A DNA stretch of 64,000 nucleotides from Peptococcaceae bacterium. Lineage in GTDB: Bacteria; Bacillota; Peptococcia; Peptococcales; Peptococcaceae. Every line of letters starts with the position of its first letter. The stretch's first letter is position 1. Under the pieces are notes generated by a model. The model had not been told where the DNA came from. It made no database searches and worked only from the letters and a program-made list of their open reading frames with translations. Position numbers and translations under genes: made by a program. Location of the stretch: contig JAFQEO010000036.1 in assembly GCA_017399005.1 (NCBI GenBank), positions 1 through 64,000 on the forward strand, read 5' to 3'. Shown here piece by piece: positions 1-64,000 of this stretch.

Positions 1-1133
1 CCCAGTTCCAGGTTGAGTGCCACCATGAGGCCGTCGGTGTTGAGCTGGAATTTACAGTTATGATGGGGTTCGGGCTGTTCGATAGCCATGCCTACATAGC
101 ACATGCTGCCCGGTTTTTCCATCAGGTAATAGCTGAAATCCTCGCCGTTCATGGCGGGGTCGGTGTTCCAGCGTTCGTAGCCCAGTGCATCCACTGTCTG
201 GTTGATAATTTCGGTTTCGGCTGCTGTGTTGATAGCGGCCGGATACCCCGGGGTGGTTGTTACATCGCAGGTGCAGCCGTATGCAGCACAGATTCCGTTA
301 CACACATCCCGCAGGCGCTGAAACAGTGTGGCTGTCAGCTCGTTGTTAAAGGTGCGGATACTGCCGCCCAGTGTGGCCTCGGATGCAATAATATTCTCCC
401 GCTGGCCGCCGTGAATGTAGGATACGGTTACCACAGCTTTTTCCAGAGGGCTGGCTTTTTCCGCCAGCAGCTGATTGATGGTGGTAGCCATAGTACATGC
501 CACCGGTACCGGGTTCAGAGCCTGGTCGGGGTTACAGATATGGCCGCCCTTACCGTGAATCACCACATCGTATTTGGCAATGGCTGCAGAGGTTGCTCCC
601 ACTGTGGTTGCCACAACGCCCAGCGGCACCATGGCGGAACAATGGTAGGCATAAACGGCATCCACATCCTGCATAACGCCTTCTTCGCAGAGTGTTTTGC
701 CGCCGCCCGGCAGTTTTTCCTCGGCACTCTGAAAAATAAATTTTACGGTGCCCTTTACCAGTTCCCGATGGTCGGCCAGTACGTTTGCCAGTGCCAGCAG
801 GGTGGCTGTGTGGGCATCGTGACCGCAGGCATGCATCACACCGCTGTTCTTCGACTGCCACGCAATACCGGTTTCCTCCTGAATAGGCAGCGCATCTATA
901 TCGGCCCGGAATGCAATGGTCGGGCCCGGTTTGTCCCCGTGCAGAACTCCCACCACACTGGTACCGCTGATACCTTCCATCAGTGCGATACCCATTTTCT
1001 GCAGGTGTTCTTTTATATAGGCGCTTGTCTCATATTCGGCAAACGACAGCTCCGGATGGGCATGCAGATGTTTGAAATATTCCAGCTGCACAGCTTCGTA
1101 AGAGCCGGTGATATTCTGAATAAACGATTTCAT
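1..1133 (-). CDS. M20 family amidohydrolase/peptidase, partial at window edge
   Basis: Reading leftward from the ATG at 1133 (ribosome site AAGGAG) gives an open frame that leaves the window without a stop, so the C-terminus is missing. Motifs typical of the M20D (hippurate/N-acyl amino acid hydrolase) family are visible: FRADIDALPI, HACGHDAHTATL (metal-binding His/Asp), FQSAEE (catalytic/metal Glu pair, usually FQPAEE) and MNGEDFSYY. The family is cytoplasmic, uses a dinuclear metal site, and removes acyl groups from amino acids or conjugates. It is the last visible gene of an operon with the sulfatase-fold enzyme, the MOSC protein and a 31-residue peptide; the gap to that peptide's stop is 14 bases. 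The substrate cannot be told from sequence. The opposite-strand frame in the same place is a shadow. Confidence 0.9.
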   Translation of the reverse strand, partial: MKSFIQNITGSYEAVQLEYFKHLHAHPELSFAEYETSAYIKEHLQKMGIALMEGISGTSVVGVLHGDKPGPTIAFRADIDALPIQEETGIAWQSKNSGVMHACGHDAHTATLLALANVLADHRELVKGTVKFIFQSAEEKLPGGGKTLCEEGVMQDVDAVYAYHCSAMVPLGVVATTVGATSAAIAKYDVVIHGKGGHICNPDQALNPVPVACTMATTINQLLAEKASPLEKAVVTVSYIHGGQRENIIASEATLGGSIRTFNNELTATLFQRLRDVCNGICAAYGCTCDVTTTPGYPAAINTAAETEIINQTVDALGYERWNTDPAMNGEDFSYYLMEKPGSMCYVGMAIEQPEPHHNCKFQLNTDGLMVALNLEL

Positions 1134-1147
1134 ACGCAGACTCCTTA

Positions 1148-1243
1148 CTATCTATGATCTGCTATATACAAGAAAATCAGAACGGCTGCGCCCACAACCA
1201 TCGGTGCCGCCATTACAATCGTTCCCATTAAAGACATAACCAT
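1148..1243 (-). CDS. 31-residue hydrophobic membrane peptide
   Basis: A small open frame (ATG at 1243, TAG at 1150-1148) with a strong ribosome site, AGGAAGGAG, 6-7 bases upstream. The product starts MVMSLMGTIVMAAPMVV and ends LYIADHR: one hydrophobic stretch over nearly the whole length with a short polar tail, so a single-pass membrane peptide is expected. It fits exactly between the MOSC gene (24 bases upstream) and the M20 gene (14 bases downstream), all co-directional, which argues for translation. I recognise no family. A role as a small partner of the adjacent hydrolase or of a transporter beyond the window is only a guess. Confidence 0.55.
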   Translation of the reverse strand: MVMSLMGTIVMAAPMVVGAAVLIFLYIADHR

Positions 1244-1267
1244 ATCTACTCCTTCCTGTAATAGCTT

Positions 1268-1702
1268 TTACAGTTTCACTACCGCATCGCCTTTGCGGAT
1301 TACACCGCCGGTGATAACTTTACAGAACAGCCCCTCATAAGGCAGCAGGCTGACGCCAAATGTGCGGGTCACTACGCTTGGATGGTCCGGTTTGCCAATC
1401 TGGCTCACTTCCAGCACAGCTGTATCGCCCAGCTGGAACCGGTCACCCGGCTGCAGATTTAACGCATCCATGCCATCGATTAAAATGTTTTCGGCAAAAT
1501 CGCCAGGGCCCATGTTTAAGTTATGTTCTGCATTGGATTTCACAACACTGCCCCAGTTCAGACAGGTTACCTGACGGTCCCAGTCGCCGCCGTGGCCGTC
1601 GCCCTCAATGCCAAACCCTTCCACAATGCGTGCTTCTTCAATTTCTTTTTTCAGTTCACCTCTGCGGGCACTGATGCTGATTGCATAAATAACTGCTGTC
1701 AT
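1268..1702 (-). CDS. stand-alone MOSC domain protein
   Basis: This 144-residue protein is a single MOSC domain, the beta-rich fold named after the C-terminus of molybdenum cofactor sulfurases and also found in YiiM. Typical family pieces are visible: GIEGDGHGG near residue 32, GPGDFAENILIDG in the middle, and a GDRFQLG turn. In many clostridial homologs a pair of Cys follows the IGK motif; here the segment reads IGKPDHPS, with no Cys, so a sulfur-carrier role through that position is doubtful. Its ATG overlaps the stop of the upstream sulfatase-fold gene by 4 bases, implying translational coupling. The ribosome site is AGGAGG. Family known, specific reaction unknown. Confidence 0.85.
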   Translation of the reverse strand: MTAVIYAISISARRGELKKEIEEARIVEGFGIEGDGHGGDWDRQVTCLNWGSVVKSNAEHNLNMGPGDFAENILIDGMDALNLQPGDRFQLGDTAVLEVSQIGKPDHPSVVTRTFGVSLLPYEGLFCKVITGGVIRKGDAVVKL

Positions 1703-3801
1703 TCTGTCGCCTCCTGTTTTACGGTGTAATAATCGTCCAGACGGTTCATCCCGCCGAACAGATAATTGTACTGTACAATTTTATACTCTTCAATCGCTTC
1801 GGTCAGTTCGGTCTCATCGGTGTGATAATAGTATGTGCCGTTATGGTCGGCATAACCCAGCGCATTAATCATCGGCAGTGTATCATACAGCTGCGCCAGA
1901 TACTGATTATACGCCGGCAGTTCCACACCGGCTGTTTCCATGGCCAGTGTAGACAGATAGTTCACACTGATGTTTTCGTAATACGCTTCTTCAATGTCAT
2001 AGTTTGCCCAGATAAAGAACGGCGCAATGTAACGGCTCTGCACTTCCTCCAGATTCAGTTCACTCAATGGTTTTCCCTTCAGCGCCGCAATGAAATCCCC
2101 TTCCACGCTCGGCTGATGGTCGCCAAAAAATACTATCATGGTCGGTTCATCCACTTTTTCAAAGTAGGAAATCAGCTCCCGCAGCGCGTTATCCGACGCA
2201 TGCATCAGCGACAGATACTGTTCGGTTTCATTAAAGTGACCGTATTTGCCCATAAGCGACACCCATTTTGGAATCCCTACGGTATCCAGCTGGTAGCCGC
2301 CGTGGTTCTGAATAGTCACATTAAACAGGAACAGCTTCTCATCGTCCTCTTTTTCCTCAAACAGACGGATAACCTCTTTGTAGTTGCTGCTGTCGGTTAC
2401 ATAGGCACCGCGCATATACTGAGGATTTTCTATATCTTCCTCGGTCAGAAACTCTTCAAAACCAAAATACGGATATACGCTGTTGCGCCGCCAGCTGTCC
2501 GGTTTGCCCGGGTGGAATGCAATGGCGCGATAGCCCTGGTCTTTCAGAATGCTGGCCATGCTTGGTGTTTCGTTGCCGATATACTGCTGATAAGCCATAA
2601 CACCGTTTGGCAGAAAAGCCGTTGTAAGCCCGGTTAAAAACTCAAACTCCGAGTTACAGGTACCACCGCCTAAAACGCTGACTGCCACATTGCCGCGAAT
2701 GGTGTTTTCCTGCAGCGAATCAAAATAGCTCATAACAGGCACCGATGTTTTAAAATCGCCGTGAATACGCAAATCGGCATAGGATTCATTCATAATGGCA
2801 ATAATATTCGGTTTTTCCACAGAAACCGCCGCATCTTTCGGTTGACCGGCAGCAGCGGTTACTGCATCTTCCGGCTCTGAGGTTTCGTCCGGCTCCGGTA
2901 ACGGCTGTGCGGCTGCTTTATCGGCTTCTTCTTTTGCTGCTTCACTGGCTTCTACCGCTGCCAGCATAATTTCCTCCGCATGGGAGGCCGAATAATCCGC
3001 CGGTTTTTCCGGACGCAGATATTTGCCTGCCATCGCCAGCGACAGCGATGTGCCGTAATCCTCATAACCCTGCAGCGGATTCCAGAAGTTGATAACCAGG
3101 CTGTTTTCCTTCCAGGTATCATCCTCATAAAAATAGCCCACACTGACAAACAGATACGCCAGCAGAACCACAGTGCCGACAAAATCGTACCAGTGACGGC
3201 GTTTTAACCGAAAATCCGCCACACAGGCCAGACATACCGCAAAGAATGTTACACTGCCGGTTAACAGCAGCGCCGAGTTCATGGTAATTACATAATTCGA
3301 TACCACATCAGCCGCTGTACCTACCGCCATCACATCGGTCAGCTGCAGCGGGCTGCCGCGAAACAGCAGAATGTGATAGTTAATACCGCCCACCAGATAG
3401 CAGAACACCGATCCGGCAACGATACTGATACGATAGTGGTTTGTCAGTGCAAACAGCAGCAGATACACCACCTGGCACCAGAAATAATTGAGCCAGAACA
3501 GATTTTCCGGAAGCTCTGCCGCATCCTGTCCACCGAAATATTCGACAATATACACCATCAGATAAGGCAGAATCAGAAACGATGCAATCATCCAGATTCC
3601 GTTCAGCCATTTTGGCATTTCCACACGCACCGACTGGGCATAGCAGCCAATCAGCAGCATCGCCAGTACAAAGCTCAGTTTTGCTTCATCCAGCCAGCCG
3701 TAATAAGTGAACAAATCCAGATTTACCGCAACCAGGCCAACACTGAAAATCAGCATAGCTGCCGTGCAAATCAGGCGTTTTTTTGATACTGTTAAATTCA
3801 A
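1699..3801 (-). CDS. LTA synthase-like membrane sulfatase-fold phosphoglycerol transferase
   Basis: About 700 residues: several N-terminal membrane helices (roughly residues 10-230), an Ala/Glu/Pro-rich linker (about 280-330), then an extracellular alkaline-phosphatase/sulfatase-fold domain. The family (LtaS/MdoB-like) moves phosphoglycerol from lipid donors onto cell-envelope polymers. Visible catalytic parts are PNIIAIMNES (metal), GGGTCNSEFEFLTG with the nucleophile Thr, TIQNHGGY, and VFFGDHQPS (metal Asp-His). Start choice: the upstream ATG at 3816 has no ribosome site, while a good GGAGGA lies just inside that frame and sits 8 bases before a TTG at 3801, giving MNLTVSKKRL; I take the TTG. 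First gene of the operon with the MOSC, small-peptide and M20 genes. Confidence 0.85.
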   Translation of the reverse strand: MNLTVSKKRLICTAAMLIFSVGLVAVNLDLFTYYGWLDEAKLSFVLAMLLIGCYAQSVRVEMPKWLNGIWMIASFLILPYLMVYIVEYFGGQDAAELPENLFWLNYFWCQVVYLLLFALTNHYRISIVAGSVFCYLVGGINYHILLFRGSPLQLTDVMAVGTAADVVSNYVITMNSALLLTGSVTFFAVCLACVADFRLKRRHWYDFVGTVVLLAYLFVSVGYFYEDDTWKENSLVINFWNPLQGYEDYGTSLSLAMAGKYLRPEKPADYSASHAEEIMLAAVEASEAAKEEADKAAAQPLPEPDETSEPEDAVTAAAGQPKDAAVSVEKPNIIAIMNESYADLRIHGDFKTSVPVMSYFDSLQENTIRGNVAVSVLGGGTCNSEFEFLTGLTTAFLPNGVMAYQQYIGNETPSMASILKDQGYRAIAFHPGKPDSWRRNSVYPYFGFEEFLTEEDIENPQYMRGAYVTDSSNYKEVIRLFEEKEDDEKLFLFNVTIQNHGGYQLDTVGIPKWVSLMGKYGHFNETEQYLSLMHASDNALRELISYFEKVDEPTMIVFFGDHQPSVEGDFIAALKGKPLSELNLEEVQSRYIAPFFIWANYDIEEAYYENISVNYLSTLAMETAGVELPAYNQYLAQLYDTLPMINALGYADHNGTYYYHTDETELTEAIEEYKIVQYNYLFGGMNRLDDYYTVKQEATE

Positions 3802-3839
3802 TTGGAATTCCTCCATTATATTTTGCTCATACAGATTTA

Positions 3840-3869
3840 ATTATACTGAATATACGGTACTTTACGCAA
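3840..3869 (-). promoter_or_regulatory. Predicted sigma-A promoter of the sulfatase-fold operon
   Basis: Read on the minus strand: TTGCGT (3869-3864), 18-base spacer, TATAAT (3845-3840). It lies just upstream of the gene's ribosome site, with a perfect -10 and a weaker -35. Confidence 0.5.
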
Positions 3870-3944
3870 GCAGAAATACAGAGAAAGCTGTATGTTTCTG
3901 TAAATTTCATGCAGGTTCTTCTTGTTCCGCATCCGTTTGCATAA

Positions 3945-3987
3945 AAAAAGCTGCTGCGCACAGCCCTACTGCACACAACAGCTTTTT
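3945..3987. terminator. Orphan terminator-like hairpin
   Basis: AAAAAGCTG (3945-3953) pairs with CAGCTTTTT (3979-3987). The minus-strand reading ends in seven T. No annotated gene ends here: the genes on both sides diverge from this region. It may end a short unannotated RNA from the DnaA-box region, or protect the promoter. Confidence 0.5.
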
Positions 3988-3990
3988 CCG

Positions 3991-4185
3991 TTATCAACAG
4001 CAGTTACACTGCCTTACCTTTTGTTCGAAAAACCTTGTACCAATGGATTTATCCACTTTTTTTTGAGTTATCAACAGACTTATCCACAGATATGCACTAT
4101 AATTCCCGATTTAGCAACAGAATTTCCACACAGAATGTCCTTCTTATACACATGAATTATCCACTTTATTCACAGGTTATCCACA
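3991..4185 (+). promoter_or_regulatory. Cluster of at least eight co-oriented DnaA boxes
   Basis: Nine-base sites on the + strand: TTATCAACA 3991 and 4068, TTATCCACT 4049 and 4157, TTATCCACA 4080 and 4177 (perfect consensus), TTATACACA 4144, TTATTCACA 4166. A weaker TTAGCAACA sits at 4111. All point the same way, and the last four start within 34 bases of each other. DnaA, the replication initiator, binds TTWTNCACA. The surrounding intergenic region (3817-4357) holds no gene I can support. Neighbours are not dnaA/dnaN/rpmH, and gene orientation does not diverge here, so this may be a DnaA-titrating or reactivating site rather than the chromosomal origin. Confidence 0.75.
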
Positions 4186-4265
4186 GGTTCATTCCTTGCT
4201 GTTCGGTGGGAGATGCCTTTTTACATATTTCGTTTTCTGTTTAAACATTTCCCTCAAACTGCGAA

Positions 4266-4294
4266 TTGTTTTTCACCGGAAAACTTTTTATACT
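4266..4294 (+). promoter_or_regulatory. Predicted sigma-A promoter of the degV gene
   Basis: TTGTTT (4266-4271), 17-base spacer, TATACT (4289-4294), about 64 bases before the ATG at 4358. Confidence 0.45.
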
Positions 4295-4357
4295 GAACAA
4301 GCAAGTACACCCGGAAAAAACTATACGAACCAGTTTCTCTATAAAAAGGAGTCGCTT

Positions 4358-5224
4358 ATGCCTGAAAAAATTATCATTACCAGTGACAGCACTACTGATT
4401 TAAGCCCGGAACTGCAAAAACAGTATCATATTCAGACAATTCCACTCGGTGTTACTCTTAACGATATCACCTTAAAAGACGGCATTGATATCTGGCCGGA
4501 TGAAATCTATACTTATTACGATATGACTGGTAAGCTGCCAAAAACCACAGCTATCAATCCGGCAGAATGTACTGTTTTTTTCTCCCGTCTTGTTCAGGAC
4601 GGATATACCGTTATTCATTTCACCATCAGTTCCGAAATGTCTTCTACTTATCAAAACTGCTGCCTGGCAGCATCCGAATTTCAAAATGTATATGTAATTG
4701 ATACCCTAAACCTGTCCACCGGAGGTGGTCTTCTGATGCTGGCTGCGGCAGAAATGGCAGAGCAGGGATACCCCGCTGAAAAGATTGTAGAAACCTGTCT
4801 GGCAATGCGCAAGCAGATTGACTCTTCATTTATTATCGATAATCTGGAGTTTCTATATGCCGGCGGACGCTGTTCTTCTCTGCAACACTTAGGCGCCAAC
4901 CTGCTGCATCTGAAACCATGTATCATTGTTCAGGATGGAAAAATGACAGTTGACAGAAAATATCGAGGTAAATTTGCGGATGTACTGCAGAAATATATTG
5001 CCGACCGGATTGGCGATGGTGCCGATATTATCACCAGCCATGTATTTATCACGCATGCAGGTTGTGAAGAATCCATCTGTCAGCAATGTGTACAGCTGGT
5101 GCATCAGCTGCTGCCGGATGCCACAGTTCATCTGACAAGAGCCGGAGCTACAATTTCTTCCCATTGCGGCAGAAACACTTTAGGTGTTTTGTTTCTCAGA
5201 AAACCGGAATCCTGTAACGAATAA
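4358..5224 (+). CDS. DegV family fatty-acid-binding protein (copy 1)
   Basis: A 288-residue DegV-family protein. DegV proteins bind a fatty acid between two domains; the better-studied relative FakB presents it to the kinase FakA for phosphorylation. Family marks are the N-terminal KIIITSDSTTDLSPEL, the TTAINPAEC segment (equivalent of TSQPS/TSAPS), HFTISSEMSSTYQN and the GGR of the ligand pocket region (YAGGRCSSLQHL). The start at 4358 is set by AAAAAGGAG 7 bases upstream; the open frame extends further upstream but without a ribosome site. It stands alone, facing away from the sulfatase operon, and ends in a strong hairpin terminator. It is one of three DegV genes in this window. Confidence 0.88.
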   Translation: MPEKIIITSDSTTDLSPELQKQYHIQTIPLGVTLNDITLKDGIDIWPDEIYTYYDMTGKLPKTTAINPAECTVFFSRLVQDGYTVIHFTISSEMSSTYQNCCLAASEFQNVYVIDTLNLSTGGGLLMLAAAEMAEQGYPAEKIVETCLAMRKQIDSSFIIDNLEFLYAGGRCSSLQHLGANLLHLKPCIIVQDGKMTVDRKYRGKFADVLQKYIADRIGDGADIITSHVFITHAGCEESICQQCVQLVHQLLPDATVHLTRAGATISSHCGRNTLGVLFLRKPESCNE

Positions 5225-5253
5225 CGGTAGGTGTTGTTTTTCCTGAATAACAG

Positions 5254-5300
5254 AAAAGAACCTGAGACAGTATGGGGTAAAAACTGTCTCAGGTTCTTTT
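5254..5300 (+). terminator. Rho-independent terminator after degV
   Basis: AAAAGAACCTGAGACAGT pairs with AACTGTCTCAGGTTCTTTT, a long near-perfect stem with a T-run. It lies between convergent genes and could serve both strands. Confidence 0.9.
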
Positions 5301-5326
5301 GATAGTATCGCTTTTTTCCTTATTGA

Positions 5327-5890
5327 CTAGAGTGGATTACACTCTCCGCTGTCCGTCACTTGTAACAGCTTACCGTTCATCATCTGGTAAATCTGTCTGG
5401 TCAGCTGTTCCGGCTGTAGGTTCTCTTTCATGCTGTATTCCAGCAAAAGCCCGGCAATCCCGTAACTGTAGAAGTCAATCGCTACATGCAAATCATTGTA
5501 AGCAATATTTATCTCCGGCAACCTCCGCTGAATCATCGTCTCTAAATAGATGTGTACCGCTTTTCGCATTAGTGTTTCCAGACGTATCCGGTGCTGAGAT
5601 TCCAACAGTTTTGGCAACAGGGTTCTAACTCTCTCTGTTACAGTTACCACCAGAATCTGCAGCGCCTGCTCAGCGGTTTCTGCCTGCATACTTTCCTCCA
5701 GCATCTGCTGCATGGTCTGCTCCACCGTCCACTCCATTACATCCATCAGATCCTGAAAATGATAATAAAATGTCTGCCGGGAGATATGACAGGCTTCCAC
5801 TACATCTTTCACAGTCACTTTATCGGCTGGTTTTTTCCGCAGAAGCTGCACCAGCGTTTCCGCTATTAAATGTTTTGTATCTGTTTGCAT
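5327..5890 (-). CDS. TetR/AcrR-type transcriptional regulator
   Basis: A 187-residue protein with an N-terminal TetR helix-turn-helix (residues about 8-55; VKDVVEACHISRQTFYYHF contains the recognition helix) and an all-helical ligand-sensing/dimerisation domain behind it. The domain resembles the short type seen in DhaS-like regulators of Bacillota. The ligand is not predictable. It is encoded just upstream of the M18 aminopeptidase in coordinate order but downstream in transcription (38-base gap), so the two may share a transcript. The ribosome site is GGTGA, 4 bases before the ATG. Its terminator is probably the bidirectional hairpin at 5254-5300. Confidence 0.85.
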   Translation of the reverse strand: MQTDTKHLIAETLVQLLRKKPADKVTVKDVVEACHISRQTFYYHFQDLMDVMEWTVEQTMQQMLEESMQAETAEQALQILVVTVTERVRTLLPKLLESQHRIRLETLMRKAVHIYLETMIQRRLPEINIAYNDLHVAIDFYSYGIAGLLLEYSMKENLQPEQLTRQIYQMMNGKLLQVTDSGECNPL

Positions 5891-5927
5891 ATTTTCACCG
5901 CTTTCCTGCCCGGAATTCTCAACATTT

Positions 5928-7295
5928 TTACATATTCAGAAACGCATGATAGCCTTTTGCTGCTTCGTATAAATCGGCCTTGCTGATTACTTCCCACGGC
6001 GCATGCATATTCAGCACCGGCACACCGCAGTCGATAACCTCCATGCCGTACCGCGCTGCAATGTAAGAGATTGTGCCGCCTCCGCCGTAATCCACTTTGC
6101 CCAGTTCGGCTGTCTGCCAGGTAACACCGGCATCATCCATCACCTTGCGCAGTACACCGATGTATTCGGCATTGGCATCGTTGGCGCCGGATTTGCCCCG
6201 GGAACCGGTAAATTTTTTCATTACCATACCACCGCCCAGATAAGCTGAGTTGCGTTTATCAAATGCCTGCGCATAGGTTGGGTCAAAGGCTGCGCTCACA
6301 TCGGTGGATAACATACGGCTGCGGGATAAGCAGCGGCGCAGTTTTAAATCACTATAGCCACCGGTCAGTTCCAGCAGTTCCGCCACAGTATTTTCAAAGA
6401 AGCGGGATTTCATGCCGGTTGCACCCACACTGCCTATTTCCTCTTTATCCACCAGCAGGCAGCACACGGTTTTTTCCTGCTGCTCTGTGTGCAGAAAAGC
6501 CGCCAGCCCTGCATAGGCACATACACGGTCATCGTGACCGTACGCCATAATCATGCTGCGGTCAAGCCCGCAGTCTTTTGCTTTCCCGGCAGGTACCACC
6601 TCAAGCTCTGCCGAGATAAAGTCATCTTCTTCCATGCCGTACTGTTCCTGCAGTAAATTCAGGATAAAAGCTTTCACCGCATCTTTTTCCTCACCGGCCA
6701 GCGGACGGTTCCCCACCAGTAAATCCAGTGCTTCGCCTTCTACCACTTTATTGCCCTTTTTCTCCAGCTGTTCGCCGGATAAATGCACTAATAAATCGGT
6801 CACACCGATAACCGGGTCGTCATCGTTTTCGCCGATGTTTAATTCAACAGTACTGCCATCTTTTTTTACAACCACTCCGTGAATAGCCAGCGGCAGAGTT
6901 ACCCACTGGTATTTTTTGATACCGCCGTAATAGTGCGTGTCAAAATACGCCATGCCCGCTTCCTCGTACAGCGGATGCTGTTTCAAATCCAGACGGGGCG
7001 AATCAATATGAGCCGCCACAATCTGCATCCCCTGTTCTAAAGGCTGTTTTCCCAGCTGAAACAGTGCAATGGTTTTATCCATAGCCACCGCATACACTTT
7101 ATTCTGCATCGGCACTCTGCCGTCCAGGATGTCCTGCAGATTCACATATCCCAGAGCCTCTGCCTGCCGCACAGCCTCCCGGGTACATTCACGCTCGGTT
7201 TTGCCTGTATCTAAAAACTGACGATACTGTTTCGCCAGCACTTCCAGCTGTTTCAGCTGTGTTTCATCGTATTGTTCCCATGCTTTCTTTCCCAT
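5928..7295 (-). CDS. M18 family aminopeptidase
   Basis: A 455-residue zinc aminopeptidase of the M18 (aspartyl aminopeptidase/ApeB) family, of normal full length. Visible metal-site motifs are VAAHIDSPRLDLKQHP (His and Asp), DKEEIGSVGATG (catalytic and metal Glu), IMAYGHDDR, and the late MLSTDVSAAFDP. It removes N-terminal, often acidic, residues from peptides in the cytoplasm. The ribosome site GGAGGG precedes the ATG by 6 bases. It is followed by the TetR-type regulator in the same direction. The annotation is secure at family level; substrate preference is inferred from the family only. Confidence 0.93.
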   Translation of the reverse strand: MGKKAWEQYDETQLKQLEVLAKQYRQFLDTGKTERECTREAVRQAEALGYVNLQDILDGRVPMQNKVYAVAMDKTIALFQLGKQPLEQGMQIVAAHIDSPRLDLKQHPLYEEAGMAYFDTHYYGGIKKYQWVTLPLAIHGVVVKKDGSTVELNIGENDDDPVIGVTDLLVHLSGEQLEKKGNKVVEGEALDLLVGNRPLAGEEKDAVKAFILNLLQEQYGMEEDDFISAELEVVPAGKAKDCGLDRSMIMAYGHDDRVCAYAGLAAFLHTEQQEKTVCCLLVDKEEIGSVGATGMKSRFFENTVAELLELTGGYSDLKLRRCLSRSRMLSTDVSAAFDPTYAQAFDKRNSAYLGGGMVMKKFTGSRGKSGANDANAEYIGVLRKVMDDAGVTWQTAELGKVDYGGGGTISYIAARYGMEVIDCGVPVLNMHAPWEVISKADLYEAAKGYHAFLNM

Positions 7296-7399
7296 CAGAA
7301 TCCCTCCAGAGGTCAGATTTATTATTCGGATTTTATTTCGCAGAATAGATTTGCAATTCTAACTTATGATTTCTACCTTTCACTGCAAATCCCCTGTCG

Positions 7400-8269
7400 C
7401 TACCGTTCCAGAAACGATAAATCTCTGCCCTCCGGTTTAAACTTATGCACCGGTTTCGGATTGTATCGTCTGTTATATCCACTGCCTTCTGACGGTGTTC
7501 CATTCTGTGCCGCCTCTTCCTCCAGCAGCTTTGCCCCGCTAGGCTTCGGTTTTACCTTCAGCGCAAAAAAGCCTTTCCAGCGCCGCTTTACCGACTGCGC
7601 CACAATCTGGCTCATCTGAGCTCCATTGCCCGCCGACAGCTCTATCAGATTTTTAAACAGTGCCTCTAACCCCCAGAGTGTCAGCGTCCATCCGTTTTTG
7701 CGGCGCATCTCCGCCCATTGAATTAACTCGCCCTTCATAGCAGGGCCGAACTTCTCACAGAACTGCTCGATATACGGCCGAATCCGATTTGTGAGAATGA
7801 TGTCGCCGGATGCCCTCTCAGTCAAGCCTTCGGCTTGCCAGTTCTCCCGATGGGAGAGCTTACTGATACAGCATACCGGTTTATCGTAACCTCGCCCTTC
7901 GGGAGAGGTGTCACGCAAAACGTGACGGAGAGGGCGGTCAGACTGCCCGTTATCAGCAGTCACTTCCACCGGCGCTGCCTTCTCTCCCACAACTTTGCCG
8001 TTTAACAGCAGTGTGTAAAAAATCTGCTGATGCTCATCCTGACGGATTGCCAGAAATCCTTTATCGATTAAGGTCTGGCGCATGGCCTGCAGCCCCTGGC
8101 GGGTTACATCCAGCATAGCGGTCAGCACCGCTGTATGCTGCTGCACATAGGCAAACTGGTTTTTGCGCTGCATAGTGAAAAACAGCTGATGCCACAGCAG
8201 AATAGCACCGGCAGACAGGTTTTCTTTTACAGCATGCTGGTTAAAGCGTTCAATGGCGTACATCATCAC
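7400..8269 (-). CDS. Phage/plasmid-type replication protein (DnaD-N-like), with in-frame repeat insertion
   Basis: A 289-residue protein. Residues 1-90 resemble the winged-helix N-terminal domain of phage replisome organisers and DnaD-like proteins (NLSAGAILLWHQLFFTM, then a QGLQAMRQTLIDKGFLAI helix-wing segment). The C-terminal part (from about residue 155) has a helical segment like those of phage replication proteins. Residues about 111-152 do not look like protein sequence: they translate a 124-bp palindromic interspersed repeat (7812-7935) that entered without breaking the frame. The ribosome site AAGGAG suits ATG 8266 or GTG 8269. Upstream lies an iteron array and an AT-rich repeat tract, so rep gene plus origin look like a captured mobile replicon. 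Whether the protein still works is unknown. Confidence 0.6.
   Translation of the reverse strand: MMMYAIERFNQHAVKENLSAGAILLWHQLFFTMQRKNQFAYVQQHTAVLTAMLDVTRQGLQAMRQTLIDKGFLAIRQDEHQQIFYTLLLNGKVVGEKAAPVEVTADNGQSDRPLRHVLRDTSPEGRGYDKPVCCISKLSHRENWQAEGLTERASGDIILTNRIRPYIEQFCEKFGPAMKGELIQWAEMRRKNGWTLTLWGLEALFKNLIELSAGNGAQMSQIVAQSVKRRWKGFFALKVKPKPSGAKLLEEEAAQNGTPSEGSGYNRRYNPKPVHKFKPEGRDLSFLER
7812..7935. repeat. 124-bp palindromic interspersed repeat (MITE/REP-like) inside the rep gene
   Basis: The ends are inverted copies of GCCCTCTC(A/C)GTC (7812-7823 and 7924-7935). Inside are four small hairpins: AAGCCTTCGGCTT, CTCCCGATGGGAG, CTCGCCCTTCGGGAG and TCACGCAAAACGTGA. The compact build and terminal repeats resemble the miniature repeats scattered in many gut Bacillota genomes. 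No second copy is present in this window. Confidence 0.75.
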
Positions 8270-8316
8270 TCATCACTCCTTGTGCAGAAGAATAACACAT
8301 ACCAAAACCTTTGTGC

Positions 8317-8608
8317 AAAGCAGGAGTTCCGACAGAAAGCAGGACTTACGACGTCACTTCTCCTGCTTTTTTGCTGGTTCTCCTGCTTTTTGTGTCAAAA
8401 GTCCTACCCTGCGAAAATTTTTCTGGCTCAACCAGTATCCCTGACACCGGGCAGGACTTTTTTCTGCATTCTTTCTGCGTGTTCTGCTGCGCATTATACA
8501 CCAGCAGACCTCTGCTTTGCAAAGTGGCTTATTCCGGTATTTCATCGCTTATTTCACTACAAATAAGCCATAAAAAGCCGAAATAAGCACCCTGTAAGGC
8601 AAATAAGC
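8317..8608. repeat. Iteron-like array upstream of the rep gene
   Basis: Two repeat families. AAAGCAGGA at 8317 and 8336, with inverted copies (TTCTCCTGCTTTTT) at 8358 and 8378, exactly 20 bp apart. AAATAAGC direct at 8561, 8581 and 8601 (exactly 20 bp apart), with inverted GCTTATT(T/C) at 8527 and 8547 (again 20 bp apart). Twenty-base spacing puts sites on the same helix face, as in iteron origins. This covers part of the 617-base gap between the rep and Hsp70 genes, which holds no supportable gene. Confidence 0.65.
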
Positions 8609-8651
8609 AACGTTTGAGAAAATTTTTTATATCAGCCAGTGCAGCCGGCAG

Positions 8652-8756
8652 AATGTTTATCATGTTTACCATGTTTTTAATGTTTTGCAGTGTTTTACTA
8701 TGTTTTAAATCATGTTTTATGTTTTTATGTTTTATATAATATTAATAATATATAAG
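8652..8756. repeat. AT-rich tract with TGTTT repeats every ~10 bp
   Basis: TGTTT recurs at about 8654, 8664, 8672, 8681, 8691, 8701, 8713, 8719 and 8728, followed by a pure A/T stretch. The helical phasing and AT-richness next to the iterons suggest a DNA-unwinding element or bent DNA. Confidence 0.55.
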
Positions 8757-8826
8757 CATTTGTGGAATCAGCAATAAAAAAATAAGTGCCAACCAGAGTT
8801 GACAGGTATTTTTCTGCTCCAATACA

Positions 8827-8857
8827 AAAACCCCGGCCGGATTTTCTCCAGTCGGGG
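8827..8857 (-). terminator. Terminator of the Hsp70 operon (copy of a repeated 32-bp sequence)
   Basis: CCCCGGCCGG and CCAGTCGGGG form an imperfect stem preceded (on the minus strand, followed) by an A/T tract. The same 32-base sequence recurs at 13151-13182 behind the feo operon. Confidence 0.7.
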
Positions 8858-8886
8858 CTTCTTCAAAGCCTATTTTATTTTCTGCA

Positions 8887-10662
8887 CTACGGTCTGTATT
8901 CACTCATATTCAGGCAGGCACTGGCATACTCCAGATCTTTCATAGCTGCTTTTATTTCATCCAGTTCTCCGTATGTCATTTTTTCCGGTGTTTTTTTGGT
9001 AATCAGCTTTTTCAACCGGCTGCACTCTTCTTTTATCTGTTTCCGCTCTGCTTTCTCCAGCTGTTTTTTCTCTGCCGCCAGGGCCTGTTCCACATTGGTC
9101 AGCAGCATCTGAGCCTCACTGCAAACGGTCATCGCATCCCGGCGAATCTGGTCTTCTGCTGCATACTGTTCGGCATCACGAATGGCCTGTTCAATTTCTT
9201 CATCCGACATTTTGTTGTTGGCGGTAATCGTGATAGACTGTTCTTTCCCGGTGTCTAGATCTTTTGCCGAAACTTTCAGTATCCCGTTTGTATCAATGTC
9301 AAATGTGACCTCAATTTGAGGCACGCCAGCCATTGCCTTTTTAATTCCTTTCAGTTTGAATCTGCCTATCGTTTTATTATCTCTCGCCATAGGCCGTTCC
9401 CCCTGCAGCACATGAATATCGACACTGCTCTGAAACGGTGCTGCAGTGGTAAAAATCTGTGAGTAGTGCACCGGCAGTGTGGAGTTTCGCTCTACCAGAC
9501 GGCTTGCAACCCCACCGACGGTTTCAATAGAAAGACTCAGCGGCGTAACATCCAGAAGCAGAATACCTCCGTCCGAACCTGCCAGCTGCAGACTTCCGCC
9601 CGATAATACCTCACCCTGAATGGCTGCGCCCTGTGCCACACATTCATCCGGGTTAATGGAATGAGAAGGTTCCTTGCCGGTTAACTCCTTCACTTTTTGC
9701 TGTACCGCGGGAATACGGGTGGAACCGCCTACCAGCAACACCTTACCAAGTTCGGAAGCAGCGATTCCTGCATCATTCAGCGCATTCTGAACCGGAATAG
9801 CTGTACGATTCACCAGCTCCCGGGTCAGTTCATTAAATTTTGCTCTTGTTATGGTGCAATCCAGATGTACCGGTCCGTTCTGATTCTGCGAAAGATACGG
9901 CAGCTGCACCGTTGTGCTTTCTGTTACCGACAGTTCTTTCTTGGCCTGTTCCGCTGCCTCACGGATGCGCTGCATTGCAGCAACATCCTTTCGCACATCT
10001 ATCCGCTCTGTGCGCTGAAATTCCCGCACCAGATAATCTGTTACCGCCTGGTCAAAGTCATCGCCGCCCAGATGGTTATCCCCCCCGGTTGCCAGAACTT
10101 CTACCACACCGTCCCCGATTTCGATAATCGAAACATCAAAGGTGCCTCCACCAAGGTCATATACCATAATCTTCTGAGCCGCACCATGATCCAGCCCGTA
10201 CGCCAGCGCTGCGCTGGTCGGTTCATTGATAATGCGCTGCACATTCAGCCCGGCAATTCTGCCTGCATCCTTGGTAGCCTGCCGCTGAATATCGTTAAAA
10301 TAGGCAGGTACTGTAATTACTGCATCGGTCACAGGTTCCCCCAGATATTCCTCTGCACTTTTACGCAAATCGCGCAGAATCATTGCGCTGATCTCCTGTG
10401 CATTATAGGCTTTCCCGTCAATGGAAATTTTCCACTCGGTTCCCATATGCCGTTTTACCGAACTTATGGTTCGTGCACTGTTCACTGCAGCCTGACGGCG
10501 AGCCAGACTGCCTGTCAGCCGTTCCCCGCTGTTTGTGAAAGCGACAACACTTGGCGTAGAGCGTTCACCACGCTCATTTGGAATGATAACAGCTTTACCG
10601 CCTTCCACTACCGCAACCGAACTGTTTGTGGTACCCAGGTCTATCCCTATGATTCTACTCAT
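8887..10662 (-). CDS. Hsp70 (DnaK-like) chaperone, accessory copy
   Basis: A 591-residue Hsp70 with an intact nucleotide-binding domain: [13 protein letters not shown] (phosphate 1), [17 protein letters not shown], the [13 protein letters not shown] loop, and [12 protein letters not shown] (phosphate 2). The substrate-binding domain follows ([17 protein letters not shown] linker region, [17 protein letters not shown]). The helical lid is shorter than in housekeeping DnaK. It is the last gene of an operon with a J-domain protein, a DUF5685 protein and a zinc-ribbon membrane protein, with no grpE and no HrcA/CIRCE site seen. It is therefore most likely a second, dedicated Hsp70 serving the products of this operon rather than the main DnaK. 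The ribosome site is AGAGGA. Confidence 0.9.
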
Positions 10663-10720
10663 CTGTTTTCCTCTTTTCCAGTTATATTTATTCTATTGCT
10701 GTCATATTTTTCTACTGCGT

Positions 10721-11482
10721 CTAAATGTAAAACGAAAACGGCCCGCAGAGATTGCAGCACATATTGGCCGCACAGATTCCCATACACATGCGCTGCATAT
10801 CCGAAGCTCCTGTATTGTGATTACCGGCGTTGCGCTGATAGGTCTGCTGTTGCTGCTGAAACTGGCGAAGCAGCCGCTGGTAGGTCATATTGCCTGGCTC
10901 CATCTGCACCGCCCGCTGTATCTGTTCATATGCCTGTACCGTGTTTCCCTGCCCCCGGTTTGCAACTGCCGCTAAATAATACCACCGGCTATTGCGTTCT
11001 GCACCCGGAATTTGCATCAGTTTCTGAAGCGCCCTCTGATAGCGCTGATAATTGATATCCTGTACAATGGTTCTTACAAACGGGGTATCATTCGGCAGTT
11101 CAGTCACCCGCTGCGACTCCTGCCAGGAGCCGAAACCAAATAAATCTTCAAAAGTAAAGTCTCCGGCAGTTCCATTCTGCCCATAACCGCCATACTGATA
11201 CTGGCCTCCGCCATATCCCTGCTGCCCTGTCTGACTGCTTTGCTGAGAGTAGCCGCCCGATGGACGGTAACCCTGCTGCTGTGCTTTTCGGGCCGCATAT
11301 TTCTCTGGATTCATCAGCATATCATAGGCCTCGTTGATTTCGCCCATTTTTCTGGCTGCACCAGGGTCATCAGGATGCAGATCCGGATGATACAGCTTTG
11401 TTTTCTGCCTGTATGCTTTTTTTATCTCGTCCTGTGTCGCATTCTGTGAAACACCTAATACCTGATGCGGATTTTCAATCAT
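10721..11482 (-). CDS. J-domain co-chaperone with TPR-like C-terminus
   Basis: The 253 residues begin with a classical J-domain (residues 3-65; KLYHPDLHPDD holds the HPD that triggers Hsp70 ATP hydrolysis). A Gly/Gln/Tyr-rich linker (about 70-105) follows, then helical repeats (RNSRWYYLAAVANRGQGN, VQAYEQIQRAVQMEPGN) that look like TPR units. A Cys-rich hydrophobic tail ends the protein (MCMGICAANMCCNLCG). It lacks the zinc fingers of true DnaJ. It sits directly upstream of the Hsp70 gene and overlaps the DUF5685 gene by 8 bases, so it is almost certainly this Hsp70's partner. The Cys-rich tail could bind metal or insert in a membrane; that is a guess. Confidence 0.88.
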   Translation of the reverse strand: MIENPHQVLGVSQNATQDEIKKAYRQKTKLYHPDLHPDDPGAARKMGEINEAYDMLMNPEKYAARKAQQQGYRPSGGYSQQSSQTGQQGYGGGQYQYGGYGQNGTAGDFTFEDLFGFGSWQESQRVTELPNDTPFVRTIVQDINYQRYQRALQKLMQIPGAERNSRWYYLAAVANRGQGNTVQAYEQIQRAVQMEPGNMTYQRLLRQFQQQQQTYQRNAGNHNTGASDMQRMCMGICAANMCCNLCGPFSFYI

Positions 11483-12302
11483 GAAGCACTTCCTCCTGTT
11501 TTGCTGTCATCTGATTATAGGACTGCCATACACCAGAATACAGAATATTGCGAAGCAAAGATATATCCTGTACCAGCGGCAGCCTTTCAAATGCATCGGA
11601 CGCAGGTGCCAGCAGCATCATCAGTACCGGTTTCATATCGGCCGGCTTCATCTCCAGCGCTGCTACCGGATTAGGGAGTCCCTTCCGGCAGTCTTCTTCA
11701 TAATCCAGAACCGCATCCATCATATAAATAAATTTTCCCATACTTTCGCCCAGTACTTTCAGAGACTGCTCCCAGTAATCGTTCTGTACTGCAAGCAGTT
11801 CTCCCAGAAGAACACCGAACAGATTCGCCGCTTTTTCCGGTACCTCCTGTTCCATCTCTTCCAACGCTGCAATCGTATACATGCACTGTTCTATCTGTGC
11901 AACTTCCCGCGGCCATTGCCCCTTTACCTGACCATAGGCTCTCTCCAGCAGGAACTGATACCCCCGACTGGTGAGCTTATGTTCATCCTGCCAGTCATCC
12001 CGGCATTTATGATACATCAGGGCTATTGTCATATCAGCTGTGTAATCAATCATACAGCAGCTTACCACATTATTTCCTTTCCAGAACTGTTTTCCGCAAT
12101 GAATACAATACTGTTCTTCTTCCGGTTCATACAGCGATAACAGCAGCAGCGCAAAAAATGTCATATCGTATGTCACACTGAGCCTGGCAGCAATCCCGTA
12201 GCGCTTTCCCAGCGTCCGGCATAATCCGCAGTATACCGACTGATACCTCTGCTTTTCCTCTTCTGTTAGGCTGTCCATTGCAGGTCTGACATATCCAAAC
12301 AT
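11475..12302 (-). CDS. DUF5685 family protein
   Basis: About 275 residues, starting MFGYVRPAMDSL, the start usual in this clostridial family. Conserved features are YCGLCRTLGKRYG near the N-terminus, a Cys group (CIHCGKQ, then CC), and a helical body with Asp/Glu-rich segments (DAVLDYEEDCRKGLPNP) reminiscent of prenyltransferase-type all-alpha proteins. The function is not established. The start at 12302 is preferred over the ATG at 12311 because GGAGGAG lies 8 bases before it. It is the second gene of the accessory Hsp70 operon. Its conserved link to J-domain/Hsp70 genes suggests it is a client or cofactor of the pair. Confidence 0.8.
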   Translation of the reverse strand: MFGYVRPAMDSLTEEEKQRYQSVYCGLCRTLGKRYGIAARLSVTYDMTFFALLLLSLYEPEEEQYCIHCGKQFWKGNNVVSCCMIDYTADMTIALMYHKCRDDWQDEHKLTSRGYQFLLERAYGQVKGQWPREVAQIEQCMYTIAALEEMEQEVPEKAANLFGVLLGELLAVQNDYWEQSLKVLGESMGKFIYMMDAVLDYEEDCRKGLPNPVAALEMKPADMKPVLMMLLAPASDAFERLPLVQDISLLRNILYSGVWQSYNQMTAKQEEVLHD

Positions 12303-12335
12303 AGCATCCACTCCTCCTGTTGTACGCTGCCCGCC

Positions 12336-12746
12336 TCAACTTTTTCTTATTTTTTTATCACCGCACTTCGGACAGATAACTTCAATTCTGCCCTTTCCTT
12401 TGGGCACCCGAAATGCTGTTTTGCAGTTTTTACATACAAAATACCGATGCGTTTTCCGGTCGTGCCATTTTCGGCTCTGAAGCTTCTTCCACTGCCGCGG
12501 TTTTTCGGTAAGACGCAGATACTGTTCCCGTTCCGCACGGCGTTTTGCCCCGTTTTTTGAATAGCACCGATACATCGATAAACCGATTGGAAGCATAGCC
12601 AGCCATACCAGTTCCGGCAGCATCACCGACATAAAGATCAGTATCAGACTGATAATCGTCAGAAACCTGTTTAACTCATCCTGCCCATATCGCCCTATCA
12701 TCCAGCCTTCCAGTTTTAAACCAAGTTTTTCAAACCAATTGCGCAT
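12336..12746 (-). CDS. Zinc-ribbon membrane protein
   Basis: A 136-residue protein: polar N-terminus, two close membrane helices (about residues 27-60), a basic stretch (KKLQSRKWHDRKTHRY), and a C-terminal zinc ribbon with CKNC and CPKCG pairs. It is the first gene of the accessory Hsp70 operon, with ribosome site GGGAGGA before the ATG. The upstream gap of about 450 bases holds the operon's promoter region and the two terminators of the feo operon; I see no CIRCE element there. The exact role is unknown; a membrane anchor or nucleic-acid/protein-binding ribbon is possible. Confidence 0.75.
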   Translation of the reverse strand: MRNWFEKLGLKLEGWMIGRYGQDELNRFLTIISLILIFMSVMLPELVWLAMLPIGLSMYRCYSKNGAKRRAEREQYLRLTEKPRQWKKLQSRKWHDRKTHRYFVCKNCKTAFRVPKGKGRIEVICPKCGDKKIRKS

Positions 12747-13096
12747 TATAATTCCTCCCGCTTTGTTTTTCTTATTTACTTATTATGTTATAACTTTTCT
12801 TTCTTCCTGTTTTCACTTTTTCAAATCTGTTTAAACACTTTTAAAAATCTGTAAATAGCGCATCCATAATCTAATTCACGCCATCAGGCGCCCGGAAAGT
12901 ATTGAAAAAACAGCAAATGTACCAGATTATTCAGAATATGTAGTCATTTTTTCAGGAAAAAGTAACAGTATTGAAGTCTACGCAGCTTTCTTTACGCTTT
13001 TGTAATTCTGTCTATTGTTTCCGAATATCGTTTTTCGTATAATCAGAAAAACAAATGAATCTATCGATGTTACATCGTGCTCCATACCCTCCTTGC

Positions 13097-13137
13097 AAAC
13101 CGGATTTATACATTCCCTCGTGTATAAATCCGGTTTT
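13097..13137 (-). terminator. Perfect 16-bp hairpin terminator behind feo operon
   Basis: AAACCGGATTTATACA (13097-13112) pairs perfectly with TGTATAAATCCGGTTT (13121-13136). It lies 59 bases beyond the imperfect terminator that follows the feo genes, making a tandem. The rest of the gap 12747-13195 shows no supportable gene; short frames through these hairpins are artefacts. Confidence 0.8.
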
Positions 13138-13150
13138 TCTGTGCACATCA

Positions 13151-13182
13151 AAAAACCCCGGCCGGATTTTCTCCAGTCGGGG
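13151..13182 (-). terminator. Terminator, second copy of the 32-bp repeated sequence
   Basis: Identical over 32 bases to the terminator at 8827-8857. It directly follows the FeoB-associated gene. Confidence 0.7.
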
Positions 13183-13195
13183 TTTGTCAAACGTG

Positions 13196-13345
13196 TTATT
13201 CAATTTTGCCGCATTTACCTTTGGAAGAGCAGCTTCCGCAGCCGCAACTGCAATAGTTGCCAGATTTATACTGTTTGTATTTGCGGTAGATTACCCAGCC
13301 GCTGTACAGCACAATGGCTGCGCCGATAAGAATGGTTGCTTCCAT
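13196..13345 (-). CDS. FeoB-associated Cys-rich membrane protein
   Basis: A 49-residue protein starting MEATILIGAAIVLYSGW: one membrane helix, a basic turn (YRKYKQYKSG), and a Cys-rich tail (NYCSCGCGSCSSKGKCGK). This is the typical build of the small FeoB-associated protein found behind feoB in clostridia. The tail may bind iron or form an Fe-S site that hands iron to or from the FeoB channel; the role is inferred from context and family. AAGGAGGG precedes the ATG, which sits 13 bases after the feoB stop. Confidence 0.88.
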   Translation of the reverse strand: MEATILIGAAIVLYSGWVIYRKYKQYKSGNYCSCGCGSCSSKGKCGKIE

Positions 13346-13358
13346 CTGGATGCCCTCC

Positions 13359-15419
13359 TTACACAAACAGCATACCGATGCGGTATACGATAAAGGTTAC
13401 TACCCATGCCACTGCCAGCTGGAAAATCATTGCCTGAATGGTCCAGCTCCAGCTGCCCGATTCACGTTTGATGGTTGCCAGAGTTGCGGTACATGGTGTA
13501 TACAGCAGGCAGAATGTCATCAATGCGTATGCGTTCACAGCGCCAAAGCCCATGGCAGCCAGAATTGCTACCATGCTGTCCATACCGGCGTCGGAGTTCA
13601 GGTTATTGATGCCAAACAGAACACCGCAGCTGGATACAACAACTTCTTTTGCCGCTAAACCGGAAAGCAGCGCCACTACAATCTGCCAGTAACCCAGACC
13701 GATTGGTGCAAATACCGGTTCCAGAACACTGCCCACGATTGCGCCAAAGCTCTGGCTCATATCGTCTGCCAGACCGCCCGGGCCGCAGTTCAGCAGTACC
13801 CACATCAGAATGGATGCCACAAAGATAACGGTACCGGCTCTTGTTACATAGTCTTTTACTTTTTCCCATACATAGATGGCAATGCTGTACGCATTTGGTG
13901 CTTTGTATTCCGGCAGTTCAATCAGCAGGTTGTTTTTGCTTTCTTTTTTATCCATCAGTTTCAGCACAAATGCGGTAACCAGCGCCACCACAATGCCCAG
14001 AATATACATGGAATATGCAGCAATCATGGCTTTGTCGCCAAAGAACATCTGCGAGAATACTACATAGATTGGCAGACGGGCACTGCAGCTCATAAACGGT
14101 GTAATCAGGATGGTTTTGCGTCTGTCACACGGGTCTTCCAGTGTACGGGATGCCATAACCGCAGGCACGGTACAGCCGAAGCCCAGCAGCATTGGAATAA
14201 ATGCACGGCCGGATAAGCCCAGACGGCCCATAATACCGTCCATTACATAGGCTACGCGAGCCATATAACCGCTGTCTTCCAGGAACGCCAGTGCCAGGAA
14301 CAGAATAAAGATGTTCGGCAGGAAGGTCAGAATGGTGCCTACCCCTGCCACAATCCCGTCAATAATCAGGGAGGTCAGTACATCGTTTACATGTAACGCA
14401 GTCAGAACATTGAGTATTCCGTTAGAACACCACTCGATAGCCGGTTCCACAATGGCACCCTTGATGCCGTCACCGATGGTGAAGGTCAGCGCAAATACCA
14501 GCGCCATAACACCTAAAAAGATTGGCACACCCCAGAACGGATGGGTCAGTACCGCATCCACCTTGTCGGTGCGTTCTTCTTTTTCGCTTTTGTTCATCAC
14601 AACTTCGCTGATGATTTCTTCAATAAAGTCGTATTTCTGGTTAATGATATCTTTTTCGTAGCTTCTATCCAGTACATCAGGCATGTCCACAGGATATTTT
14701 TCCATAATATCCGCATCCCGCTCCAGCAGTTTTAATGCATGCCAGCGGTAGTTTTTCATATCCGGATAGCGTTTTCTCAGTTCATCGCTTACCAGGTCGA
14801 TTTTATCTTCAATCAGGTCACTGTACACCATGGCATATTCGGCGTGATGGTCATGTCTGTGCTGGCTCTGTTCTTCGACATCGTCATGGTCGTGTACCAG
14901 TACTACATTTTCGTTGTCTTCCTCATGATGATGATGCGCCACAGCATGCATTAAAATATCCAGACCGCGTTTTTTGCGAGCCGATACCGGAACCACCGGA
15001 ATCCCCAGCATTTCCGGCAGACGATGCATATCAATTTCCATGCCGCGTTCTTCCACGATATCCATCATGTTCAGCGCCAGAACCACCGGTTTGCCCAGCT
15101 CAATCAGCTGCAGTGTTAAATACAGATTGCGTTCCAGAGCTGATGCATCAGCGATATCGATAATCACATCGGCATCATCGCTCAGAATAAATTCACGGGA
15201 TACTTTTTCCTCCATGGTGTAGGAGGTCAGGCTGTAAATCCCCGGCAGGTCAACCAGTTTAAACTCATGGCCGTGATACTGCATGGAGCCTTCTTTTTTC
15301 TCTACGGTAACCCCCGGCCAGTTTGCCACTTTCAGCCGCGCACCGGTATAGGCGTTAAACAGGGTTGTCTTCCCGCAGTTCGGGTTACCGATAAACCCGA
15401 TATTTACTACATCTTTCAT
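13359..15419 (-). CDS. feoB: Ferrous iron transporter FeoB
   Basis: A 686-residue FeoB: N-terminal G-domain with GNPNCGKTT (G1), DLPGIYSLT (G3) and ALNMMDI (G4), then two Gate membrane halves (GFGCTVPAVMASRTL, and the CTATLATIKRESGS region). It imports Fe2+ across the inner membrane using nucleotide hydrolysis. Residues about 159-196, in the linker between the G-domain and the membrane part, carry an unusual His/Asp/Glu-rich stretch with HHHH, HDHDD and HRHDHH. This insertion may buffer Fe2+ or other metals. feoA overlaps by 4 bases upstream, and the Cys-rich partner follows. Iron-responsive regulation is likely, but I could not find a convincing Fur box. Confidence 0.96.
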   Translation of the reverse strand: MKDVVNIGFIGNPNCGKTTLFNAYTGARLKVANWPGVTVEKKEGSMQYHGHEFKLVDLPGIYSLTSYTMEEKVSREFILSDDADVIIDIADASALERNLYLTLQLIELGKPVVLALNMMDIVEERGMEIDMHRLPEMLGIPVVPVSARKKRGLDILMHAVAHHHHEEDNENVVLVHDHDDVEEQSQHRHDHHAEYAMVYSDLIEDKIDLVSDELRKRYPDMKNYRWHALKLLERDADIMEKYPVDMPDVLDRSYEKDIINQKYDFIEEIISEVVMNKSEKEERTDKVDAVLTHPFWGVPIFLGVMALVFALTFTIGDGIKGAIVEPAIEWCSNGILNVLTALHVNDVLTSLIIDGIVAGVGTILTFLPNIFILFLALAFLEDSGYMARVAYVMDGIMGRLGLSGRAFIPMLLGFGCTVPAVMASRTLEDPCDRRKTILITPFMSCSARLPIYVVFSQMFFGDKAMIAAYSMYILGIVVALVTAFVLKLMDKKESKNNLLIELPEYKAPNAYSIAIYVWEKVKDYVTRAGTVIFVASILMWVLLNCGPGGLADDMSQSFGAIVGSVLEPVFAPIGLGYWQIVVALLSGLAAKEVVVSSCGVLFGINNLNSDAGMDSMVAILAAMGFGAVNAYALMTFCLLYTPCTATLATIKRESGSWSWTIQAMIFQLAVAWVVTFIVYRIGMLFV

Positions 15420-15649
15420 CCCTGTGCCACCTCCTCAATCCGGATACCGGCAGCAATATTCTGCCCTACTGCAAAACGGGTGCCGCGCACTTTTACAATA
15501 ACAGCCCCTCTGTTCTTTTTATTTAATATAGTAACGCTGGTTCCCTCGGTCAGCCCCAGTGCTTCCAGACGGCGCTCCACCGGCAGTTCCAGCCCGCTTA
15601 CTTCCACAACACGATAGGTTTTATGGATATTGCTATCGTTTAAATTCAC
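15416..15649 (-). CDS. feoA: Ferrous iron transport protein A
   Basis: A 77-residue SH3-like FeoA protein (VEVSGLELPVERRLEALG, then LNKKNRGAVIVKVRGTRFAVG). It acts in the cytoplasm as the partner of FeoB. Translation starts at a GTG (15649) with AAGGAGGA 7-8 bases upstream. It is first in the feoA-feoB-small protein operon and overlaps feoB by 4 bases. The upstream 130 bases are AT-rich and hold the promoter; no clear operator was recognised. Confidence 0.92.
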   Translation of the reverse strand: MNLNDSNIHKTYRVVEVSGLELPVERRLEALGLTEGTSVTILNKKNRGAVIVKVRGTRFAVGQNIAAGIRIEEVAQG

Positions 15650-15818
15650 GAACGGTTCCTCCTTGTCCTACTATTACAAATTCAAGTCCGCATATGATTT
15701 TATCATCGTATCCATAATTTTGCAACGCCAATCTTATAGAAAATAGTTATAATCGCATTTTTTTAGCAAAAGATTTTTTCTGTTACCATAGTCTAAGTAT
15801 ATTCACCTGCACACAAAA

Positions 15819-15850
15819 ACGGCTGCCGGTATTTGATTCCCGCCAGCCGT
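15819..15850 (-). terminator. Terminator after the small membrane-protein gene
   Basis: ACGGCTG (15819-15825) pairs with CAGCCGT (15844-15850), with inner pairs between GCCGG and CCGCC, and A/T tracts on both sides. Confidence 0.65.
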
Positions 15851-15870
15851 CTTTTTTCACCCTGTACACA

Positions 15871-16173
15871 TTATTTGCTGAGCCGTTCCAGTTCCTGGAG
15901 CTCCTGATTGCCATTATAAATAAAATAGCGCATATAGCCGCCATGGTCCTGAAATACCACTTCGGCGGTATAAACATGCCGTTCCTTTGGATTATAGCGA
16001 ATCCGAATATCCTGGATATCTTCATCGCCGTAGCCCTGCTCCTGTAAAAGAGAATAGACCTGCCGCTCCATTATCAGACCGGCCAGCGGCGAACCAAACT
16101 GACTCAGCAGCACTACCAGCACCAGCAGTATAATCGTTGCAATGGTACAAACCTGTCTCCAGATATGCGACAT
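15871..16173 (-). CDS. Small membrane-anchored protein of unknown function
   Basis: A 100-residue protein with one N-terminal membrane helix (TIATIILLVLVVLLSQFG, about residues 11-28) and a soluble part that looks alpha/beta (YSLLQEQGYGDEDIQDIRI, YTAEVVFQDHGGYMRYFIYN). The soluble part is of DUF3139 type in shape, which is a weak resemblance only. Expected outside the cell, anchored in the membrane. It lies 36 bases downstream of whiA and may be co-transcribed with it. The start is supported by AGGGA just upstream of the ATG. Confidence 0.65.
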   Translation of the reverse strand: MSHIWRQVCTIATIILLVLVVLLSQFGSPLAGLIMERQVYSLLQEQGYGDEDIQDIRIRYNPKERHVYTAEVVFQDHGGYMRYFIYNGNQELQELERLSK

Positions 16174-16209
16174 GCTATCCCTCCTTTTACAGCGTGATTG
16201 TTTCCGGCG

Positions 16210-17169
16210 TTATTCTTCTTCACCGCCATAGCCTTTGCCGCGCAGTTCATCCGCCAGTTCCTCCAGCTTGCGCATACGATGATTGATACCTGATTTCCCC
16301 AGCGGCGGGTCCATCATGGTACCCAGTTCTTTCAGACTGATTTCCGGATACTCCAGCCGCGCTTCTGCCACAGCACGCAGCCCTTCGTTCAGTTTTTCCA
16401 GCCCGTAATATTTCTGTATAAACTCAATATTTTCTTTCTGACGCACAGCGGCATCAATGGTTTTGTTCATGTTGGCGCTCTCGCAGTTTACCAGACGGTT
16501 TACCTGGTTGCGCACCTCTTTCTGAATCCGGATGTTTTCCAGCTCCAGAAGTGCCTGATGAGCCCCGATGATGTTCAGGAAATCGGCAATCTGTTCACTT
16601 TCTTTCAGATAGACCAGCAGAACATTTTTACGGCTGCTGATTTTTGGATGCAGCCCGAACGTTTCAATCAGTTTCACCAGCGAATCGGCATACTCCTCAC
16701 TGTTGGCCACAATCTCCAGATGGTAGCTGTTCATTGGATCGCTGAGCGAACCGGCACCCAGAAATACACCGCGCAGATAGCTGCGTTTGCAGCATTCTTT
16801 TTTCACCAGTGCATCACTGATTTCCGGATTATACATTAACCCGTCTTTTGTAAGCCCCAGTGTATCCAGCAGTTCCATGACTTTGGGCTGCCCCGGCACA
16901 CGCACCAGATATACATTATTCTTTTTCAGTCTGGTACGGCGCTGTACGGTGATTTCGGTTTCCACCTGAAACAGTTTCTTCAGCCCTTTGAAGGCTTTGC
17001 GGGCCACCGCTGCGTTTTCTGTTACCAGTTCCAGCCCGATGCCTTTGCGGCTTCCGATTAAAATGGTGCCGTCCATACGCACCAGCCCTGCCAGTTCGGC
17101 AATTTCACAGCACTTTTTATCGTGCTCCATATGGGCCAGTTCGTTTTTTATCTCATTGGAAAACGACAT
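16210..17169 (-). CDS. whiA: DNA-binding protein WhiA
   Basis: A 319-residue WhiA: an N-terminal LAGLIDADG-like pair (residues about 1-210; ELAGLVRMDGTILIG, YLRGVFLGAGSLSDP) that has lost nuclease function in this family, and a C-terminal helix-turn-helix (YPEISLKELGTMMDPPLGKSG). In Bacillota it binds DNA and influences cell division and chromosome segregation. It is the third gene of the conserved rapZ-yvcK-whiA cluster, 58 bases after yvcK. The ribosome site is GGGAG, 7 bases before the ATG. Confidence 0.95.
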   Translation of the reverse strand: MSFSNEIKNELAHMEHDKKCCEIAELAGLVRMDGTILIGSRKGIGLELVTENAAVARKAFKGLKKLFQVETEITVQRRTRLKKNNVYLVRVPGQPKVMELLDTLGLTKDGLMYNPEISDALVKKECCKRSYLRGVFLGAGSLSDPMNSYHLEIVANSEEYADSLVKLIETFGLHPKISSRKNVLLVYLKESEQIADFLNIIGAHQALLELENIRIQKEVRNQVNRLVNCESANMNKTIDAAVRQKENIEFIQKYYGLEKLNEGLRAVAEARLEYPEISLKELGTMMDPPLGKSGINHRMRKLEELADELRGKGYGGEEE

Positions 17170-17227
17170 TGTTTTTCTCCCTGTTCTTTCTCTATACTCT
17201 TATCCTGTGCAGCTGCCTGCACATTAT

Positions 17228-18349
17228 TTATTTCATATTCTGTCGTCTGCGAAGCCGGCGGTTTTTCTTTTTCACCGCTTTATAATTATGCCGCCATCCG
17301 TAAGCCCTCCAGAACCCATACTGACTGTAGATGGTATCCATAATGGTTTCTGCCAGTTGTGCCGAGTCATGACGCAGCACATGCTGTTCGTTCAGTAAAT
17401 CGGCTTCTACCACACGTACATTGAGCAGTTCCAGCTGGTCTTTTTTATAAGTAACCGGTGCGGCCCCCTCTTCGGCATAGCGCTGCAGAATCTCCTGATT
17501 CATCGTTGCATGATTATTTACAATAATATAATCGACAATGCCCTTCCGGCCATGTTCCAGAAGCGACAGCAGATGATCCTCGGCGGTAAAATTATCGGTT
17601 TCACCAGCCTGAGTCATTACGTTGCATACATAGAATTTCATGGCGTGACTGTTCAGAATGGCTTCTACAATGCCATCCACCAGCAGGTTCGGGATAATGC
17701 TGGTAAACAGGCTGCCCGGCCCCAGCACAATGGCTTCTGCCTGTGCAATGGCCTCCAGCGCCTCATCCAGCGGCTGCACATCCTCCGGCTCAATAGTTAA
17801 CCGCACAATAGGACGGTCGGCCTGTGACACACAGCTTTCGCCAATAATTTCGGTATCGTCATCCAGAATCGCTTTTAATGTGATTGGTTCATCAGTAACT
17901 GGCAGAACACGGCCCCGAATTTGTAACACCTCATTGATATCGGTTACCGCATCGTGAAAACTGCCGGTTAAATGAGACATTGCCACCAGCAGCAGATTGC
18001 CCAGACTATGCCCGTCCAGCCCCTCACCCTGTTTAAAGCGATAGTCAAAAATCTGTTCCATAAGTTCTTCCCGGTCAGACAGTGCCACAATGCAGTTGCG
18101 CACATCGCCCACCGGCACCATGCCGAATTCCTCGCGGATACGGCCGGAGCTTCCGCCATCATCCCCAACAGTTACAATAGCGGTAATATTACTGCTGTAT
18201 TCCTTCAGGCCGCGCAGCAGCACCGACAACCCGGTTCCGCCGCCAATTACAACAATACGCGGCCCCTGTTCCAGAGTGCGCCAGTGATTGTATTCTCTGC
18301 GGCTGTTGCCTATCTTCCACTTTTTATAAGCAGGCTGTTTCCCGATGAT
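17228..18349 (-). CDS. yvcK: YvcK/CofD-like gluconeogenesis factor, non-canonical start
   Basis: A YvcK-type protein of the CofD fold: IVVIGGGTGLSVLLRGL and TVGDDGGSSGRIR form the nucleotide/sugar-binding site, and VLGPGSLFTSIIPNLLVDGI is the second conserved block. YvcK binds UDP-sugars and supports cell-wall synthesis and growth on gluconeogenic carbon. Between the last in-frame stop (TGA at 18379) and GGGTG there is no ATG, GTG or TTG except the TTG inside GGGTG-L, which would delete half of the binding motif. A good ribosome site, AAGGGGG, lies 5 bases before ATC ATC (18349), so I place the start at an ATC; a CTG at about 18274 is the alternative. It begins 11 bases after the rapZ stop. 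Confidence 0.85.
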   Translation of the reverse strand: MIGKQPAYKKWKIGNSRREYNHWRTLEQGPRIVVIGGGTGLSVLLRGLKEYSSNITAIVTVGDDGGSSGRIREEFGMVPVGDVRNCIVALSDREELMEQIFDYRFKQGEGLDGHSLGNLLLVAMSHLTGSFHDAVTDINEVLQIRGRVLPVTDEPITLKAILDDDTEIIGESCVSQADRPIVRLTIEPEDVQPLDEALEAIAQAEAIVLGPGSLFTSIIPNLLVDGIVEAILNSHAMKFYVCNVMTQAGETDNFTAEDHLLSLLEHGRKGIVDYIIVNNHATMNQEILQRYAEEGAAPVTYKKDQLELLNVRVVEADLLNEQHVLRHDSAQLAETIMDTIYSQYGFWRAYGWRHNYKAVKKKNRRLRRRQNMK

Positions 18350-18359
18350 ACTCGCCCCC

Positions 18360-19211
18360 TTAGTTATCTCTGTGCTTCACATTCACGGTATAGCCTTCCT
18401 GCTCCAGAATCTGGCCCAGTTTAATGCCCAGAGCAATAGAGCGATGCTGCCCGCCCGTACACCCAATCCCGATTGTGATATGGGTTTTGCCTTCTTTGCT
18501 GTAGTTTGGCAGCAGGAATTTCAGCAGGTCGGAATATTTCTGTAAAAACTCCTGGCTTTCTGCCGAGCTGTACACATACTCCTGTACAGCAGGGTCACGC
18601 CCGGTCAGAGGGCGCAGTTCCGGAATATAAAACGGATTCGGAATAAATCGTACATCCATCAGTAAATCGGTATCAATCGGAATCCCGTGTTTATAACCGA
18701 ATGTGATAATGGTAACCGACAATTCATTGGAAATTTCGGCCCACTGGCTGCGCAGTTCGCTGCGCAGTTCACTGGCTTTCAAACGGGAAGTGTCGATAAT
18801 TTTATGGGCACGGCCGCGCAGTTCACTGAGTTTCTGGCGTTCCAGACGAATGCCTTCGCTGATGGTGCCCTGCGGGCTCAGCGGATGATTGCGGCGTGTT
18901 TCTTTGAATCGCTGAATTAAAATATCGTCGGAAGCCTCCAGGAACAGAATCTGATAGGAAATATTCATAGCATTCAGTTCATTCAGATTCTGATTCAGTT
19001 CATCCAGGAATAAATCTCCGCGGATATCAATTACCAGCGCAATTTTGCTTACTTTGCCGTCAGACTGCAGGCAGAGCTCTGCAAATTTGGGAATCAGCGG
19101 TGCCGGCAGATTATCAATACAGAAATATCCCAGATCCTCAAAAACTTTTACGGCGTTACTTTTTCCTGCACCGGACAGGCCGGTAATGATTACAAAATTA
19201 GAATTATTCAT
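18360..19211 (-). CDS. rapZ: RNase adapter/nucleotide-binding protein RapZ (YvcJ)
   Basis: A 283-residue RapZ: the Walker A loop TGLSGAGKSNAVKVFEDLG is at residues 9-27, followed by FCIDNLPAPLIP. The C-terminal domain has THITIGIGCTGGQHRSI, a phosphate/nucleotide-binding loop, near residues 238-254. In Bacillus YvcJ hydrolyses NTPs; in enterobacteria RapZ steers RNase E on small RNAs controlling glucosamine-6-phosphate. It is first of the rapZ-yvcK-whiA cluster, with ribosome site AAGGGGGAA. The sequence is intact and of normal length. Confidence 0.95.
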   Translation of the reverse strand: MNNSNFVIITGLSGAGKSNAVKVFEDLGYFCIDNLPAPLIPKFAELCLQSDGKVSKIALVIDIRGDLFLDELNQNLNELNAMNISYQILFLEASDDILIQRFKETRRNHPLSPQGTISEGIRLERQKLSELRGRAHKIIDTSRLKASELRSELRSQWAEISNELSVTIITFGYKHGIPIDTDLLMDVRFIPNPFYIPELRPLTGRDPAVQEYVYSSAESQEFLQKYSDLLKFLLPNYSKEGKTHITIGIGCTGGQHRSIALGIKLGQILEQEGYTVNVKHRDN

Positions 19212-19328
19212 TACGCTGTTCCCCCTTAAAATGTTCTAACTTTTATAATAACAAAGTTCGCAGGCAGAAACAAGCAGATAATCTTTTATTTTCAGTTCAA
19301 AAATATATGCCCGCAGCTTCATAAACAC

Positions 19329-19916
19329 TTAGAGCAGAAAACCGCTATACCATTCCAGAAGCGACTGGCCCCATAGCACAGTAATCCAGGCCCCGATGGC
19401 AATAGACGGCGCAAAAGGAAAAGGCTCACCGCTGTTTTTCAGCATCATACCCAGGCTACATATAAGCCCCGCAATACAGGCTAAAAACAGCGCCAGCCAG
19501 GTCTTTGCAACACCCAGATAAACGCCCAGCAGAAAAAACAGCTTGATATCACCAAAGCCCATCGTTTCTCTGCCGGTAATACGGTCAGCCAGCAGCACAA
19601 ACAGCAGAAGCGGCACCGAAACCGAACATCCCTGCAGCACTATAGCACCGGCAATCTGCCAGAAGGGTTCCCCATTCAACAACGAAACCAGCACATAACA
19701 CACTAGCCCGGCAAGCAGCAGCTCATCGGGAATTATCATAGAACGGTAATCTACAATGCTAATCGCCAGCAGAAGCCAGCCCAGAACCATATATTTTGCC
19801 ATCTGCCAGCCCGGTGACATCTGCAAAAGCAGTGATAGCAGAATCCCTGCAGCGGCAATGATAAACGCAGTTATGGAAACCATTCTATTTTTATTCTGTC
19901 TGTTATTCCGATTCAT
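19329..19916 (-). CDS. Prepilin peptidase, A24 family (short form)
   Basis: A 195-residue integral membrane protease with the two catalytic aspartates of the type IV prepilin peptidase family: SIVDYRSMIIPDE after the second helix, and the GxGD motif in METMGFGDIKLFF-like context (visible as MGFGDIKLF). About six membrane helices. The N-terminal methylase domain and its Cys pairs, found in PilD-type enzymes, are missing, as is common in the short A24 forms of Bacillota. It would cut leader peptides of type IV pilin-like or competence pseudopilins, but no pilin genes are nearby. The ribosome site is GGAGG. Confidence 0.85.
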   Translation of the reverse strand: MNRNNRQNKNRMVSITAFIIAAAGILLSLLLQMSPGWQMAKYMVLGWLLLAISIVDYRSMIIPDELLLAGLVCYVLVSLLNGEPFWQIAGAIVLQGCSVSVPLLLFVLLADRITGRETMGFGDIKLFFLLGVYLGVAKTWLALFLACIAGLICSLGMMLKNSGEPFPFAPSIAIGAWITVLWGQSLLEWYSGFLL

Positions 19917-20007
19917 ACACGACCTCCAGAAAGCAGGATTTGCTGTTCCTTATTATATTATCCAGATTTTAGAAAATTCCTGCCTGACGGGCAAAACGGC
20001 ACACAAA

Positions 20008-20049
20008 AAAGCGGAGTCAGAATATCCTGCGACATTCCAACTCCGCTTT
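20008..20049 (-). terminator. Terminator after degV copy 2
   Basis: AAAGCGGAGT (20008-20017) pairs with ACTCCGCTTT (20040-20049); the minus-strand reading ends in TTTTTT. Confidence 0.8.
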
Positions 20050-20063
20050 GCTTCGTCAACCGG

Positions 20064-20906
20064 TTAAACCATTTTAATATACTGGATGGCAATGCAGCCC
20101 GGGCCGCCCTGTGTGATAAACGCAGGAGACAGCTCGATAATTTCCACTTTTGCCTTGCTGAAGGATTCTTTCAGTACATGTGCAATTTCCAGCGCATCTT
20201 TCGGCGCTCTGGCATGGGAAATCGAAATCAGATAGTTTTCACCGCCAGCCGGTACTTTTTTCTGGAAGTGATGCATTACTTTTTTCGCAGCCCCTTTAAT
20301 GGTACGGCTGATTCCGTAAGCATCCAGACGTTTACCATCGGAAGTCTGGCATAACAGCGGTTTTACCTGCAGCGCTTCCCCGAATTTGGCTGCCAGCGGT
20401 GTTAAACGGCCGCCGCGGCGTAAAAAGCCAAAGTCCTGGGCAATCAGGAAGGATTCACAGTTGCTGGTGGCTTCATCCAGCATCAGAATAATATCTGCCA
20501 GCGATTTGCCCTGCTGTGCCAGCTGATGTGCTCTCTGCACCAGATAGCGGTGTGGGCCGCATAAGGTTCTGGTGTTATATACAACGATGTCCTCTTTGTT
20601 TTCCACGATTTCTTTTGCACCGCAGCCAGTCTGATAAGTGCCGGACAGACCATCTGCCATTGCAATATTCACCATTTTCTGCCCTGCGTATTTATTATAC
20701 GCTTCCACAAACTCACCAATTGGAGGCTGGGAGCTTCTAGGCACACCGCCTTTGTTAATCTGACCGTAGAAATGGTCTAAATCTACTTCCAGATCTCTGA
20801 ATTCTTCATCCAGGATATTCACGCTCAGCGGAATTACTTCGATGCCCATTTCTTCCCCTTCCGCTCTTGTGATTAACGCTGATGAATCTGTAATAATCTG
20901 AACCAT
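20064..20906 (-). CDS. DegV family fatty-acid-binding protein (copy 2)
   Basis: A 280-residue DegV protein: VQIITDSSALI at the N-terminus, PRSSQPPIGEF (lipid-contact loop, the usual TSQPS), IAMADGLSGTYQTG, and FLRRGGRLTPLAAKFGEALQ, the conserved ligand-binding block. These proteins cradle a fatty acid and, as FakB, deliver it to FakA. The start is taken at the second ATG (20906) because GAGGGT lies 6 bases before it and directly abuts the first ATG. It is a single-gene unit with its own terminator. Paralogs lie at 4358 and 22181. Confidence 0.88.
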   Translation of the reverse strand: MVQIITDSSALITRAEGEEMGIEVIPLSVNILDEEFRDLEVDLDHFYGQINKGGVPRSSQPPIGEFVEAYNKYAGQKMVNIAMADGLSGTYQTGCGAKEIVENKEDIVVYNTRTLCGPHRYLVQRAHQLAQQGKSLADIILMLDEATSNCESFLIAQDFGFLRRGGRLTPLAAKFGEALQVKPLLCQTSDGKRLDAYGISRTIKGAAKKVMHHFQKKVPAGGENYLISISHARAPKDALEIAHVLKESFSKAKVEIIELSPAFITQGGPGCIAIQYIKMV

Positions 20907-21089
20907 ACGCATACCCTCGCTTGATTTCTCTTGATTTTATCCGAACCATATCGATATCGTATCAAAAACCAGATGACATGACATCGCACATATCTGTATC
21001 TATGATACCATACCTGTTAAGAAAAAGAAACAATTTTTGGACAAATGTCGCCATCCATCTATTGACAATTTCCATTGACAATTTCAGGC

Positions 21090-21944
21090 TTATTCCTGGA
21101 TGGAATGTGCCAGGCTCCATTCTTTCAGGATACGGCCATCCCGCAGCAGAGAACGCAGGCCTTCCTCATCGGCACCGGCAAGAGCGTCACGATATTCCTG
21201 CAACGAATGGATAATGGTATCTACTTCATAAAGCAATGCTTTCTGATTCATCAGAAACAGTTCGGTCCACATATCCTCGTTTAATTTGGCAACACGGGTT
21301 AAATCTTTAAAACTGCCCGCACTGAAACCACTTTCATTACGCATGGTCGGACTTTTGATATAGGCGCTGGAAACCACATGAGCCAGCTGGGAAGTAAACG
21401 CAATGTTCTGGTCGTGTTCCTGCGGAGTGGTATATACCACACGACCGAATTTCAAATCGCGGGCCAACTGTTCCACAACTTTTTTTGCCTCGTCGGGCAC
21501 ATAATCAGACGGCGTAAAAATAATGCTGGCACCTTTGTATAAATCGGGCAGCGAATACGCATAGCCGGAGAACTCACGACCGGCCATCGGATGGCAGCCG
21601 ATAAAAATAACCCCTTTTTCACGCAGCAGGTCATCAACTTCTGTTACGATACTTTCCTTTACACCGCCGGCATCGATTACAATGCTGCCCGGACGGAAAT
21701 ATTGCGCATTTTCTTTGAGAAATTTAATAATTCCCTGTGGATGCAGACAGATAATGCTTAAATCGGCCTCGCCCAGTTCCTCCGGAATAATGGCTTTATC
21801 AATGGCATCATCGTGCAGCGCCATCTGTACCGATTTACTGTTTAAATCACGTCCCACACCCAGACAGGTATGACTGGTGTATGCTTTAATGGCTTTACAA
21901 AAAGACCCGCCGATTAACCCTAACCCTACCACTGCTATTTTCAT
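21090..21944 (-). CDS. tyrA: Prephenate dehydrogenase
   Basis: A 284-residue NAD(P)-dependent enzyme of tyrosine biosynthesis. The N-terminal Rossmann fold shows VVGLGLIGGSFCKAI. Catalytic-domain marks are GCHPMAGREFSGYAYS (the His and the HPMAG signature) and the QLAHVVSSAY segment. It converts prephenate to 4-hydroxyphenylpyruvate. There is no chorismate mutase or ACT domain fused, so it is the simple monofunctional form. It stands alone with no other aromatic pathway gene nearby. GAGGTGA is 6 bases before the ATG. An arogenate preference cannot be excluded from sequence. Confidence 0.9.
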   Translation of the reverse strand: MKIAVVGLGLIGGSFCKAIKAYTSHTCLGVGRDLNSKSVQMALHDDAIDKAIIPEELGEADLSIICLHPQGIIKFLKENAQYFRPGSIVIDAGGVKESIVTEVDDLLREKGVIFIGCHPMAGREFSGYAYSLPDLYKGASIIFTPSDYVPDEAKKVVEQLARDLKFGRVVYTTPQEHDQNIAFTSQLAHVVSSAYIKSPTMRNESGFSAGSFKDLTRVAKLNEDMWTELFLMNQKALLYEVDTIIHSLQEYRDALAGADEEGLRSLLRDGRILKEWSLAHSIQE

Positions 21945-22087
21945 ATCGAATCACCTCAAAAATTATGTCTATATCTGGTATCCATTCCGTTTTTCATAAA
22001 TACTCACGCAGAACCTTGTTGGCTTTCTGCGTATTACCTTTCAGTTTACCTGTTTCCGTCCTGCTTGACAAGAACTTTCCGCAAAAT

Positions 22088-22137
22088 AAAAAACGGTTAA
22101 AACCAGCAAGGGGGTTGCCTGATTCAAACCGTTTTTT
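22088..22137 (-). terminator. Terminator after degV copy 3
   Basis: AAAAAACGGTT (22088-22098) pairs with AACCGTTTTTT (22127-22137). Confidence 0.8.
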
Positions 22138-22180
22138 CTCATAAAAATGATGAATTCGTTATAAAATTTTCAGAATTCTC

Positions 22181-23017
22181 TTATGCCAGACCATCTTCAA
22201 AGCCAACCATCAGACCGCCTTTTTCTGCATAGAAGCTGCACAGCCCGCGGGTTTTCCCGATACGAACCTGCGCACCGTCATACAGTTTCTGCAGCTGTTC
22301 TTTCAGAGCCTGTGCCGCCGGCTCATTCTGGCAATGATGAATCAGTACCTTGCCGCCATTGTATCCCATCGCTTTCATGTGTTTTAACACATCGGCAATC
22401 GCCTTTTTCTCACCGCGGCTCTTATCCTGCGGAGCCAGACGACCATCTTCCGCATAGCCAACCATACGAATGCCTAAAATCCCCGTAATCTTTGCAACAG
22501 CCGGATTTACCCTTCCATTGTTTGCCAGATTTTTTAACGATTCCAGTGAGAATACCATATGGGTATGTTCTTTATACGCCATAATTTTCTGGCTGATTTC
22601 GTCATAATTGAGACCGCTCTGAATCAGTTCACGCAGTTTTTCCACCAAGAGCCACATTTCCGAACCGGCAGACAGCGAATCCACAACGCATACCTTTCTA
22701 CCCGGATGTGTTTTCTCGTATTCATCCTTTGCCACACAGGCTGCATTGTAACTGCCGGACAGATTACTGGTAATGGTAACGCAGAACACGTTCTCTGCAT
22801 CTTCAAAGGATTCCAGCCATTCACCAGGCCCAGGGCAGGCAGTGGTAGATTTTCCCTTGTATTTCAGTAAATCTGCTACCATACCGTCCACACTCATAGC
22901 GGCAGTATCCACGTACTCTTTCTCATCCGTTGTAATTTTTAATGGAACAGACGAAAACGGAATTTCATCCAGCACCAGCATATCCGAAGCCGAATCGGCT
23001 ACAATTTTAAACTTCAT
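22181..23017 (-). CDS. DegV family fatty-acid-binding protein (copy 3)
   Basis: A 278-residue DegV protein: KIVADSASDML, STTACPGPGEWLESF (the loop that contacts the acyl chain carboxylate in this family), TITSNLSGSYNAACVA, and LANNGRVNPAVAKITGILG near residue 165. It diverges visibly from the other two copies in the window, so they are old paralogs rather than a recent duplication and may prefer different acyl chains. GGGGAG precedes the ATG. A single-gene unit with a terminator. Confidence 0.88.
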   Translation of the reverse strand: MKFKIVADSASDMLVLDEIPFSSVPLKITTDEKEYVDTAAMSVDGMVADLLKYKGKSTTACPGPGEWLESFEDAENVFCVTITSNLSGSYNAACVAKDEYEKTHPGRKVCVVDSLSAGSEMWLLVEKLRELIQSGLNYDEISQKIMAYKEHTHMVFSLESLKNLANNGRVNPAVAKITGILGIRMVGYAEDGRLAPQDKSRGEKKAIADVLKHMKAMGYNGGKVLIHHCQNEPAAQALKEQLQKLYDGAQVRIGKTRGLCSFYAEKGGLMVGFEDGLA

Positions 23018-23157
23018 AGATATATCTCCCCTGCATCAATCTTATTGTATATTATTATAGCAGTTCTATTTCAGCACCGCAAGCAGTCTTATAAATCTTT
23101 TAATCTGGTTTTCGAAATCAGATTGATGTTTGCACCCGCAAGCTTACAAAACAAAAA

Positions 23158-23184
23158 CTGCCAGAAAATTTCATCCTCTGACAG
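23158..23184 (-). terminator. Terminator after the 179-residue membrane-protein gene
   Basis: CTGCCAGA (23158-23165) pairs with TCTGACAG (23177-23184) with one mismatch; the minus-strand reading continues TTTTTGTTTTG. Confidence 0.6.
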
Positions 23185-23201
23185 CCCATTTTCAAACATC
23201 G

Positions 23202-23741
23202 TTATTCACTTGCAGCATTTTGTTTTCTTACATGATGCCGCATATACAGTACCCAGAGTGCAGAAATCAGAATCATCACCGGATAATGGATTTCATACAT
23301 CCCGATAAAACCATGTGCAAAAAAGGTCAGCCCTACAAACTGCCCCAGAAAGATTAAACCAATAAACGCCGGAATAATAACAAGCTTATAAATAAAATTC
23401 GTAAATGGCATCAGCACACAAACCGAACAGCAGATAGAAGCAGCCAGCGTGCAGATGCTGATGATATATCCCGCTTTCATCAAAAAACGACTTTTGCCAA
23501 AAAACTTAGGAAACACAGTCCAAAACACAACATACAGCACAGACGCAAGCAGATTCCACCCATTCGCACTGCCCCACATCCCGGCATACAGATTCGCCAT
23601 AAATGCACCGGCCATAATCGCAATAATTAGCAACATGCCTAGCACATCCTTTATCCCCTGATTACCTGAACAGAGTTTATTGAAAAAGTCCATAGAATCC
23701 ACCGCCCTTTCATACTGCCTACTATTCTGCATATTCCGCAC
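23202..23741 (-). CDS. Membrane protein of unknown function (4-5 helices)
   Basis: Up to 179 residues, with hydrophobic segments at about residues 35-55, 64-82, 88-112, 118-140 and 152-168, and a basic tail (RHHVRKQN). It is not a family I recognise. Start choice is open: ATG 23741 region, or MDFFNKLCSG about 16 codons in, which has AGGGCGG before it. A 17-codon frame (MKKLITAYQKVSAEYAE) with ribosome site GGGGGAG runs into its 5' end (about 23774-23721) and might be a translated leader. It follows the 137-residue membrane protein gene in the same direction. Confidence 0.55.
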   Translation of the reverse strand: MRNMQNSRQYERAVDSMDFFNKLCSGNQGIKDVLGMLLIIAIMAGAFMANLYAGMWGSANGWNLLASVLYVVFWTVFPKFFGKSRFLMKAGYIISICTLAASICCSVCVLMPFTNFIYKLVIIPAFIGLIFLGQFVGLTFFAHGFIGMYEIHYPVMILISALWVLYMRHHVRKQNAASE

Positions 23742-23791
23742 TTACCTTCTGATATGCTGTAATCAGTTTCTTCATCTACATCAATCTCCCC

Positions 23792-24172
23792 CTAATCCTC
23801 TACAGCCACAATCATGTGTACTATCCATGCTATCATCACTGCCGCAATTGCAACTGGATATCCCCATGACATCATTACATACGAAAATTCCGGATTAATT
23901 TCTCCAATTCGAAATACCGGCCATGTAAAAAACGAAACAGCTATTCCCGCCAGCAAAAGCATATAAGAAAAACCGGCTGCTTTCATCCAAGCCTTTTTCC
24001 ACAAAAGAAATTCAAATATTATAATTCCTGCCAGATACAGATATATCCCGTATCCACTCCCTAATGCCATCCAGCCAGAATAACTCATAATATTACGCGA
24101 GCCAAACCATTCCAGAAATATCGGCATAAGGCTGGCTATAAATATTATTTGAAGAAAGTTCTGTTTTTCCAT
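23792..24172 (-). CDS. Small membrane protein of unknown function (4 helices)
   Basis: 126 residues from MEKQNFLQII, with about four membrane helices (IIFIASLMPIFLEWF, YGIYLYLAGIIIFEFLLW, FSYMLLLAGIAVSFF, VAIAAVMIAWIVHMIVAV). The ATG at 24172 is chosen because GAGG lies 3-4 bases upstream, while the longer open frame has no ribosome site. It is likely co-transcribed with the following 179-residue membrane protein. No family recognised; the small size and paired arrangement would fit an immunity- or export-type membrane pair, but nothing proves it. Confidence 0.55.
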   Translation of the reverse strand: MEKQNFLQIIFIASLMPIFLEWFGSRNIMSYSGWMALGSGYGIYLYLAGIIIFEFLLWKKAWMKAAGFSYMLLLAGIAVSFFTWPVFRIGEINPEFSYVMMSWGYPVAIAAVMIAWIVHMIVAVED

Positions 24173-24245
24173 TAACCTCACCGCCTTGCCCTGATTATAC
24201 CACATATTTTAGTATTGCAATATAAAAATAATTTGCACATGCAAA

Positions 24246-24277
24246 AAACTCCTGACCGGTTATCCAGTCAGGAGTTT
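24246..24277 (-). terminator. Terminator of the argCJBD operon
   Basis: AAACTCCTGAC (24246-24256) and GTCAGGAGTTT (24267-24277), an 11-bp perfect stem with a T-run on the minus strand. Confidence 0.88.
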
Positions 24278-24288
24278 GTATATCGTAT

Positions 24289-25473
24289 TTATTTTGCCAG
24301 TGCGTTTTCCAGAATCACAATGAAGTCGTCAATCTGCTTTTTGGTAATGGTTAACGGCGGAACGAAACGCAGTACATGTTCACCGATGGTATTTACCAGT
24401 ACGCCGTTTTTGAAGAGTTCTGCGTTGACTTCTTTTGCAGAGCCGGTGAGTTCACAGCCAATCATTAAGCCCATGCCTCGTACTTCTCTGATTTTGCCCG
24501 GCTGGCGTTCCCCAATGGCACGCAGCTGTGCACGGAAGTATTCACCGGTTTCCTGTACATTTTTCAGGAATTCGTCATCCAGCAGAATATTGCACGCTGC
24601 CACACCTGCTGCGGTAGCAATTGGTGTGCCGCCGAATGTAGATGCATGATCGCCCGGCTGGAAGCAGTCGGCTACTTCTGTTTTTGCCACGATAGCGCCC
24701 ATTGGCACCCCGTTTGCAATGGCTTTTGCCAGAGAGATAATATCCGGCTCTAAACCGAAGTTCTGGAAGCAGAACGGTTTGCCGGTGCGACCGATACCTG
24801 TCTGTACTTCGTCTAAAATCAGCAGAATGTTGTATTTTTTACACAGTGCCTGTACACCGTCCATGTATTCCTGTGTTGGAACATTGATACCGCTTTCACC
24901 CTGAATCGGTTCCAGCATAATGGCACAGGTTTCCGGACGGATAGCAGCTTCCATGGCTTCTAAATCGCCCAGAGGCACTGCAGAAAACCCTTCCAGAAGC
25001 GGCATAAATGCTTTCTGGTATTTTTCCTGCGCAGTGGCAGTTAACGCCCCCATGGTGCGGCCATGGAAGGAGTTCACCATTGTGATGATATGATATTTTT
25101 CGCCTTTGCCCCATTTACGAGCCAGTTTGATGGCTGCCTCGTTGGCTTCGGCACCGCTGTTGCAGAAAAAGGCTTTGCCCATACCGCTTTTTTCTACCAG
25201 CAGTTTTGCCAGTTTCACCTGATTTTCAATCCAGTATAAGTTGGAACAGTGCAGCAGCTGTTCACTCTGTTCCTGAATGGCTTTCACCACAGCCGGATGA
25301 CCGTGGCCCAGCGAATTTACTGCAATCCCTGCTACTAAATCCAGATAGCGGTTGCCGTCTAAATCCCATACATAACAGCCTTCGCCTCTGTCAATGACCA
25401 TTGGCAGACGACCATAGGTGTTCATAACATATTTCTGACCGTCAGCAATTACTTCCTGTGTGGTTGCTCCCAT
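24289..25473 (-). CDS. argD: Acetylornithine aminotransferase
   Basis: A 394-residue class III PLP aminotransferase. Visible are FCNSGAEANEAAIKLAR, NSFHGRTMGALTATAQ, LLILDEVQTGIGRTG (cofactor Asp) and SLAKAIANGVPMGA with the Schiff-base Lys. It makes N-acetylornithine from N-acetylglutamate semialdehyde. It is the last gene of argC-argJ-argB-argD, starting 6 bases after argB ends, with AGGAGTAG as ribosome site. Full length, no oddities. Confidence 0.94.
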   Translation of the reverse strand: MGATTQEVIADGQKYVMNTYGRLPMVIDRGEGCYVWDLDGNRYLDLVAGIAVNSLGHGHPAVVKAIQEQSEQLLHCSNLYWIENQVKLAKLLVEKSGMGKAFFCNSGAEANEAAIKLARKWGKGEKYHIITMVNSFHGRTMGALTATAQEKYQKAFMPLLEGFSAVPLGDLEAMEAAIRPETCAIMLEPIQGESGINVPTQEYMDGVQALCKKYNILLILDEVQTGIGRTGKPFCFQNFGLEPDIISLAKAIANGVPMGAIVAKTEVADCFQPGDHASTFGGTPIATAAGVAACNILLDDEFLKNVQETGEYFRAQLRAIGERQPGKIREVRGMGLMIGCELTGSAKEVNAELFKNGVLVNTIGEHVLRFVPPLTITKKQIDDFIVILENALAK

Positions 25474-25479
25474 TGTTCT

Positions 25480-26346
25480 CTACTCCTTTACCACCATAGT
25501 ACCGATACCTTCATCAGTAAACAGTTCCAGCAGCATACTGTGATCCATGCAGCCGTTTACAATATGCACACTGTTTACCCCACCGCGAATAGCATCCATA
25601 CAGCAGTCTACTTTTGGAATCATACCGCCGCTGATAACACCGGTATTTTTGTATTCTTCCGCCTGTTCGAAATTCAGAATGGAAATTATGTTTTTGTTGT
25701 CATCCTGTACACCATTGATATCGGTTAACATAAACAGTTTGTCGGCATGTAAACTTGCTGCAATGCTGCCTGCTGCGTAATCGGCATTGATGTTATAGAC
25801 CTGACCGTTTTCATCGCAGCCGATTGGCGAAATAACCGGAATAAAGTCATGTTCAATAGCCTGATTAATCAGTTCGGTGTTGATTTCTGCCACTTCGCCT
25901 ACAAAACCCAGATCAACATCCTGCCCGTCTACTACCATCCCTTTTTTACGAGCCAGAATAGTCCCGCCGTCTACACCGCTTAAACCCATAGCTTTGCCGC
26001 CCAGCTTCTGAATGCGGGCAACGATTTCCTGGTTAATCTGACCTACCAGTACCATCTGTGCCACTTCCATGGTATCTTTATCGGTTACACGCAGTCCGTT
26101 GATAAACTGCGATTCTTTGCCGCTTTTGCCAATCCAGTAGTTGATAGCAGGGCCGCCGCCATGCACAATAACCGGATTGATACCGACATATTTCATCAGC
26201 ACGATATCCGAAATTACTTTTTCTTTCATGATATCGTTATTCATGGCATGGCCGCCGTATTTAATTACCACAGTTTTGCCGTAGAATTTTTTAATGTATG
26301 GCAGCGCTTCTACCAGAATCTCCGCTGTCTTCATTGCATTTTTCAT
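25480..26346 (-). CDS. argB: Acetylglutamate kinase
   Basis: A 288-residue amino-acid-kinase-fold enzyme: KTVVIKYGGHAMNN (phosphate-binding Lys and Gly pair) near the N-terminus, NPVIVHGGGPAINYW, and FIPVISPIGCDENG. It phosphorylates N-acetylglutamate. The N-terminal helix ahead of the kinase core is of the type linked to arginine feedback inhibition in other bacteria. The start at ATG 26346 (GGAAG 5 bases before it) is preferred over an in-frame TTG at 26358. Third gene of the arg operon. Confidence 0.94.
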   Translation of the reverse strand: MKNAMKTAEILVEALPYIKKFYGKTVVIKYGGHAMNNDIMKEKVISDIVLMKYVGINPVIVHGGGPAINYWIGKSGKESQFINGLRVTDKDTMEVAQMVLVGQINQEIVARIQKLGGKAMGLSGVDGGTILARKKGMVVDGQDVDLGFVGEVAEINTELINQAIEHDFIPVISPIGCDENGQVYNINADYAAGSIAASLHADKLFMLTDINGVQDDNKNIISILNFEQAEEYKNTGVISGGMIPKVDCCMDAIRGGVNSVHIVNGCMDHSMLLELFTDEGIGTMVVKE

Positions 26347-26408
26347 TGTATCTTCCAAAAGAGTTCAGCTCCTGTTTTGTTTCTTATCCTTATCTCCGCA
26401 GTTACATC

Positions 26409-27614
26409 CTAGCTTCTGTAATCCGCATTAATCGATACATAATCATAGGTTAAATCACAGCCCCATGCGGTTGCCTGCGCATCACCAATGTTGAATTTCA
26501 CCAGAATGTTTACTTTTTTCTGTTTCAGAATCTCGGTTGCTTTTGCCTCGTCAAATTCCAGCCCCATACCGTTCTGCGCCACCTGCACATCGCCGATAAA
26601 GATGTTTACTTTGTTCGGGTCAAATTTGGCACCGGAATAACCGGCTGCACACGCAATGCGACCCCAGTTTGCATCATTGCCGTAGATTGCGGTTTTCACC
26701 AGGCTGGATGCAATGATAGCTTTTGCCGCCAGACGAGCATCCTGCATGGTAGCTGCACCGGTAACCGTGCATTCCACCAGTTTGGTTGCGCCTTCACCGT
26801 CACCTGCGATTTTCTGCGCCATAGCGACGCAGATTTCACGCAGAGCCTGTTTAAATGCAGGGAAATCTGCGCTTTCTTCGGTTAATACCTCGTTGCCTGC
26901 CTGACCGTTTGCCAGAATTACCACCATATCATTGGTGCTGGTGTCACCGTCTACCGATACCATGTTGAAGCTGTCATCAATATTGGCTTTGAACGCTGCC
27001 TGCAGCGCTTTGTTATCAATGTTTACGTCTGTGGTGATAAAGCCCAGCATGGTTGCCATATTTGGATGAATCATACCGGAACCTTTCGCCATAGCCCCAA
27101 TAGTAACCAGCTTATCGTTAATGCGCAGCTGCACTGCCATTTCTTTGCACACGGTGTCGGTGGTCATAATGGCTCTTGCCGCATCGTGACCGCCATCAGC
27201 ATATAACGCTTTCGAAACTTTATCGATGCCGGCTTTCACTTTATCCATTGGCAGAGGCATCCCGATAACACCGGTGGAAGCCACAACCACATCATCTTTT
27301 GCGATGCCCAGAGCATCTGCCGTCCAGTCAGACATCTGACGAGCCTGCATCATGCCCTCGGTACCCATACCGGCATTGGCAATACCACTGTTTACAACGA
27401 TGGCCTGCGCCATGCCGTTGGCAATGTTCTGCTCGGTTACCTGCAGCGGTGCAGCCTTGAACTGATTCAGCGTATATACTGCTGCCGCCTGTGCAGGCAC
27501 TTTTGAATAAACAATTGTTAAGTCGTTACGACCGATATATTTAATTTCCGCTGCCACAGCCGCTGCGGTAAACCCGCGCGGACTGGTGACAGAACCGTTT
27601 TCTAAAATTTCCAT
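26409..27614 (-). CDS. argJ: Glutamate N-acetyltransferase / ornithine acetyltransferase
   Basis: About 401 residues. ArgJ cleaves itself before a Thr into two chains; that site is in KGSGMIHPNMATMLGF, where the Thr of MATML becomes the nucleophile. Other marks are VVASTGVIGMPLPMDK and the DGDTSTNDMV signature. It recycles the acetyl group from acetylornithine to glutamate. The start is ATG 27614 (MEILENG), with AAGGAGG about 10 bases upstream, not the ATG at 27635. With no argA or argE nearby, the pathway looks cyclic, as usual with ArgJ. Confidence 0.94.
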   Translation of the reverse strand: MEILENGSVTSPRGFTAAAVAAEIKYIGRNDLTIVYSKVPAQAAAVYTLNQFKAAPLQVTEQNIANGMAQAIVVNSGIANAGMGTEGMMQARQMSDWTADALGIAKDDVVVASTGVIGMPLPMDKVKAGIDKVSKALYADGGHDAARAIMTTDTVCKEMAVQLRINDKLVTIGAMAKGSGMIHPNMATMLGFITTDVNIDNKALQAAFKANIDDSFNMVSVDGDTSTNDMVVILANGQAGNEVLTEESADFPAFKQALREICVAMAQKIAGDGEGATKLVECTVTGAATMQDARLAAKAIIASSLVKTAIYGNDANWGRIACAAGYSGAKFDPNKVNIFIGDVQVAQNGMGLEFDEAKATEILKQKKVNILVKFNIGDAQATAWGCDLTYDYVSINADYRS

Positions 27615-27642
27615 TGTTCTGCTTCCTCCTTGCATAAATCCA

Positions 27643-28686
27643 TTACGGATACATTACACCGTAGCGTAAGCCCATGCCTTCGTCCAGGCCCATCATAATG
27701 TTCATATTCTGGATAGCCTGCCCTGCAGCCCCTTTTACCAGGTTGTCGATACAAGATACCACAATAATGCGTTTTGTGCGGGCATCCCATACCGGTGCCA
27801 CATCACAGTAGTTAGAACCCTGTACCAGTTTGGAATATGGCAGTTCTGCCTTATTGCGAACACGTACAAATTCTTCTTTGTCGTAAAATTCATGATACGC
27901 TGCATCCAGCATTTCCTGCGTTAAATCCGGTGTGGATGCCTGCATGGTGATAGTGGATAAAATACCGCGGTTCAGCGGAATCAGGTGCGGGTTAAAACTG
28001 ATCATCAGCGGTTCCCCTGCTAAGGCACTCAGTTCCTGCTCAATTTCCGGTGTATGACGATGTGCTGCCAGTTTATAGGCAGACATATTGTCATTGCAGT
28101 CCGGGAAGTGTGTATTAGCGGTCAGGCTTTTGCCTGCGCCAGTTACACCCGATTTACTGTCACACACGATGGTGTCAAGTTTTACCCAGCCTTTTTTCAA
28201 AAGCGGTGCCAGCCCTAAAATAATGCTGGTTGGATAGCAGCCAGGGTTTGCAATCAGGTTCTGCCCTTTAATCTGTTCACGATACAGCTCCGGCAGCCCA
28301 TATACTGTTTCCGGCAGAATTTCCGGCCACTGATGCTCTGCACCGTACCATTCCTGATAAGTGGCATAATCACGCAGACGCATATCGGCACCCAGGTCAA
28401 TTACCTTTTTGCCCATAGCAACCAGTTCTTTTGCAAGCCCAGAAGATGCACCATGCGGCAGAGCCAGGAACACAACATCGCATTCTGCATAATTTTCCGC
28501 TTTGATTTCACATTCTACTAAATCCATATATTCAAACAACTGTCGATGAACGGCAGACACCGGATTTCCCACATTGCTTCGGGAGGAAACCGCTACGATT
28601 TCCGCCTCCGGATGATTCAGCAGCAGACGAACCAGTTCGCCGCCAGCATAACCAGTAACACCAACAATCCCTACTTTAACAGACAT
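27643..28686 (-). CDS. argC: N-acetyl-gamma-glutamyl-phosphate reductase
   Basis: A 347-residue enzyme with the N-terminal NADP-binding GVTGYAGGELVRLL and the catalytic Cys in NPGCYPTSIILGL. The C-terminal conserved block is HRHTPEIEQEL. It reduces acetylglutamyl phosphate to the semialdehyde. First gene of argCJBD, with ribosome site AAGGAGGG. The promoter and a probable arginine-repressor operator lie just upstream, shared with the divergent cinA gene. Confidence 0.94.
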   Translation of the reverse strand: MSVKVGIVGVTGYAGGELVRLLLNHPEAEIVAVSSRSNVGNPVSAVHRQLFEYMDLVECEIKAENYAECDVVFLALPHGASSGLAKELVAMGKKVIDLGADMRLRDYATYQEWYGAEHQWPEILPETVYGLPELYREQIKGQNLIANPGCYPTSIILGLAPLLKKGWVKLDTIVCDSKSGVTGAGKSLTANTHFPDCNDNMSAYKLAAHRHTPEIEQELSALAGEPLMISFNPHLIPLNRGILSTITMQASTPDLTQEMLDAAYHEFYDKEEFVRVRNKAELPYSKLVQGSNYCDVAPVWDARTKRIIVVSCIDNLVKGAAGQAIQNMNIMMGLDEGMGLRYGVMYP

Positions 28687-28715
28687 GATTAGTCCCTCCT
28701 TGAAAATATGAAATA

Positions 28716-28744
28716 ATTATACATCTGCTTGTATAGTTATTCAA
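28716..28744 (-). promoter_or_regulatory. Promoter of argCJBD with probable ARG box
   Basis: On the minus strand: TTGAAT (28744-28739), 17-base spacer, TATAAT (28721-28716). TGAATAACTATACA (28743-28730) matches 11 of 14 positions of the Bacillus-type ARG box TGAATAAAAATTCA as I recall it. An inverted repeat (28715-28723 with 28730-28738) also fills the spacer. A repressor bound here would block RNA polymerase. Confidence 0.6.
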
Positions 28745-28761
28745 TAACTTTTTGAGAAAAT

Positions 28762-28790
28762 TTGCAAATTTTATATATCGGCGATATAAT
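28762..28790 (+). promoter_or_regulatory. Promoter of cinA
   Basis: TTGCAA (28762-28767), 17-base spacer, TATAAT (28785-28790), about 70 bases before the cinA ATG. Confidence 0.65.
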
Positions 28791-28860
28791 AAGAACAGCA
28801 ATTATAACAGATACTATCTTTATATATCCAACTACTTGTTGTCACAGGGAGGATCTCTTT

Positions 28861-30111
28861 ATGAACGCAGAAATTTTATGCATCGGCACCGAACTGCTGC
28901 TTGGCAATATTGTAAACACCAATGCGGCCTATCTGTCAGAACAGCTGGCGCGACTTGGAATTAACGTATATCACCATACCGTAGTGGGCGATAATGCACA
29001 GCGTCTGCAGGAAGCTCTGCAGATTGCCGTAAACCGCGCCGATTTAGTTATCATGACAGGCGGCCTGGGCCCTACCTACGATGATCTCTCCAAAGAAACC
29101 GTATCTAAATATTTTAACCGCCAGATGGTATTACATCAACCTTCTTTTGAAAAATTGCAGGAATTTTATGCACTGCGCGGTGTAAAAATGCAGCCCAATA
29201 ATGAAAAACAGGCCTACCAGCCGGAAGGCGCTGTAGTATTTACCAATCACAGCGGCACAGCACCGGGCATCGCCATCGAAGAAGGCGATAAAATCGCCAT
29301 TATGCTGCCTGGACCACCCCGCGAACTGAAGCTGATGTTTGAAAGCGAAGTGCTGCCTTACCTGCAGAAATTCTCTGACCATATCATTGTTTCCCGCGAC
29401 CTGCGGCTGTTTGGTATCGGGGAATCCCAGGTGGAAACCATGCTGCGCGACATTATGACCGGCAGCAGCAACCCGACTCTGGCACCTTACGCAAAAGAAG
29501 GCGAGGTAATGCTGCGCATCACAGCCTCTGCACCCACCGAAGCCGAAGGCTATGCCATGATGCAACCGATGATGGAACAGATTCAGCCGGTTATCGAGCC
29601 GTATCTTTACGGTGTCGATGTGCCCGATTTACAGACTGCTCTGGTGAATTATCTGCTGGAACACAATATTACCGTTGCCACAGCCGAAAGCTGTACCGGA
29701 GGCCTTATTTCTAAATCCATCACCGATGTAGCAGGCTGTTCTTCTGTTTATCCCGGCGGCGTGTGTTCCTACTCCAATGAAATGAAAATGAAATGGCTCG
29801 ATGTGAAAAAAGAAACTCTGGATGCCTACGGTGCAGTCTCGGAACAGACCGCCCTTGAAATGGCACAGGGTATCCGCAATGCCACAGGCGCTGACTTTGG
29901 CCTCAGCACCACCGGCATCGCAGGCCCCGGCGGCGGCAGCGAAGAAAAACCTGTAGGCCTTGTATATATGGCCGTGGCCGGTGAAAACTATCAGCAGGTG
30001 AAAAAGGTCATCATCCGCTACGGCGAACAGACCAGCCGCGAAATGATTCGCCAGCGCTCCGCAAAACATGCCCTGCATCTGTTACTGCAGGCCGTGAAAA
30101 CAAAAGAATAA
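28861..30111 (+). CDS. cinA: CinA family nicotinamide-nucleotide amidohydrolase
   Basis: A 416-residue two-domain CinA. The N-terminal MoaB/MogA-like (COG1058) domain has EILCIGTELLLGNIVNTN and MTGGLGPTYDDLSKE; the C-terminal PncC-type deamidase domain has ATAESCTGGLISKSITDVAG and TTGIAGPGGGSEEKPVG. Family roles are ADP-ribose pyrophosphatase and NMN deamidase activity in NAD recycling, plus a link to competence. The ATG at 28861 is chosen for GGGAGG 8 bases upstream and because the protein homology starts there. It is transcribed divergently from argCJBD. Confidence 0.94.
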   Translation: MNAEILCIGTELLLGNIVNTNAAYLSEQLARLGINVYHHTVVGDNAQRLQEALQIAVNRADLVIMTGGLGPTYDDLSKETVSKYFNRQMVLHQPSFEKLQEFYALRGVKMQPNNEKQAYQPEGAVVFTNHSGTAPGIAIEEGDKIAIMLPGPPRELKLMFESEVLPYLQKFSDHIIVSRDLRLFGIGESQVETMLRDIMTGSSNPTLAPYAKEGEVMLRITASAPTEAEGYAMMQPMMEQIQPVIEPYLYGVDVPDLQTALVNYLLEHNITVATAESCTGGLISKSITDVAGCSSVYPGGVCSYSNEMKMKWLDVKKETLDAYGAVSEQTALEMAQGIRNATGADFGLSTTGIAGPGGGSEEKPVGLVYMAVAGENYQQVKKVIIRYGEQTSREMIRQRSAKHALHLLLQAVKTKE

Positions 30112-30122
30112 CAGCACAAAAA

Positions 30123-30149
30123 TGAGGCTCGCCATAATGACGAGCCTCA
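30123..30149 (+). terminator. Hairpin after cinA (weak terminator)
   Basis: TGAGGCTCG (30123-30131) and CGAGCCTCA (30141-30149) pair perfectly, but no T-run follows. The 30150-30323 gap is AT-rich with no gene seen. Confidence 0.45.
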
Positions 30150-30323
30150 GAATGTAAACAAATAGATGCTGCCTGTTAAATACAGAAGAACATCCATTTG
30201 TGCTTCTGTATTCAATGTGTCCAGTTTTCCGGGTACATATCATTGTAGTACAACATTATTTTTTCTTAACTTAATGATGATTTTTAGATACTCTTCTCGT
30301 TATTAAAAATGTCCTCTTTTTTG

Positions 30324-30530
30324 TTACGCGTCTTCATCACATACGACAGTCAAACCATGTTTGGATGCTATAACTTTTACATTTTCACAGTTTTCACCAG
30401 CAGTCATTACACCATCTACCGTTGGTTTTTCATCCTCCTCATCACAAACCAGTGTCACACCGTATTTCGACATCGCTTTTTTGGATTCTTTGCATTGTTC
30501 TTCCCCTAAACCTCTGCCATCAACCTGCAT
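30324..30530 (-). CDS. 68-residue protein with two SK-G-T-VCDE repeats, unknown
   Basis: A short protein with a strong ribosome site (AAAAGGAGGGAG) before the ATG. It contains an internal duplication: MSKYGVTLVCDEED and ASKHGLTVVCDEDA, the second copy at the C-terminus, separated by DGVMTAGENCENVKV. It is acidic and has three Cys. I do not recognise the family. It follows the ABM-domain gene by 18 bases and so belongs to the same transcript, divergent from a LysR-type regulator. The repeated CDE(E)D ends could bind a metal. Confidence 0.6.
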   Translation of the reverse strand: MQVDGRGLGEEQCKESKKAMSKYGVTLVCDEEDEKPTVDGVMTAGENCENVKVIASKHGLTVVCDEDA

Positions 30531-30548
30531 ATAAACTCCCTCCTTTTA

Positions 30549-30845
30549 TTAATTGTTTTCAGACACACAATTCAGAATCTTTACATTATATTCTGCTGTG
30601 ATAGCTGTCAATTCTGTAAAATAACGCTGCGCATATTCCATACTGCTATGTGCAGCAATTGCGATTTCATCACAATACTTTTCGCATAGCGTAATTTCCA
30701 GTGGGTTGTCCTGCTCTTCCAAAATATCAAAGCCTCTATTCCCTGGTTCCTGCAAAATATAATTTCTTAGTTCCATTGCTTTTTTTAGAAACAGTCGTTT
30801 CTGTTCTTCATCCGCTAATATATTTTTCCAAAGAACAACCAGCAT
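30549..30845 (-). CDS. Antibiotic biosynthesis monooxygenase (ABM) domain protein
   Basis: A 98-residue dimeric ferredoxin-like-fold protein of the ABM/YgiN type: MLVVLWKNILADEEQKRLF, GNRGFDILEEQDNPLEITLCEKYCD, and SMEYAQRYFTELTA. The family includes quinol monooxygenases and heme-degrading enzymes as well as proteins without known activity. In an anaerobe an oxygen-using role is doubtful. The start is ATG 30845 because AAAGGGGG precedes it. It is divergent from the LysR gene at 30955 and thus a likely target. Confidence 0.75.
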   Translation of the reverse strand: MLVVLWKNILADEEQKRLFLKKAMELRNYILQEPGNRGFDILEEQDNPLEITLCEKYCDEIAIAAHSSMEYAQRYFTELTAITAEYNVKILNCVSENN

Positions 30846-30954
30846 TGCCCGTCCCCCTTTCACAAAATCACAACTTTTTTATGTACAAATAACTGGTCCT
30901 ATTTTCCTTTCTTTCATGTTATAATATAAGAAACATGAATGGAGGTGACCTTAT

Positions 30955-31866
30955 ATGAACCTATTACAAATTCGCTATTTTGTTGAAGTTGCTTCGAAAC
31001 AGTCTCTGGCAAGTGCAGCTAAAGAGCTTTATGTATCTCCATCTACTCTAAGTGTCTCTATCAGTAATCTGGAAAAATCGCTGCAGACAAAACTGTTTGT
31101 CCGTGATAACACAGGTATGTACTTAACCGATGCCGGTAAACTGATTTTTGAAGATGCCAAAACAGTTATATCACTGATTGATTCCTGGCCACAGCGTCTT
31201 CATCCAGAAACTGGAGATATTTCTGGAACAGTTCATATTATCAGTCGACCAATGATTACCGACAGTCTTCTTGTTGATGTGGTTCATGTTGCCAAACAGC
31301 ATCATCCGCAGCTCGAACTGATTATTGAAGACAATTTATTTTCTGAACAGATGCTGTCCAGTAAAACATTAAACCTAGCGTTTGCAATCTTTCTGGAAAA
31401 TGATTCTTCTTATATTTCTTTATCCCAAAAAGCACTGTCACTTGGTTATACATCGGAATTACTTTACCAAATGTCTTTGCGTGTTTTTTTACATCCAGAT
31501 AATCCATTAGCCTCTAAAGAAAATGTAACACTCTCCGATTTAAAAGAGTATTCTTTTGTAGTTCTTTATAATTCAAAAGAAAATCCATTTTTTCAATCAC
31601 TGCTAGAAGCCTTTCAAGACTCTCAGATTGTCGCTCTGCCAAATCGTAATGCAATTATGCGCTATATTGAAACAAATCCAAACGCATTTTCATTTCTGAC
31701 TTCCAGCGCAGAAATGAACGAAAAATATAATCAGACAGGAACGCTCTGTCAGGTTCCTTTGGAAAATGATTTTTACACACAGTTTGTTTATCTCTTTTAT
31801 CCGGATAAACAGCATATCACTCCAGCAGAAAAGCATACTGTTGATATTATCAAAAAACTCATCTAA
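30955..31866 (+). CDS. LysR-type transcriptional regulator
   Basis: A 303-residue LysR protein: winged helix-turn-helix at residues 1-60 (QIRYFVEVASKQSLASAA, VSPSTLSVSISNLEK) and a two-lobed effector domain behind. It is divergent from the ABM/68-residue pair and sits beside the amidohydrolase-flavoprotein-DASS operon, so it may control either. The ATG follows an ideal GGAGGTGA; a TATAAT lies at 30920-30925. The gene is AT-richer than the core genes to the left, in keeping with an accessory region. The effector is unknown. Confidence 0.88.
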   Translation: MNLLQIRYFVEVASKQSLASAAKELYVSPSTLSVSISNLEKSLQTKLFVRDNTGMYLTDAGKLIFEDAKTVISLIDSWPQRLHPETGDISGTVHIISRPMITDSLLVDVVHVAKQHHPQLELIIEDNLFSEQMLSSKTLNLAFAIFLENDSSYISLSQKALSLGYTSELLYQMSLRVFLHPDNPLASKENVTLSDLKEYSFVVLYNSKENPFFQSLLEAFQDSQIVALPNRNAIMRYIETNPNAFSFLTSSAEMNEKYNQTGTLCQVPLENDFYTQFVYLFYPDKQHITPAEKHTVDIIKKLI

Positions 31867-31911
31867 TCTGAGCCAGTAATTCTAAATGTTTTATTGGTCT
31901 ATACTTAGAGA

Positions 31912-31955
31912 AAAACCTCCTGATGGTTATGTTATGTAACCCGTCAGGAGGTTTT
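31912..31955. terminator. Bidirectional terminator between LysR and amidohydrolase genes
   Basis: AAAACCTCCTGA (31912-31923) pairs with TCAGGAGGTTTT (31944-31955), a 12-bp perfect stem between convergent genes. Confidence 0.85.
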
Positions 31956-32046
31956 CCAATGTAAAAGGGTTTTTTATTTTATAAGCAAATAGTTGTTAAC
32001 AAATAGTTTTCATTGATTCATGAACTTACGTTTCAATATACAGAAC

Positions 32047-32955
32047 TTATTCGCCCATCATACCGGACATAATCAGTTCCATCTCACTAGGTTCTCTATC
32101 GTTTACATCTTTTAATCCCAGGAAACGAGCTGCATTATCATAGTATACTTTTTCCATAACATCTGGGCGGAAACCAGCTTTTTCATAGAAATCTACACAA
32201 TGGAACAGAGAATTCAGTGGATAAGAGGACCCGAAGCAAATCTGGTCTGGACAAATGGTGTTCGCAGCATCTACATAGTCTCTCCAGCCAGGCAGACCAC
32301 ACATGTAATGGTCAGCAACGATAAACAGGTTCGGGAACCCTGCTGCCAGAGCCATTAAGGTATTATTGAAATATGGCCAGCCACCATGTGTTAATGCGAT
32401 TTTAATTTTCGGGAATGTTGTCAGGATTTTTGCCAGAGATTTTGGATTTCTTGCCTCAACATCGCCAAAGCATGGGGAACCATAGGTAAAGGTAATAGGA
32501 ATATCATTCTTTTCACACATTTCATAGATTGGGAAAATTCTTTCATCATCATAGTACATGTAAGAATCTTCGTGACCTGCTGGCGGGCAATCAGGTTCAA
32601 TGTTAACTGCAGTGAAAGGACCGTTTAATACATATTTGTCAATTTCTTTTTTTGCTGCTTCCACATCAAACAGGTCGATACCCATAGCACCGTAGAATTT
32701 GTCGCCGTATTTATTCAATAATTCAGCACCGGATTCATTAACAGTTTCAATACCACTTTTACGTAAGCATACAAAGCCTTGCATATCCAGTGTTTCCATG
32801 TCTTTCAACAGCAGCTCCATGCTCTTTTCTTTTGCAGATTGATCCAGATAACCGCCGCCGAATTTTTTCGCAAATTCGCCCATTCTAGAACCATAGTACC
32901 ATAAGCCTCTAATATGGCCGTAAGGTGGTCTTAAACGCATGTCGATCTTTTTCAT
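32047..32955 (-). CDS. Amidohydrolase-fold (amidohydrolase_2) protein lacking the HxH metal motif
   Basis: A 302-residue TIM-barrel protein of the amidohydrolase_2 group (relatives include ACMSD and gamma-resorcylate decarboxylases). The first strand, which normally reads DxHxH, here reads DMRLRP, so both metal-binding His are Arg (residues 7 and 9). The strand-5 His is missing (ITFTYGSP), and the final Asp of FGSDYP is Ser (FGSSYPL). The strand-6 His is kept (THGGWPY). The family end NAARFLGLK is present. The BMC-encoded protein at 51842 shows the same pattern, so these form one RxR subfamily. It is the third gene of the DASS transporter-flavoprotein-amidohydrolase operon. A normal metal-dependent hydrolase reaction is unlikely; the true reaction is unknown. 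Confidence 0.8.
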   Translation of the reverse strand: MKKIDMRLRPPYGHIRGLWYYGSRMGEFAKKFGGGYLDQSAKEKSMELLLKDMETLDMQGFVCLRKSGIETVNESGAELLNKYGDKFYGAMGIDLFDVEAAKKEIDKYVLNGPFTAVNIEPDCPPAGHEDSYMYYDDERIFPIYEMCEKNDIPITFTYGSPCFGDVEARNPKSLAKILTTFPKIKIALTHGGWPYFNNTLMALAAGFPNLFIVADHYMCGLPGWRDYVDAANTICPDQICFGSSYPLNSLFHCVDFYEKAGFRPDVMEKVYYDNAARFLGLKDVNDREPSEMELIMSGMMGE

Positions 32956-33044
32956 AAAACTTCCTCCTTTATGTTTTATATAATTAATATATTTTTACAG
33001 CTTCAAGTTTTTATTTTGTTGGAGCCGTATTTAACAGTAGCTTA

Positions 33045-34028
33045 TTACCATTCAACGCCTTCGGTTAAATCATCAACAATTTCCTTGCAACTTCTTACAG
33101 CTTTAATACCATCAATCGCTGTACTTGTGCAATTCACACCATTTTCTAAATCTCCAAAGAGCTGGCCTGCACATAATCCGCCATGTTCATTCATATATTT
33201 AGCAACCGCCTCGCCGCCTTCGCCATTGATATGTGCATCAAATGCGCGTTTTGCTGCCGCTGTTGGCAGGCTGCGCCAGATATTTCCACCATCTTTGAAC
33301 TGCAGTAAATCACTAGCTTTGCTGTTTACAATCTGATCTTTGCAAGCCTGAGCTGCACGGCATTCTTTCGATGCAATAAATACAGTCCCGCAATAAACAC
33401 CTTCCGCCCCCAGTGCTTTCGCAGCTTTTGCTGTACGTTTGTCTACAATACCACCGGCAGCCATAACTGGAATGTTCACTGCATCAGCAATCATTGGAAC
33501 TACACTGAAGGTACCCATTACAGTATTTGAACCCGATACGCCACCGCCTTCATCCGCACCAGTTGCTACAATGATATCTGCACCAGCTTCTTCAATCATT
33601 TTAGAACCGATAACATTCGCATCAATTGCGCGGTACAAAACAGTTAAACCTTTTTCTTTTAATCCGCGAATTACACCTGCTTCATATGCGGGATCAAAAC
33701 CAAACCCTAACACAAAGATATTTTTCATACCTTCTTCCAAAATTACATTCAACAGTGGTTCTCCAAATACATCACCAGGCATCGGCATCATGTATGTCAC
33801 TGCAAATGGTTTATCTGTTAATGCACGCGTTTTTTTGATTTCTGCACGCATCCTTTCCGCCGTTTCAATCGGATCCGGAGTCATTTCTGTCTGTCCTGCA
33901 TTGAAACCTAAAATCCCCATGCCGCCTGCATTAGACACTGCTGCCGCAAGTTCTGCCGATGTAATCCAGGTCATAGAACCTTGTACAACCGGTTTTTCAA
34001 TTCCTAAAATTTCACAAACTCTGTTCAT
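33045..34028 (-). CDS. Nitronate monooxygenase-like / FabK-like FMN protein without the usual His
   Basis: A 327-residue FMN TIM-barrel of the NMO/2-nitropropane dioxygenase/FabK superfamily: KPVVQGSMTWITSAELAAAVS, NAGGMGILGF, IPVMAAGGIVDKRTAKAA and GAEGVYCGTVFIAS (phosphate binding) are all typical. Active NMO and FabK enzymes carry His in a GxEAGGHxG-like loop; here the loop is GADEGGGVSG with no His, so the classical base is absent. The start at 34028 follows GGAGGAGG by 7 bases. It sits between a DASS transporter gene and the RxR amidohydrolase gene in one operon. The activity is probably a redox step on a small organic acid, as inference only. Confidence 0.8.
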   Translation of the reverse strand: MNRVCEILGIEKPVVQGSMTWITSAELAAAVSNAGGMGILGFNAGQTEMTPDPIETAERMRAEIKKTRALTDKPFAVTYMMPMPGDVFGEPLLNVILEEGMKNIFVLGFGFDPAYEAGVIRGLKEKGLTVLYRAIDANVIGSKMIEEAGADIIVATGADEGGGVSGSNTVMGTFSVVPMIADAVNIPVMAAGGIVDKRTAKAAKALGAEGVYCGTVFIASKECRAAQACKDQIVNSKASDLLQFKDGGNIWRSLPTAAAKRAFDAHINGEGGEAVAKYMNEHGGLCAGQLFGDLENGVNCTSTAIDGIKAVRSCKEIVDDLTEGVEW

Positions 34029-34105
34029 ACGTCTTCCTCCTCCAGGAAAATACTTTATAATCATTTTTTAATCGCAAATTTCAAAATCCTATTATTTTTC
34101 AGTTC

Positions 34106-35581
34106 CTAAAATACAATCGATGCAATTGGAACCATAACCACTGCCATACATATCAATCCAACGAATACGCATGAAAATGCCATTTTAAACAAATCGGATT
34201 TTTCACATCGTGATGTATTACCAAACATCAGCGCACTCTGAGTCGATGCCGCCGGAGTCCCGAAACTGGTCATCAGTGCTGCCGAGATTGCAATCGTAAT
34301 AACAACCGGGCTACCACCTAATTCAAGTGCAATCTGTGCAAATACTGGAATAAAAATTAACCCTAATACCATATTGTGCAGGAACTGCGTTAAAAGACCC
34401 AGAATAACTGCGATTAGAATAGTTGTAGGCACAAATCCCATACCGCTTACAATCGGCATAATCAATTCTACAGCCGTGGCTGTAACGCCAGCTTCTTCGG
34501 TTTCCATCATATTGATTAACGGGAAACACATCGCACACATGATAATCAAATTCCACTGTGTTGATTTTTTCATTAACTTGTTGAGGTCATACTGGCCTTC
34601 GCCTGTTTTCTTATCGCGCATAAAATGCACAATCAGAAGCATTACTACGATAATCCCTGTAGCAGACAGCGTGTTCAGTTGCGCTATTAGCGGGAACGTT
34701 GCAGGCAGGAAGTTTGGAGCCATCAGAAGCACGATGAACAGTGCCATAACAATACCAGCCTGTTTCTGTTCTGGATTCATTTTTTCAGAACGAATATCCG
34801 CATAAAGGTCTTCTTTGTTTTCGATTTTGCTCACATCTAGACGTAAGATAAAGCGCCCCATCGCCAGATAAAGAATAATTGATGCGATTGTGAAGATAAA
34901 GAATACAACACACCATAAACCGATATTACCTGCTACACCTACTGCATCGGTCATGGCCGCCAGGAATACCAACCCCATAATCTGCCACGGAGCGGCAATA
35001 CAGCCGTAACTTGCAGCCATCGTAATACCAACAATCATATAAGTAATCCATTTATTTTTGTCTGGAATACCAACTTTTTCAGCAATTTTGAATACAATAC
35101 TCCACATCAGAATCATCGCCGGGATAATCTGTGCAAATGTACTGAAGAAAAATGCTGCAAACATTAACACACCACAGAATATCCACGGATGACCAACATT
35201 GATTTTTCGTGCTACGAACCAGTTTGCCAGATACTGATTCAGGCCACTGTCTTCAAAATATTGCGCCAGCGCCAATACCACAACCATCATCAGAATATTC
35301 TGGTTCCCAATCCCCTGCGCACAAATGGTTGCCCAAGTTACATCTGGAACAAAAAGAATCGTTACTAACAACGCCGCCAAACTCGGATTTAGAAAATCGA
35401 TAAACATCCAGCCCCATAAGAGCCCCAGAAAAATACCAAAAATCTGCATCCCGTACGGTGTCATACTTCCTACTGTTGGAAGATATTTAAAAAATAGCAT
35501 ACACCCTAAACAAATAAGCCAGTGAATAAAAAACATCATCTTATTTTTTGAAGCACTATCGCTTGAAGTGTGACTACTCAT
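34106..35581 (-). CDS. DASS (SLC13) family anion/dicarboxylate transporter, copy 1
   Basis: A 491-residue membrane protein with about 12 helices and the DASS layout of two inverted halves with re-entrant loops (TFAQIIPAMILMWS in the first; ALMTSFGTPAASTQSALMFG in the second, the SNT-type motif region). DASS proteins move dicarboxylates, citrate, sulfate or related anions, usually with Na+. It is first in an operon with the flavoprotein and the RxR amidohydrolase and so probably brings in their substrate, an organic anion. AAGGAGGT lies before the ATG. Confidence 0.85.
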   Translation of the reverse strand: MSSHTSSDSASKNKMMFFIHWLICLGCMLFFKYLPTVGSMTPYGMQIFGIFLGLLWGWMFIDFLNPSLAALLVTILFVPDVTWATICAQGIGNQNILMMVVVLALAQYFEDSGLNQYLANWFVARKINVGHPWIFCGVLMFAAFFFSTFAQIIPAMILMWSIVFKIAEKVGIPDKNKWITYMIVGITMAASYGCIAAPWQIMGLVFLAAMTDAVGVAGNIGLWCVVFFIFTIASIILYLAMGRFILRLDVSKIENKEDLYADIRSEKMNPEQKQAGIVMALFIVLLMAPNFLPATFPLIAQLNTLSATGIIVVMLLIVHFMRDKKTGEGQYDLNKLMKKSTQWNLIIMCAMCFPLINMMETEEAGVTATAVELIMPIVSGMGFVPTTILIAVILGLLTQFLHNMVLGLIFIPVFAQIALELGGSPVVITIAISAALMTSFGTPAASTQSALMFGNTSRCEKSDLFKMAFSCVFVGLICMAVVMVPIASIVF

Positions 35582-35746
35582 TTGAAAACCTCCTTATTAA
35601 TGGACTTTATTTTTGAATCATCATTTCTATTTGCTGCCGAATCATCGTCCCGAGTATCTATTCTATACATCTATATCATGATAGAATTATGATTGCCGGC
35701 TTTCCCCAGTCCGAATGTTTAAGCATTTGTCCGTTTCTTTCTATGT

Positions 35747-35762
35747 CTATACTATAGTATAG
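35747..35762. promoter_or_regulatory. Perfect 16-bp palindrome upstream of the DASS operon
   Basis: CTATACTATAGTATAG, about 165 bases upstream of the DASS ATG, in a 320-base gap that holds no gene. A likely regulator site, though the protein is unknown. Confidence 0.4.
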
Positions 35763-35861
35763 TAATAAATGTTTGTAAATTTCACGGCATTAACGGTACC
35801 CTTTAAAAACTTTAAAGGCTTTCTCTCTTATTTCCGCCTTTGTTCTTCTATTTTATACCAC

Positions 35862-35897
35862 AGAGAAAGAAACCTGGATAATCTCCAAGTTTCTCTC
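35862..35897 (-). terminator. Hairpin after the aminotransferase gene
   Basis: AGAGAAAGAAACCTGG and CCAAGTTTCTCTCT pair with few mismatches directly after the hisC-like stop. The T-run is weak. Confidence 0.45.
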
Positions 35898-35901
35898 TCT
35901 G

Positions 35902-36972
35902 TTACACACTATATACTTTTTCCTCCCAATATTCCTCCAATGTACGCAGTACTGCATCATTTTCGGCTTTCGTTCCTGCACTAATTCGAAGATATTCACC
36001 CAGTAACCGTACGGCAACACTTTTTTCCTGCAAGAACGCATGAACATCCGCAGCATTGATTACTTGCACATATACAAAATTGGCACTGCTATTTTGTACT
36101 GATTGAATATCTGGAATCTCTTTCTGCAAATCCCTCACCCTACGATACAAATCATTTCTTGAACTTTTTATTGTGCGAATACAAGAGTGAATAAAATCTG
36201 GATAATCCAACACAATGGTTCCAATAATTTGTGACGCAGTATTTACATTGTATGGAGATTTTACAGCTCTCAATGCATTGGTAATCGTTTTATTTGCTAT
36301 TGCAAATCCCAACCGCAAAGCAGCCAGACCAAATGCTTTTGATAACGTTTTCAGCACTATCAGATTCGAATACAATTCAACATCCTGCAGCACAGATTCA
36401 TCCGCAAAATCCATATACGCCTCATCTACAATTATCAATACATTTTCCAGTTCCTGAACGATTCTTAAAATATCTTCTCGCGACTCCAGCAGCGATGAAG
36501 GATTACACGGATTGGATAAGACCAGCGCCTGCACCTGCTGTTCTCTTGCCTGTGCAACTAATGTTTCTGTCGAAATTCGTAAATGTGCGTCTTTTTCATA
36601 TACAACAGTCTCCACTCCTGCCATTTCTGCGTATACTCGATACATTTCAAAATCCGGTTCTACTAGCATCAGCTTATCACCCGCATTCATAAAGCAGGTA
36701 GTCAACAAAAACAGTAATTCATCTGACCCGTTTGCAGCAGTAACCAGCTCGGCAGGTACACTGAAAAATTCAGCAAATTTTCGACACAGTTTTTTGGCCA
36801 GTGGATCTGGATATCGATTATATTCCAACTCCCATATCTGCTTTGCAATATCCCTGCGGATTTCATCCGGAATTGAAATAAAACTTTCATTAGCACTCAG
36901 TTTTGTATCACAGATCGTACCAGGCTGATATCCTTGCAGTTGTTTTAATTTTTCCGGTAGCTGATAAGTCAT
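35902..36972 (-). CDS. HisC-like PLP aminotransferase
   Basis: A 356-residue fold-type I aminotransferase resembling histidinol-phosphate aminotransferase: KLSANESFISIP, NRYPDPLAKKL, AANGSDELLFLL, LSNPCNPSS, VDEAYMDFA, LKTLSKAFGLAALRLGF (Schiff-base Lys) and an arginine near the end (LRISAG). No other his genes lie near, and it is in the accessory AT-rich part. It may therefore act on histidinol phosphate, aromatic or other amino acids; the family cannot be resolved further by eye. AGAGGGA precedes the ATG. Transcribed as a single gene. Confidence 0.8.
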   Translation of the reverse strand: MTYQLPEKLKQLQGYQPGTICDTKLSANESFISIPDEIRRDIAKQIWELEYNRYPDPLAKKLCRKFAEFFSVPAELVTAANGSDELLFLLTTCFMNAGDKLMLVEPDFEMYRVYAEMAGVETVVYEKDAHLRISTETLVAQAREQQVQALVLSNPCNPSSLLESREDILRIVQELENVLIIVDEAYMDFADESVLQDVELYSNLIVLKTLSKAFGLAALRLGFAIANKTITNALRAVKSPYNVNTASQIIGTIVLDYPDFIHSCIRTIKSSRNDLYRRVRDLQKEIPDIQSVQNSSANFVYVQVINAADVHAFLQEKSVAVRLLGEYLRISAGTKAENDAVLRTLEEYWEEKVYSV

Positions 36973-37113
36973 ACTATCCCTCTTTTCTTTTTATTAATCT
37001 ACAAATTAATCGTAGCATGAAACAGCATTTCTGTTAAATTCACTTTTTTCAACATACCCTTTAATATTTTTAAATTCACTGTTACACTTAATCTTTTCTT
37101 TATACAAACAAAA

Positions 37114-37151
37114 AAACTCCGAATAGAAACTATTCGTTTCTGCTCGGAGTT
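37114..37151 (-). terminator. Terminator after the FMN reductase gene
   Basis: ACTCCGA and TCGGAGT, with inner pairs between AGAAAC and GTTTCT; seven T follow on the minus strand. Confidence 0.75.
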
Positions 37152-37220
37152 CGTATTCTATTTTTTACAGACACATTTTTCCTACAATAAAACAATAAAA
37201 CATTGCATCGTTTTGTTTTC

Positions 37221-37862
37221 TTATTCACCTTTGCACAGTTTCTGTGCCAGTTGATATGCTGCTTCTAAATCTTTCGGGAACTGGTTTTCACGCATCTGGC
37301 GTTTGTGTTCTTCGTTAAAGCGTGCGCTCTGGTATCTGGAATAGTCGCTGAACTGATAGGTGTCGCAGCAGGCATAATCCATCACTATGCCGTTTAAGCG
37401 CTGCAGCACAGCAAAACTCTGTTTCATGCGCTGTTCGTACATTTTTTCGTAGCCTTCCTGCCACACATTCATCGTATAAAAACAGCCGCAGTTTACTTTT
37501 CCGTGGAACAGTTTTTTACTGTAATCGTCATAAGTCATCAGAATAAAGCTTAACCGTTCAATTAAGGCATGCATCTGGCTTGTAATTTCGCCGAAATAAA
37601 TCGGAGTACCAAAGAGCACAACATCTGCCGCTAAGATTTTATCCAGCACAGGGCTTAAATCATCTTTCAAAAAACATTTACATGGTTCTGCACCTTTTAA
37701 TTTGCAGGCAAAGCAGCTTTTGCAGCCGGTATAATTCAAATCATACAGATGAATCATTTCCACTTCAGCACCGGCATCGGCTGCCCCTTTTAATGCCGAC
37801 TGCAGAATTAAATCTGTATTCCAGCCCTTGCGAGGGCTCCCGTTAATTGCGATTGCTTTCAT
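37221..37862 (-). CDS. NADPH-dependent FMN reductase / flavodoxin-fold protein
   Basis: A 213-residue flavodoxin-like protein. FMN phosphate loop INGSPRKGWNTDLIL at the N-terminus, a Cys motif CKSCFACK followed by CKCF (typical of the clostridial iron-sulfur flavoprotein-like reductases), and GTPIYFGEITSQM as the isoalloxazine-contact loop. Start at ATG 37862 from AAGGAG 10 bases upstream; the longer frame lacks a ribosome site. It would pass electrons from NAD(P)H or ferredoxin to flavin or to small redox targets. A single-gene unit. Confidence 0.85.
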   Translation of the reverse strand: MKAIAINGSPRKGWNTDLILQSALKGAADAGAEVEMIHLYDLNYTGCKSCFACKLKGAEPCKCFLKDDLSPVLDKILAADVVLFGTPIYFGEITSQMHALIERLSFILMTYDDYSKKLFHGKVNCGCFYTMNVWQEGYEKMYEQRMKQSFAVLQRLNGIVMDYACCDTYQFSDYSRYQSARFNEEHKRQMRENQFPKDLEAAYQLAQKLCKGE

Positions 37863-37919
37863 AAAAATCACACTCCTTATTCTGTTATTATTATAACATA
37901 GCATGCATTGAAAAAGGAA

Positions 37920-38903
37920 CTATTTAATATTCCACCGATTCCGATACACAAAAAAGGCTGTTTGGGCTTCTGCTGTGCAGTGTTCTTGTACATTCTGGTA
38001 CATCAGATCAAACTGTTCAGCAGTAATTACACCCGGCAAGGCTTTAATCTGTTCAAAACAGTTCAGATACCACTTCTCACAATAGGCCTTATAATCTCTC
38101 ATAAATGTTTCCCGCATAACACGGAATTCGTTCATATCCATCAGCCATTTTGTGCGAACGAATACCGGTGTTGTGAGATAGCCCTGTTTATCAAATTCCA
38201 TTTTTCGATTTACCGCAACTGCTTCCCATGCATCAAAAAAATACTTCCATTCTCCATCATCTTTTTTGTATGCAAAGGCTGTCATCGTTTTCTTATATTG
38301 TCCTTTCGGGATAATATCGCTTTCCAGCTGTTTATAGATACTGCTCATCCATTGTTTCAGTTCCAGATAACTTTTTACGGTTAGCACTTTACTTTCCAGT
38401 GCTGTATATACCAGCCCCTGATATAAATCAAGCAGTTCCCGGTCATATAACCCTTCCAGCTGTTCCCGCCATTGCTCAAGCAACACTCTTGCACTATCAC
38501 TGGCTCCGATGATTGTCAGCTGATGTAAGCTGTTAAAATAGTTTTCATCATACAACGCAAATACTTTTTCAGCAGCCTCTTTTTTTACAGATTCTTTTAT
38601 TTTTGTTTCGTGCCCGGACGGTGCAGGCAGCCGGCGAATATACTGTTTAATTGGTGTCGGATACAGACCCTGCTCCATGGCATCATGCATAAACTGCTGT
38701 ATCTGTCGTTCTTTTGCACTAACCCGGCAGGCAATACCATCAGGTGTCAGATATGCTGCGGCATAATACAGAAATTCCTTGTCAAAGCAGCCAAGTTTTA
38801 ACGCTGTTTCATAATCCACACCAGCCTGTAAATCCTCATTGTGAAAAAACTTCTTCTCGTTATCCCGCATTGCACTGGAAAATTTATGTTCTCTCTCTGC
38901 CAT
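37920..38903 (-). CDS. Unknown protein encoded with an ABC ATPase
   Basis: A 327-residue soluble, mostly helical protein; no signal peptide or membrane helix. I recognise no family. It is rich in aromatic and charged residues (YLTPDGIACRVSAKERQI, WKYFFDAWEAVAVNRKMEF, FRVMRETFMRDYKAYCEKW). Its start codon overlaps the ABC ATPase stop by one base (TAATG), so the two are translationally coupled, and a zinc-ribbon protein precedes both. The operon lacks any permease gene, so the three products may form a soluble complex. Confidence 0.6.
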   Translation of the reverse strand: MAEREHKFSSAMRDNEKKFFHNEDLQAGVDYETALKLGCFDKEFLYYAAAYLTPDGIACRVSAKERQIQQFMHDAMEQGLYPTPIKQYIRRLPAPSGHETKIKESVKKEAAEKVFALYDENYFNSLHQLTIIGASDSARVLLEQWREQLEGLYDRELLDLYQGLVYTALESKVLTVKSYLELKQWMSSIYKQLESDIIPKGQYKKTMTAFAYKKDDGEWKYFFDAWEAVAVNRKMEFDKQGYLTTPVFVRTKWLMDMNEFRVMRETFMRDYKAYCEKWYLNCFEQIKALPGVITAEQFDLMYQNVQEHCTAEAQTAFFVYRNRWNIK

Positions 38904-39730
38904 TATTCCTCCACCTCCCGCTTCACCTTAAAAGCATCTCCAAACGTACTGTCTATTTTCATTTTAATCTCTACATAGCCGTCTTTCTGAGCAACCTCAG
39001 ATTCGTATTCCATGAACTCGCTGAATACCTCATTCGTAAACAATTCCTCTGTTGTGCCTTTTTTGAAAATTCTACCGTCTTTCATCAGAATTGTTTTATC
39101 AAACGACGGCAAAATTTCTTCTGCATAATGCGTTACATAGATGATGGTCATATCGCTGTTTTTTGCTAAATCATCAATAGCACGCAGCACATAATCACGA
39201 GCGTAGATGTCGAGCCCGGTGCCCGGTTCGTCCAAAATCAGGATTTCGGGATTACTGATTAACGCTCTGGCAATCAGTACACACTGACGTTCCCCCTTAC
39301 TCATTAGAGCAAAAGGCTGGTCAATCTTACTTCCAAGGCGTAGTTCTTTCAGTAATGTACGGGCACGTTTCACATCAGCATCGGTAATATCCCTGCTCAT
39401 ACTCAATGTACCGCTCACACCAGAAAGCACAATACTTAACGCACTTTCCCAGGACAGATACTTATCAAAAAAGGAACTGGATACCCAGCCGATTCGTCTG
39501 CGCAGTTCAAAAATATTTTCTTCATTATATTCCTGCCCAAACACCTGCAGCTTCCCTTTTGTATAACCTTTAAATCCTGCTATAATGGATAACAATGTTG
39601 TTTTACCGCAGCCGTTCATACCGAATAAAATCCAGTGGTCGCCTTTCTGCACATCCCAGTTAATCTGATGAATCAGAAATCTTCGCCCTGACTGACAGGC
39701 TAGATTTTCGGCTTTTATAATTACAGACAT
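38903..39730 (-). CDS. ABC-type ATPase, ModF/PhrA-like, without permease
   Basis: A 275-residue ABC ATPase: Walker A GMNGCGKTT, Q-loop region near WVSSSFFDKY, signature MSKGERQ (a variant of LSGGQ), Walker B ILILDEP, and the switch His in YVTHYAEEI. The sequence style (GDHWILFGMNGCGKTTLL) resembles ModF-like stand-alone ATPases rather than importer subunits. There is a C-terminal extension with IKMKIDSTFGDAFKVKRE. It overlaps the zinc-ribbon gene by 10 bases and the 327-residue gene by one. No membrane partner is encoded nearby, so a non-transport role is likely. Confidence 0.85.
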   Translation of the reverse strand: MSVIIKAENLACQSGRRFLIHQINWDVQKGDHWILFGMNGCGKTTLLSIIAGFKGYTKGKLQVFGQEYNEENIFELRRRIGWVSSSFFDKYLSWESALSIVLSGVSGTLSMSRDITDADVKRARTLLKELRLGSKIDQPFALMSKGERQCVLIARALISNPEILILDEPGTGLDIYARDYVLRAIDDLAKNSDMTIIYVTHYAEEILPSFDKTILMKDGRIFKKGTTEELFTNEVFSEFMEYESEVAQKDGYVEIKMKIDSTFGDAFKVKREVEE

Positions 39731-40242
39731 GTTTCCACCCCCGTCTGTCTTCCAAAGATTGCATCCTCGTCCATATCACGAATTTCTACTTCCGAATTCA
39801 TGTCTGCTTTATAAATAATCACTTCTTCGCCCATAATTGTATCGTTAATGTTAATCGGCACTTTAAAGCCGTCGTAATCCAGAATGCCCAGATTCTTGCA
39901 ACCCCAGGAAATAATATCACAGATTTTTGCTACATTCATCTGATAGGTTTTTAAAGAATCATCATTATCCGGATAATGATTAAATTCAAACTCATCCACA
40001 TAATATTTGGCGATTTCGTAAATTTCCTGATTGGTGCCGTACTCAATGCGGTCACATTCATCACAGAAAATTTCTACACGACCATTATTAGTCACACCAT
40101 ACAGAATCCTTCTCAAATTCAGTTTTCCGCCGCAATATCTGCAACAGCAGTTTTTGGTACGAATTTTTAATTCCTCTAAACGTTCTTTGTCTTTATGAAT
40201 TCTTTCCACTTCTACTAAGTTCATTTTTTCTCCCTGTTCCAT
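39721..40242 (-). CDS. Zinc-ribbon protein of unknown function
   Basis: A 173-residue soluble protein with an N-terminal charged helix (EVERIHKDKERLEELKI), then a zinc ribbon made of CRYCGGK and CDECDRI, then an acidic alpha/beta part ending in FGRQTGVETCL. Starts at ATG 40242 (AGAGGTG before it) or ATG 40224 (GGGAG); the former is used. First gene of an operon with the ModF-like ATPase and the 327-residue protein, overlapping the ATPase by 10 bases. Family not recognised. Confidence 0.6.
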   Translation of the reverse strand: MEQGEKMNLVEVERIHKDKERLEELKIRTKNCCCRYCGGKLNLRRILYGVTNNGRVEIFCDECDRIEYGTNQEIYEIAKYYVDEFEFNHYPDNDDSLKTYQMNVAKICDIISWGCKNLGILDYDGFKVPININDTIMGEEVIIYKADMNSEVEIRDMDEDAIFGRQTGVETCL

Positions 40243-40320
40243 AAATCTACACCTCTGTTTTTGTATCAAATTAAAATATGAACTATCACTTCTTCATGAG
40301 CCGATTTCAGCTCTATGTAA

Positions 40321-40358
40321 AAAGCGGAACACCCGCAATACTGCAGTTGTTCCGCTTT
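40321..40358 (-). terminator. Terminator after the phosphodiesterase gene
   Basis: AAAGCGGAACA (40321-40331) pairs with TGTTCCGCTTT (40348-40358). Confidence 0.85.
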
Positions 40359-40402
40359 GCGGTCTATGTCAAAATTTTTCTGTTATTTTTCTTTATAGCA
40401 GA

Positions 40403-42475
40403 TTAGAATTCCTGATCCAGAATCTGATATACAGGTGCACCTTCACACTGTGCAGGCATTCTTACATTGAACAGTGCAGATACAGTTGGTGCCAGGTCAA
40501 CCTGACGAATCATACGGTCTGTAACAAAACCTTCTTTGATCCCTTTCCCTGCAGCAATAAAGATTGGGGATAAGCTGGTTTCTTCATCGCCCCATGCAGT
40601 GGATAAACCGTCAGCATGGTCAATGTTGTAACCATCTGCAATCCAGTAGCAGATATCACCACATTCAGGGCCACCGTAACCTACCAGTACAGCGTCTTTA
40701 TTACGCAGCGCCATAGCTACTACACGATGACCTGTTTTCTTATCTTTATAGCTGTACAGGTCTGTAATCAGCTGTTCTTCTACTTCCCATTTATCTTCTG
40801 GATCAATCAGACCATCAATCACGGTACCGTCTGCCAGTACATGTTTATCTCTGCCTTTAATGTTCAGATAAATGTTACATTCACGGTTAGCAACCGCTTT
40901 TGTTTTTGTCCAGTCGATTTCTTTCAGTTTGTTGCCGTTTTCATCGGTTTTCAGAACAGTATAACCCAGTTCACCCATTACACCGGTATTTACGCCCTGT
41001 GGGTCACCCAGCATTGGTGGCTTATGTTCCGGGCATACCTGAGCGTGGTCAGATGTGATTACAACTGTCCAGCCTTCATCCAGCAGGTGCAGATAAGTAC
41101 CGATGTAGTTATCCGCCTGTACATAGATATCTTCCATAAATTTCTGATACATTTCCGGTTCTTTTGCATCGTAATCTTTGTCGTAGTCTTTATCCCCTTT
41201 TGTCAGGAAACGGATAAATCTGTGTTCCTGCATATCAATGCTGTGCAGGTGAGAGAATACAGCGCGGCATTCTTTCTGTTCCATCAGATAGTGAATCGCT
41301 CTGCTCTGCCAGTCGCATACTTCATTCCAGCAATCCAGCATACATTCTGTAATCATTTTCGGGTCATTATTGCCGCAGTAGGAACTTGGAGCAATGTAGC
41401 CAACATTTTCCGCGATTTCATAGAACAGGCTGCTTGGAGAGAAGATAAAGTCTGCGTGCATGTCTGTTGCATTGGAAACAAAAATTTCCAGATGAGTTCC
41501 GTCTTCCGTGATATTTAACAGTTTCATTGCATAGTTTGCATCTTTTGTTTCGCCATCGAAAGATACTGCCTGGTCATAAATCTGAGATTTAATTTTGCCT
41601 GCTTCCAATACTACGAATGGTTCTGCTGCTTTTTTGTTTCTGTACAGTGCTACTCTGTCATATTTGCCTTCTTCATTTTTTAATACTAAACCAGGGCGAC
41701 GCAGTAACCCTTTGGATAATAGCAGAGTAAATTCTTTTGCACCTTCCGGAACATCAATATTCCATTTTTTAGGTTCAGTAATTGGAGAAACTGTTGCGGA
41801 CAACTGGTCTGGAATTGTACTTGCATTTAAGCCGTCTTCCCAGTTCAATAATACATTTGTTTTTTCGCTGGTATCTTTTACAGAAGATGCTGCAGATACA
41901 GCAGCCATCGCATCTTCCGGTTTTACAATGCAGGCTTTGTCTAAATCGGCAGTAGCAGATTTTATAAATGTAACAGTCTGCACTTTAACATCAGCCATGC
42001 AGATAAATTCATCAGAGATAGTAGCTGCGCCCATGCCTAAGCCACCAGGAGTGGAACCATCACATACAAACAGATTTTCACTGTCACTGGTTGGAGGCCA
42101 TGCGTTACCCGGCCAGTGGAATACTGCTGTTTTGATGCCATTTTCAGCCAGAATATTCCATACTGGTTCCGCTTTACAGTTACGGGAGTCAAAGTTCCCT
42201 ACAATTTTGTCAATGCCGGAACCCTGACGGAAATAGCCGGTAACCCCATGTACATTGGCATATGCGCCGGTAGATAATGTAGACCACATTGGTGGTGTAA
42301 CTGTCGGATGACCGCCTAACATCATTAAATCTTCACGTGCGGCACCGCGCTCAATAAATTTCTGCATGTTTGGCATTTTACCTTCACGCAGCATTTTGCG
42401 GCTGTAACGAGGATCTAAGCCGTCAATCCCTAAAACAAACAGTTTGTCTGCTAATGCAGTGTTTCTAATAGTCAT
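40403..42475 (-). CDS. Type I phosphodiesterase/nucleotide pyrophosphatase family enzyme (cytoplasmic)
   Basis: A 690-residue alkaline-phosphatase-superfamily enzyme. Metal and catalytic parts: LGIDGLDPR (metal Asp), HPTVTPPMWSTLSTGAY (nucleophile Thr), SHLHSIDMQEHRF (metal Asp/His), and VITSDHAQV (Asp-His pair). An insertion of about 200 residues (around 160-360) is unusual for the family. There is no signal peptide, so it works inside the cell on a phosphodiester, phosphonate or similar ester taken up from outside. It is divergent from a LysR gene and close to a second DASS transporter; both carry the same 12-base element upstream. Substrate unknown. AGGAGGAA precedes the ATG. Confidence 0.85.
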   Translation of the reverse strand: MTIRNTALADKLFVLGIDGLDPRYSRKMLREGKMPNMQKFIERGAAREDLMMLGGHPTVTPPMWSTLSTGAYANVHGVTGYFRQGSGIDKIVGNFDSRNCKAEPVWNILAENGIKTAVFHWPGNAWPPTSDSENLFVCDGSTPGGLGMGAATISDEFICMADVKVQTVTFIKSATADLDKACIVKPEDAMAAVSAASSVKDTSEKTNVLLNWEDGLNASTIPDQLSATVSPITEPKKWNIDVPEGAKEFTLLLSKGLLRRPGLVLKNEEGKYDRVALYRNKKAAEPFVVLEAGKIKSQIYDQAVSFDGETKDANYAMKLLNITEDGTHLEIFVSNATDMHADFIFSPSSLFYEIAENVGYIAPSSYCGNNDPKMITECMLDCWNEVCDWQSRAIHYLMEQKECRAVFSHLHSIDMQEHRFIRFLTKGDKDYDKDYDAKEPEMYQKFMEDIYVQADNYIGTYLHLLDEGWTVVITSDHAQVCPEHKPPMLGDPQGVNTGVMGELGYTVLKTDENGNKLKEIDWTKTKAVANRECNIYLNIKGRDKHVLADGTVIDGLIDPEDKWEVEEQLITDLYSYKDKKTGHRVVAMALRNKDAVLVGYGGPECGDICYWIADGYNIDHADGLSTAWGDEETSLSPIFIAAGKGIKEGFVTDRMIRQVDLAPTVSALFNVRMPAQCEGAPVYQILDQEF

Positions 42476-42569
42476 TGTTCATTCCTCCTGAATTTCTTTT
42501 TGCATTGCGCTAAATAATCTTTGATCTTCATATTTTAGTTTCCGAAATACCTTATGGTATCCACTATAG

Positions 42570-42581
42570 GATATGTCGACA
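42570..42581. promoter_or_regulatory. GATATGTCGACA element, copy 1 (probable LysR site)
   Basis: GATATGTCGACA in the divergent gap between the phosphodiesterase and LysR genes, preceded by TATAG. The same 12 bases occur on the other strand upstream of the DASS gene at 45341-45352. The remaining part of this 330-base gap holds promoters but no gene. Confidence 0.55.
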
Positions 42582-42805
42582 CTTCCCTATGTCTATTAGT
42601 ATAAATTCTGTTTTTTGCTTTGTATAACAGTCTTTATGAGTCTCTTGAAACAGGTTATCCCATTTTTTGAGTTGTGATATTTAGATTTCCTCTCACATTT
42701 CCTGTTACAACTTGACGCAGCTTGCACCAAAATGTTATCATTGTGAAAAAGAGTGCAGTTGTTTTGTATGATCAGCTTATTTTTTGTATCGAGGATGTGA
42801 ACTGT

Positions 42806-43732
42806 ATGCGTATAGAGCAGTTAGAACATTTTATTGCTATCTGTGAAGAAGGAACTTTCATCAAAGCCAGTGATAAACTGCACATGGCACAACAAACTCT
42901 AAGTAACTCTATCAAAAATCTGGAATCCACTTTAAACACTCAATTATTCATTCGTAGCAATAAAGGGGTAGAACTTACTTACAAAGGCGAAATTGCATAT
43001 AAATACTTCAAAGAAATTATGATGACCTATACCGCATTCATTAACGAAATCAGTGAATCAACGGAAATTGCTGATGAAATAAATGTAAGAATATCATCTA
43101 TCCCGTTTATTGCACTAAATCATATTCCAGAATTTCAATGTGCTATGCTGTTGGGACATCCTAATATTAATCTTTCCATTCAGTCTGAAGAAATAGAGAA
43201 TATTCCTCATTCTGTAGAAAATAATTCTGTTGATATCGGTTTACTTGTTGGCCAATATCTGGCTGATGAACTTATCTTCCCCAAACTTGATGGTGCCCTT
43301 AACATTCTGCCTCTTCGGGAATGGCAGCTTTATGTATGGGTAGGCGAAAACTGCAGCTTATATAAAAAGAACTCTATCCATATATCTACTATCAGTAAAT
43401 ATCCGGTTTTATTATATGAACCGCGTCAGGAAAAACTAATAAAAAATACACTGGATACTTTTTTAGATGACGAATTATCCATCAAACAATATGACAATAT
43501 TCGCACTATTGCCAATCTGGTAGAATCCACGTCACAGCTCTTTTTTGACTGGCACAACAGCGATTATGGGTTAGATTATCAGATTTATTTCGCCGGTAAA
43601 AAAGCCAAAGCTATTCCGGTCGTTCTGGACGAGCCAATTACCATGAAAAGTCTTGCCATCTATAAAGATGCCTATAAAGTGCATCCAAGTTTTCATGATG
43701 TAATTGCCCTTCTAAAATCTACCAGTAAATAG
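42806..43732 (+). CDS. LysR-type transcriptional regulator of the phosphodiesterase/DASS cluster
   Basis: A 308-residue LysR protein: MRIEQLEHFIAICEEGTF and MAQQTLSNSIKNLES form the DNA-binding domain; the effector domain follows. Start at 42806, supported by GAGG upstream and the usual LysR N-terminus; the longer frame adds residues without a ribosome site. It is flanked by the divergent phosphodiesterase gene and the convergent DASS transporter gene, and a shared 12-base element lies before both, so it is the obvious candidate regulator of the two. Confidence 0.88.
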   Translation: MRIEQLEHFIAICEEGTFIKASDKLHMAQQTLSNSIKNLESTLNTQLFIRSNKGVELTYKGEIAYKYFKEIMMTYTAFINEISESTEIADEINVRISSIPFIALNHIPEFQCAMLLGHPNINLSIQSEEIENIPHSVENNSVDIGLLVGQYLADELIFPKLDGALNILPLREWQLYVWVGENCSLYKKNSIHISTISKYPVLLYEPRQEKLIKNTLDTFLDDELSIKQYDNIRTIANLVESTSQLFFDWHNSDYGLDYQIYFAGKKAKAIPVVLDEPITMKSLAIYKDAYKVHPSFHDVIALLKSTSK

Positions 43733-43761
43733 TCTTTTATAATCACGAATTCTCTGTAAAC

Positions 43762-43803
43762 AAAAAAGCACCGTTCTGCAGCAATGCAGAACAGTGCTTT
43801 TTA
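43762..43803. terminator. Bidirectional terminator
   Basis: AAAAAGCAC..TTCTGC and GCAGAA..GTGCTTTTT form a long stem between the convergent LysR and DASS genes. Confidence 0.85.
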
Positions 43804-43825
43804 TTATGGCTGATAATTCAGAATC

Positions 43826-45295
43826 TTACATGCCGGCAAAGTAAAGAGCAATTGGAACCCCGATAACTGCACAGCTAACGGCCAGACATAATGCTGCACA
43901 GGTTGCATAAAGATATACCTGTTTGGATGTCATCCATTCCGTATTCCCGTGAATAAACGCCCCCAGTGGCGAACCGGATGGAAGAATTAAGCCATGGTCC
44001 AGAACAATCCCGGCAATCCCTACCAGAAATGCAGGGTTGATACCTTTCATCATCATAAAGGTTGTTAATAAAGGAATAACCAGATTCATAGCAACAATAT
44101 TTGTGATACAGTTTGTTAATGCCAGACCAACCAGAATAAAAATTAATGCCAGCAGATAAGGACTCATATCACCAACAATACCGCTTACTGCACCTTTAAT
44201 TGTTAACGCCAGCCCCGCTTGATCAGTTACCAACTGTCCGGAAACAACCAGTGCTGTCCCCATCATAAAATATACCTGCCAGTTTACTGCACCATTACGC
44301 ATGGCTTGTTCAAAATCAATAATGCGCTGCCCATTTACGGTAGTTAAACACATCATGGTAACTACAACTGCAAACATCCCAACCATACCGATTCTGCCAA
44401 AGAATGCTTTTAATGCGCTTTCTGCAGGCAGAAACGCAGGAATCATCATCAAAGCAACTAAAAAAACAATATAGAAGAACCCCCATTTTACTTTGGTATC
44501 AAATACGGCTTCCCGTTCTACCAGATTCGACGCATTTTCCATTGTAAATTCCGGTTTAATGCGATTGGTTGCTATCATAACTTTCAGGAAAATTGCTCCT
44601 ACTAAAACAAAACCAGAGGTTACCAGAAAGTTTACAACGCAAATCAGCGGAATATTATATGCAATCCCTGGAACAGCTGCTGACATAACAGACAGCGACA
44701 TTAAAATCATAGAAGAGTAAGGAACCATCCCTACCCCGACTGCAGATACAGCCGCAATAAACACTAATACGAATACGGTATATGCGCTACGCTTTTGTGC
44801 ACCAACTTTTTTCGCAATACTGTAATACATACTGAACATCAGAATCATAGTAGCAAACGGCTGACTGGAAAATGCCGCACAAGCCATTGTGCAAATCCAT
44901 AATGACACAGCCAGATGCCATGGAGATTTTACACACCATTTAATCGACATGATTTTTGTTGCCAGAAAATCCAGAATCCCGCATTTCCCAAGACCATAAA
45001 CAAAAATCAATGCCCAGAAAATAACCAGCACCATCTGGGCACTCTGTACAGCAATCATCATACTGTCAACGGTCTGCCCGGTAACTAGAATCCCGGCCAT
45101 TACAATCCCGACCAGAGCTACCGGAATAACAATCCCCAACAGCCAGCCAAAAATACATCCTAAGAATACACCTAGCATCTGCATACCGTATTCGGTCATT
45201 TCACCAAACGGCGGCAACTGCCCTACACCAATCATAATTAAAATAGAAATACCGATAATCAGGTAAAATTTCGCGTTTTCGTTTAATTTGGACAT
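43826..45295 (-). CDS. DASS (SLC13) family anion transporter, copy 2
   Basis: A 489-residue membrane protein with about 12 helices, clearly related to the transporter at 34106 (shared N-terminal layout GQLPPFGEMTEYGMQMLGVFLG, similar to PTVGSMTPYGMQIFGIFLG). The second re-entrant motif region reads HGLILPSGSPLGAFIHGN. Likely a Na+-coupled carrier for an organic anion. It is convergent to the LysR gene and has the shared GATATGTCGACA element upstream, which ties it to the phosphodiesterase gene. AAAGAGGTG precedes the ATG. Confidence 0.85.
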   Translation of the reverse strand: MSKLNENAKFYLIIGISILIMIGVGQLPPFGEMTEYGMQMLGVFLGCIFGWLLGIVIPVALVGIVMAGILVTGQTVDSMMIAVQSAQMVLVIFWALIFVYGLGKCGILDFLATKIMSIKWCVKSPWHLAVSLWICTMACAAFSSQPFATMILMFSMYYSIAKKVGAQKRSAYTVFVLVFIAAVSAVGVGMVPYSSMILMSLSVMSAAVPGIAYNIPLICVVNFLVTSGFVLVGAIFLKVMIATNRIKPEFTMENASNLVEREAVFDTKVKWGFFYIVFLVALMMIPAFLPAESALKAFFGRIGMVGMFAVVVTMMCLTTVNGQRIIDFEQAMRNGAVNWQVYFMMGTALVVSGQLVTDQAGLALTIKGAVSGIVGDMSPYLLALIFILVGLALTNCITNIVAMNLVIPLLTTFMMMKGINPAFLVGIAGIVLDHGLILPSGSPLGAFIHGNTEWMTSKQVYLYATCAALCLAVSCAVIGVPIALYFAGM

Positions 45296-45340
45296 AAAGA
45301 CACCTCTTTTAAATAATCCTTATATATTTTTCATTCAGGC

Positions 45341-45352
45341 TGTCGACATATC
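45341..45352. promoter_or_regulatory. GATATGTCGACA element, copy 2
   Basis: TGTCGACATATC on the + strand, 45 bases upstream of the DASS copy 2 start. It matches the element at 42570-42581 in reverse complement, including a nearby TATAGG. Confidence 0.55.
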
Positions 45353-45506
45353 ACCTATATCGGTATTATAAGTTGTATTTTTGTATTTGAATAACAGTAT
45401 TTATTGGTTTTTATAATAACTATAACCCATTTTTCGGGATGAAAAAGCGATAGGAATTCATCCATACTGCTTTGAAATACATCTTTTTTGTGCCGTTATC
45501 CGTTAC

Positions 45507-46388
45507 CTACTCTGTTTCTTTCACCGGCGGCAGTTCACGGTAATACACTCCCGGCTCCGGAGTAATGCCGCGAAACTGAAACATTTCGCTGACGGTCACA
45601 ATCTGATAACCACGTTCCTGTAATGCTGGCACCAGTTCTGCCACCGCCTGGGCGGTAGGTTCATAAATATCGTGCAGCAGAATAATATCGCCATCCTGCA
45701 CACTGTTTAAAACATGATTTACAATGGTTTCTTTATCTTTTACTTTCCAGTCATACGGGTCAACCGACCAGCCGATTACCGGTTTGCCTTCCTGTTTTAA
45801 AATTTCCAGCACACGCTCATCTCTGCTGCCGTAAGGTACTCGATATAGCACCGGAATATATTCATGCTGCTCTAACAGGGCGGTATCCACCGGACGAATC
45901 TGGTTCAGCACTTCTACATCGCTCAATTTTGTCAGGTTCTGATGCCCGAAACTGTGGCTTGCAATTTCGTTATGATTTGCCAGTGTATAATCGATAGCTG
46001 CCTGATGTGTAGCTACCTGATTGCCGATAATAAAAAAGGTGGCACGGGCTCTATGGCTCTGCAGACTATGCACAATATCCCAGGTATATTTGCTTGGCCC
46101 ATCGTCAAATGTAAGCGCTACCATTGGCTTTGCCGGATCGATACCGTACGGATTATCATTCGGCAGCATCGTATCGGCAGCCGGTTCTTTTTCATCCACT
46201 GGCACCTGTACAATGGCCTGCTGCGTTGTGCCCTGTTCATAAACGGTTTCGCTGCCAGCAGTTGATACCTGCACACTTTGTTCCGGCTGTGATTCGTTAT
46301 GCGGCACACAGCCTGCCGCCAGCAGTGCAATGGCTGCACTACAGCCTGCAATATATAAAAATTGTCTGATTGTTTTCAATTTCTTCAT
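45507..46388 (-). CDS. Polysaccharide deacetylase lipoprotein (NodB domain)
   Basis: A 293-residue exported enzyme: N-terminal signal with lipobox LLAAGC, a Ser/Gln/Glu-rich linker, then the NodB domain with all five motifs: TFDDGPS (metal Asp pair), SHSFGHQNLT (HxxxH), RVPYGSRD, a DPYDW Trp/Asp motif, and LLHDI. The family removes acetyl groups from peptidoglycan GlcNAc or other polymers at the cell surface. Start at ATG 46388 (GAGGAG 9 bases upstream). It lies divergent from the sipL-like spore gene, so a role in spore cortex or wall modification is possible but not proved. Confidence 0.92.
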   Translation of the reverse strand: MKKLKTIRQFLYIAGCSAAIALLAAGCVPHNESQPEQSVQVSTAGSETVYEQGTTQQAIVQVPVDEKEPAADTMLPNDNPYGIDPAKPMVALTFDDGPSKYTWDIVHSLQSHRARATFFIIGNQVATHQAAIDYTLANHNEIASHSFGHQNLTKLSDVEVLNQIRPVDTALLEQHEYIPVLYRVPYGSRDERVLEILKQEGKPVIGWSVDPYDWKVKDKETIVNHVLNSVQDGDIILLHDIYEPTAQAVAELVPALQERGYQIVTVSEMFQFRGITPEPGVYYRELPPVKETE

Positions 46389-46666
46389 GGTCATGTTCTC
46401 CTCTGTCATCTGCGCTGTTTAATTCCACTTTTGTAAGCTTACCTATCATACTATACTTTGCGTAAAATTACTATTCCTACTTGCAAAATTTTTCTGGTAA
46501 TCTGTGTCACTTGTTTAGACGAAAAACACAGGCATCTGGCTTCACAAAAACAGAAAAAATATGAAAGTTTTCTGAAAATTTTTCTGCACAAGACACAAAT
46601 CGCAGGATAGGCTCATACATTATACTGATAAAGCGACAAATCGCTTTGAGGGAGGAGATGAGGGGC

Positions 46667-48304
46667 ATGCCAATTACACAGAACAAAAAGCGGATTCGGG
46701 TACAGCATATTGTGGGTACCGGAACAGCACAGGCGGATATTACGCGTAATATCCAGCTGCCAGCCCGTGCGCGCAAAATTGTGGATATCCATGCGGAAAT
46801 TGTGGAACTGGATTATGAAATTATTCCGAATAAAATCATCATTAAAGGGGCTCTGCATAAACAGGTTTATTATGTGGAGGAGGGAGATTACGTCGTTAAG
46901 GAATTTACCATTATGCGGGAGGAATTCACAGACTTTGTACATATTCAGGGAGCCCGGCCTGATATGGAAGCCATGCTGGATGGCCACATTCTGTTTGTGA
47001 ACACCAACCCTGCCAACGGAGAGTTCCCGACCGATTTGCTGTATCAGGTTGCTGTACTGGCAGTAGATGTAAAGGTTATTGAAACAATGGCGCTGGATGT
47101 TGTCACCGATGCTTACGGGGAAGGCATCAGCGTACAGAAAGCACCGTTTTCTGTGGAGTGCCTGATTGGCGCTGCAGAAAAGCAATCCACAATTTCTGTG
47201 GAACATCTGCTGTGTAAACCGGCACGCAAAATTTATGATATGGAGGCAGTTTGCCGTGATCTGGATTATGAAGTGCTGCCTGGCCGTGTAATTGTGCGGG
47301 GTACACTGCACAAACAGATTTACTATGTAGATGCCTGCGATGATACCGTACAGGCACAATGCTTCGACAACGAATTCTCGGTGGTTCTGGATGTGCCTGG
47401 CGCCAAACCGGATATGGAGGTTTATACCCGCTGCCGTATTGATTTCTGCGAAGCCAAGCTGATGGGGCCGCAGCCATGCAACATGGTAAAAGCCAATGCC
47501 ATTCTGCAGGTATCCGTAAAAGTAACCGAACTGACAAAAATGAACATCGTCACAGGTGTGGAAGGCGCTCTGACTGACCGCTGCCGTATCCGTGTGGAGG
47601 ATATCATCGGCCGCAAATGCAGTCAGCAGAATGTTAACCAGACCATTGATGTAAATGCTCCGCTGGATGTAAATAATATGCTGGTGAAAAGCGCAAAAAA
47701 CATGACTGCCTGTGTGCGCAATGTAAGCTACGAAAAAGTATGCAACAAGGTTATTATCAAAGGTACCATTCATGTACAGGTATATTATGTGGCCTGCAAC
47801 TGCGAACAGGAACTGCGGGAAACCAGTGCCGATATTCCGTTTACAACCGTTGTCAATTTTGACTGCATCAGCGAAGATACCATGATTCGCTGCAGAGAAC
47901 GGGTAGAATATACGGATGTTAAACTGGAAGGCTGCCCGTGCGAAACATCTAAAATCCGCGCTGTGGCTATTCTGGAAATCTGCGTATGTGCATTCCAGAC
48001 ACGGGATTTTATGGTGGTAACCAATATCTGCAGCAATGGCCTGTGTAATACACAGCCTCCGCAGACCAAACCGATGCCGGAGCCGGAACCGCCTTCTGAC
48101 CCGGAAGAGGAAATCTGCCCGGTGGGCGGTTATATGTATGAAGTAAAAGCCGGTGACACACTGGCAAAAATTGCAACTGCTTTTCAGGCACAAGTGCCGG
48201 GTATCACCTGGCAGCAGATTGCCCGTTTTAACAACATTTATGCGCCGTATACGCTAAATATCGGGCAGACGCTGCGCATCCCGTGTGTGGCAGGCAAAGG
48301 CTGA
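46667..48304 (+). CDS. SipL-like spore coat morphogenesis protein (3 x DUF3794 + LysM)
   Basis: A 545-residue protein with three DUF3794 (SPOCS) repeats (residues about 10-140, 170-300, 320-460; each has a version of LDYEIIPNKIIIKG..HKQVYYV), a Pro-rich linker, and a C-terminal LysM (YEVKAGDTLAKIATAF, ARFNNIY, NIGQTLRIP). This is the build of SipL of Clostridioides difficile, which binds SpoIVA through LysM to place the spore coat. GGGAGGAG precedes the ATG at 46667. CATACATT at 46614-46621 resembles a sigma-E -10 box, though no good -35 is seen. It marks the genome as from a spore-forming line. Confidence 0.88.
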   Translation: MPITQNKKRIRVQHIVGTGTAQADITRNIQLPARARKIVDIHAEIVELDYEIIPNKIIIKGALHKQVYYVEEGDYVVKEFTIMREEFTDFVHIQGARPDMEAMLDGHILFVNTNPANGEFPTDLLYQVAVLAVDVKVIETMALDVVTDAYGEGISVQKAPFSVECLIGAAEKQSTISVEHLLCKPARKIYDMEAVCRDLDYEVLPGRVIVRGTLHKQIYYVDACDDTVQAQCFDNEFSVVLDVPGAKPDMEVYTRCRIDFCEAKLMGPQPCNMVKANAILQVSVKVTELTKMNIVTGVEGALTDRCRIRVEDIIGRKCSQQNVNQTIDVNAPLDVNNMLVKSAKNMTACVRNVSYEKVCNKVIIKGTIHVQVYYVACNCEQELRETSADIPFTTVVNFDCISEDTMIRCRERVEYTDVKLEGCPCETSKIRAVAILEICVCAFQTRDFMVVTNICSNGLCNTQPPQTKPMPEPEPPSDPEEEICPVGGYMYEVKAGDTLAKIATAFQAQVPGITWQQIARFNNIYAPYTLNIGQTLRIPCVAGKG

Positions 48305-48313
48305 TATACGCAA

Positions 48314-48346
48314 AGAGAGGCTGAATAAAACGATTTCAGCCTCTCT
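48314..48346. terminator. Bidirectional terminator
   Basis: AGAGAGGCTGAA (48314-48325) pairs with TTCAGCCTCTCT (48335-48346), between convergent sipL-like and ybaK genes. Confidence 0.85.
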
Positions 48347-48352
48347 GTTTAT

Positions 48353-48838
48353 TTATTCTACGATAATATCTGCCACCTGCACCGGAATCACTTTTTGAAG
48401 ATTTTCCAGCGGCAGTTCCACCTGATAGCCGATTTTGCCGGCACTGAACATAATGGTTTCGTACCCGGCTGCTGTCTGGTGAATCACCGTTTTAAACTGT
48501 TTTTTCATTCCGATTGGCGAACAGCCGCCATGCACATAGCCTGTCAGGCCAAGAAGTTCTTTTGCTTTCAGCATTTCAATGGATTTTTCACCTACTGCAG
48601 CAGCTGCCTTTTTTAAATCCAGCTCCTCCAGTACCGGCACCATAAATACATAATGGGTTTTCGATTTGCCGGTTGTCACCAGCGTTTTAAATGCCCGGTT
48701 AGGGTCCTGATGTAACGCCTCTGCCACTTCTGCGCCGCTGATGGCATCGGTATCTGCATAACAATGATGTTCATAGGCCACTTTCTTCTGATCCAGTACT
48801 CGCATCACGTTGGTTTTCATATCGGATTTTGCTGCCAT
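48353..48838 (-). CDS. ybaK: Cys-tRNA(Pro)/Cys-tRNA deacylase YbaK
   Basis: A 161-residue YbaK/EbsC-type protein. These trans-editing enzymes hydrolyse Cys wrongly loaded on tRNA-Pro. Visible family marks are RAFKTLVTTGKSKTHYVFMV with the catalytic Lys, GEKSIEMLKAKELLGLTGYVHGG-type segments, and SPIGMKKQFKTVIHQ. AAGGAGC precedes the ATG. Full length and intact; single gene, convergent with the sipL-like gene. Confidence 0.92.
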   Translation of the reverse strand: MAAKSDMKTNVMRVLDQKKVAYEHHCYADTDAISGAEVAEALHQDPNRAFKTLVTTGKSKTHYVFMVPVLEELDLKKAAAAVGEKSIEMLKAKELLGLTGYVHGGCSPIGMKKQFKTVIHQTAAGYETIMFSAGKIGYQVELPLENLQKVIPVQVADIIVE

Positions 48839-48892
48839 ATCTGTTTTCGCTCCTTATGTGCTGGATTTTTTTCATTATAGCATAAAAATTCT

Positions 48893-48922
48893 GTCTAACG
48901 CTACCCTTTTCCGGCAACACTA
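48893..48922 (+). promoter_or_regulatory. Sigma-F-like promoter of spoIIR
   Basis: GTCTA (48893-48897), 15-base spacer, GGCAACACTA (48913-48922). This fits the Bacillus sigma-F consensus GYATA-N15-GGNNANANTR, as I recall it, at 4 of 5 and all -10 positions. It lies 34 bases before the spoIIR ATG. Confidence 0.5.
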
Positions 48923-48955
48923 TCAGCAGAACTACAGGAAATGGGGAGATACGAT

Positions 48956-49579
48956 ATGAAACCAGTTTTGAAACAGAATCCGAACCGGAAACAGACCCTT
49001 CTGCTGCTCTCTGCGCTGCTGATGTTTCTGTTTCTTTCTAATATTCAATGTACCAGAGAAATTGATACGAACAGCCTGATTCGGATTCATGTGCTGGCCA
49101 GCAGCAACTCAGATACCGACCAGCAGCTGAAACTGAAAGTAAAGGATGATGTAATCCGGTATCTGCAGCCTGCGCTGAAACAGTCTGATTCTCTTACAGA
49201 AAGCCGCCGGATTATTCTGTCCTCTTTGCCGCAGATTGAACAGACCGCTCTGCAGACACTGCAGCAAAACGGCTGTAAGGACACCGTTACCCTGCAATAT
49301 GGCTATTTTGATTTCCCGGTAAAATATTATGGCAGTTTCAGCCTTCCAGCCGGAAATTATGAGGCACTGCGTATTTTAATCGGTGAAGGAAAAGGCCGGA
49401 ACTGGTGGTGTGTGCTGTTTCCTCCGCTCTGCTTTACCGACAGCAATGTATCCAGCTCCGGCAAATATACAGACCAGACACCAGATACCCATATTCAGTT
49501 TAAACTGAAAAGTATTGAGTGGCTGAAATCACTCCAGAATAAAGAAAATGACCTCTCAGAAGGTTCTGAAAGGCCGTGA
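48956..49579 (+). CDS. spoIIR: Stage II sporulation protein R
   Basis: A 207-residue SpoIIR. It has an N-terminal membrane/signal segment (LLLLSALLMFLFLSN), then IRIHVLASSNSDTDQQLKLKV, the family signature, and later YGSFSLPAGNYEALRILIG and NWWCVLFPPLCF. SpoIIR is made in the forespore and secreted into the intermembrane space, where it triggers SpoIIGA to cut pro-sigma E in the mother cell. ATG 48956 is used because GGGGAG lies 7 bases upstream. A sigma-F-like promoter is present, matching the known control of the gene. Confidence 0.93.
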   Translation: MKPVLKQNPNRKQTLLLLSALLMFLFLSNIQCTREIDTNSLIRIHVLASSNSDTDQQLKLKVKDDVIRYLQPALKQSDSLTESRRIILSSLPQIEQTALQTLQQNGCKDTVTLQYGYFDFPVKYYGSFSLPAGNYEALRILIGEGKGRNWWCVLFPPLCFTDSNVSSSGKYTDQTPDTHIQFKLKSIEWLKSLQNKENDLSEGSERP

Positions 49580-49608
49580 ACATGTATTAAAAACATCTGA
49601 AAAACAAA

Positions 49609-49640
49609 AAAAGAGAGCCCAGATAACTGAACTCTCTTTA
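49609..49640. terminator. Terminator between spoIIR and tRNA-Leu
   Basis: AAAGAGAG and CTCTCTTT form the stem. It may serve both spoIIR (+) and the tRNA (-). Confidence 0.6.
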
Positions 49641-49644
49641 AAAG

Positions 49645-49728
49645 TGCGGGCGAGAGGACTTGAACCTCCACGAGATTGCTCCCACTAGAACCTGAATCTA
49701 GCGCGTCTGCCAATTCCGCCACGCCCGC
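49645..49728 (-). tRNA. tRNA-Leu(CAG)
   Basis: On the minus strand the gene begins GCGGGCGTGGCGGAATTGG, pairs its ends as GCGGGCG/CGCCCGC, and has an anticodon arm CTAGA-TTCAGGT-TCTAG with anticodon CAG. A long variable arm and a T-arm GGTTCAAGTCC follow. CCA is not encoded. Confidence 0.95.
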
Positions 49729-49748
49729 ATGTCGCTGACGACTTTGTT

Positions 49749-49777
49749 ATAATAACACTTTTTCAGGAAGTCGTCAA
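49749..49777 (-). promoter_or_regulatory. Promoter of tRNA-Leu
   Basis: Minus strand: TTGACG (49777-49772), 17-base spacer, TATTAT (49754-49749), 21 bases before the tRNA 5' end. Confidence 0.7.
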
Positions 49778-49841
49778 GCATTTTTTATAATTTTTTTCAA
49801 TTTCTTTTGTTCTTTTATCGTTCTTCTGTCTGCAACAGTAT

Positions 49842-50525
49842 TTACATAGTATGCAGCAGATTTGCAATACAGTTCATAAACTTGCGGCTGGAGAAAATAT
49901 TATCGGAGGCATGACGATATAACTGCTCCCACTCAGTTTTGTGCAGCCCTGTTTTATGACGGAACAGTTCGATACCAAGCTGTTTGTTACCGTCAATCTG
50001 ATACAGGTTGGAAAAATATTCTCCCAGCTCTGTAGTGGAATGATACACATGCATCATGGCATAGGCATCTCTATCCATCTGAAACGAATAATTAAAAATA
50101 CTTTCGATTCGTTTCAGAATCTGTTCCTGTTCAGAATGTTCTGCACGGCTCATCTGTTCACTCAGTTCCAGCAGCTGATACATCGGCTGCAGATAGTTAT
50201 GAAACCGCACAAAATCATTGCCGCTGACATAATCAATCAGTTCCGGCAGCGAAATCCCCAGCGGCACAATAATGCCTTTCTCCTGATTAGTAAACGACAT
50301 AAATGCCGTTGGAAGAAATACATAGTGCAGATAGCCTGCCAGCGCATCCAGAGAGGTAAAATGCATCACATCCTCAATCAGTTTGCGACGCCCGGCACTG
50401 TTATAAATGATACCCTGAAAAAACACGGATTTTTCCGTAATCTGTTCATTGTTAAAGGTTTCTGTCACTTTTCGATTGCGAATAAGGTTTTCCCAGTAAT
50501 AACTGTTATGATATTTCGGATGCAT
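49842..50525 (-). CDS. Unknown soluble protein, 227 residues
   Basis: A helical, soluble-looking protein without signal peptide or membrane helix. It is rich in aromatics and His (NSYYWENLIRNRKVTE, FMSFTNQEKGIIVPLG, DAYAMMHVYHSTTELGEYF). I recognise no family. AAAGGGG precedes the ATG. It is divergent from trpS and separate from the tRNA gene. No motif for catalysis or DNA binding was found, so no function is proposed. Confidence 0.6.
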   Translation of the reverse strand: MHPKYHNSYYWENLIRNRKVTETFNNEQITEKSVFFQGIIYNSAGRRKLIEDVMHFTSLDALAGYLHYVFLPTAFMSFTNQEKGIIVPLGISLPELIDYVSGNDFVRFHNYLQPMYQLLELSEQMSRAEHSEQEQILKRIESIFNYSFQMDRDAYAMMHVYHSTTELGEYFSNLYQIDGNKQLGIELFRHKTGLHKTEWEQLYRHASDNIFSSRKFMNCIANLLHTM

Positions 50526-50572
50526 ATTTCCAACCCCTTTCCCCAGTTGTTACGCTTATTATATCACATTTA

Positions 50573-50601
50573 TTGACAAAGATATTATTTCATTTTATAA
50601 T
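50573..50601 (+). promoter_or_regulatory. Consensus promoter of trpS
   Basis: TTGACA (50573-50578), 17-base spacer, TATAAT (50596-50601): a perfect sigma-A match. The leader to the ATG is short (about 80 bases) and has a small hairpin (AACCGC-TGCT-GCGGTT, 50628-50643) but no T-box. Confidence 0.85.
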
Positions 50602-50688
50602 TTTTAGATACCGATGAAAAAAATTTGAACCGCTGCTGCGGTTTTATCTGATTATTTCGAAATTAAACAACAAGGAGTTTGAATAACC

Positions 50689-51681
50689 ATGGAACAGGCG
50701 AAAAAACGTATTTTAACCGGGGACCGTCCAACCGGTAAGCTGCATATCGGCCATTATGTAGGCAGTCTGCAGAATCGTGTAAAGTTACAGGATGAATATG
50801 AAACCTTTATTTTAATCGCAGATATTCAGGCACTGACCACTCACTTTGAACGTCCTCAGCTGATTCACGACAGCATTTTTGAAGTGGCAATCGACAACCT
50901 GTCTGTAGGGCTTGACCCAAACAAAGTAACATGGGTACAACAGTCTCATGTGCCGGCAATTCACGAACTGACACAAATTTTCTCTCTGCTGGTAACTGTG
51001 AATGCACTGCGTCATAACCCTACTGTTAAAACAGAAGCTGCACAGTACGGCTACGATGATATGACTTACGGCTTCCTGGGATATCCGGTAAGCCAGTCTG
51101 CTGATATTACGTTCTGTAATGCAGATATGGTTCCGGTTGGCGAAGATCAGCTGCCGCACATGGAATTAACCCGTAAACTGGTACGTCGTTTCAACGATAT
51201 GTATGCACCTATTTTAAAAGAACCACAGCACATGCTGAGCAGCTGTTCCCGTTTAATGGGGCTGGATGGCAATGCAAAAATGGGCAAAAGCCTGGGCAAT
51301 GCTATTTATCTGGCTGACTCTGCAGAAGAAGTGGCTCGTAAAGTAAAAACAGCTGTAACCGATGCTTCCCGTATCAAAGCCAGCGACCCTGGTCACCCGG
51401 AAGTTTGCGTGGTAAATAAATATCATCAGACCTTCACACCGGGCGAATACGAAAACATCTGCGAAATGTGCCGCAAAGGTGCTATCGGCTGTGTAGCCTG
51501 CAAAAAACTGCTGACCGAAAGCCTGAACACCTTATTAGACCCATTCCGTGAAAAACGCGCTTACTACGAAGCACACAAAGACGAAGTACGCGATATCATC
51601 AGCACCGGTACCGCAAAAGCATGCGAAATCGGTGAAGAAACCATGAAAAAAGTTCGCGATGCAATGTTCTTGACTGTATAA
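50689..51681 (+). CDS. trpS: Tryptophan-tRNA ligase
   Basis: A 330-residue class Ic synthetase with the ATP-binding KLHIGHYVGSL (HIGH) and KMGKSLGN (KMSKS-type) motifs, and GYPVSQSADITFCNADMVPVGEDQ, the tryptophan-site region. It charges tRNA-Trp. The start is fixed by AAGGAG 11 bases upstream. There is a strong consensus promoter and, unusually for a clostridial trpS, no T-box leader. It is convergent with the BMC operon, with two terminators between. Confidence 0.95.
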   Translation: MEQAKKRILTGDRPTGKLHIGHYVGSLQNRVKLQDEYETFILIADIQALTTHFERPQLIHDSIFEVAIDNLSVGLDPNKVTWVQQSHVPAIHELTQIFSLLVTVNALRHNPTVKTEAAQYGYDDMTYGFLGYPVSQSADITFCNADMVPVGEDQLPHMELTRKLVRRFNDMYAPILKEPQHMLSSCSRLMGLDGNAKMGKSLGNAIYLADSAEEVARKVKTAVTDASRIKASDPGHPEVCVVNKYHQTFTPGEYENICEMCRKGAIGCVACKKLLTESLNTLLDPFREKRAYYEAHKDEVRDIISTGTAKACEIGEETMKKVRDAMFLTV

Positions 51682-51702
51682 AACAGAATAAACTACTATT
51701 CA

Positions 51703-51729
51703 ACAGACCGGGTAATTTCTCCGGTCTGT
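51703..51729 (+). terminator. Terminator of trpS
   Basis: ACAGACCGG (51703-51711) pairs with CCGGTCTGT (51721-51729), followed by a T-rich tail. Confidence 0.85.
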
Positions 51730-51783
51730 CTTTATTTTTTCCTTGCTGTTTTGCCGCGCCAAAAGCCTCTGAAAAACCACAAA

Positions 51784-51811
51784 AAAAGGAACTCCCGAAG
51801 GAGTTCCTTTT
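51784..51811 (-). terminator. Terminator of the BMC operon
   Basis: AAAAGGAACTCC and GGAGTTCCTTTT pair perfectly around a CGAA loop, 30 bases beyond the last gene of the operon. Confidence 0.88.
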
Positions 51812-51841
51812 GTATTTCTGTTGTAAAGACCGGTAATGGAA

Positions 51842-52795
51842 TTAAACTTCCAGGCCCAGTACTTTCGCAGCGTTTTTCCACATGATTTTTTCGTATGTTT
51901 CTTCGTCAAAACCATAGGTAGCATATTTTTCTGCTGCTTCCAGGTATGGAACAAATGGGCACGCACTTGCGAACATCATCTGATCTTTCAGGATAGTTTT
52001 AGCAGCATCCAGGAAGTCGCTGGAACCTGGGTATTCTTCGTATTCGGAGATTTCCAGATATACGTTTTTGTTACGGAATGTAACACCGATCATTTCATCA
52101 ACGAATGGCCATGCACCGTGGCTGATGATGATTTTCAGATCTGGGAAGTCTTTTGCTACGATATCGATTTCACTTGGGTGAGTGTAATCCATAACAGTGT
52201 TAGCTGTGTAACGAGCTGGACCAGCTGTGATAACGATTGGAATGTTCAGTTCGCAGCATTTTGCGTATACTGGGTACATTTTAGCATCGCTGCATTTCAG
52301 CTGAGCGTACATTGGGTCCATAGCTGCACCGTGGAAGTCGCCGCTTTTAACAGCTGCATCCAGGTCACGGATTGCCTGCATACCTTTGTGAGGGTCTACA
52401 CCGTAGTAGCCCAGGAAGATTTCAGGGCAAGCCTGTACGAACTGACGGATTTCCGGGTTGTTTGGTTTGTAACCGTAAGTTGTTTCAGCGTCACGACCAA
52501 CGATAACAGCTTTCATTACGTTGTGAGCTTTCAGGTCTTCGATGATTTCTGGCATAGTTCTTGCTCTGCTGTAGAATTCATCAATATCAACACCGTTAGC
52601 AATCAGACCAGCGCGGAAAATTGGGCTTTCTGCGATACCGCCGATAATGCTTTTGGTGTTTGGACGATAACGGAAGTCAATGATTGGGCCTTTTACTTTG
52701 CCTGCAGGTGCAGCTGGTTTGGAAGCTGCTTTTTCAGCCTGTGCTCTCTGCAGAGCTTTCTGTCTTAATTCTTCCTGAAGTTTCTGTAAATCCAT
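51842..52795 (-). CDS. BMC-targeted amidohydrolase-fold protein with RxR in place of HxH
   Basis: A 317-residue protein in two parts. Residues 1-24 (starting MDLQKLQEELRQKAL) form an amphipathic helix with Leu at 3, 6, 10 and 15, followed by an Ala/Pro linker to about residue 33: the usual build of a BMC encapsulation peptide. The rest is an amidohydrolase_2 TIM barrel. Canonical metal ligands are mostly lost: DFRYRP (Arg 42 and 44 for HxH), IVITAG (Thr 190 for His) and FASACP (Ala 278 for Asp); only His 226 in SHGAWPF remains. It is the last gene of the BMC operon and the best candidate for the core enzyme. A metal-independent lyase- or hydrolase-type reaction giving an aldehyde is inference. 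AAGGAGAG 7 bases before ATG 52795 decides the start. Confidence 0.82.
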   Translation of the reverse strand: MDLQKLQEELRQKALQRAQAEKAASKPAAPAGKVKGPIIDFRYRPNTKSIIGGIAESPIFRAGLIANGVDIDEFYSRARTMPEIIEDLKAHNVMKAVIVGRDAETTYGYKPNNPEIRQFVQACPEIFLGYYGVDPHKGMQAIRDLDAAVKSGDFHGAAMDPMYAQLKCSDAKMYPVYAKCCELNIPIVITAGPARYTANTVMDYTHPSEIDIVAKDFPDLKIIISHGAWPFVDEMIGVTFRNKNVYLEISEYEEYPGSSDFLDAAKTILKDQMMFASACPFVPYLEAAEKYATYGFDEETYEKIMWKNAAKVLGLEV

Positions 52796-52839
52796 TCTAT
52801 ATCTCTCCTTAGGCAAGATGTTGTTTCATCTCTTGGATA

Positions 52840-53379
52840 TTATAATAATGCATCAAACAGCTGATTTGCCGGTCTTGGGATGATGCTTGTGTTAACCAGT
52901 AATTCAGCATTTTCTTTTGCTGCAGATACAGCAGCACGAACTGCGCCTACATCACCAGTTAAGGTTACGAAACCTTTACCGCCGATTGCATAACCGATAC
53001 GAACTTCGATTAATGTTACATCAGCAGCTTTAGCAGCTACGTCGGCAGCAGTGATTGCAGATGCGATGGAGTAGAATTCCAGAACGCCCAGAGCGTCACG
53101 ATCGTTCACCTGATTGGTCATAGAAATCGCTGGAATTACCTGTTCGTTAATGTTAGGGATGAGCAATGTATCTACTACATAAGCCCCCCCGATTTTCATG
53201 CCTTCAGTCATGGAGGCTCTTACATCAGCAGTATCACCGCCGATAATGATGATGTATTTACCTGGACAAACTGTGGAAGCACGTACAATGTCTACCTGTG
53301 CGGCTTTCACCATAAAATCGCAGGTTTCAATGCCGCGGGCAATACTGGACAGTTCAATCATACCTAATGCAGTTCCCAT
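52840..53379 (-). CDS. BMC-T shell trimer, PduT type with Fe-S pore Cys
   Basis: A 179-residue protein with two BMC domains in tandem (residues about 1-90 and 91-179), the trimeric shell type. It resembles PduT: the loop VCPGKY places Cys at residue 38, the same position as the [4Fe-4S] pore cysteine of PduT. With the PduS-like protein encoded next to it, it probably passes electrons through the shell. AAGGAGG 9 bases before ATG 53379 sets the start. The spacing to the amidohydrolase gene is 44 bases. Confidence 0.9.
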   Translation of the reverse strand: MGTALGMIELSSIARGIETCDFMVKAAQVDIVRASTVCPGKYIIIIGGDTADVRASMTEGMKIGGAYVVDTLLIPNINEQVIPAISMTNQVNDRDALGVLEFYSIASAITAADVAAKAADVTLIEVRIGYAIGGKGFVTLTGDVGAVRAAVSAAKENAELLVNTSIIPRPANQLFDALL

Positions 53380-53383
53380 AGCA

Positions 53384-54736
53384 TTATACCTCCTTTCTGA
53401 TACGAGCGCCGTTTTCATCGATGGAAACAATTACGCCATTCATACTTGCGTGAATGTTAGCGGATAAGCCTTCAGCAGCTGCGCCTAACACTTCACCTTT
53501 TACTACGCGGTCGCCAGCAGCTTTTGCTGGAACAGCTGGTTTACCGATATGCTGACGGAATGGAACATATACGGTTTCTGGTGCTAATTCAATGCATTCA
53601 TGTGCATGCAGACCATCGAAATCAGCCAGACCCAGACGAGCAATTAAGCGGTGGGTTGGAATACGATGATTGTCGATATCAGCTTCTGCAACTGGTTCCA
53701 TGTTACGTGGAACCTGAATACCTTTTGCACGTAACTGACCTTTGATATAGCCGTTTACTTTACGTGGGGACAGACCCATTGGGCATGCGAACATTTCGCA
53801 GGCACCACAGTCACAGCAGTTCATAGCATCCCCGAAGGTTGCTAAGTATTCATCATTGTCAGTAATCTGATCTTCACGCCAGATGTTTCTCATCACAACG
53901 TTTGGACGAATCTGATGACCAATCATGTGACGTGGGCACAGGTCGGTACACATTTTGCACTGGATGCAAGCTGCACGAGCCTGGCGTTTGATTGTTTCCA
54001 TTGGCAGAGTTGCACGCTGGAACAGATAATGATCTTTTGGTAACACGATTACATTACCAGTTGTTTTTGTAACAACCGCATCTGCGATTGCTTTTTCATC
54101 CAGAGCGATTTTACCCATCATAGGACCGCCCAGGATAATGCCGTAATCACGAATGGTTGGGTTTGCAGCTGCAATACATTCTGTGATCGGAGTACCGATT
54201 GGCACTTTCAGCATAATTGGTTCTTTTACTTCCCCTACTACAGACAGATATTTTTCTGTAACAGGTGCGCCATGCAGCGCTTCGTACAGGTTCAGCATAG
54301 TACCTACGTTATCTACCACAGCACCTACGTCCAGTGGCAGACCGCGTTCTGGCACGCTTCTGCCGGTAACCATCTGTACCATTGTCTGCTCATCGCCAGC
54401 CGGATAGAAGGTTGGCATTTCGAAAATTTCGATATCAGCATTTGCACGGTTGATAGCAGCTTTTAAAGAAGCAATTTCTTCTTTATATTTGCCTTTCAGT
54501 GCAATGACTTTACGGCTAACGCCGAGATGAGCACCAGTTGCATTAACAGCTTCAACAATCTGGTCTGCGAATGTACGGCACAGATATTTATCGGTTTCGA
54601 TCAGTGGCTCACATTCAGCTGCGTTTACGATAAAGCATTCTGCTTTCGCATTCAGTTTTACGTGAGTCGGGAAGCCAGCACCACCAGCCCCTACGATACC
54701 TGCATCTTTTACTGTATCAATAAAACTCAACGTCAT
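53384..54736 (-). CDS. pduS: PduS-like flavin/iron-sulfur electron carrier
   Basis: About 450 residues: RnfC-type NADH/FMN domain (VGAGGAGFPTHVKL, AAECEPLIETDK, FYPAGDEQTMV), a SLBB-like part, two Fe-S motifs (CIQCKMCTDLCPRHM and CCDCGACEMFACPMG), and a C-terminal lipoyl-like barrel. In the Pdu system PduS reduces cobalamin with NADH and interacts with the shell protein PduT. In this locus, which lacks a B12 enzyme and an alcohol dehydrogenase, it may instead reoxidise NADH and send electrons out via PduT. ATG 54736 is used; no strong ribosome site is visible. Confidence 0.88.
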   Translation of the reverse strand: MTLSFIDTVKDAGIVGAGGAGFPTHVKLNAKAECFIVNAAECEPLIETDKYLCRTFADQIVEAVNATGAHLGVSRKVIALKGKYKEEIASLKAAINRANADIEIFEMPTFYPAGDEQTMVQMVTGRSVPERGLPLDVGAVVDNVGTMLNLYEALHGAPVTEKYLSVVGEVKEPIMLKVPIGTPITECIAAANPTIRDYGIILGGPMMGKIALDEKAIADAVVTKTTGNVIVLPKDHYLFQRATLPMETIKRQARAACIQCKMCTDLCPRHMIGHQIRPNVVMRNIWREDQITDNDEYLATFGDAMNCCDCGACEMFACPMGLSPRKVNGYIKGQLRAKGIQVPRNMEPVAEADIDNHRIPTHRLIARLGLADFDGLHAHECIELAPETVYVPFRQHIGKPAVPAKAAGDRVVKGEVLGAAAEGLSANIHASMNGVIVSIDENGARIRKEV

Positions 54737-54798
54737 ACACCACACTTTTCTAAAGAAAATCTATGGAATTTTCCTACAATTTCAAATATTTTTCAGAC

Positions 54799-55083
54799 TT
54801 ACAGCAAGTCTGCATCAAATTCTTTGTCATCCACAATACCTACAACAGTTGCATCCACTGCTGTATCCATGGAGCCGGCTGCCACTCGCGCAGTACTGCC
54901 TACAGCGATGATAACCGTTTCACCTGTACCTGCGCCGATGATATCGGCTGCAACAACAGGTTCCCCGACTGGTTTGTCATTGTCCAGGATGTTAATCGGC
55001 TGAACAATCAGCAGTTTCAGACCGGTAAGGGATGTTTCTTTTCTGGTAGCCCAGATATTGCCGATTACTTTTGCAATTTGCAC
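54799..55083 (-). CDS. BMC-P shell pentamer, EutN/CcmL family
   Basis: A 94-residue beta-barrel protein of the EutN/PduN/CcmL family, which caps the 12 vertices of the shell. Marks are QIAKVIGNIWATRKETSL, KLLIVQPI, and the VAADIIGAGTGETVIIAVGS core. Translation starts at a GTG (55083) with AGAGGAGGA upstream. One copy only in the locus. Confidence 0.92.
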   Translation of the reverse strand: MQIAKVIGNIWATRKETSLTGLKLLIVQPINILDNDKPVGEPVVAADIIGAGTGETVIIAVGSTARVAAGSMDTAVDATVVGIVDDKEFDADLL

Positions 55084-55108
55084 TGAAATTCCTCCTCTTA
55101 TAGCGCAA

Positions 55109-55864
55109 TTATTCCCGAACCAGCTCTACATTATGGTTCTGCGCATATTCTTTGGCCAGATCAGTTACAATGGCTTTTGCACCAACAACAATCCGGGTTG
55201 CACCAGCCTGGTATACATCAGCAACACTGCGTTCACTAACCAGATGATTATCCAGTTTTACAGTTTTGTCAGCGGCAGCCGGTGCCGGTTTACTCGAACA
55301 GGATGCCGTGCAGGCACCGCCGTTCACCAGAATATCTTCCGCTTTATCCGGACAGGTAATCATTAAACCGGATTCCTCCAGCAGCCCCAGCTGTGCGCGA
55401 AACATTTTGTAATATGGTTTCGCAGCGGTTTTGCGGTAGTCATACAGTTCAATCTGATCCTGCATCAGATAAACCGGTTTTCCTAATAACAGGGCCTGCG
55501 ACACAATTTTTGTATATGGTGTGTCACAAATCCCGCTGGCGATTTTCGCCAGAGATTCATTGGTCAAATCATGGAGTACCACGGCTTCGCAGCTGGCAAC
55601 ATCAACATCATAGCCGCATTTCTGCGCACATTTGATGCGATATTTTTCCTTTACTCTGGCACTTTCCAGCAGAGTAAAGCGACATGGTGGCAGCGCGCTG
55701 TCCTGAGTCAGGCCGATTAAAATCGGTTTCTGAGACTCTGGTGCATCTGCAGTACAAAAGCCGGTGGTACTACAAGCTGTTGCTGGTTTCTGCGCAGCTT
55801 CCTGCTCCGCCAGTGCTGCAAGCACACGATTTGCAAGTTCGTCTACCAACGCATCGAAGTCCAA
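55109..55864 (-). CDS. BMC-associated flavoprotein with N-terminal targeting-like helix
   Basis: A 251-residue protein. The N-terminus (DFDALVDELANRVLAALAE) is an amphipathic helix followed by a low-complexity stretch, as in cargo proteins. The middle resembles the flavoprotein (PPC decarboxylase/DpaB-like) fold: SLAKIASGICDTPYTKIV and ALLLGKPVYLM. A Cys-rich piece (GACTASCSSK) separates it from a short C-terminal domain. Related flavoproteins occur in other BMC loci, where their role is not settled. TTG start at 55864 with AAGGGGA. It probably binds FMN and may serve PduS; this is inference. Confidence 0.7.
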   Translation of the reverse strand: MDFDALVDELANRVLAALAEQEAAQKPATACSTTGFCTADAPESQKPILIGLTQDSALPPCRFTLLESARVKEKYRIKCAQKCGYDVDVASCEAVVLHDLTNESLAKIASGICDTPYTKIVSQALLLGKPVYLMQDQIELYDYRKTAAKPYYKMFRAQLGLLEESGLMITCPDKAEDILVNGGACTASCSSKPAPAAADKTVKLDNHLVSERSVADVYQAGATRIVVGAKAIVTDLAKEYAQNHNVELVRE

Positions 55865-55899
55865 GGGATCCCCTTCTTTCCATTACTTCTTCCAAACAG

Positions 55900-56733
55900 T
55901 TATAAAACGGTTCCGTCCAGTTTGCAGTTCATTGCAATCCCGGTCGGTGTTACCAGAAATGGATTTGCCGGTTTAATCGTAGTGATACCGGTTTCTTTCT
56001 CGAAAATTTTCTCGATGCCGGTCAGACAGCAGGTACCGCCGCAGAGATACAGGGTATCCACTTCGTCTTTTTTCACATAACGGTTTACAATTGATGCCAT
56101 TTTTTCAAGTACAGGTTTCACAATCGGGAAAATTTCTTTATGCCGTTTGTAATTCTGCTTGATTTCCTCTGCTTCAGCGAAGGAAATTTTATAATTTCCC
56201 GCCAGCACCAGAGATAAATGAGTACCGCCTGTCGGTTCATCCTCAATCTGAACAACTTCACCGTTTTTCAGAATTGCCAGCCCGGTAGTACCACCACCGA
56301 TATCCACAACCACACCGTCTTCAATCTGATAGATTGCATTCGCTGCGCTTGGTTCATCGAGAATATTGGTAACTTCCAGACCAGCCCCCTCTGCAATGTA
56401 CTGATGTGTTTTTACGCTGTCTTCGGTTCCAGCCGGCATTGCGATGGCACAGTATTGTAACTCCATGCCAATACGCGCTTCCAGCTTTTCCTTCAGTGTG
56501 CGTACAATCTGCAGTGCGCCGACATAATCAACTACTACACCGTCTTTCAGTACACTGGCTGCCTGTTTTTCACAGGCAATCGGGTTATCTTCCTCGTCAA
56601 GTACAACCAGAACGATATAGGCAGTCCCCAAATCCACACCAACTTTCAGCTTGTCGCTTACCGGTTTAAATGTTTCTGTTTCAGACTTCACTACCCGTTC
56701 CATATAGGCATTTACGCGCTCCACATCCATCAT
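55900..56733 (-). CDS. eutJ: EutJ-type actin/Hsp70-fold protein
   Basis: A 277-residue ATPase-fold protein: KVGVDLGTAYIVLVVLDE (phosphate 1), VVDIGGGTTGLAIL (phosphate 2), NILDEPSAANAIY, and LYLCGGTCCLTGIEKIF (adenosine). EutJ is found in Eut and related BMC loci and is thought to act as a chaperone or reactivation factor for encapsulated enzymes. It has only the nucleotide-binding fold, with no substrate-binding domain. AAGGAG lies 10 bases before the ATG. Confidence 0.88.
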   Translation of the reverse strand: MMDVERVNAYMERVVKSETETFKPVSDKLKVGVDLGTAYIVLVVLDEEDNPIACEKQAASVLKDGVVVDYVGALQIVRTLKEKLEARIGMELQYCAIAMPAGTEDSVKTHQYIAEGAGLEVTNILDEPSAANAIYQIEDGVVVDIGGGTTGLAILKNGEVVQIEDEPTGGTHLSLVLAGNYKISFAEAEEIKQNYKRHKEIFPIVKPVLEKMASIVNRYVKKDEVDTLYLCGGTCCLTGIEKIFEKETGITTIKPANPFLVTPTGIAMNCKLDGTVL

Positions 56734-56759
56734 TTCAGCAAAACTCCTTTACTGGAATC

Positions 56760-57386
56760 TTATTTAATGATGCGGCCCAGAGGCATAGCGCCTAATTCGG
56801 TTGCATTACCTTCATCAGTATCGATATGCATACGGCAACGGAAATTGTCGTTTACACGAACGATTACATCTTTAAATACAACTGGGCGTTCGCCCCCGAT
56901 TTCAACGCTTACATGCTGACTGTCAGACAGCCCCATTCTGCGTGCATCGGCTGTTGTCATATGAATGTGGCAGTGAGCCACGATTGTGCCTTCTGGAATT
57001 GTTACACTGCCTTTTGGGCCTTCCAGTGTGATAGAACCGGAGCCAGCTACATCGCCGGATTCCCGCAATGGAGCTTTCACCCCTAAACCTCTGGCATCAC
57101 TCTTGGACAATTCCACCTGAGTTGCTTTACGCACTGGACCCAGTACAGAAACGTTTTCTTTTCTGCCTTTCGGACCAACCAGGGTAACACGCTGTTCAGA
57201 CAGATACTGACCTGGCTGAGACAGTTCACGTTTTGGAGTCAGAGTAGCACCAGGGCCAAATAAGGTTTCTAAGTCTTTCTGGCTCAGATGTACGTGACGT
57301 GCCGAAACTTCAACCTGTACATATTCTTTGCTGATGGTATCCACTACAGCATTTACAACCTGATCGATCATGCTTGTTTCGCTCAT
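56760..57386 (-). CDS. pduL: Phosphotransacylase PduL
   Basis: A 208-residue BMC-type phosphate acyltransferase: VEVSARHVHLSQKDL (metal His) and AHCHIHMTTADARRMGL (metal His), GPVRKATQVELSKSDARGLG, MHIDTDEGNA. It converts acyl-CoA and phosphate to acyl-phosphate and recycles CoA inside the shell. The N-terminal helix MIDQVVNAVVDTISKEY ahead of the barrel looks like an encapsulation peptide. It overlaps the EutT-like gene by 4 bases (ATGA). No acetate kinase is in the locus. Confidence 0.92.
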   Translation of the reverse strand: MSETSMIDQVVNAVVDTISKEYVQVEVSARHVHLSQKDLETLFGPGATLTPKRELSQPGQYLSEQRVTLVGPKGRKENVSVLGPVRKATQVELSKSDARGLGVKAPLRESGDVAGSGSITLEGPKGSVTIPEGTIVAHCHIHMTTADARRMGLSDSQHVSVEIGGERPVVFKDVIVRVNDNFRCRMHIDTDEGNATELGAMPLGRIIK

Positions 57387-58168
57387 TTATATTCACCTGC
57401 CAAATGCATAAACATCATCACCCGCAAAGCACTGGACAGACTGTTCAGTACTTCCAGGATGTCATTTCTTGTATATCGGTTTCCTTCATGAAGCGCTGTG
57501 ATAGCAGCTGTTTCCACTTCACGCATCTGCGTATACAGCTGATTCAGCTGTGCATATTCCAGACCTCTGGTATACTCCGGTACACCAGCTTCTTCCACCG
57601 GATAGAACTGCATCGGGTTCTGCGCCCGTTCCTGCACTTCTGCCGGGGTCAGACCGATGATATGAGTAACCACCAGCGGCTGATTCAGCACATGACTCCG
57701 CAGAATATTCCAAAGAATTGTTAATATATTATTTAAATCGTCAAGCAGTCTCTGGCTTCCGCCGCGTTCTGCAATTACGGCCTGCATCAGAATAATCTGC
57801 GACTGCAGACTTTCTGTTTTTCCGCGGAACAGAATCTGCGGATGATCTTTGGCAACCAGCACATCACCGTATAAAACAGTCATGTGTACCGGTTTTTCAA
57901 AGTAGCAGGCACCTGTGTTGTAATCTACATAATTAGCGCCTTCAGCTTTCACTGGTGCAGCAACAGAAGGCATAGGGGGAACTTCTGCTGCGCTGACGGA
58001 TTCCGGTTTGTCACCGGCATTGTTTCCGTTCGTAATTTTAATTTGGCGTCCCATCAGATATTCACGAGCGGCCGGAGAGAGGATATACCCTGGTTCTACT
58101 ACATAAAACTCAGGCTGTTCGCTGCGCGGTATTTCCGCTCTCACTTTTGCTTCCGTAATTACCTTCAA
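57383..58168 (-). CDS. EutT-like cobalamin adenosyltransferase family protein, metal motif lost
   Basis: A 261-residue EutT-type protein: N-terminal VITEAKVRAEIPRSE and LSPAAREYLMGRQIKI, a helical core (VAKDHPQILFRGKTESLQSQI), the VVTHIIGLT segment, and the C-terminal NDILEVLNSLSSALRVMM. EutT makes adenosylcobalamin for ethanolamine lyase. In the E. coli protein a CCxxC motif binds metal; the matching place here (YNTGACYFEK) has one Cys only. No B12 enzyme is encoded nearby, so activity is doubtful. TTG start at 58168 with AAGGGGGTG. It overlaps pduL. Confidence 0.75.
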   Translation of the reverse strand: MKVITEAKVRAEIPRSEQPEFYVVEPGYILSPAAREYLMGRQIKITNGNNAGDKPESVSAAEVPPMPSVAAPVKAEGANYVDYNTGACYFEKPVHMTVLYGDVLVAKDHPQILFRGKTESLQSQIILMQAVIAERGGSQRLLDDLNNILTILWNILRSHVLNQPLVVTHIIGLTPAEVQERAQNPMQFYPVEEAGVPEYTRGLEYAQLNQLYTQMREVETAAITALHEGNRYTRNDILEVLNSLSSALRVMMFMHLAGEYK

Positions 58169-58204
58169 ACGCTACACCCCCTTATTGGGTTTATAGAGAT
58201 AATC

Positions 58205-58486
58205 TTATTTTAATTTAGGCAGAATGGATTCTACTTCTTCATGTGGTCTTGGGACTACATGAACAGCCAGTAAACCACCGATTCTTTCTGCAGCAGCAGC
58301 ACCAGCATCTACGGATGCTTTAACTGCACCTACATCACCGCGTACCATTACGCAGATTAAACCGCCGCCTACCTGTACTTTACCGATCAGGGTAACGTTT
58401 GCAGCTTTTACCATTGCATCGGCAGCTTCGATAGAAGGTACTAAACCTTTTGTTTCAACCATACCTAAAGCCTGCATTACAGCCAT
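58205..58486 (-). CDS. BMC-H shell hexamer, copy 1
   Basis: A 93-residue BMC-domain protein (PduA/EutM type): [56 protein letters not shown]. Hexamers tile the shell facets, with the pore lined by KVQVGGG. It differs from copy 2 at two residues (Ser for Ala in KASVDAG; Val for Ile in HVVPRP). AAGGAGTG before ATG 58486 sets the start. Confidence 0.95.
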
Positions 58487-58565
58487 TGATATACACTCCT
58501 TCAATTTCGGTTTCACCGGGCTTCACAGCCAGCTGTGAGCACCAGCACCGGGATTTTTTCTAAAA

Positions 58566-58847
58566 TTATTTTAATTTAGGCAGAATGGATTCTACTTCTT
58601 CATGTGGTCTTGGGATTACATGAACAGCCAGTAAACCACCGATTCTTTCTGCAGCAGCAGCACCAGCGTCAACAGCAGCTTTAACAGCGCCTACATCACC
58701 GCGTACCATCACGCAGATTAAACCGCCGCCTACCTGTACTTTACCGATCAGGGTAACGTTTGCAGCTTTTACCATTGCATCGGCAGCTTCGATAGAAGGT
58801 ACTAAACCTTTTGTTTCAACCATACCTAAAGCCTGCATTACAGCCAT
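58566..58847 (-). CDS. BMC-H shell hexamer, copy 2
   Basis: A 93-residue BMC-H protein, nearly identical to copy 1. Its DNA is a mosaic: a 59-base tract (58651-58709) is identical to copy 3 (58996-59054) but differs from copy 1 at 7 positions, while the rest matches copy 1 almost perfectly. This points to gene conversion. Same pore sequence as copy 1. AAGGAGTG lies before the ATG. Confidence 0.95.
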
Positions 58848-58910
58848 CTATATACACTCCTTTTAGAATTCTTTAAAAATAAATCGTGTTATATTCTGAT
58901 TCTAATGCAA

Positions 58911-59192
58911 TTAGCCCAGAGTAGGCAGAATTTCTTCTACTTCGTCGTGTGGACGAGGGATTACATGAACGAATACCAGTTCACCAACACGTTCAGCAGC
59001 AGCAGCACCAGCGTCAACAGCAGCTTTAACAGCGCCTACATCACCGCGTACCATAACGTCTACCAGACCAGCACCGATGTGTTCTTTACCAATCAGAGTA
59101 ACGTTAGCAGCTTTTACCATAGCGTCAGCTGCTTCGATTGCAGCAACAACACCTTTTGTTTCGATCATACCTAAAGCCTGCATTGTAGCCAT
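58911..59192 (-). CDS. BMC-H shell hexamer, copy 3 (distinct pore)
   Basis: A 93-residue BMC-H protein: [56 protein letters not shown]. The pore loop is KEHIGAG, compared with KVQVGGG in copies 1 and 2, so it may pass different solutes. AGGAGG before the ATG. Confidence 0.95.
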
Positions 59193-59261
59193 AATAATAA
59201 TCCTCCTAAAAATAATTCAAATCTGATTTGAATTTCTATTTTCTATCGTTATTTACGAAAC

Positions 59262-60782
59262 TTACGCGTTCTGTAATTTTTCGATAATTTTGCGAACCAG
59301 TACATCCATCTGATCATCGCTTAAGCCAGCGGATGCAGGAGCAGCAGCTGGTGCAGGAGCAGCGTCAGCGTTTTTCATTACGCAGATACCGCTGGAGCAG
59401 TCTGGCAGAGAAGCACGGATATCTTCGATTTCCAGCATACCAATTGCAACATAACGCAGGTTTACTAAATCCAGAGGACCAACGTTTTCAGATGTTGCAG
59501 AACCGCCGATTGCACCGCAACCCAGTGTTAAGGAAGGTAACAGACCGGTTGTACCACCGATACCGCCCAGAGCACTTGGTGTGTTTACACACAGACGGGA
59601 TACAGGAACACGTTTTGCAAAGTATTCAACCATATCCTGGTTGTTGGTGTGCATTGCAAATGTGTGACCTTTCCCTTCGTAGCGCAGGATTGTGCATACG
59701 ATGTCACAGATTTCTTTGTAGTCTTTACCTGTGTAGAAGCCCAGGATTGGAGCCAGTTTTTCGTTGGAGTAGGTATGACCACGGCCAACACCATCTTCTT
59801 TTGCAACCAGTACGCGAGCGCCAGCTGGAACTTTCAGGCCAGCCAGATTAGCGATGGTCTGTACGCTTTTACCTACGATCTGTGGGTTCATTGTGCCGTT
59901 TGCACGCAGAATGAATTTGCTCAGTTTTGCACTTTCTTCGTCATTCAGGAAGTATGCGCCCTGTTTTTCGAATTCAGCACGAACTGCTGGAGCGTAGTCT
60001 TCTTCACAGATGATAGACTGTTCGGAAGCACAGATGGTACCGTTGTCAAATGTTTTAGAATCCAGAATACGTTTAACAGCCAGTGCCAGGTCAGCGCTCT
60101 TATCGATGAATGCAGGACCGTTACCAGGGCCTACGCCGATAGCAGGGTTACCGGAGGAGTAAGCTGCACGAACCATTGCAGAACCACCAGTAGCCAGAAT
60201 CATAGCAGTATCAGGATGCTGCATCAGAGTTTCAGTAGCCTGTCTGGTTGGGATGCTGATGCAGGAAACCAGATCTGGGTTACCGCCAACTTCGGAAATT
60301 GCCTGACGGATAACTTTTACTGTTTCCTGGATGCAGCGCAGAGCAGATGGATGTGGAGAGAATACAATTGCGTTACCAGCTTTGATAGCTACTTCTGCTT
60401 TAAACAGAGTTGTGGATGTTGGGTTGGTGGATGGAATTACACCTGCAACAACGCCCATTGGGGATGCAATTGTAATCAGACCTTTTTCTTCGTCTCTGTT
60501 GATTACGCCGATGGTTTTCATATCTTTGATAGCCTGCCAAACATTGTAGCTACCGAATACGTTTTTCACTACTTTGTCTGCAACGATACCGAAACCTGTA
60601 TCTTCGTTAGCCATTACAGCTAAGCGAGCAGCGTTACGAACACCAGCATCAGCGATGGATTTTACGATTTTGTCTACTTCTTCCTGGGATTTTTCAGCCA
60701 GTTCAGCCTGTGCTGCTTTTGCTGCAGCCATTAAGTCACGTACTTCCTGTACGGACAGCAGGTCTTTGTCAAAAAGTTGCAT
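59262..60782 (-). CDS. CoA-acylating aldehyde dehydrogenase with C-terminal encapsulation peptide
   Basis: A 506-residue EutE/PduP-type enzyme that oxidises an aldehyde to acyl-CoA with NAD+. Catalytic Cys 251 is in [11 protein letters not shown]; the cofactor region is [15 protein letters not shown] and [11 protein letters not shown]. The C-terminus carries an Ala/Pro linker and an amphipathic helix ([16 protein letters not shown]) in the last 21 residues, the placement common in glycyl-radical-type BMC loci. Its aldehyde substrate is unknown here because no classical producer is encoded. Second gene of the BMC operon. Confidence 0.93.
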
Positions 60783-60833
60783 AATTAAACACTCCTGTTC
60801 TAATTATTTACAAAAAAGAAGCGATTCCTTCGA

Positions 60834-61424
60834 TTATTTCTGTTTTAAGAATTCACAGATAGAAGCAACTAAATCTTCTTTTTTGCCAAATCTGATTTCT
60901 TTCCGTGTCATGTTGGTGATATTTAAATCACGAGCCACACTGCGTAATTCTTTTACAGTCATGGCATTCAGCACTTCCGGAGTGAGGGTTTCTGCCTGAG
61001 TTTTCAGTTCAGCGTTCTGTTCGTCATCCGCTTCTTCAGTTTCCCCGGCAGGATCTTCTTCGTCGGATTCTGCTTTTGGCTCCTCTTTCTCAGCTTCTCC
61101 ATCCTTTTCAGTCGGTTCTGCCGGAGTCTGCGGTACCTCAGCTTTTACTTTTTTTTTTGGAACAACCAGTGTACAGTCTACTTCGTCATGAGGACGGGCA
61201 ATTACATGTGTATACAGTACTTCCCCAACCTGACTTGCCGCTGCAGCAGCTGCATCAACCGCCGCCTGTACCGCAGCAACATCACCAGTAATGGATAAGG
61301 AAACAATCCCTTTATCGATTTTGTGAACCTGCTCGAACGATACGTCAGAAGTTTTTAATGCGGTATCCAGTGCTACAACTGTAGGACAATAACCTAAAAG
61401 TTCAATTAAACCTAACGCTTTCAT
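60834..61424 (-). CDS. BMC-H shell protein fused to SAP/Rho-N-like domain
   Basis: A 196-residue protein: BMC domain (1-88; LIELLGYCPTVVALDTALK, IDKGIVSLSITGDVAAV), an acidic Glu/Asp/Pro/Lys linker (about 89-148), and a C-terminal helical domain (149-196; LNAMTVKELRSVARDLNI, then a KKEDLVASICEFL helix) resembling SAP/Rho-N/HeH folds that often bind nucleic acid. EutK also has a C-terminal DNA-binding-like domain. The pore loop HKIDKGI differs from the other shell hexamers. First gene of the operon, with AGGAGGTGA before the ATG. The tail may sit in the lumen or recruit something; unknown. Confidence 0.85.
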   Translation of the reverse strand: MKALGLIELLGYCPTVVALDTALKTSDVSFEQVHKIDKGIVSLSITGDVAAVQAAVDAAAAAASQVGEVLYTHVIARPHDEVDCTLVVPKKKVKAEVPQTPAEPTEKDGEAEKEEPKAESDEEDPAGETEEADDEQNAELKTQAETLTPEVLNAMTVKELRSVARDLNITNMTRKEIRFGKKEDLVASICEFLKQK

Positions 61425-61491
61425 ATTTCACCTCCTACGCAGTAATAATAAACATAAATAATAATATAATAGTTGTCCGCCCTTATTCTAT

Positions 61492-61588
61492 CTGACTGTA
61501 TCCATTATTCTGAATTGCAAGTCAGAGAAAAACAAGAGAAGATAATTACCGCCATCTTTAAGCACCGGCTATCGGTTCCGCCAGCCGG
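61492..61588 (-). promoter_or_regulatory. Structured leader/promoter region of the BMC operon
   Basis: This part of the 610-base gap has an inverted repeat CTGACT/AGTCAG (61492-61525), a hairpin CCGGCT/AGCCGG (61565-61588), and a weak promoter (TTGTTT-N17-CAGAAT on the minus strand). No B12 riboswitch is recognisable. The rest of the gap (61425-62034) shows no gene. Confidence 0.35.
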
Positions 61589-61903
61589 ATAATTCGCCTT
61601 AAAGCGCAAAAAAGCCGCAACAATCCTTCTGCTCATAATATAAACCTTCACTTTTATTTTATCAGAATCATGGCCGCTATTACACCATCAATCCGTGATA
61701 CTCCATATCCAGAAAAGAAATATTATTACCAGTACAAGAACCGTGCTTGCCTTCTTATTATTTATAAATTTATTATATTTCAAGTATAGCCTCTGAGCAA
61801 GTATTTTGCAATTTGTTCCTTGCCACTTCTAGTTGTATCAATCATTCATTTTCAACTTTTACGCTCAGTTGATTTTATGAAGAATTTCACTTTCCTGAAA
61901 ACA

Positions 61904-61944
61904 AAAAAACGACCGAAAAAATCGCTTTATTTCGGTCGTTTTTT
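61904..61944 (-). terminator. Terminator of the BMC-linked LysR gene
   Basis: AAAAAACGACCGAA (61904-61917) pairs with TTCGGTCGTTTTTT (61931-61944), a 14-bp perfect stem. Confidence 0.88.
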
Positions 61945-62034
61945 TAACATTGCACAATACTGCAGGCTATGCTATAATCCTACTGTATTTTTGCAGATTT
62001 TCATTTTTCAGTTGCAACCAGCAGAAGCAATGTA

Positions 62035-62937
62035 TTATAAATATTCGCTGAATACATGGATGAATTTACGAGCAAGCGCCAGCTGATTTTTATCAATATT
62101 TTTATTGATAACTGCGTAAATCGCAAAGGTTGCCTGTTTATCTTTTACCGGAATATGCACCAGTGACGGGAACACATTTCGCTCCAGATACGGCGGAAAA
62201 CTGTACATAATTGCTGTATCGTTGCGGAGCATTTCTTCACATAGTTTATAGTTGTTCGTGGATAACGCAACTTTCGTGTGCCCCAGCTTCTGGAATGTAT
62301 GAACCCCTCCGGTACCGCCAATTTCATATACAACAAATGGATAATGTGCGATAGTGCTGATTGACAGCGATTTATGGTCAGCCAGCGGATGGCCGGCAGA
62401 AACTGCAATATAAATCGGATACTGTTTCAACGGAATTAACTCAACCTCATCCGGAATATTTTCAAAAAATTCTGTAATCAGCGGAGAAACACAAATCATA
62501 CCCAGTTCCTGATGTTCTACACAGCGCTCAATGATACTGTCACGATACCGTTCTGCCGTAAACAGATTTACCTCCGGATAATGGGAGATAAAATCTTTAA
62601 ATGCCACTGGAAGAACAGAGATATTCAGCATTGGCGACAGATTTACATTCAGGTTGCCACGCAGTGTTGTATCTGTACTTTGCTTTGCTTTCAGTTCCCG
62701 CTCCAGTTTTGCGAGGCGACTGATAACATCCTGTGCTGCACTGAGAACTTTTTCACCGTCGCTTGTTAAGCGAATCCCTTTTTTCGTGCGGTCAAGCAAA
62801 TGACAGTTCATCTCATTTTCCAGACTTTTTAACGATTTATTTAAACTCTGCTGAGTTACATGCAGTTTTTTTGAGGCAGAATTGATGGAACCCGACTTGG
62901 CTACCTCCACTAGCGCTGCCAGCTGATCAATACGCAT
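62035..62937 (-). CDS. LysR-type regulator of the BMC locus
   Basis: A 300-residue LysR protein: MRIDQLAALVEVAKSGSIN, VTQQSLNKSLKSLENEM (DNA-binding helix), then the effector domain. It sits between the BMC operon (same direction, downstream of it by position but transcribed separately with its own terminator) and the divergent permease gene. AAAGGAGGA is before the ATG. It is the likely local switch for both. The effector would be the BMC substrate or a related metabolite. Confidence 0.88.
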   Translation of the reverse strand: MRIDQLAALVEVAKSGSINSASKKLHVTQQSLNKSLKSLENEMNCHLLDRTKKGIRLTSDGEKVLSAAQDVISRLAKLERELKAKQSTDTTLRGNLNVNLSPMLNISVLPVAFKDFISHYPEVNLFTAERYRDSIIERCVEHQELGMICVSPLITEFFENIPDEVELIPLKQYPIYIAVSAGHPLADHKSLSISTIAHYPFVVYEIGGTGGVHTFQKLGHTKVALSTNNYKLCEEMLRNDTAIMYSFPPYLERNVFPSLVHIPVKDKQATFAIYAVINKNIDKNQLALARKFIHVFSEYL

Positions 62938-63064
62938 ATCTGATTCCTCCTTTAATCATGATACTGCAACACTTTATTTTGCAACGCAATCCTGCTATTT
63001 GCAGGGAATTAATACTCCTATTAAATACATAAAGAACAACATTTCCTTTTACATACCCTGATTA

Positions 63065-63091
63065 GTATAGCATTTAAACATTTTAGATACA
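63065..63091. promoter_or_regulatory. Partial dyad between LysR and permease genes
   Basis: GTATAGCATTTAAACATTTTAGATAC has outer GTAT/ATAC and inner ATTTAAA symmetry in the divergent gap, a possible LysR site. Confidence 0.3.
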
Positions 63092-63135
63092 AGAGCTATT
63101 CTGTTTCAATTTTTTATCCAAGGAGACGTCCTGTC

Positions 63136-63855
63136 ATGTCTATTGTAATTTTACTTCTTGTTACATTTATAGCTACCGCTATTCATACATCCACCAGTTT
63201 TGGTTTCGGTATTATCACGATTATGGTATTTCCGCTTCTGATGCCAACCTATTCCTGTGCCACTGTCTGCGTTACGGTGCTCACTCTGGCATTTACTGCA
63301 ATCAATGCAATCAGGATGCGCCATGATATTGTATGGAAATGGATTGTACCAACATTTATCAGTTACTTCATCGCCAGTTTTTTTGCCGTACGAGCGCTTA
63401 GTATTGTAGATGATGGATTTATCAAAAAAATCCTTGGTGTAGTATTAATCTGTCTGAGCCTGTACTTTATCTTTTTCCAGAAAAGAATCAAAATGCAGCC
63501 AACAAAACGTAATGGTTTTATTGCCGGAGCATTAAGTGGCACATTGGAAAGTCTCTTCTGTGTGGGCGGCCCACCGATTGTACTCTATCTGTTGACTGTC
63601 AGCAACGATGTCCGTCGTTATACCGCCAGTGTCCAGGCATGGTTTGCAGTTACCGAAATATTTCTGCTTTACATGCGCTATATTAATGGTTTAATTACAC
63701 CGGAAGCAGTTCACTATTCCGCGATCGGGCTTCTAGCCATTCCGCCTGGAATTTATCTAGGCAGCAAACTGTTGAATCACATGAATCCTCAACGATTGAA
63801 AAATGTAGTTTATACTATCATGCTGATTTACGGTTCTATTCTGATTTTACGGTAA
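63136..63855 (+). CDS. TauE/SafE family membrane permease
   Basis: A 239-residue membrane protein with about eight helices. N-terminal STSFGFGIITIMVFPLL and the central AGALSGTLESLFCVGGPPIVLYL repeat are the two family signatures. Members export sulfite or sulfoacetate or move other organic anions. It is divergent from the LysR gene beside the BMC operon, so it may handle the substrate or a by-product. If a sulfonate were used, sulfite export would fit; this is only a lead. AAGGAGACG precedes the ATG. Confidence 0.85.
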   Translation: MSIVILLLVTFIATAIHTSTSFGFGIITIMVFPLLMPTYSCATVCVTVLTLAFTAINAIRMRHDIVWKWIVPTFISYFIASFFAVRALSIVDDGFIKKILGVVLICLSLYFIFFQKRIKMQPTKRNGFIAGALSGTLESLFCVGGPPIVLYLLTVSNDVRRYTASVQAWFAVTEIFLLYMRYINGLITPEAVHYSAIGLLAIPPGIYLGSKLLNHMNPQRLKNVVYTIMLIYGSILILR

Positions 63856-63860
63856 ACACA

Positions 63861-63913
63861 AAAGTGGTTCTGAATCAGGCAGCCAATTTTACTGTCCGAT
63901 TCAGAACCACTTT
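63861..63913 (+). terminator. Terminator after the permease gene
   Basis: AAAGTGGTTCTGAATC (63861-63876) pairs with GATTCAGAACCACTTT (63898-63913). Nothing further is seen to the window end. Confidence 0.88.
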
Positions 63914-64000
63914 CTTTTGTAGTTTTTCTTAATCGTTGCTTTGCGTATTCCCTTATATTTCATTTTTTCGGTTACCCTGCAAACAAAACGGTATGGAACA

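Follow-up and report, generated by a model that had tools for sequence, protein, structure and literature searches.

We report here an amidohydrolase-fold protein, AHx, encoded at the end of a bacterial microcompartment (BMC) operon, in which the metal site has almost certainly been lost and, judging from the aligned homologues, a conserved alternative site stands in its place. This arginine-rich (Arg3) protein without a metal site is a near-constant companion of isethionate sulfite-lyases across two phyla. We propose, as a reading whose chances we judge to be evenly balanced, that AHx is a BMC-targeted, metal-free accessory enzyme of isethionate (C2-sulfonate) breakdown whose reaction would be the cleavage of an adduct. 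The fold and the kind of compartment are both known; what is new is the variant of that fold and, plausibly, the reaction.

A conserved arginine site at the former metal-ligand positions

AHx is encoded by a single open reading frame of 317 amino acids at 51842-52795 on the minus strand of the window (the whole 64,000-nucleotide stretch of DNA analysed), with AAGGAG directly 5' of the ATG. The product contains an Amidohydro_2 domain (PF04909, E 3.9e-27, 96.2 bits against a cut-off of 26.4), and direct reading confirmed the codons and residues R42, R44, T190, H226 and A278. In a profile-profile alignment of 14 close AHx homologues with 14 HxH members (probability 100, E 7.6e-50), R42-Y43-R44 (52664-52672; this and the other residue coordinates are on the minus strand) replaces the metal-binding HxH that follows strand 1, T190 (52226-52228) occupies the position of the third, metal-binding His, and A278 (51962-51964) that of the late metal-binding Asp. 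H226 (52118-52120) is the sole canonical ligand kept, and both it and the arginine pair were also assigned by family comparison. The HxH, His, His, Asp set of Amidohydro_2 is therefore absent, with four of the five positions differing, in agreement with the initial annotation, which had placed these residues at the five ligand positions with one ligand left. Catalysis by AHx, as read from these substitutions, is probably metal-free.

The homologue alignment adds R101 (52493-52495), a third arginine at the barrel mouth following strand 2 that is the hallmark of the RxR clade, D160 (52316-52318), a conserved Asp/Glu following strand 4, and E251-Y252-E253 (52037-52045) following strand 7, which is invariant within the lyase-linked clade. 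R42, R44, R101, D160, H226 and E251-Y252-E253 are kept in all 14 close homologues. In a comparison of 99 family members, RxR is accompanied by R101, an acid at 160, H226 and mostly Tyr252, and the HxH proteins show His190 and Asp278; a maximum-likelihood tree separates 59 RxR/Arg3 proteins, PDB 3irs among them, from the rest by a branch with 100/99 support. AHx has R42, R44, R101, D160 and H226 and lies in this clade. The separation of RxR from HxH members that the initial annotation had suggested looking for is thus seen, with one exception, L084, which combines RxR with His190 and Asp278 and is placed outside the Arg3 clade, so that RxR alone is not diagnostic. Because the substitutions in AHx are invariant in all 14 close homologues and RxR proteins group together in a single clade, they are far beyond chance; decay of a single gene is ruled out by their clade-wide occurrence, and a site first described as dismantled is instead a conserved replacement site across a large clade.

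The barrel had been thought intact, and an AF2 model of AHx (pLDDT 93.5) bears this out, with Foldseek returning 3irs as the top match followed by Amidohydro_2 metal-dependent decarboxylases and hydratases. The secondary structure of the model places all of the conserved residues after barrel strands 1, 2, 4, 6 and 7, consistent with the suggested location of the arginine pair at the barrel mouth. PDB 3irs/3k4w (BB4693 of Bordetella bronchiseptica, an uncharacterised TIM barrel) has the same fold (TM 0.81 on the target, 28% identity) and shares RxR, R101, an acid at 160, H226 and clade membership with AHx, although it lacks the targeting helix described below and has Glu at 160 and Met at 190. 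Gamma-resorcylate decarboxylase, ACMSD and LigJ share the barrel and the Pfam family, but bind metal through HxH, two His and Asp. The RxR trait is common to 3irs, the only close solved structure, and so is not BMC-specific; this departs from the initial view of it as peculiar to a BMC amidohydrolase, since most relatives lie outside BMCs and two paralogues in the window genome also share RxR. Its distribution in the sequences indicates that the trait was already present in the ancestor of a broad family to which 3irs/3k4w and these two paralogues belong. Taken together, these results make the Arg3 site an old alternative active site, whose three arginines would suit an anion and be ill-suited to a cation. 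The proposal that the arginine pair binds an anionic ligand gains support from the third invariant arginine and, by analogy, from the sulfonate gene neighbourhoods of the family. LigI lactonase is a metal-independent enzyme of the amidohydrolase superfamily that acts on an anionic substrate and keeps its His residues, and we found no close relationship between it and AHx. The novelty claimed for a metal-free reaction therefore does not extend to the superfamily, but within the Arg3 class, and in a BMC, such a reaction would be a first.

The two paralogues occupy different settings. One is encoded in the window (32047-32955, minus strand), has K at the R101 position, and has a LysR regulator on one side and on the other a FabK/nitronate-monooxygenase-like gene (33045-34064) followed by a DASS-type transporter (34106-35581); this locus (32047-35581) is possibly a separate organic-anion pathway. 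The other belongs to the lyase-linked clade (L004:9082-9924 on contig C35 of the window genome, G000; 46% identity), has no targeting helix, and stands alone beside trmD/rimM, where it is kept throughout the genus. A 3 Mb relative, G001, has at least 21 amidohydrolase-family matches, and those sampled are of the RxR type.

The microcompartment operon and probable targeting of AHx

AHx is the final gene of a BMC operon on the minus strand, the order of which is kept within the genus. The operon begins with a BMC-H domain protein carrying a C-terminal SAP/Rho_N-like domain (60834-61424, profile match) and an acetylating acetaldehyde dehydrogenase (59262-60782, TIGR02518 above cut-off), and continues with three BMC-H shell protein genes (open reading frames within 58205-59192, near-identical to each other and to shell proteins of other BMC loci). 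These are followed by a EutT-like cobalamin adenosyltransferase homologue (57383-58168, profile matches below cut-off), a PduL-type phosphotransacylase (56760-57386), a EutJ-like chaperone (55900-56733), a TIGR02536-like BMC-associated protein (55109-55864, below cut-off), a BMC-P (EutN/CcmL) shell protein (54799-55083), a PduS/RnfC-like electron-transfer protein (53384-54745) and, immediately upstream of AHx, a PduT-like BMC-T shell protein (52840-53430), all by profile matches. A LysR regulator (62035-62937, minus strand), 43% identical homologues of which flank lyase operons in two other genera of the family, and a TauE/SafE-family transporter of the sulfite exporter family (63136-63855, plus strand, profile match) are also present. 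In the BMC-H/SAP protein an acidic linker joins the two domains, and it is possible that this is a nucleic-acid-binding shell protein. The EutT-like protein sits in a BMC without a B12 enzyme, as does its counterpart in the IslA operon of Bilophila, and diverges faster than its neighbours (71-74% as against about 90% identity within the genus). Close relatives of the window genome are Peptococcaceae MAGs, including one from dairy cattle colon and one from water buffalo caecum.

Shell proteins, an acetylating aldehyde dehydrogenase and a phosphotransacylase (PTAC), as expected of an isethionate (IslA-type) BMC, are all present in the operon, and no signature enzyme or IslA-type glycyl radical enzyme was found within the BMC locus in the window. 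Among catalogued BMC types, the BUF locus with amidohydrolases and the xanthine BMC were also considered and set aside, since the AHx locus encodes an acetaldehyde dehydrogenase and its gene content differs from theirs. The operon for the isethionate BMC of Bilophila wadsworthia comprises IslAB, acetaldehyde dehydrogenase, Pta, EutN, PduS/PduT, EutT, whose role there is unclear, EutQ and 00649 (PMC8667426), the last being described as a 'hypothetical protein, predicted amidohydrolase' with no role proposed (PMC8667426). Common to the two operons are the shell types, the acetylating aldehyde dehydrogenase, PTAC, and the PduS-like, EutT-like and amidohydrolase-annotated genes; the window genome differs in having its lyase on another contig, EutJ, a SAP-domain BMC-H and the N-terminal extension of AHx, and EutQ was not found in its BMC operon. 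Bilophila 00649 is putatively an Arg3 protein.

Residues 1-26 of AHx (52718-52795, minus strand) form an N-terminal extension that is a probable encapsulation peptide, as judged from homologue comparison and from AF2, which predicts a helix at residues 2-24 and a linker; the same arrangement, an N-terminal helix (about 24 residues) with a linker, is seen in AHx proteins of the genus. Four BMC-linked homologues (L077, L078, L080 and L137) carry an extension at the C-terminus instead, as do L138 and L139, whose contigs stop just past the gene, and homologues without BMC genes have neither. The hydrophobic moments of the terminal helices are not clearly different from those of shuffled sequences. 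Gain of an extension at opposite ends of the protein argues for selection for encapsulation, and AHx is very probably BMC cargo.

Association with isethionate sulfite-lyases and other sulfur genes

In a panel of 398 genomes, the lyase is present in 10 of the 10 genomes with AHx, and AHx in 10 of 11 with the lyase (Fisher 4e-19); a second panel of 345 genomes from another phylum, centred on a Deltaproteobacteria record, gives 11 of 11 and 11 of 12 (Fisher 7e-20). The panel genomes are related to varying degrees, so these values overstate independence, yet the pairing covers two phyla, and all 21 genomes with a close AHx homologue have an IslA-type glycyl radical enzyme, usually less than 5 kb away. 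The distance between the two genes is 0.3-5.4 kb at 22 loci: nine other genomes of the same phylum have AHx 0.3-3.5 kb from the glycyl radical enzyme and its activase, and 13 loci in the second phylum pair the genes within 5.4 kb. In G447 and G421 they lie about 14 kb apart on the same contig. AHx is not indispensable, because two genomes with the lyase (G369 and G669) are without it. The best solved relatives of the paired enzyme are the isethionate sulfite-lyases 5ymr and 7kq3, and the partners include both isethionate-type active sites and a second type (Y188/I682). Most AHx orthologues are in operons without BMC genes. At three such loci a small protein recurs beside the lyase and AHx (L079:10268-10615, L081:17080-17430 and L082:17275-17616); it is DsrE/F-like by Pfam in L082 and the other two are similar in sequence.

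In the window genome the IslA-type lyase is on contig C22 rather than on the AHx contig, and its co-encapsulation with AHx is putative. The C22 lyase keeps the IslA active-site residues R189, Q193, C468, E470 and R678, which mutants of Bilophila IslA have shown to be essential, together with W374 and F682, and the genome also encodes dissimilatory sulfite reductase (DsrA, above cut-off). A second IslA-family glycyl radical enzyme (L099:8409-10910 on contig C15; 55% identity), with L188 and I682, is encoded beside TRAP transporter genes and perhaps serves another sulfonate. From the pairing, membership of AHx in an isethionate or sulfonate pathway is a conclusion we hold with strong confidence.

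More distant Arg3 genes adjoin that for the SsuD alkanesulfonate monooxygenase in Aliarcobacter, Azospirillum and Methylocystis. SsuD/MsuD operons are aerobic, lack a BMC and yield sulfite and an aldehyde, and some include an Arg3 amidohydrolase gene; many, such as that of E. coli, are presumably without one. A Methylobacterium bullatum operon encodes in order an MFS transporter, an Arg3 protein, the sulfite dehydrogenase SorA (676 bits against a cut-off of 600), a cytochrome and YeiH, so that between the uptake step and the oxidation of sulfite no enzyme other than the Arg3 protein is encoded. In M. nodulans, one Arg3 copy is beside SorA and TauE/SafE, and the other is beside formate dehydrogenase, which is consistent with a formaldehyde product. 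No such sulfur genes were seen at five annotated loci of homologues without Arg3. The Arg3 loci of Caballeronia, Hydrogenophaga and L083 show no sulfur link, and the class is therefore broader than one substrate. Two further operons (L164:1-10921 and L155:1-10828) combine succinate dehydrogenase-like and fumarase-like genes with an Arg3 amidohydrolase and TauE/SafE, with SorA also in L164, and possibly represent a sulfosuccinate route through hydroxysulfosuccinate.

A candidate reaction and its alternatives

Ordinary sulfonates resist simple hydrolysis, whereas the adducts that aldehydes form with bisulfite (alpha-hydroxysulfonates) break down into their two components, the aldehyde and sulfite. 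Where one metal-free enzyme alone accounts for sulfite release, an adduct lyase would thus be the simplest reading, and the gene neighbourhoods lead us to suggest, tentatively and at somewhat less than even likelihood, that AHx is a carbonyl-bisulfite adduct lyase. In the pathway as we envisage it, IslA would convert isethionate to acetaldehyde and sulfite, with acetaldehyde passing to acetyl-CoA and acetyl phosphate, and sulfite to DsrAB. Because acetaldehyde and sulfite are produced together in a closed space, 1-hydroxyethanesulfonate should form within the shell from acetaldehyde and bisulfite. The three arginines of AHx would hold the sulfonate of this adduct while an acid, His or Tyr takes the proton of the hydroxyl, and cleavage of the C-S bond would return acetaldehyde and sulfite to acetaldehyde dehydrogenase and sulfite reductase. 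Relatives of AHx could perform the same cleavage on the formaldehyde-bisulfite adduct (hydroxymethanesulfonate) and similar adducts, hydroxymethanesulfonate being the likely substrate in methylotrophs. A literature search found no paper on an enzyme cleaving bisulfite adducts or hydroxymethanesulfonate. On the analogy between these settings, a new enzyme class of metal-free alpha-hydroxysulfonate lyases with an amidohydrolase fold and an Arg3 site, with BMC and methylotroph members, is an idea we put forward with the same reserve.

A possible, though rather unlikely, alternative is that AHx acts upstream, as a metal-free lyase, hydratase, isomerase or decarboxylase that acts on another sulfonate, or on a sulfonated aldehyde (sulfoacetaldehyde or sulfolactaldehyde, for example), to supply the glycyl radical enzyme with its substrate. 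The structural neighbours of AHx are decarboxylases and hydratases, DASS and TRAP anion transporters recur close to family members, and the AHx operon of G001 also contains an iron alcohol dehydrogenase and a GarR-like reductase that resemble sulfonate aldehyde pathways. However, the isethionate pathway is already complete without AHx, Arg3 genes also occur beside SsuD and in a pared-down SorA operon, settings that give no sign of such an intermediate, and the lyases paired with AHx fall into at least two types, which adduct cleavage by AHx would accommodate.

We consider it improbable that AHx is a pseudoenzyme serving the BMC as a scaffold, as an assembly factor or by binding sulfite or a sulfonate. 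The loss of canonical catalytic ligands and the terminal targeting extension of BMC members would fit such a role, but the majority of orthologues are in BMC-free operons, the invariant residues gather at the barrel mouth as in an active site, and the M. bullatum operon offers no other sulfite-releasing enzyme. Continued dependence on metal through other residues is less probable again: H226 and the acid at 160 are conserved and E251/E253 are invariant in the lyase-linked clade, yet of these residues only H226 and the acid at 160 persist throughout the Arg3 clade, ringed by the three arginines, and E251/E253 are replaced by Met, Leu and others in relatives having the same Arg3 core. An ethanolamine or B12-dependent compartment, with AHx unrelated to sulfonates, is very improbable despite the EutT-, EutJ- and PduS-like genes in the cluster, given that EutB of the ethanolamine ammonia-lyase EutBC has no match in the window genome (an E. 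coli control was positive), a result on which the ethanolamine (EUT) type was rejected, that an IslA-type lyase and DsrA are present, that the IslA BMC operon of Bilophila has a EutT homologue too (PMC8667426), and that AHx orthologues track the lyase.

Isethionate sulfite-lyase compartments supply hydrogen sulfide production by gut bacteria. Genes of the Bilophila isethionate pathway are important for gut colonisation (PMC12125255), and isethionate cross-feeding has been reported in the rumen (PMC13219744), in keeping with the recovery of close relatives from ruminants. If adduct cleavage is indeed the reaction of AHx, a very large fold family would gain a new chemistry, and it would account for how a toxic aldehyde and sulfite, co-produced in a closed shell, stay available. 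It would also predict bacterial use of hydroxymethanesulfonate, an adduct present in atmospheric particles (PMC9227704), on which the methylotroph members of the class would live.
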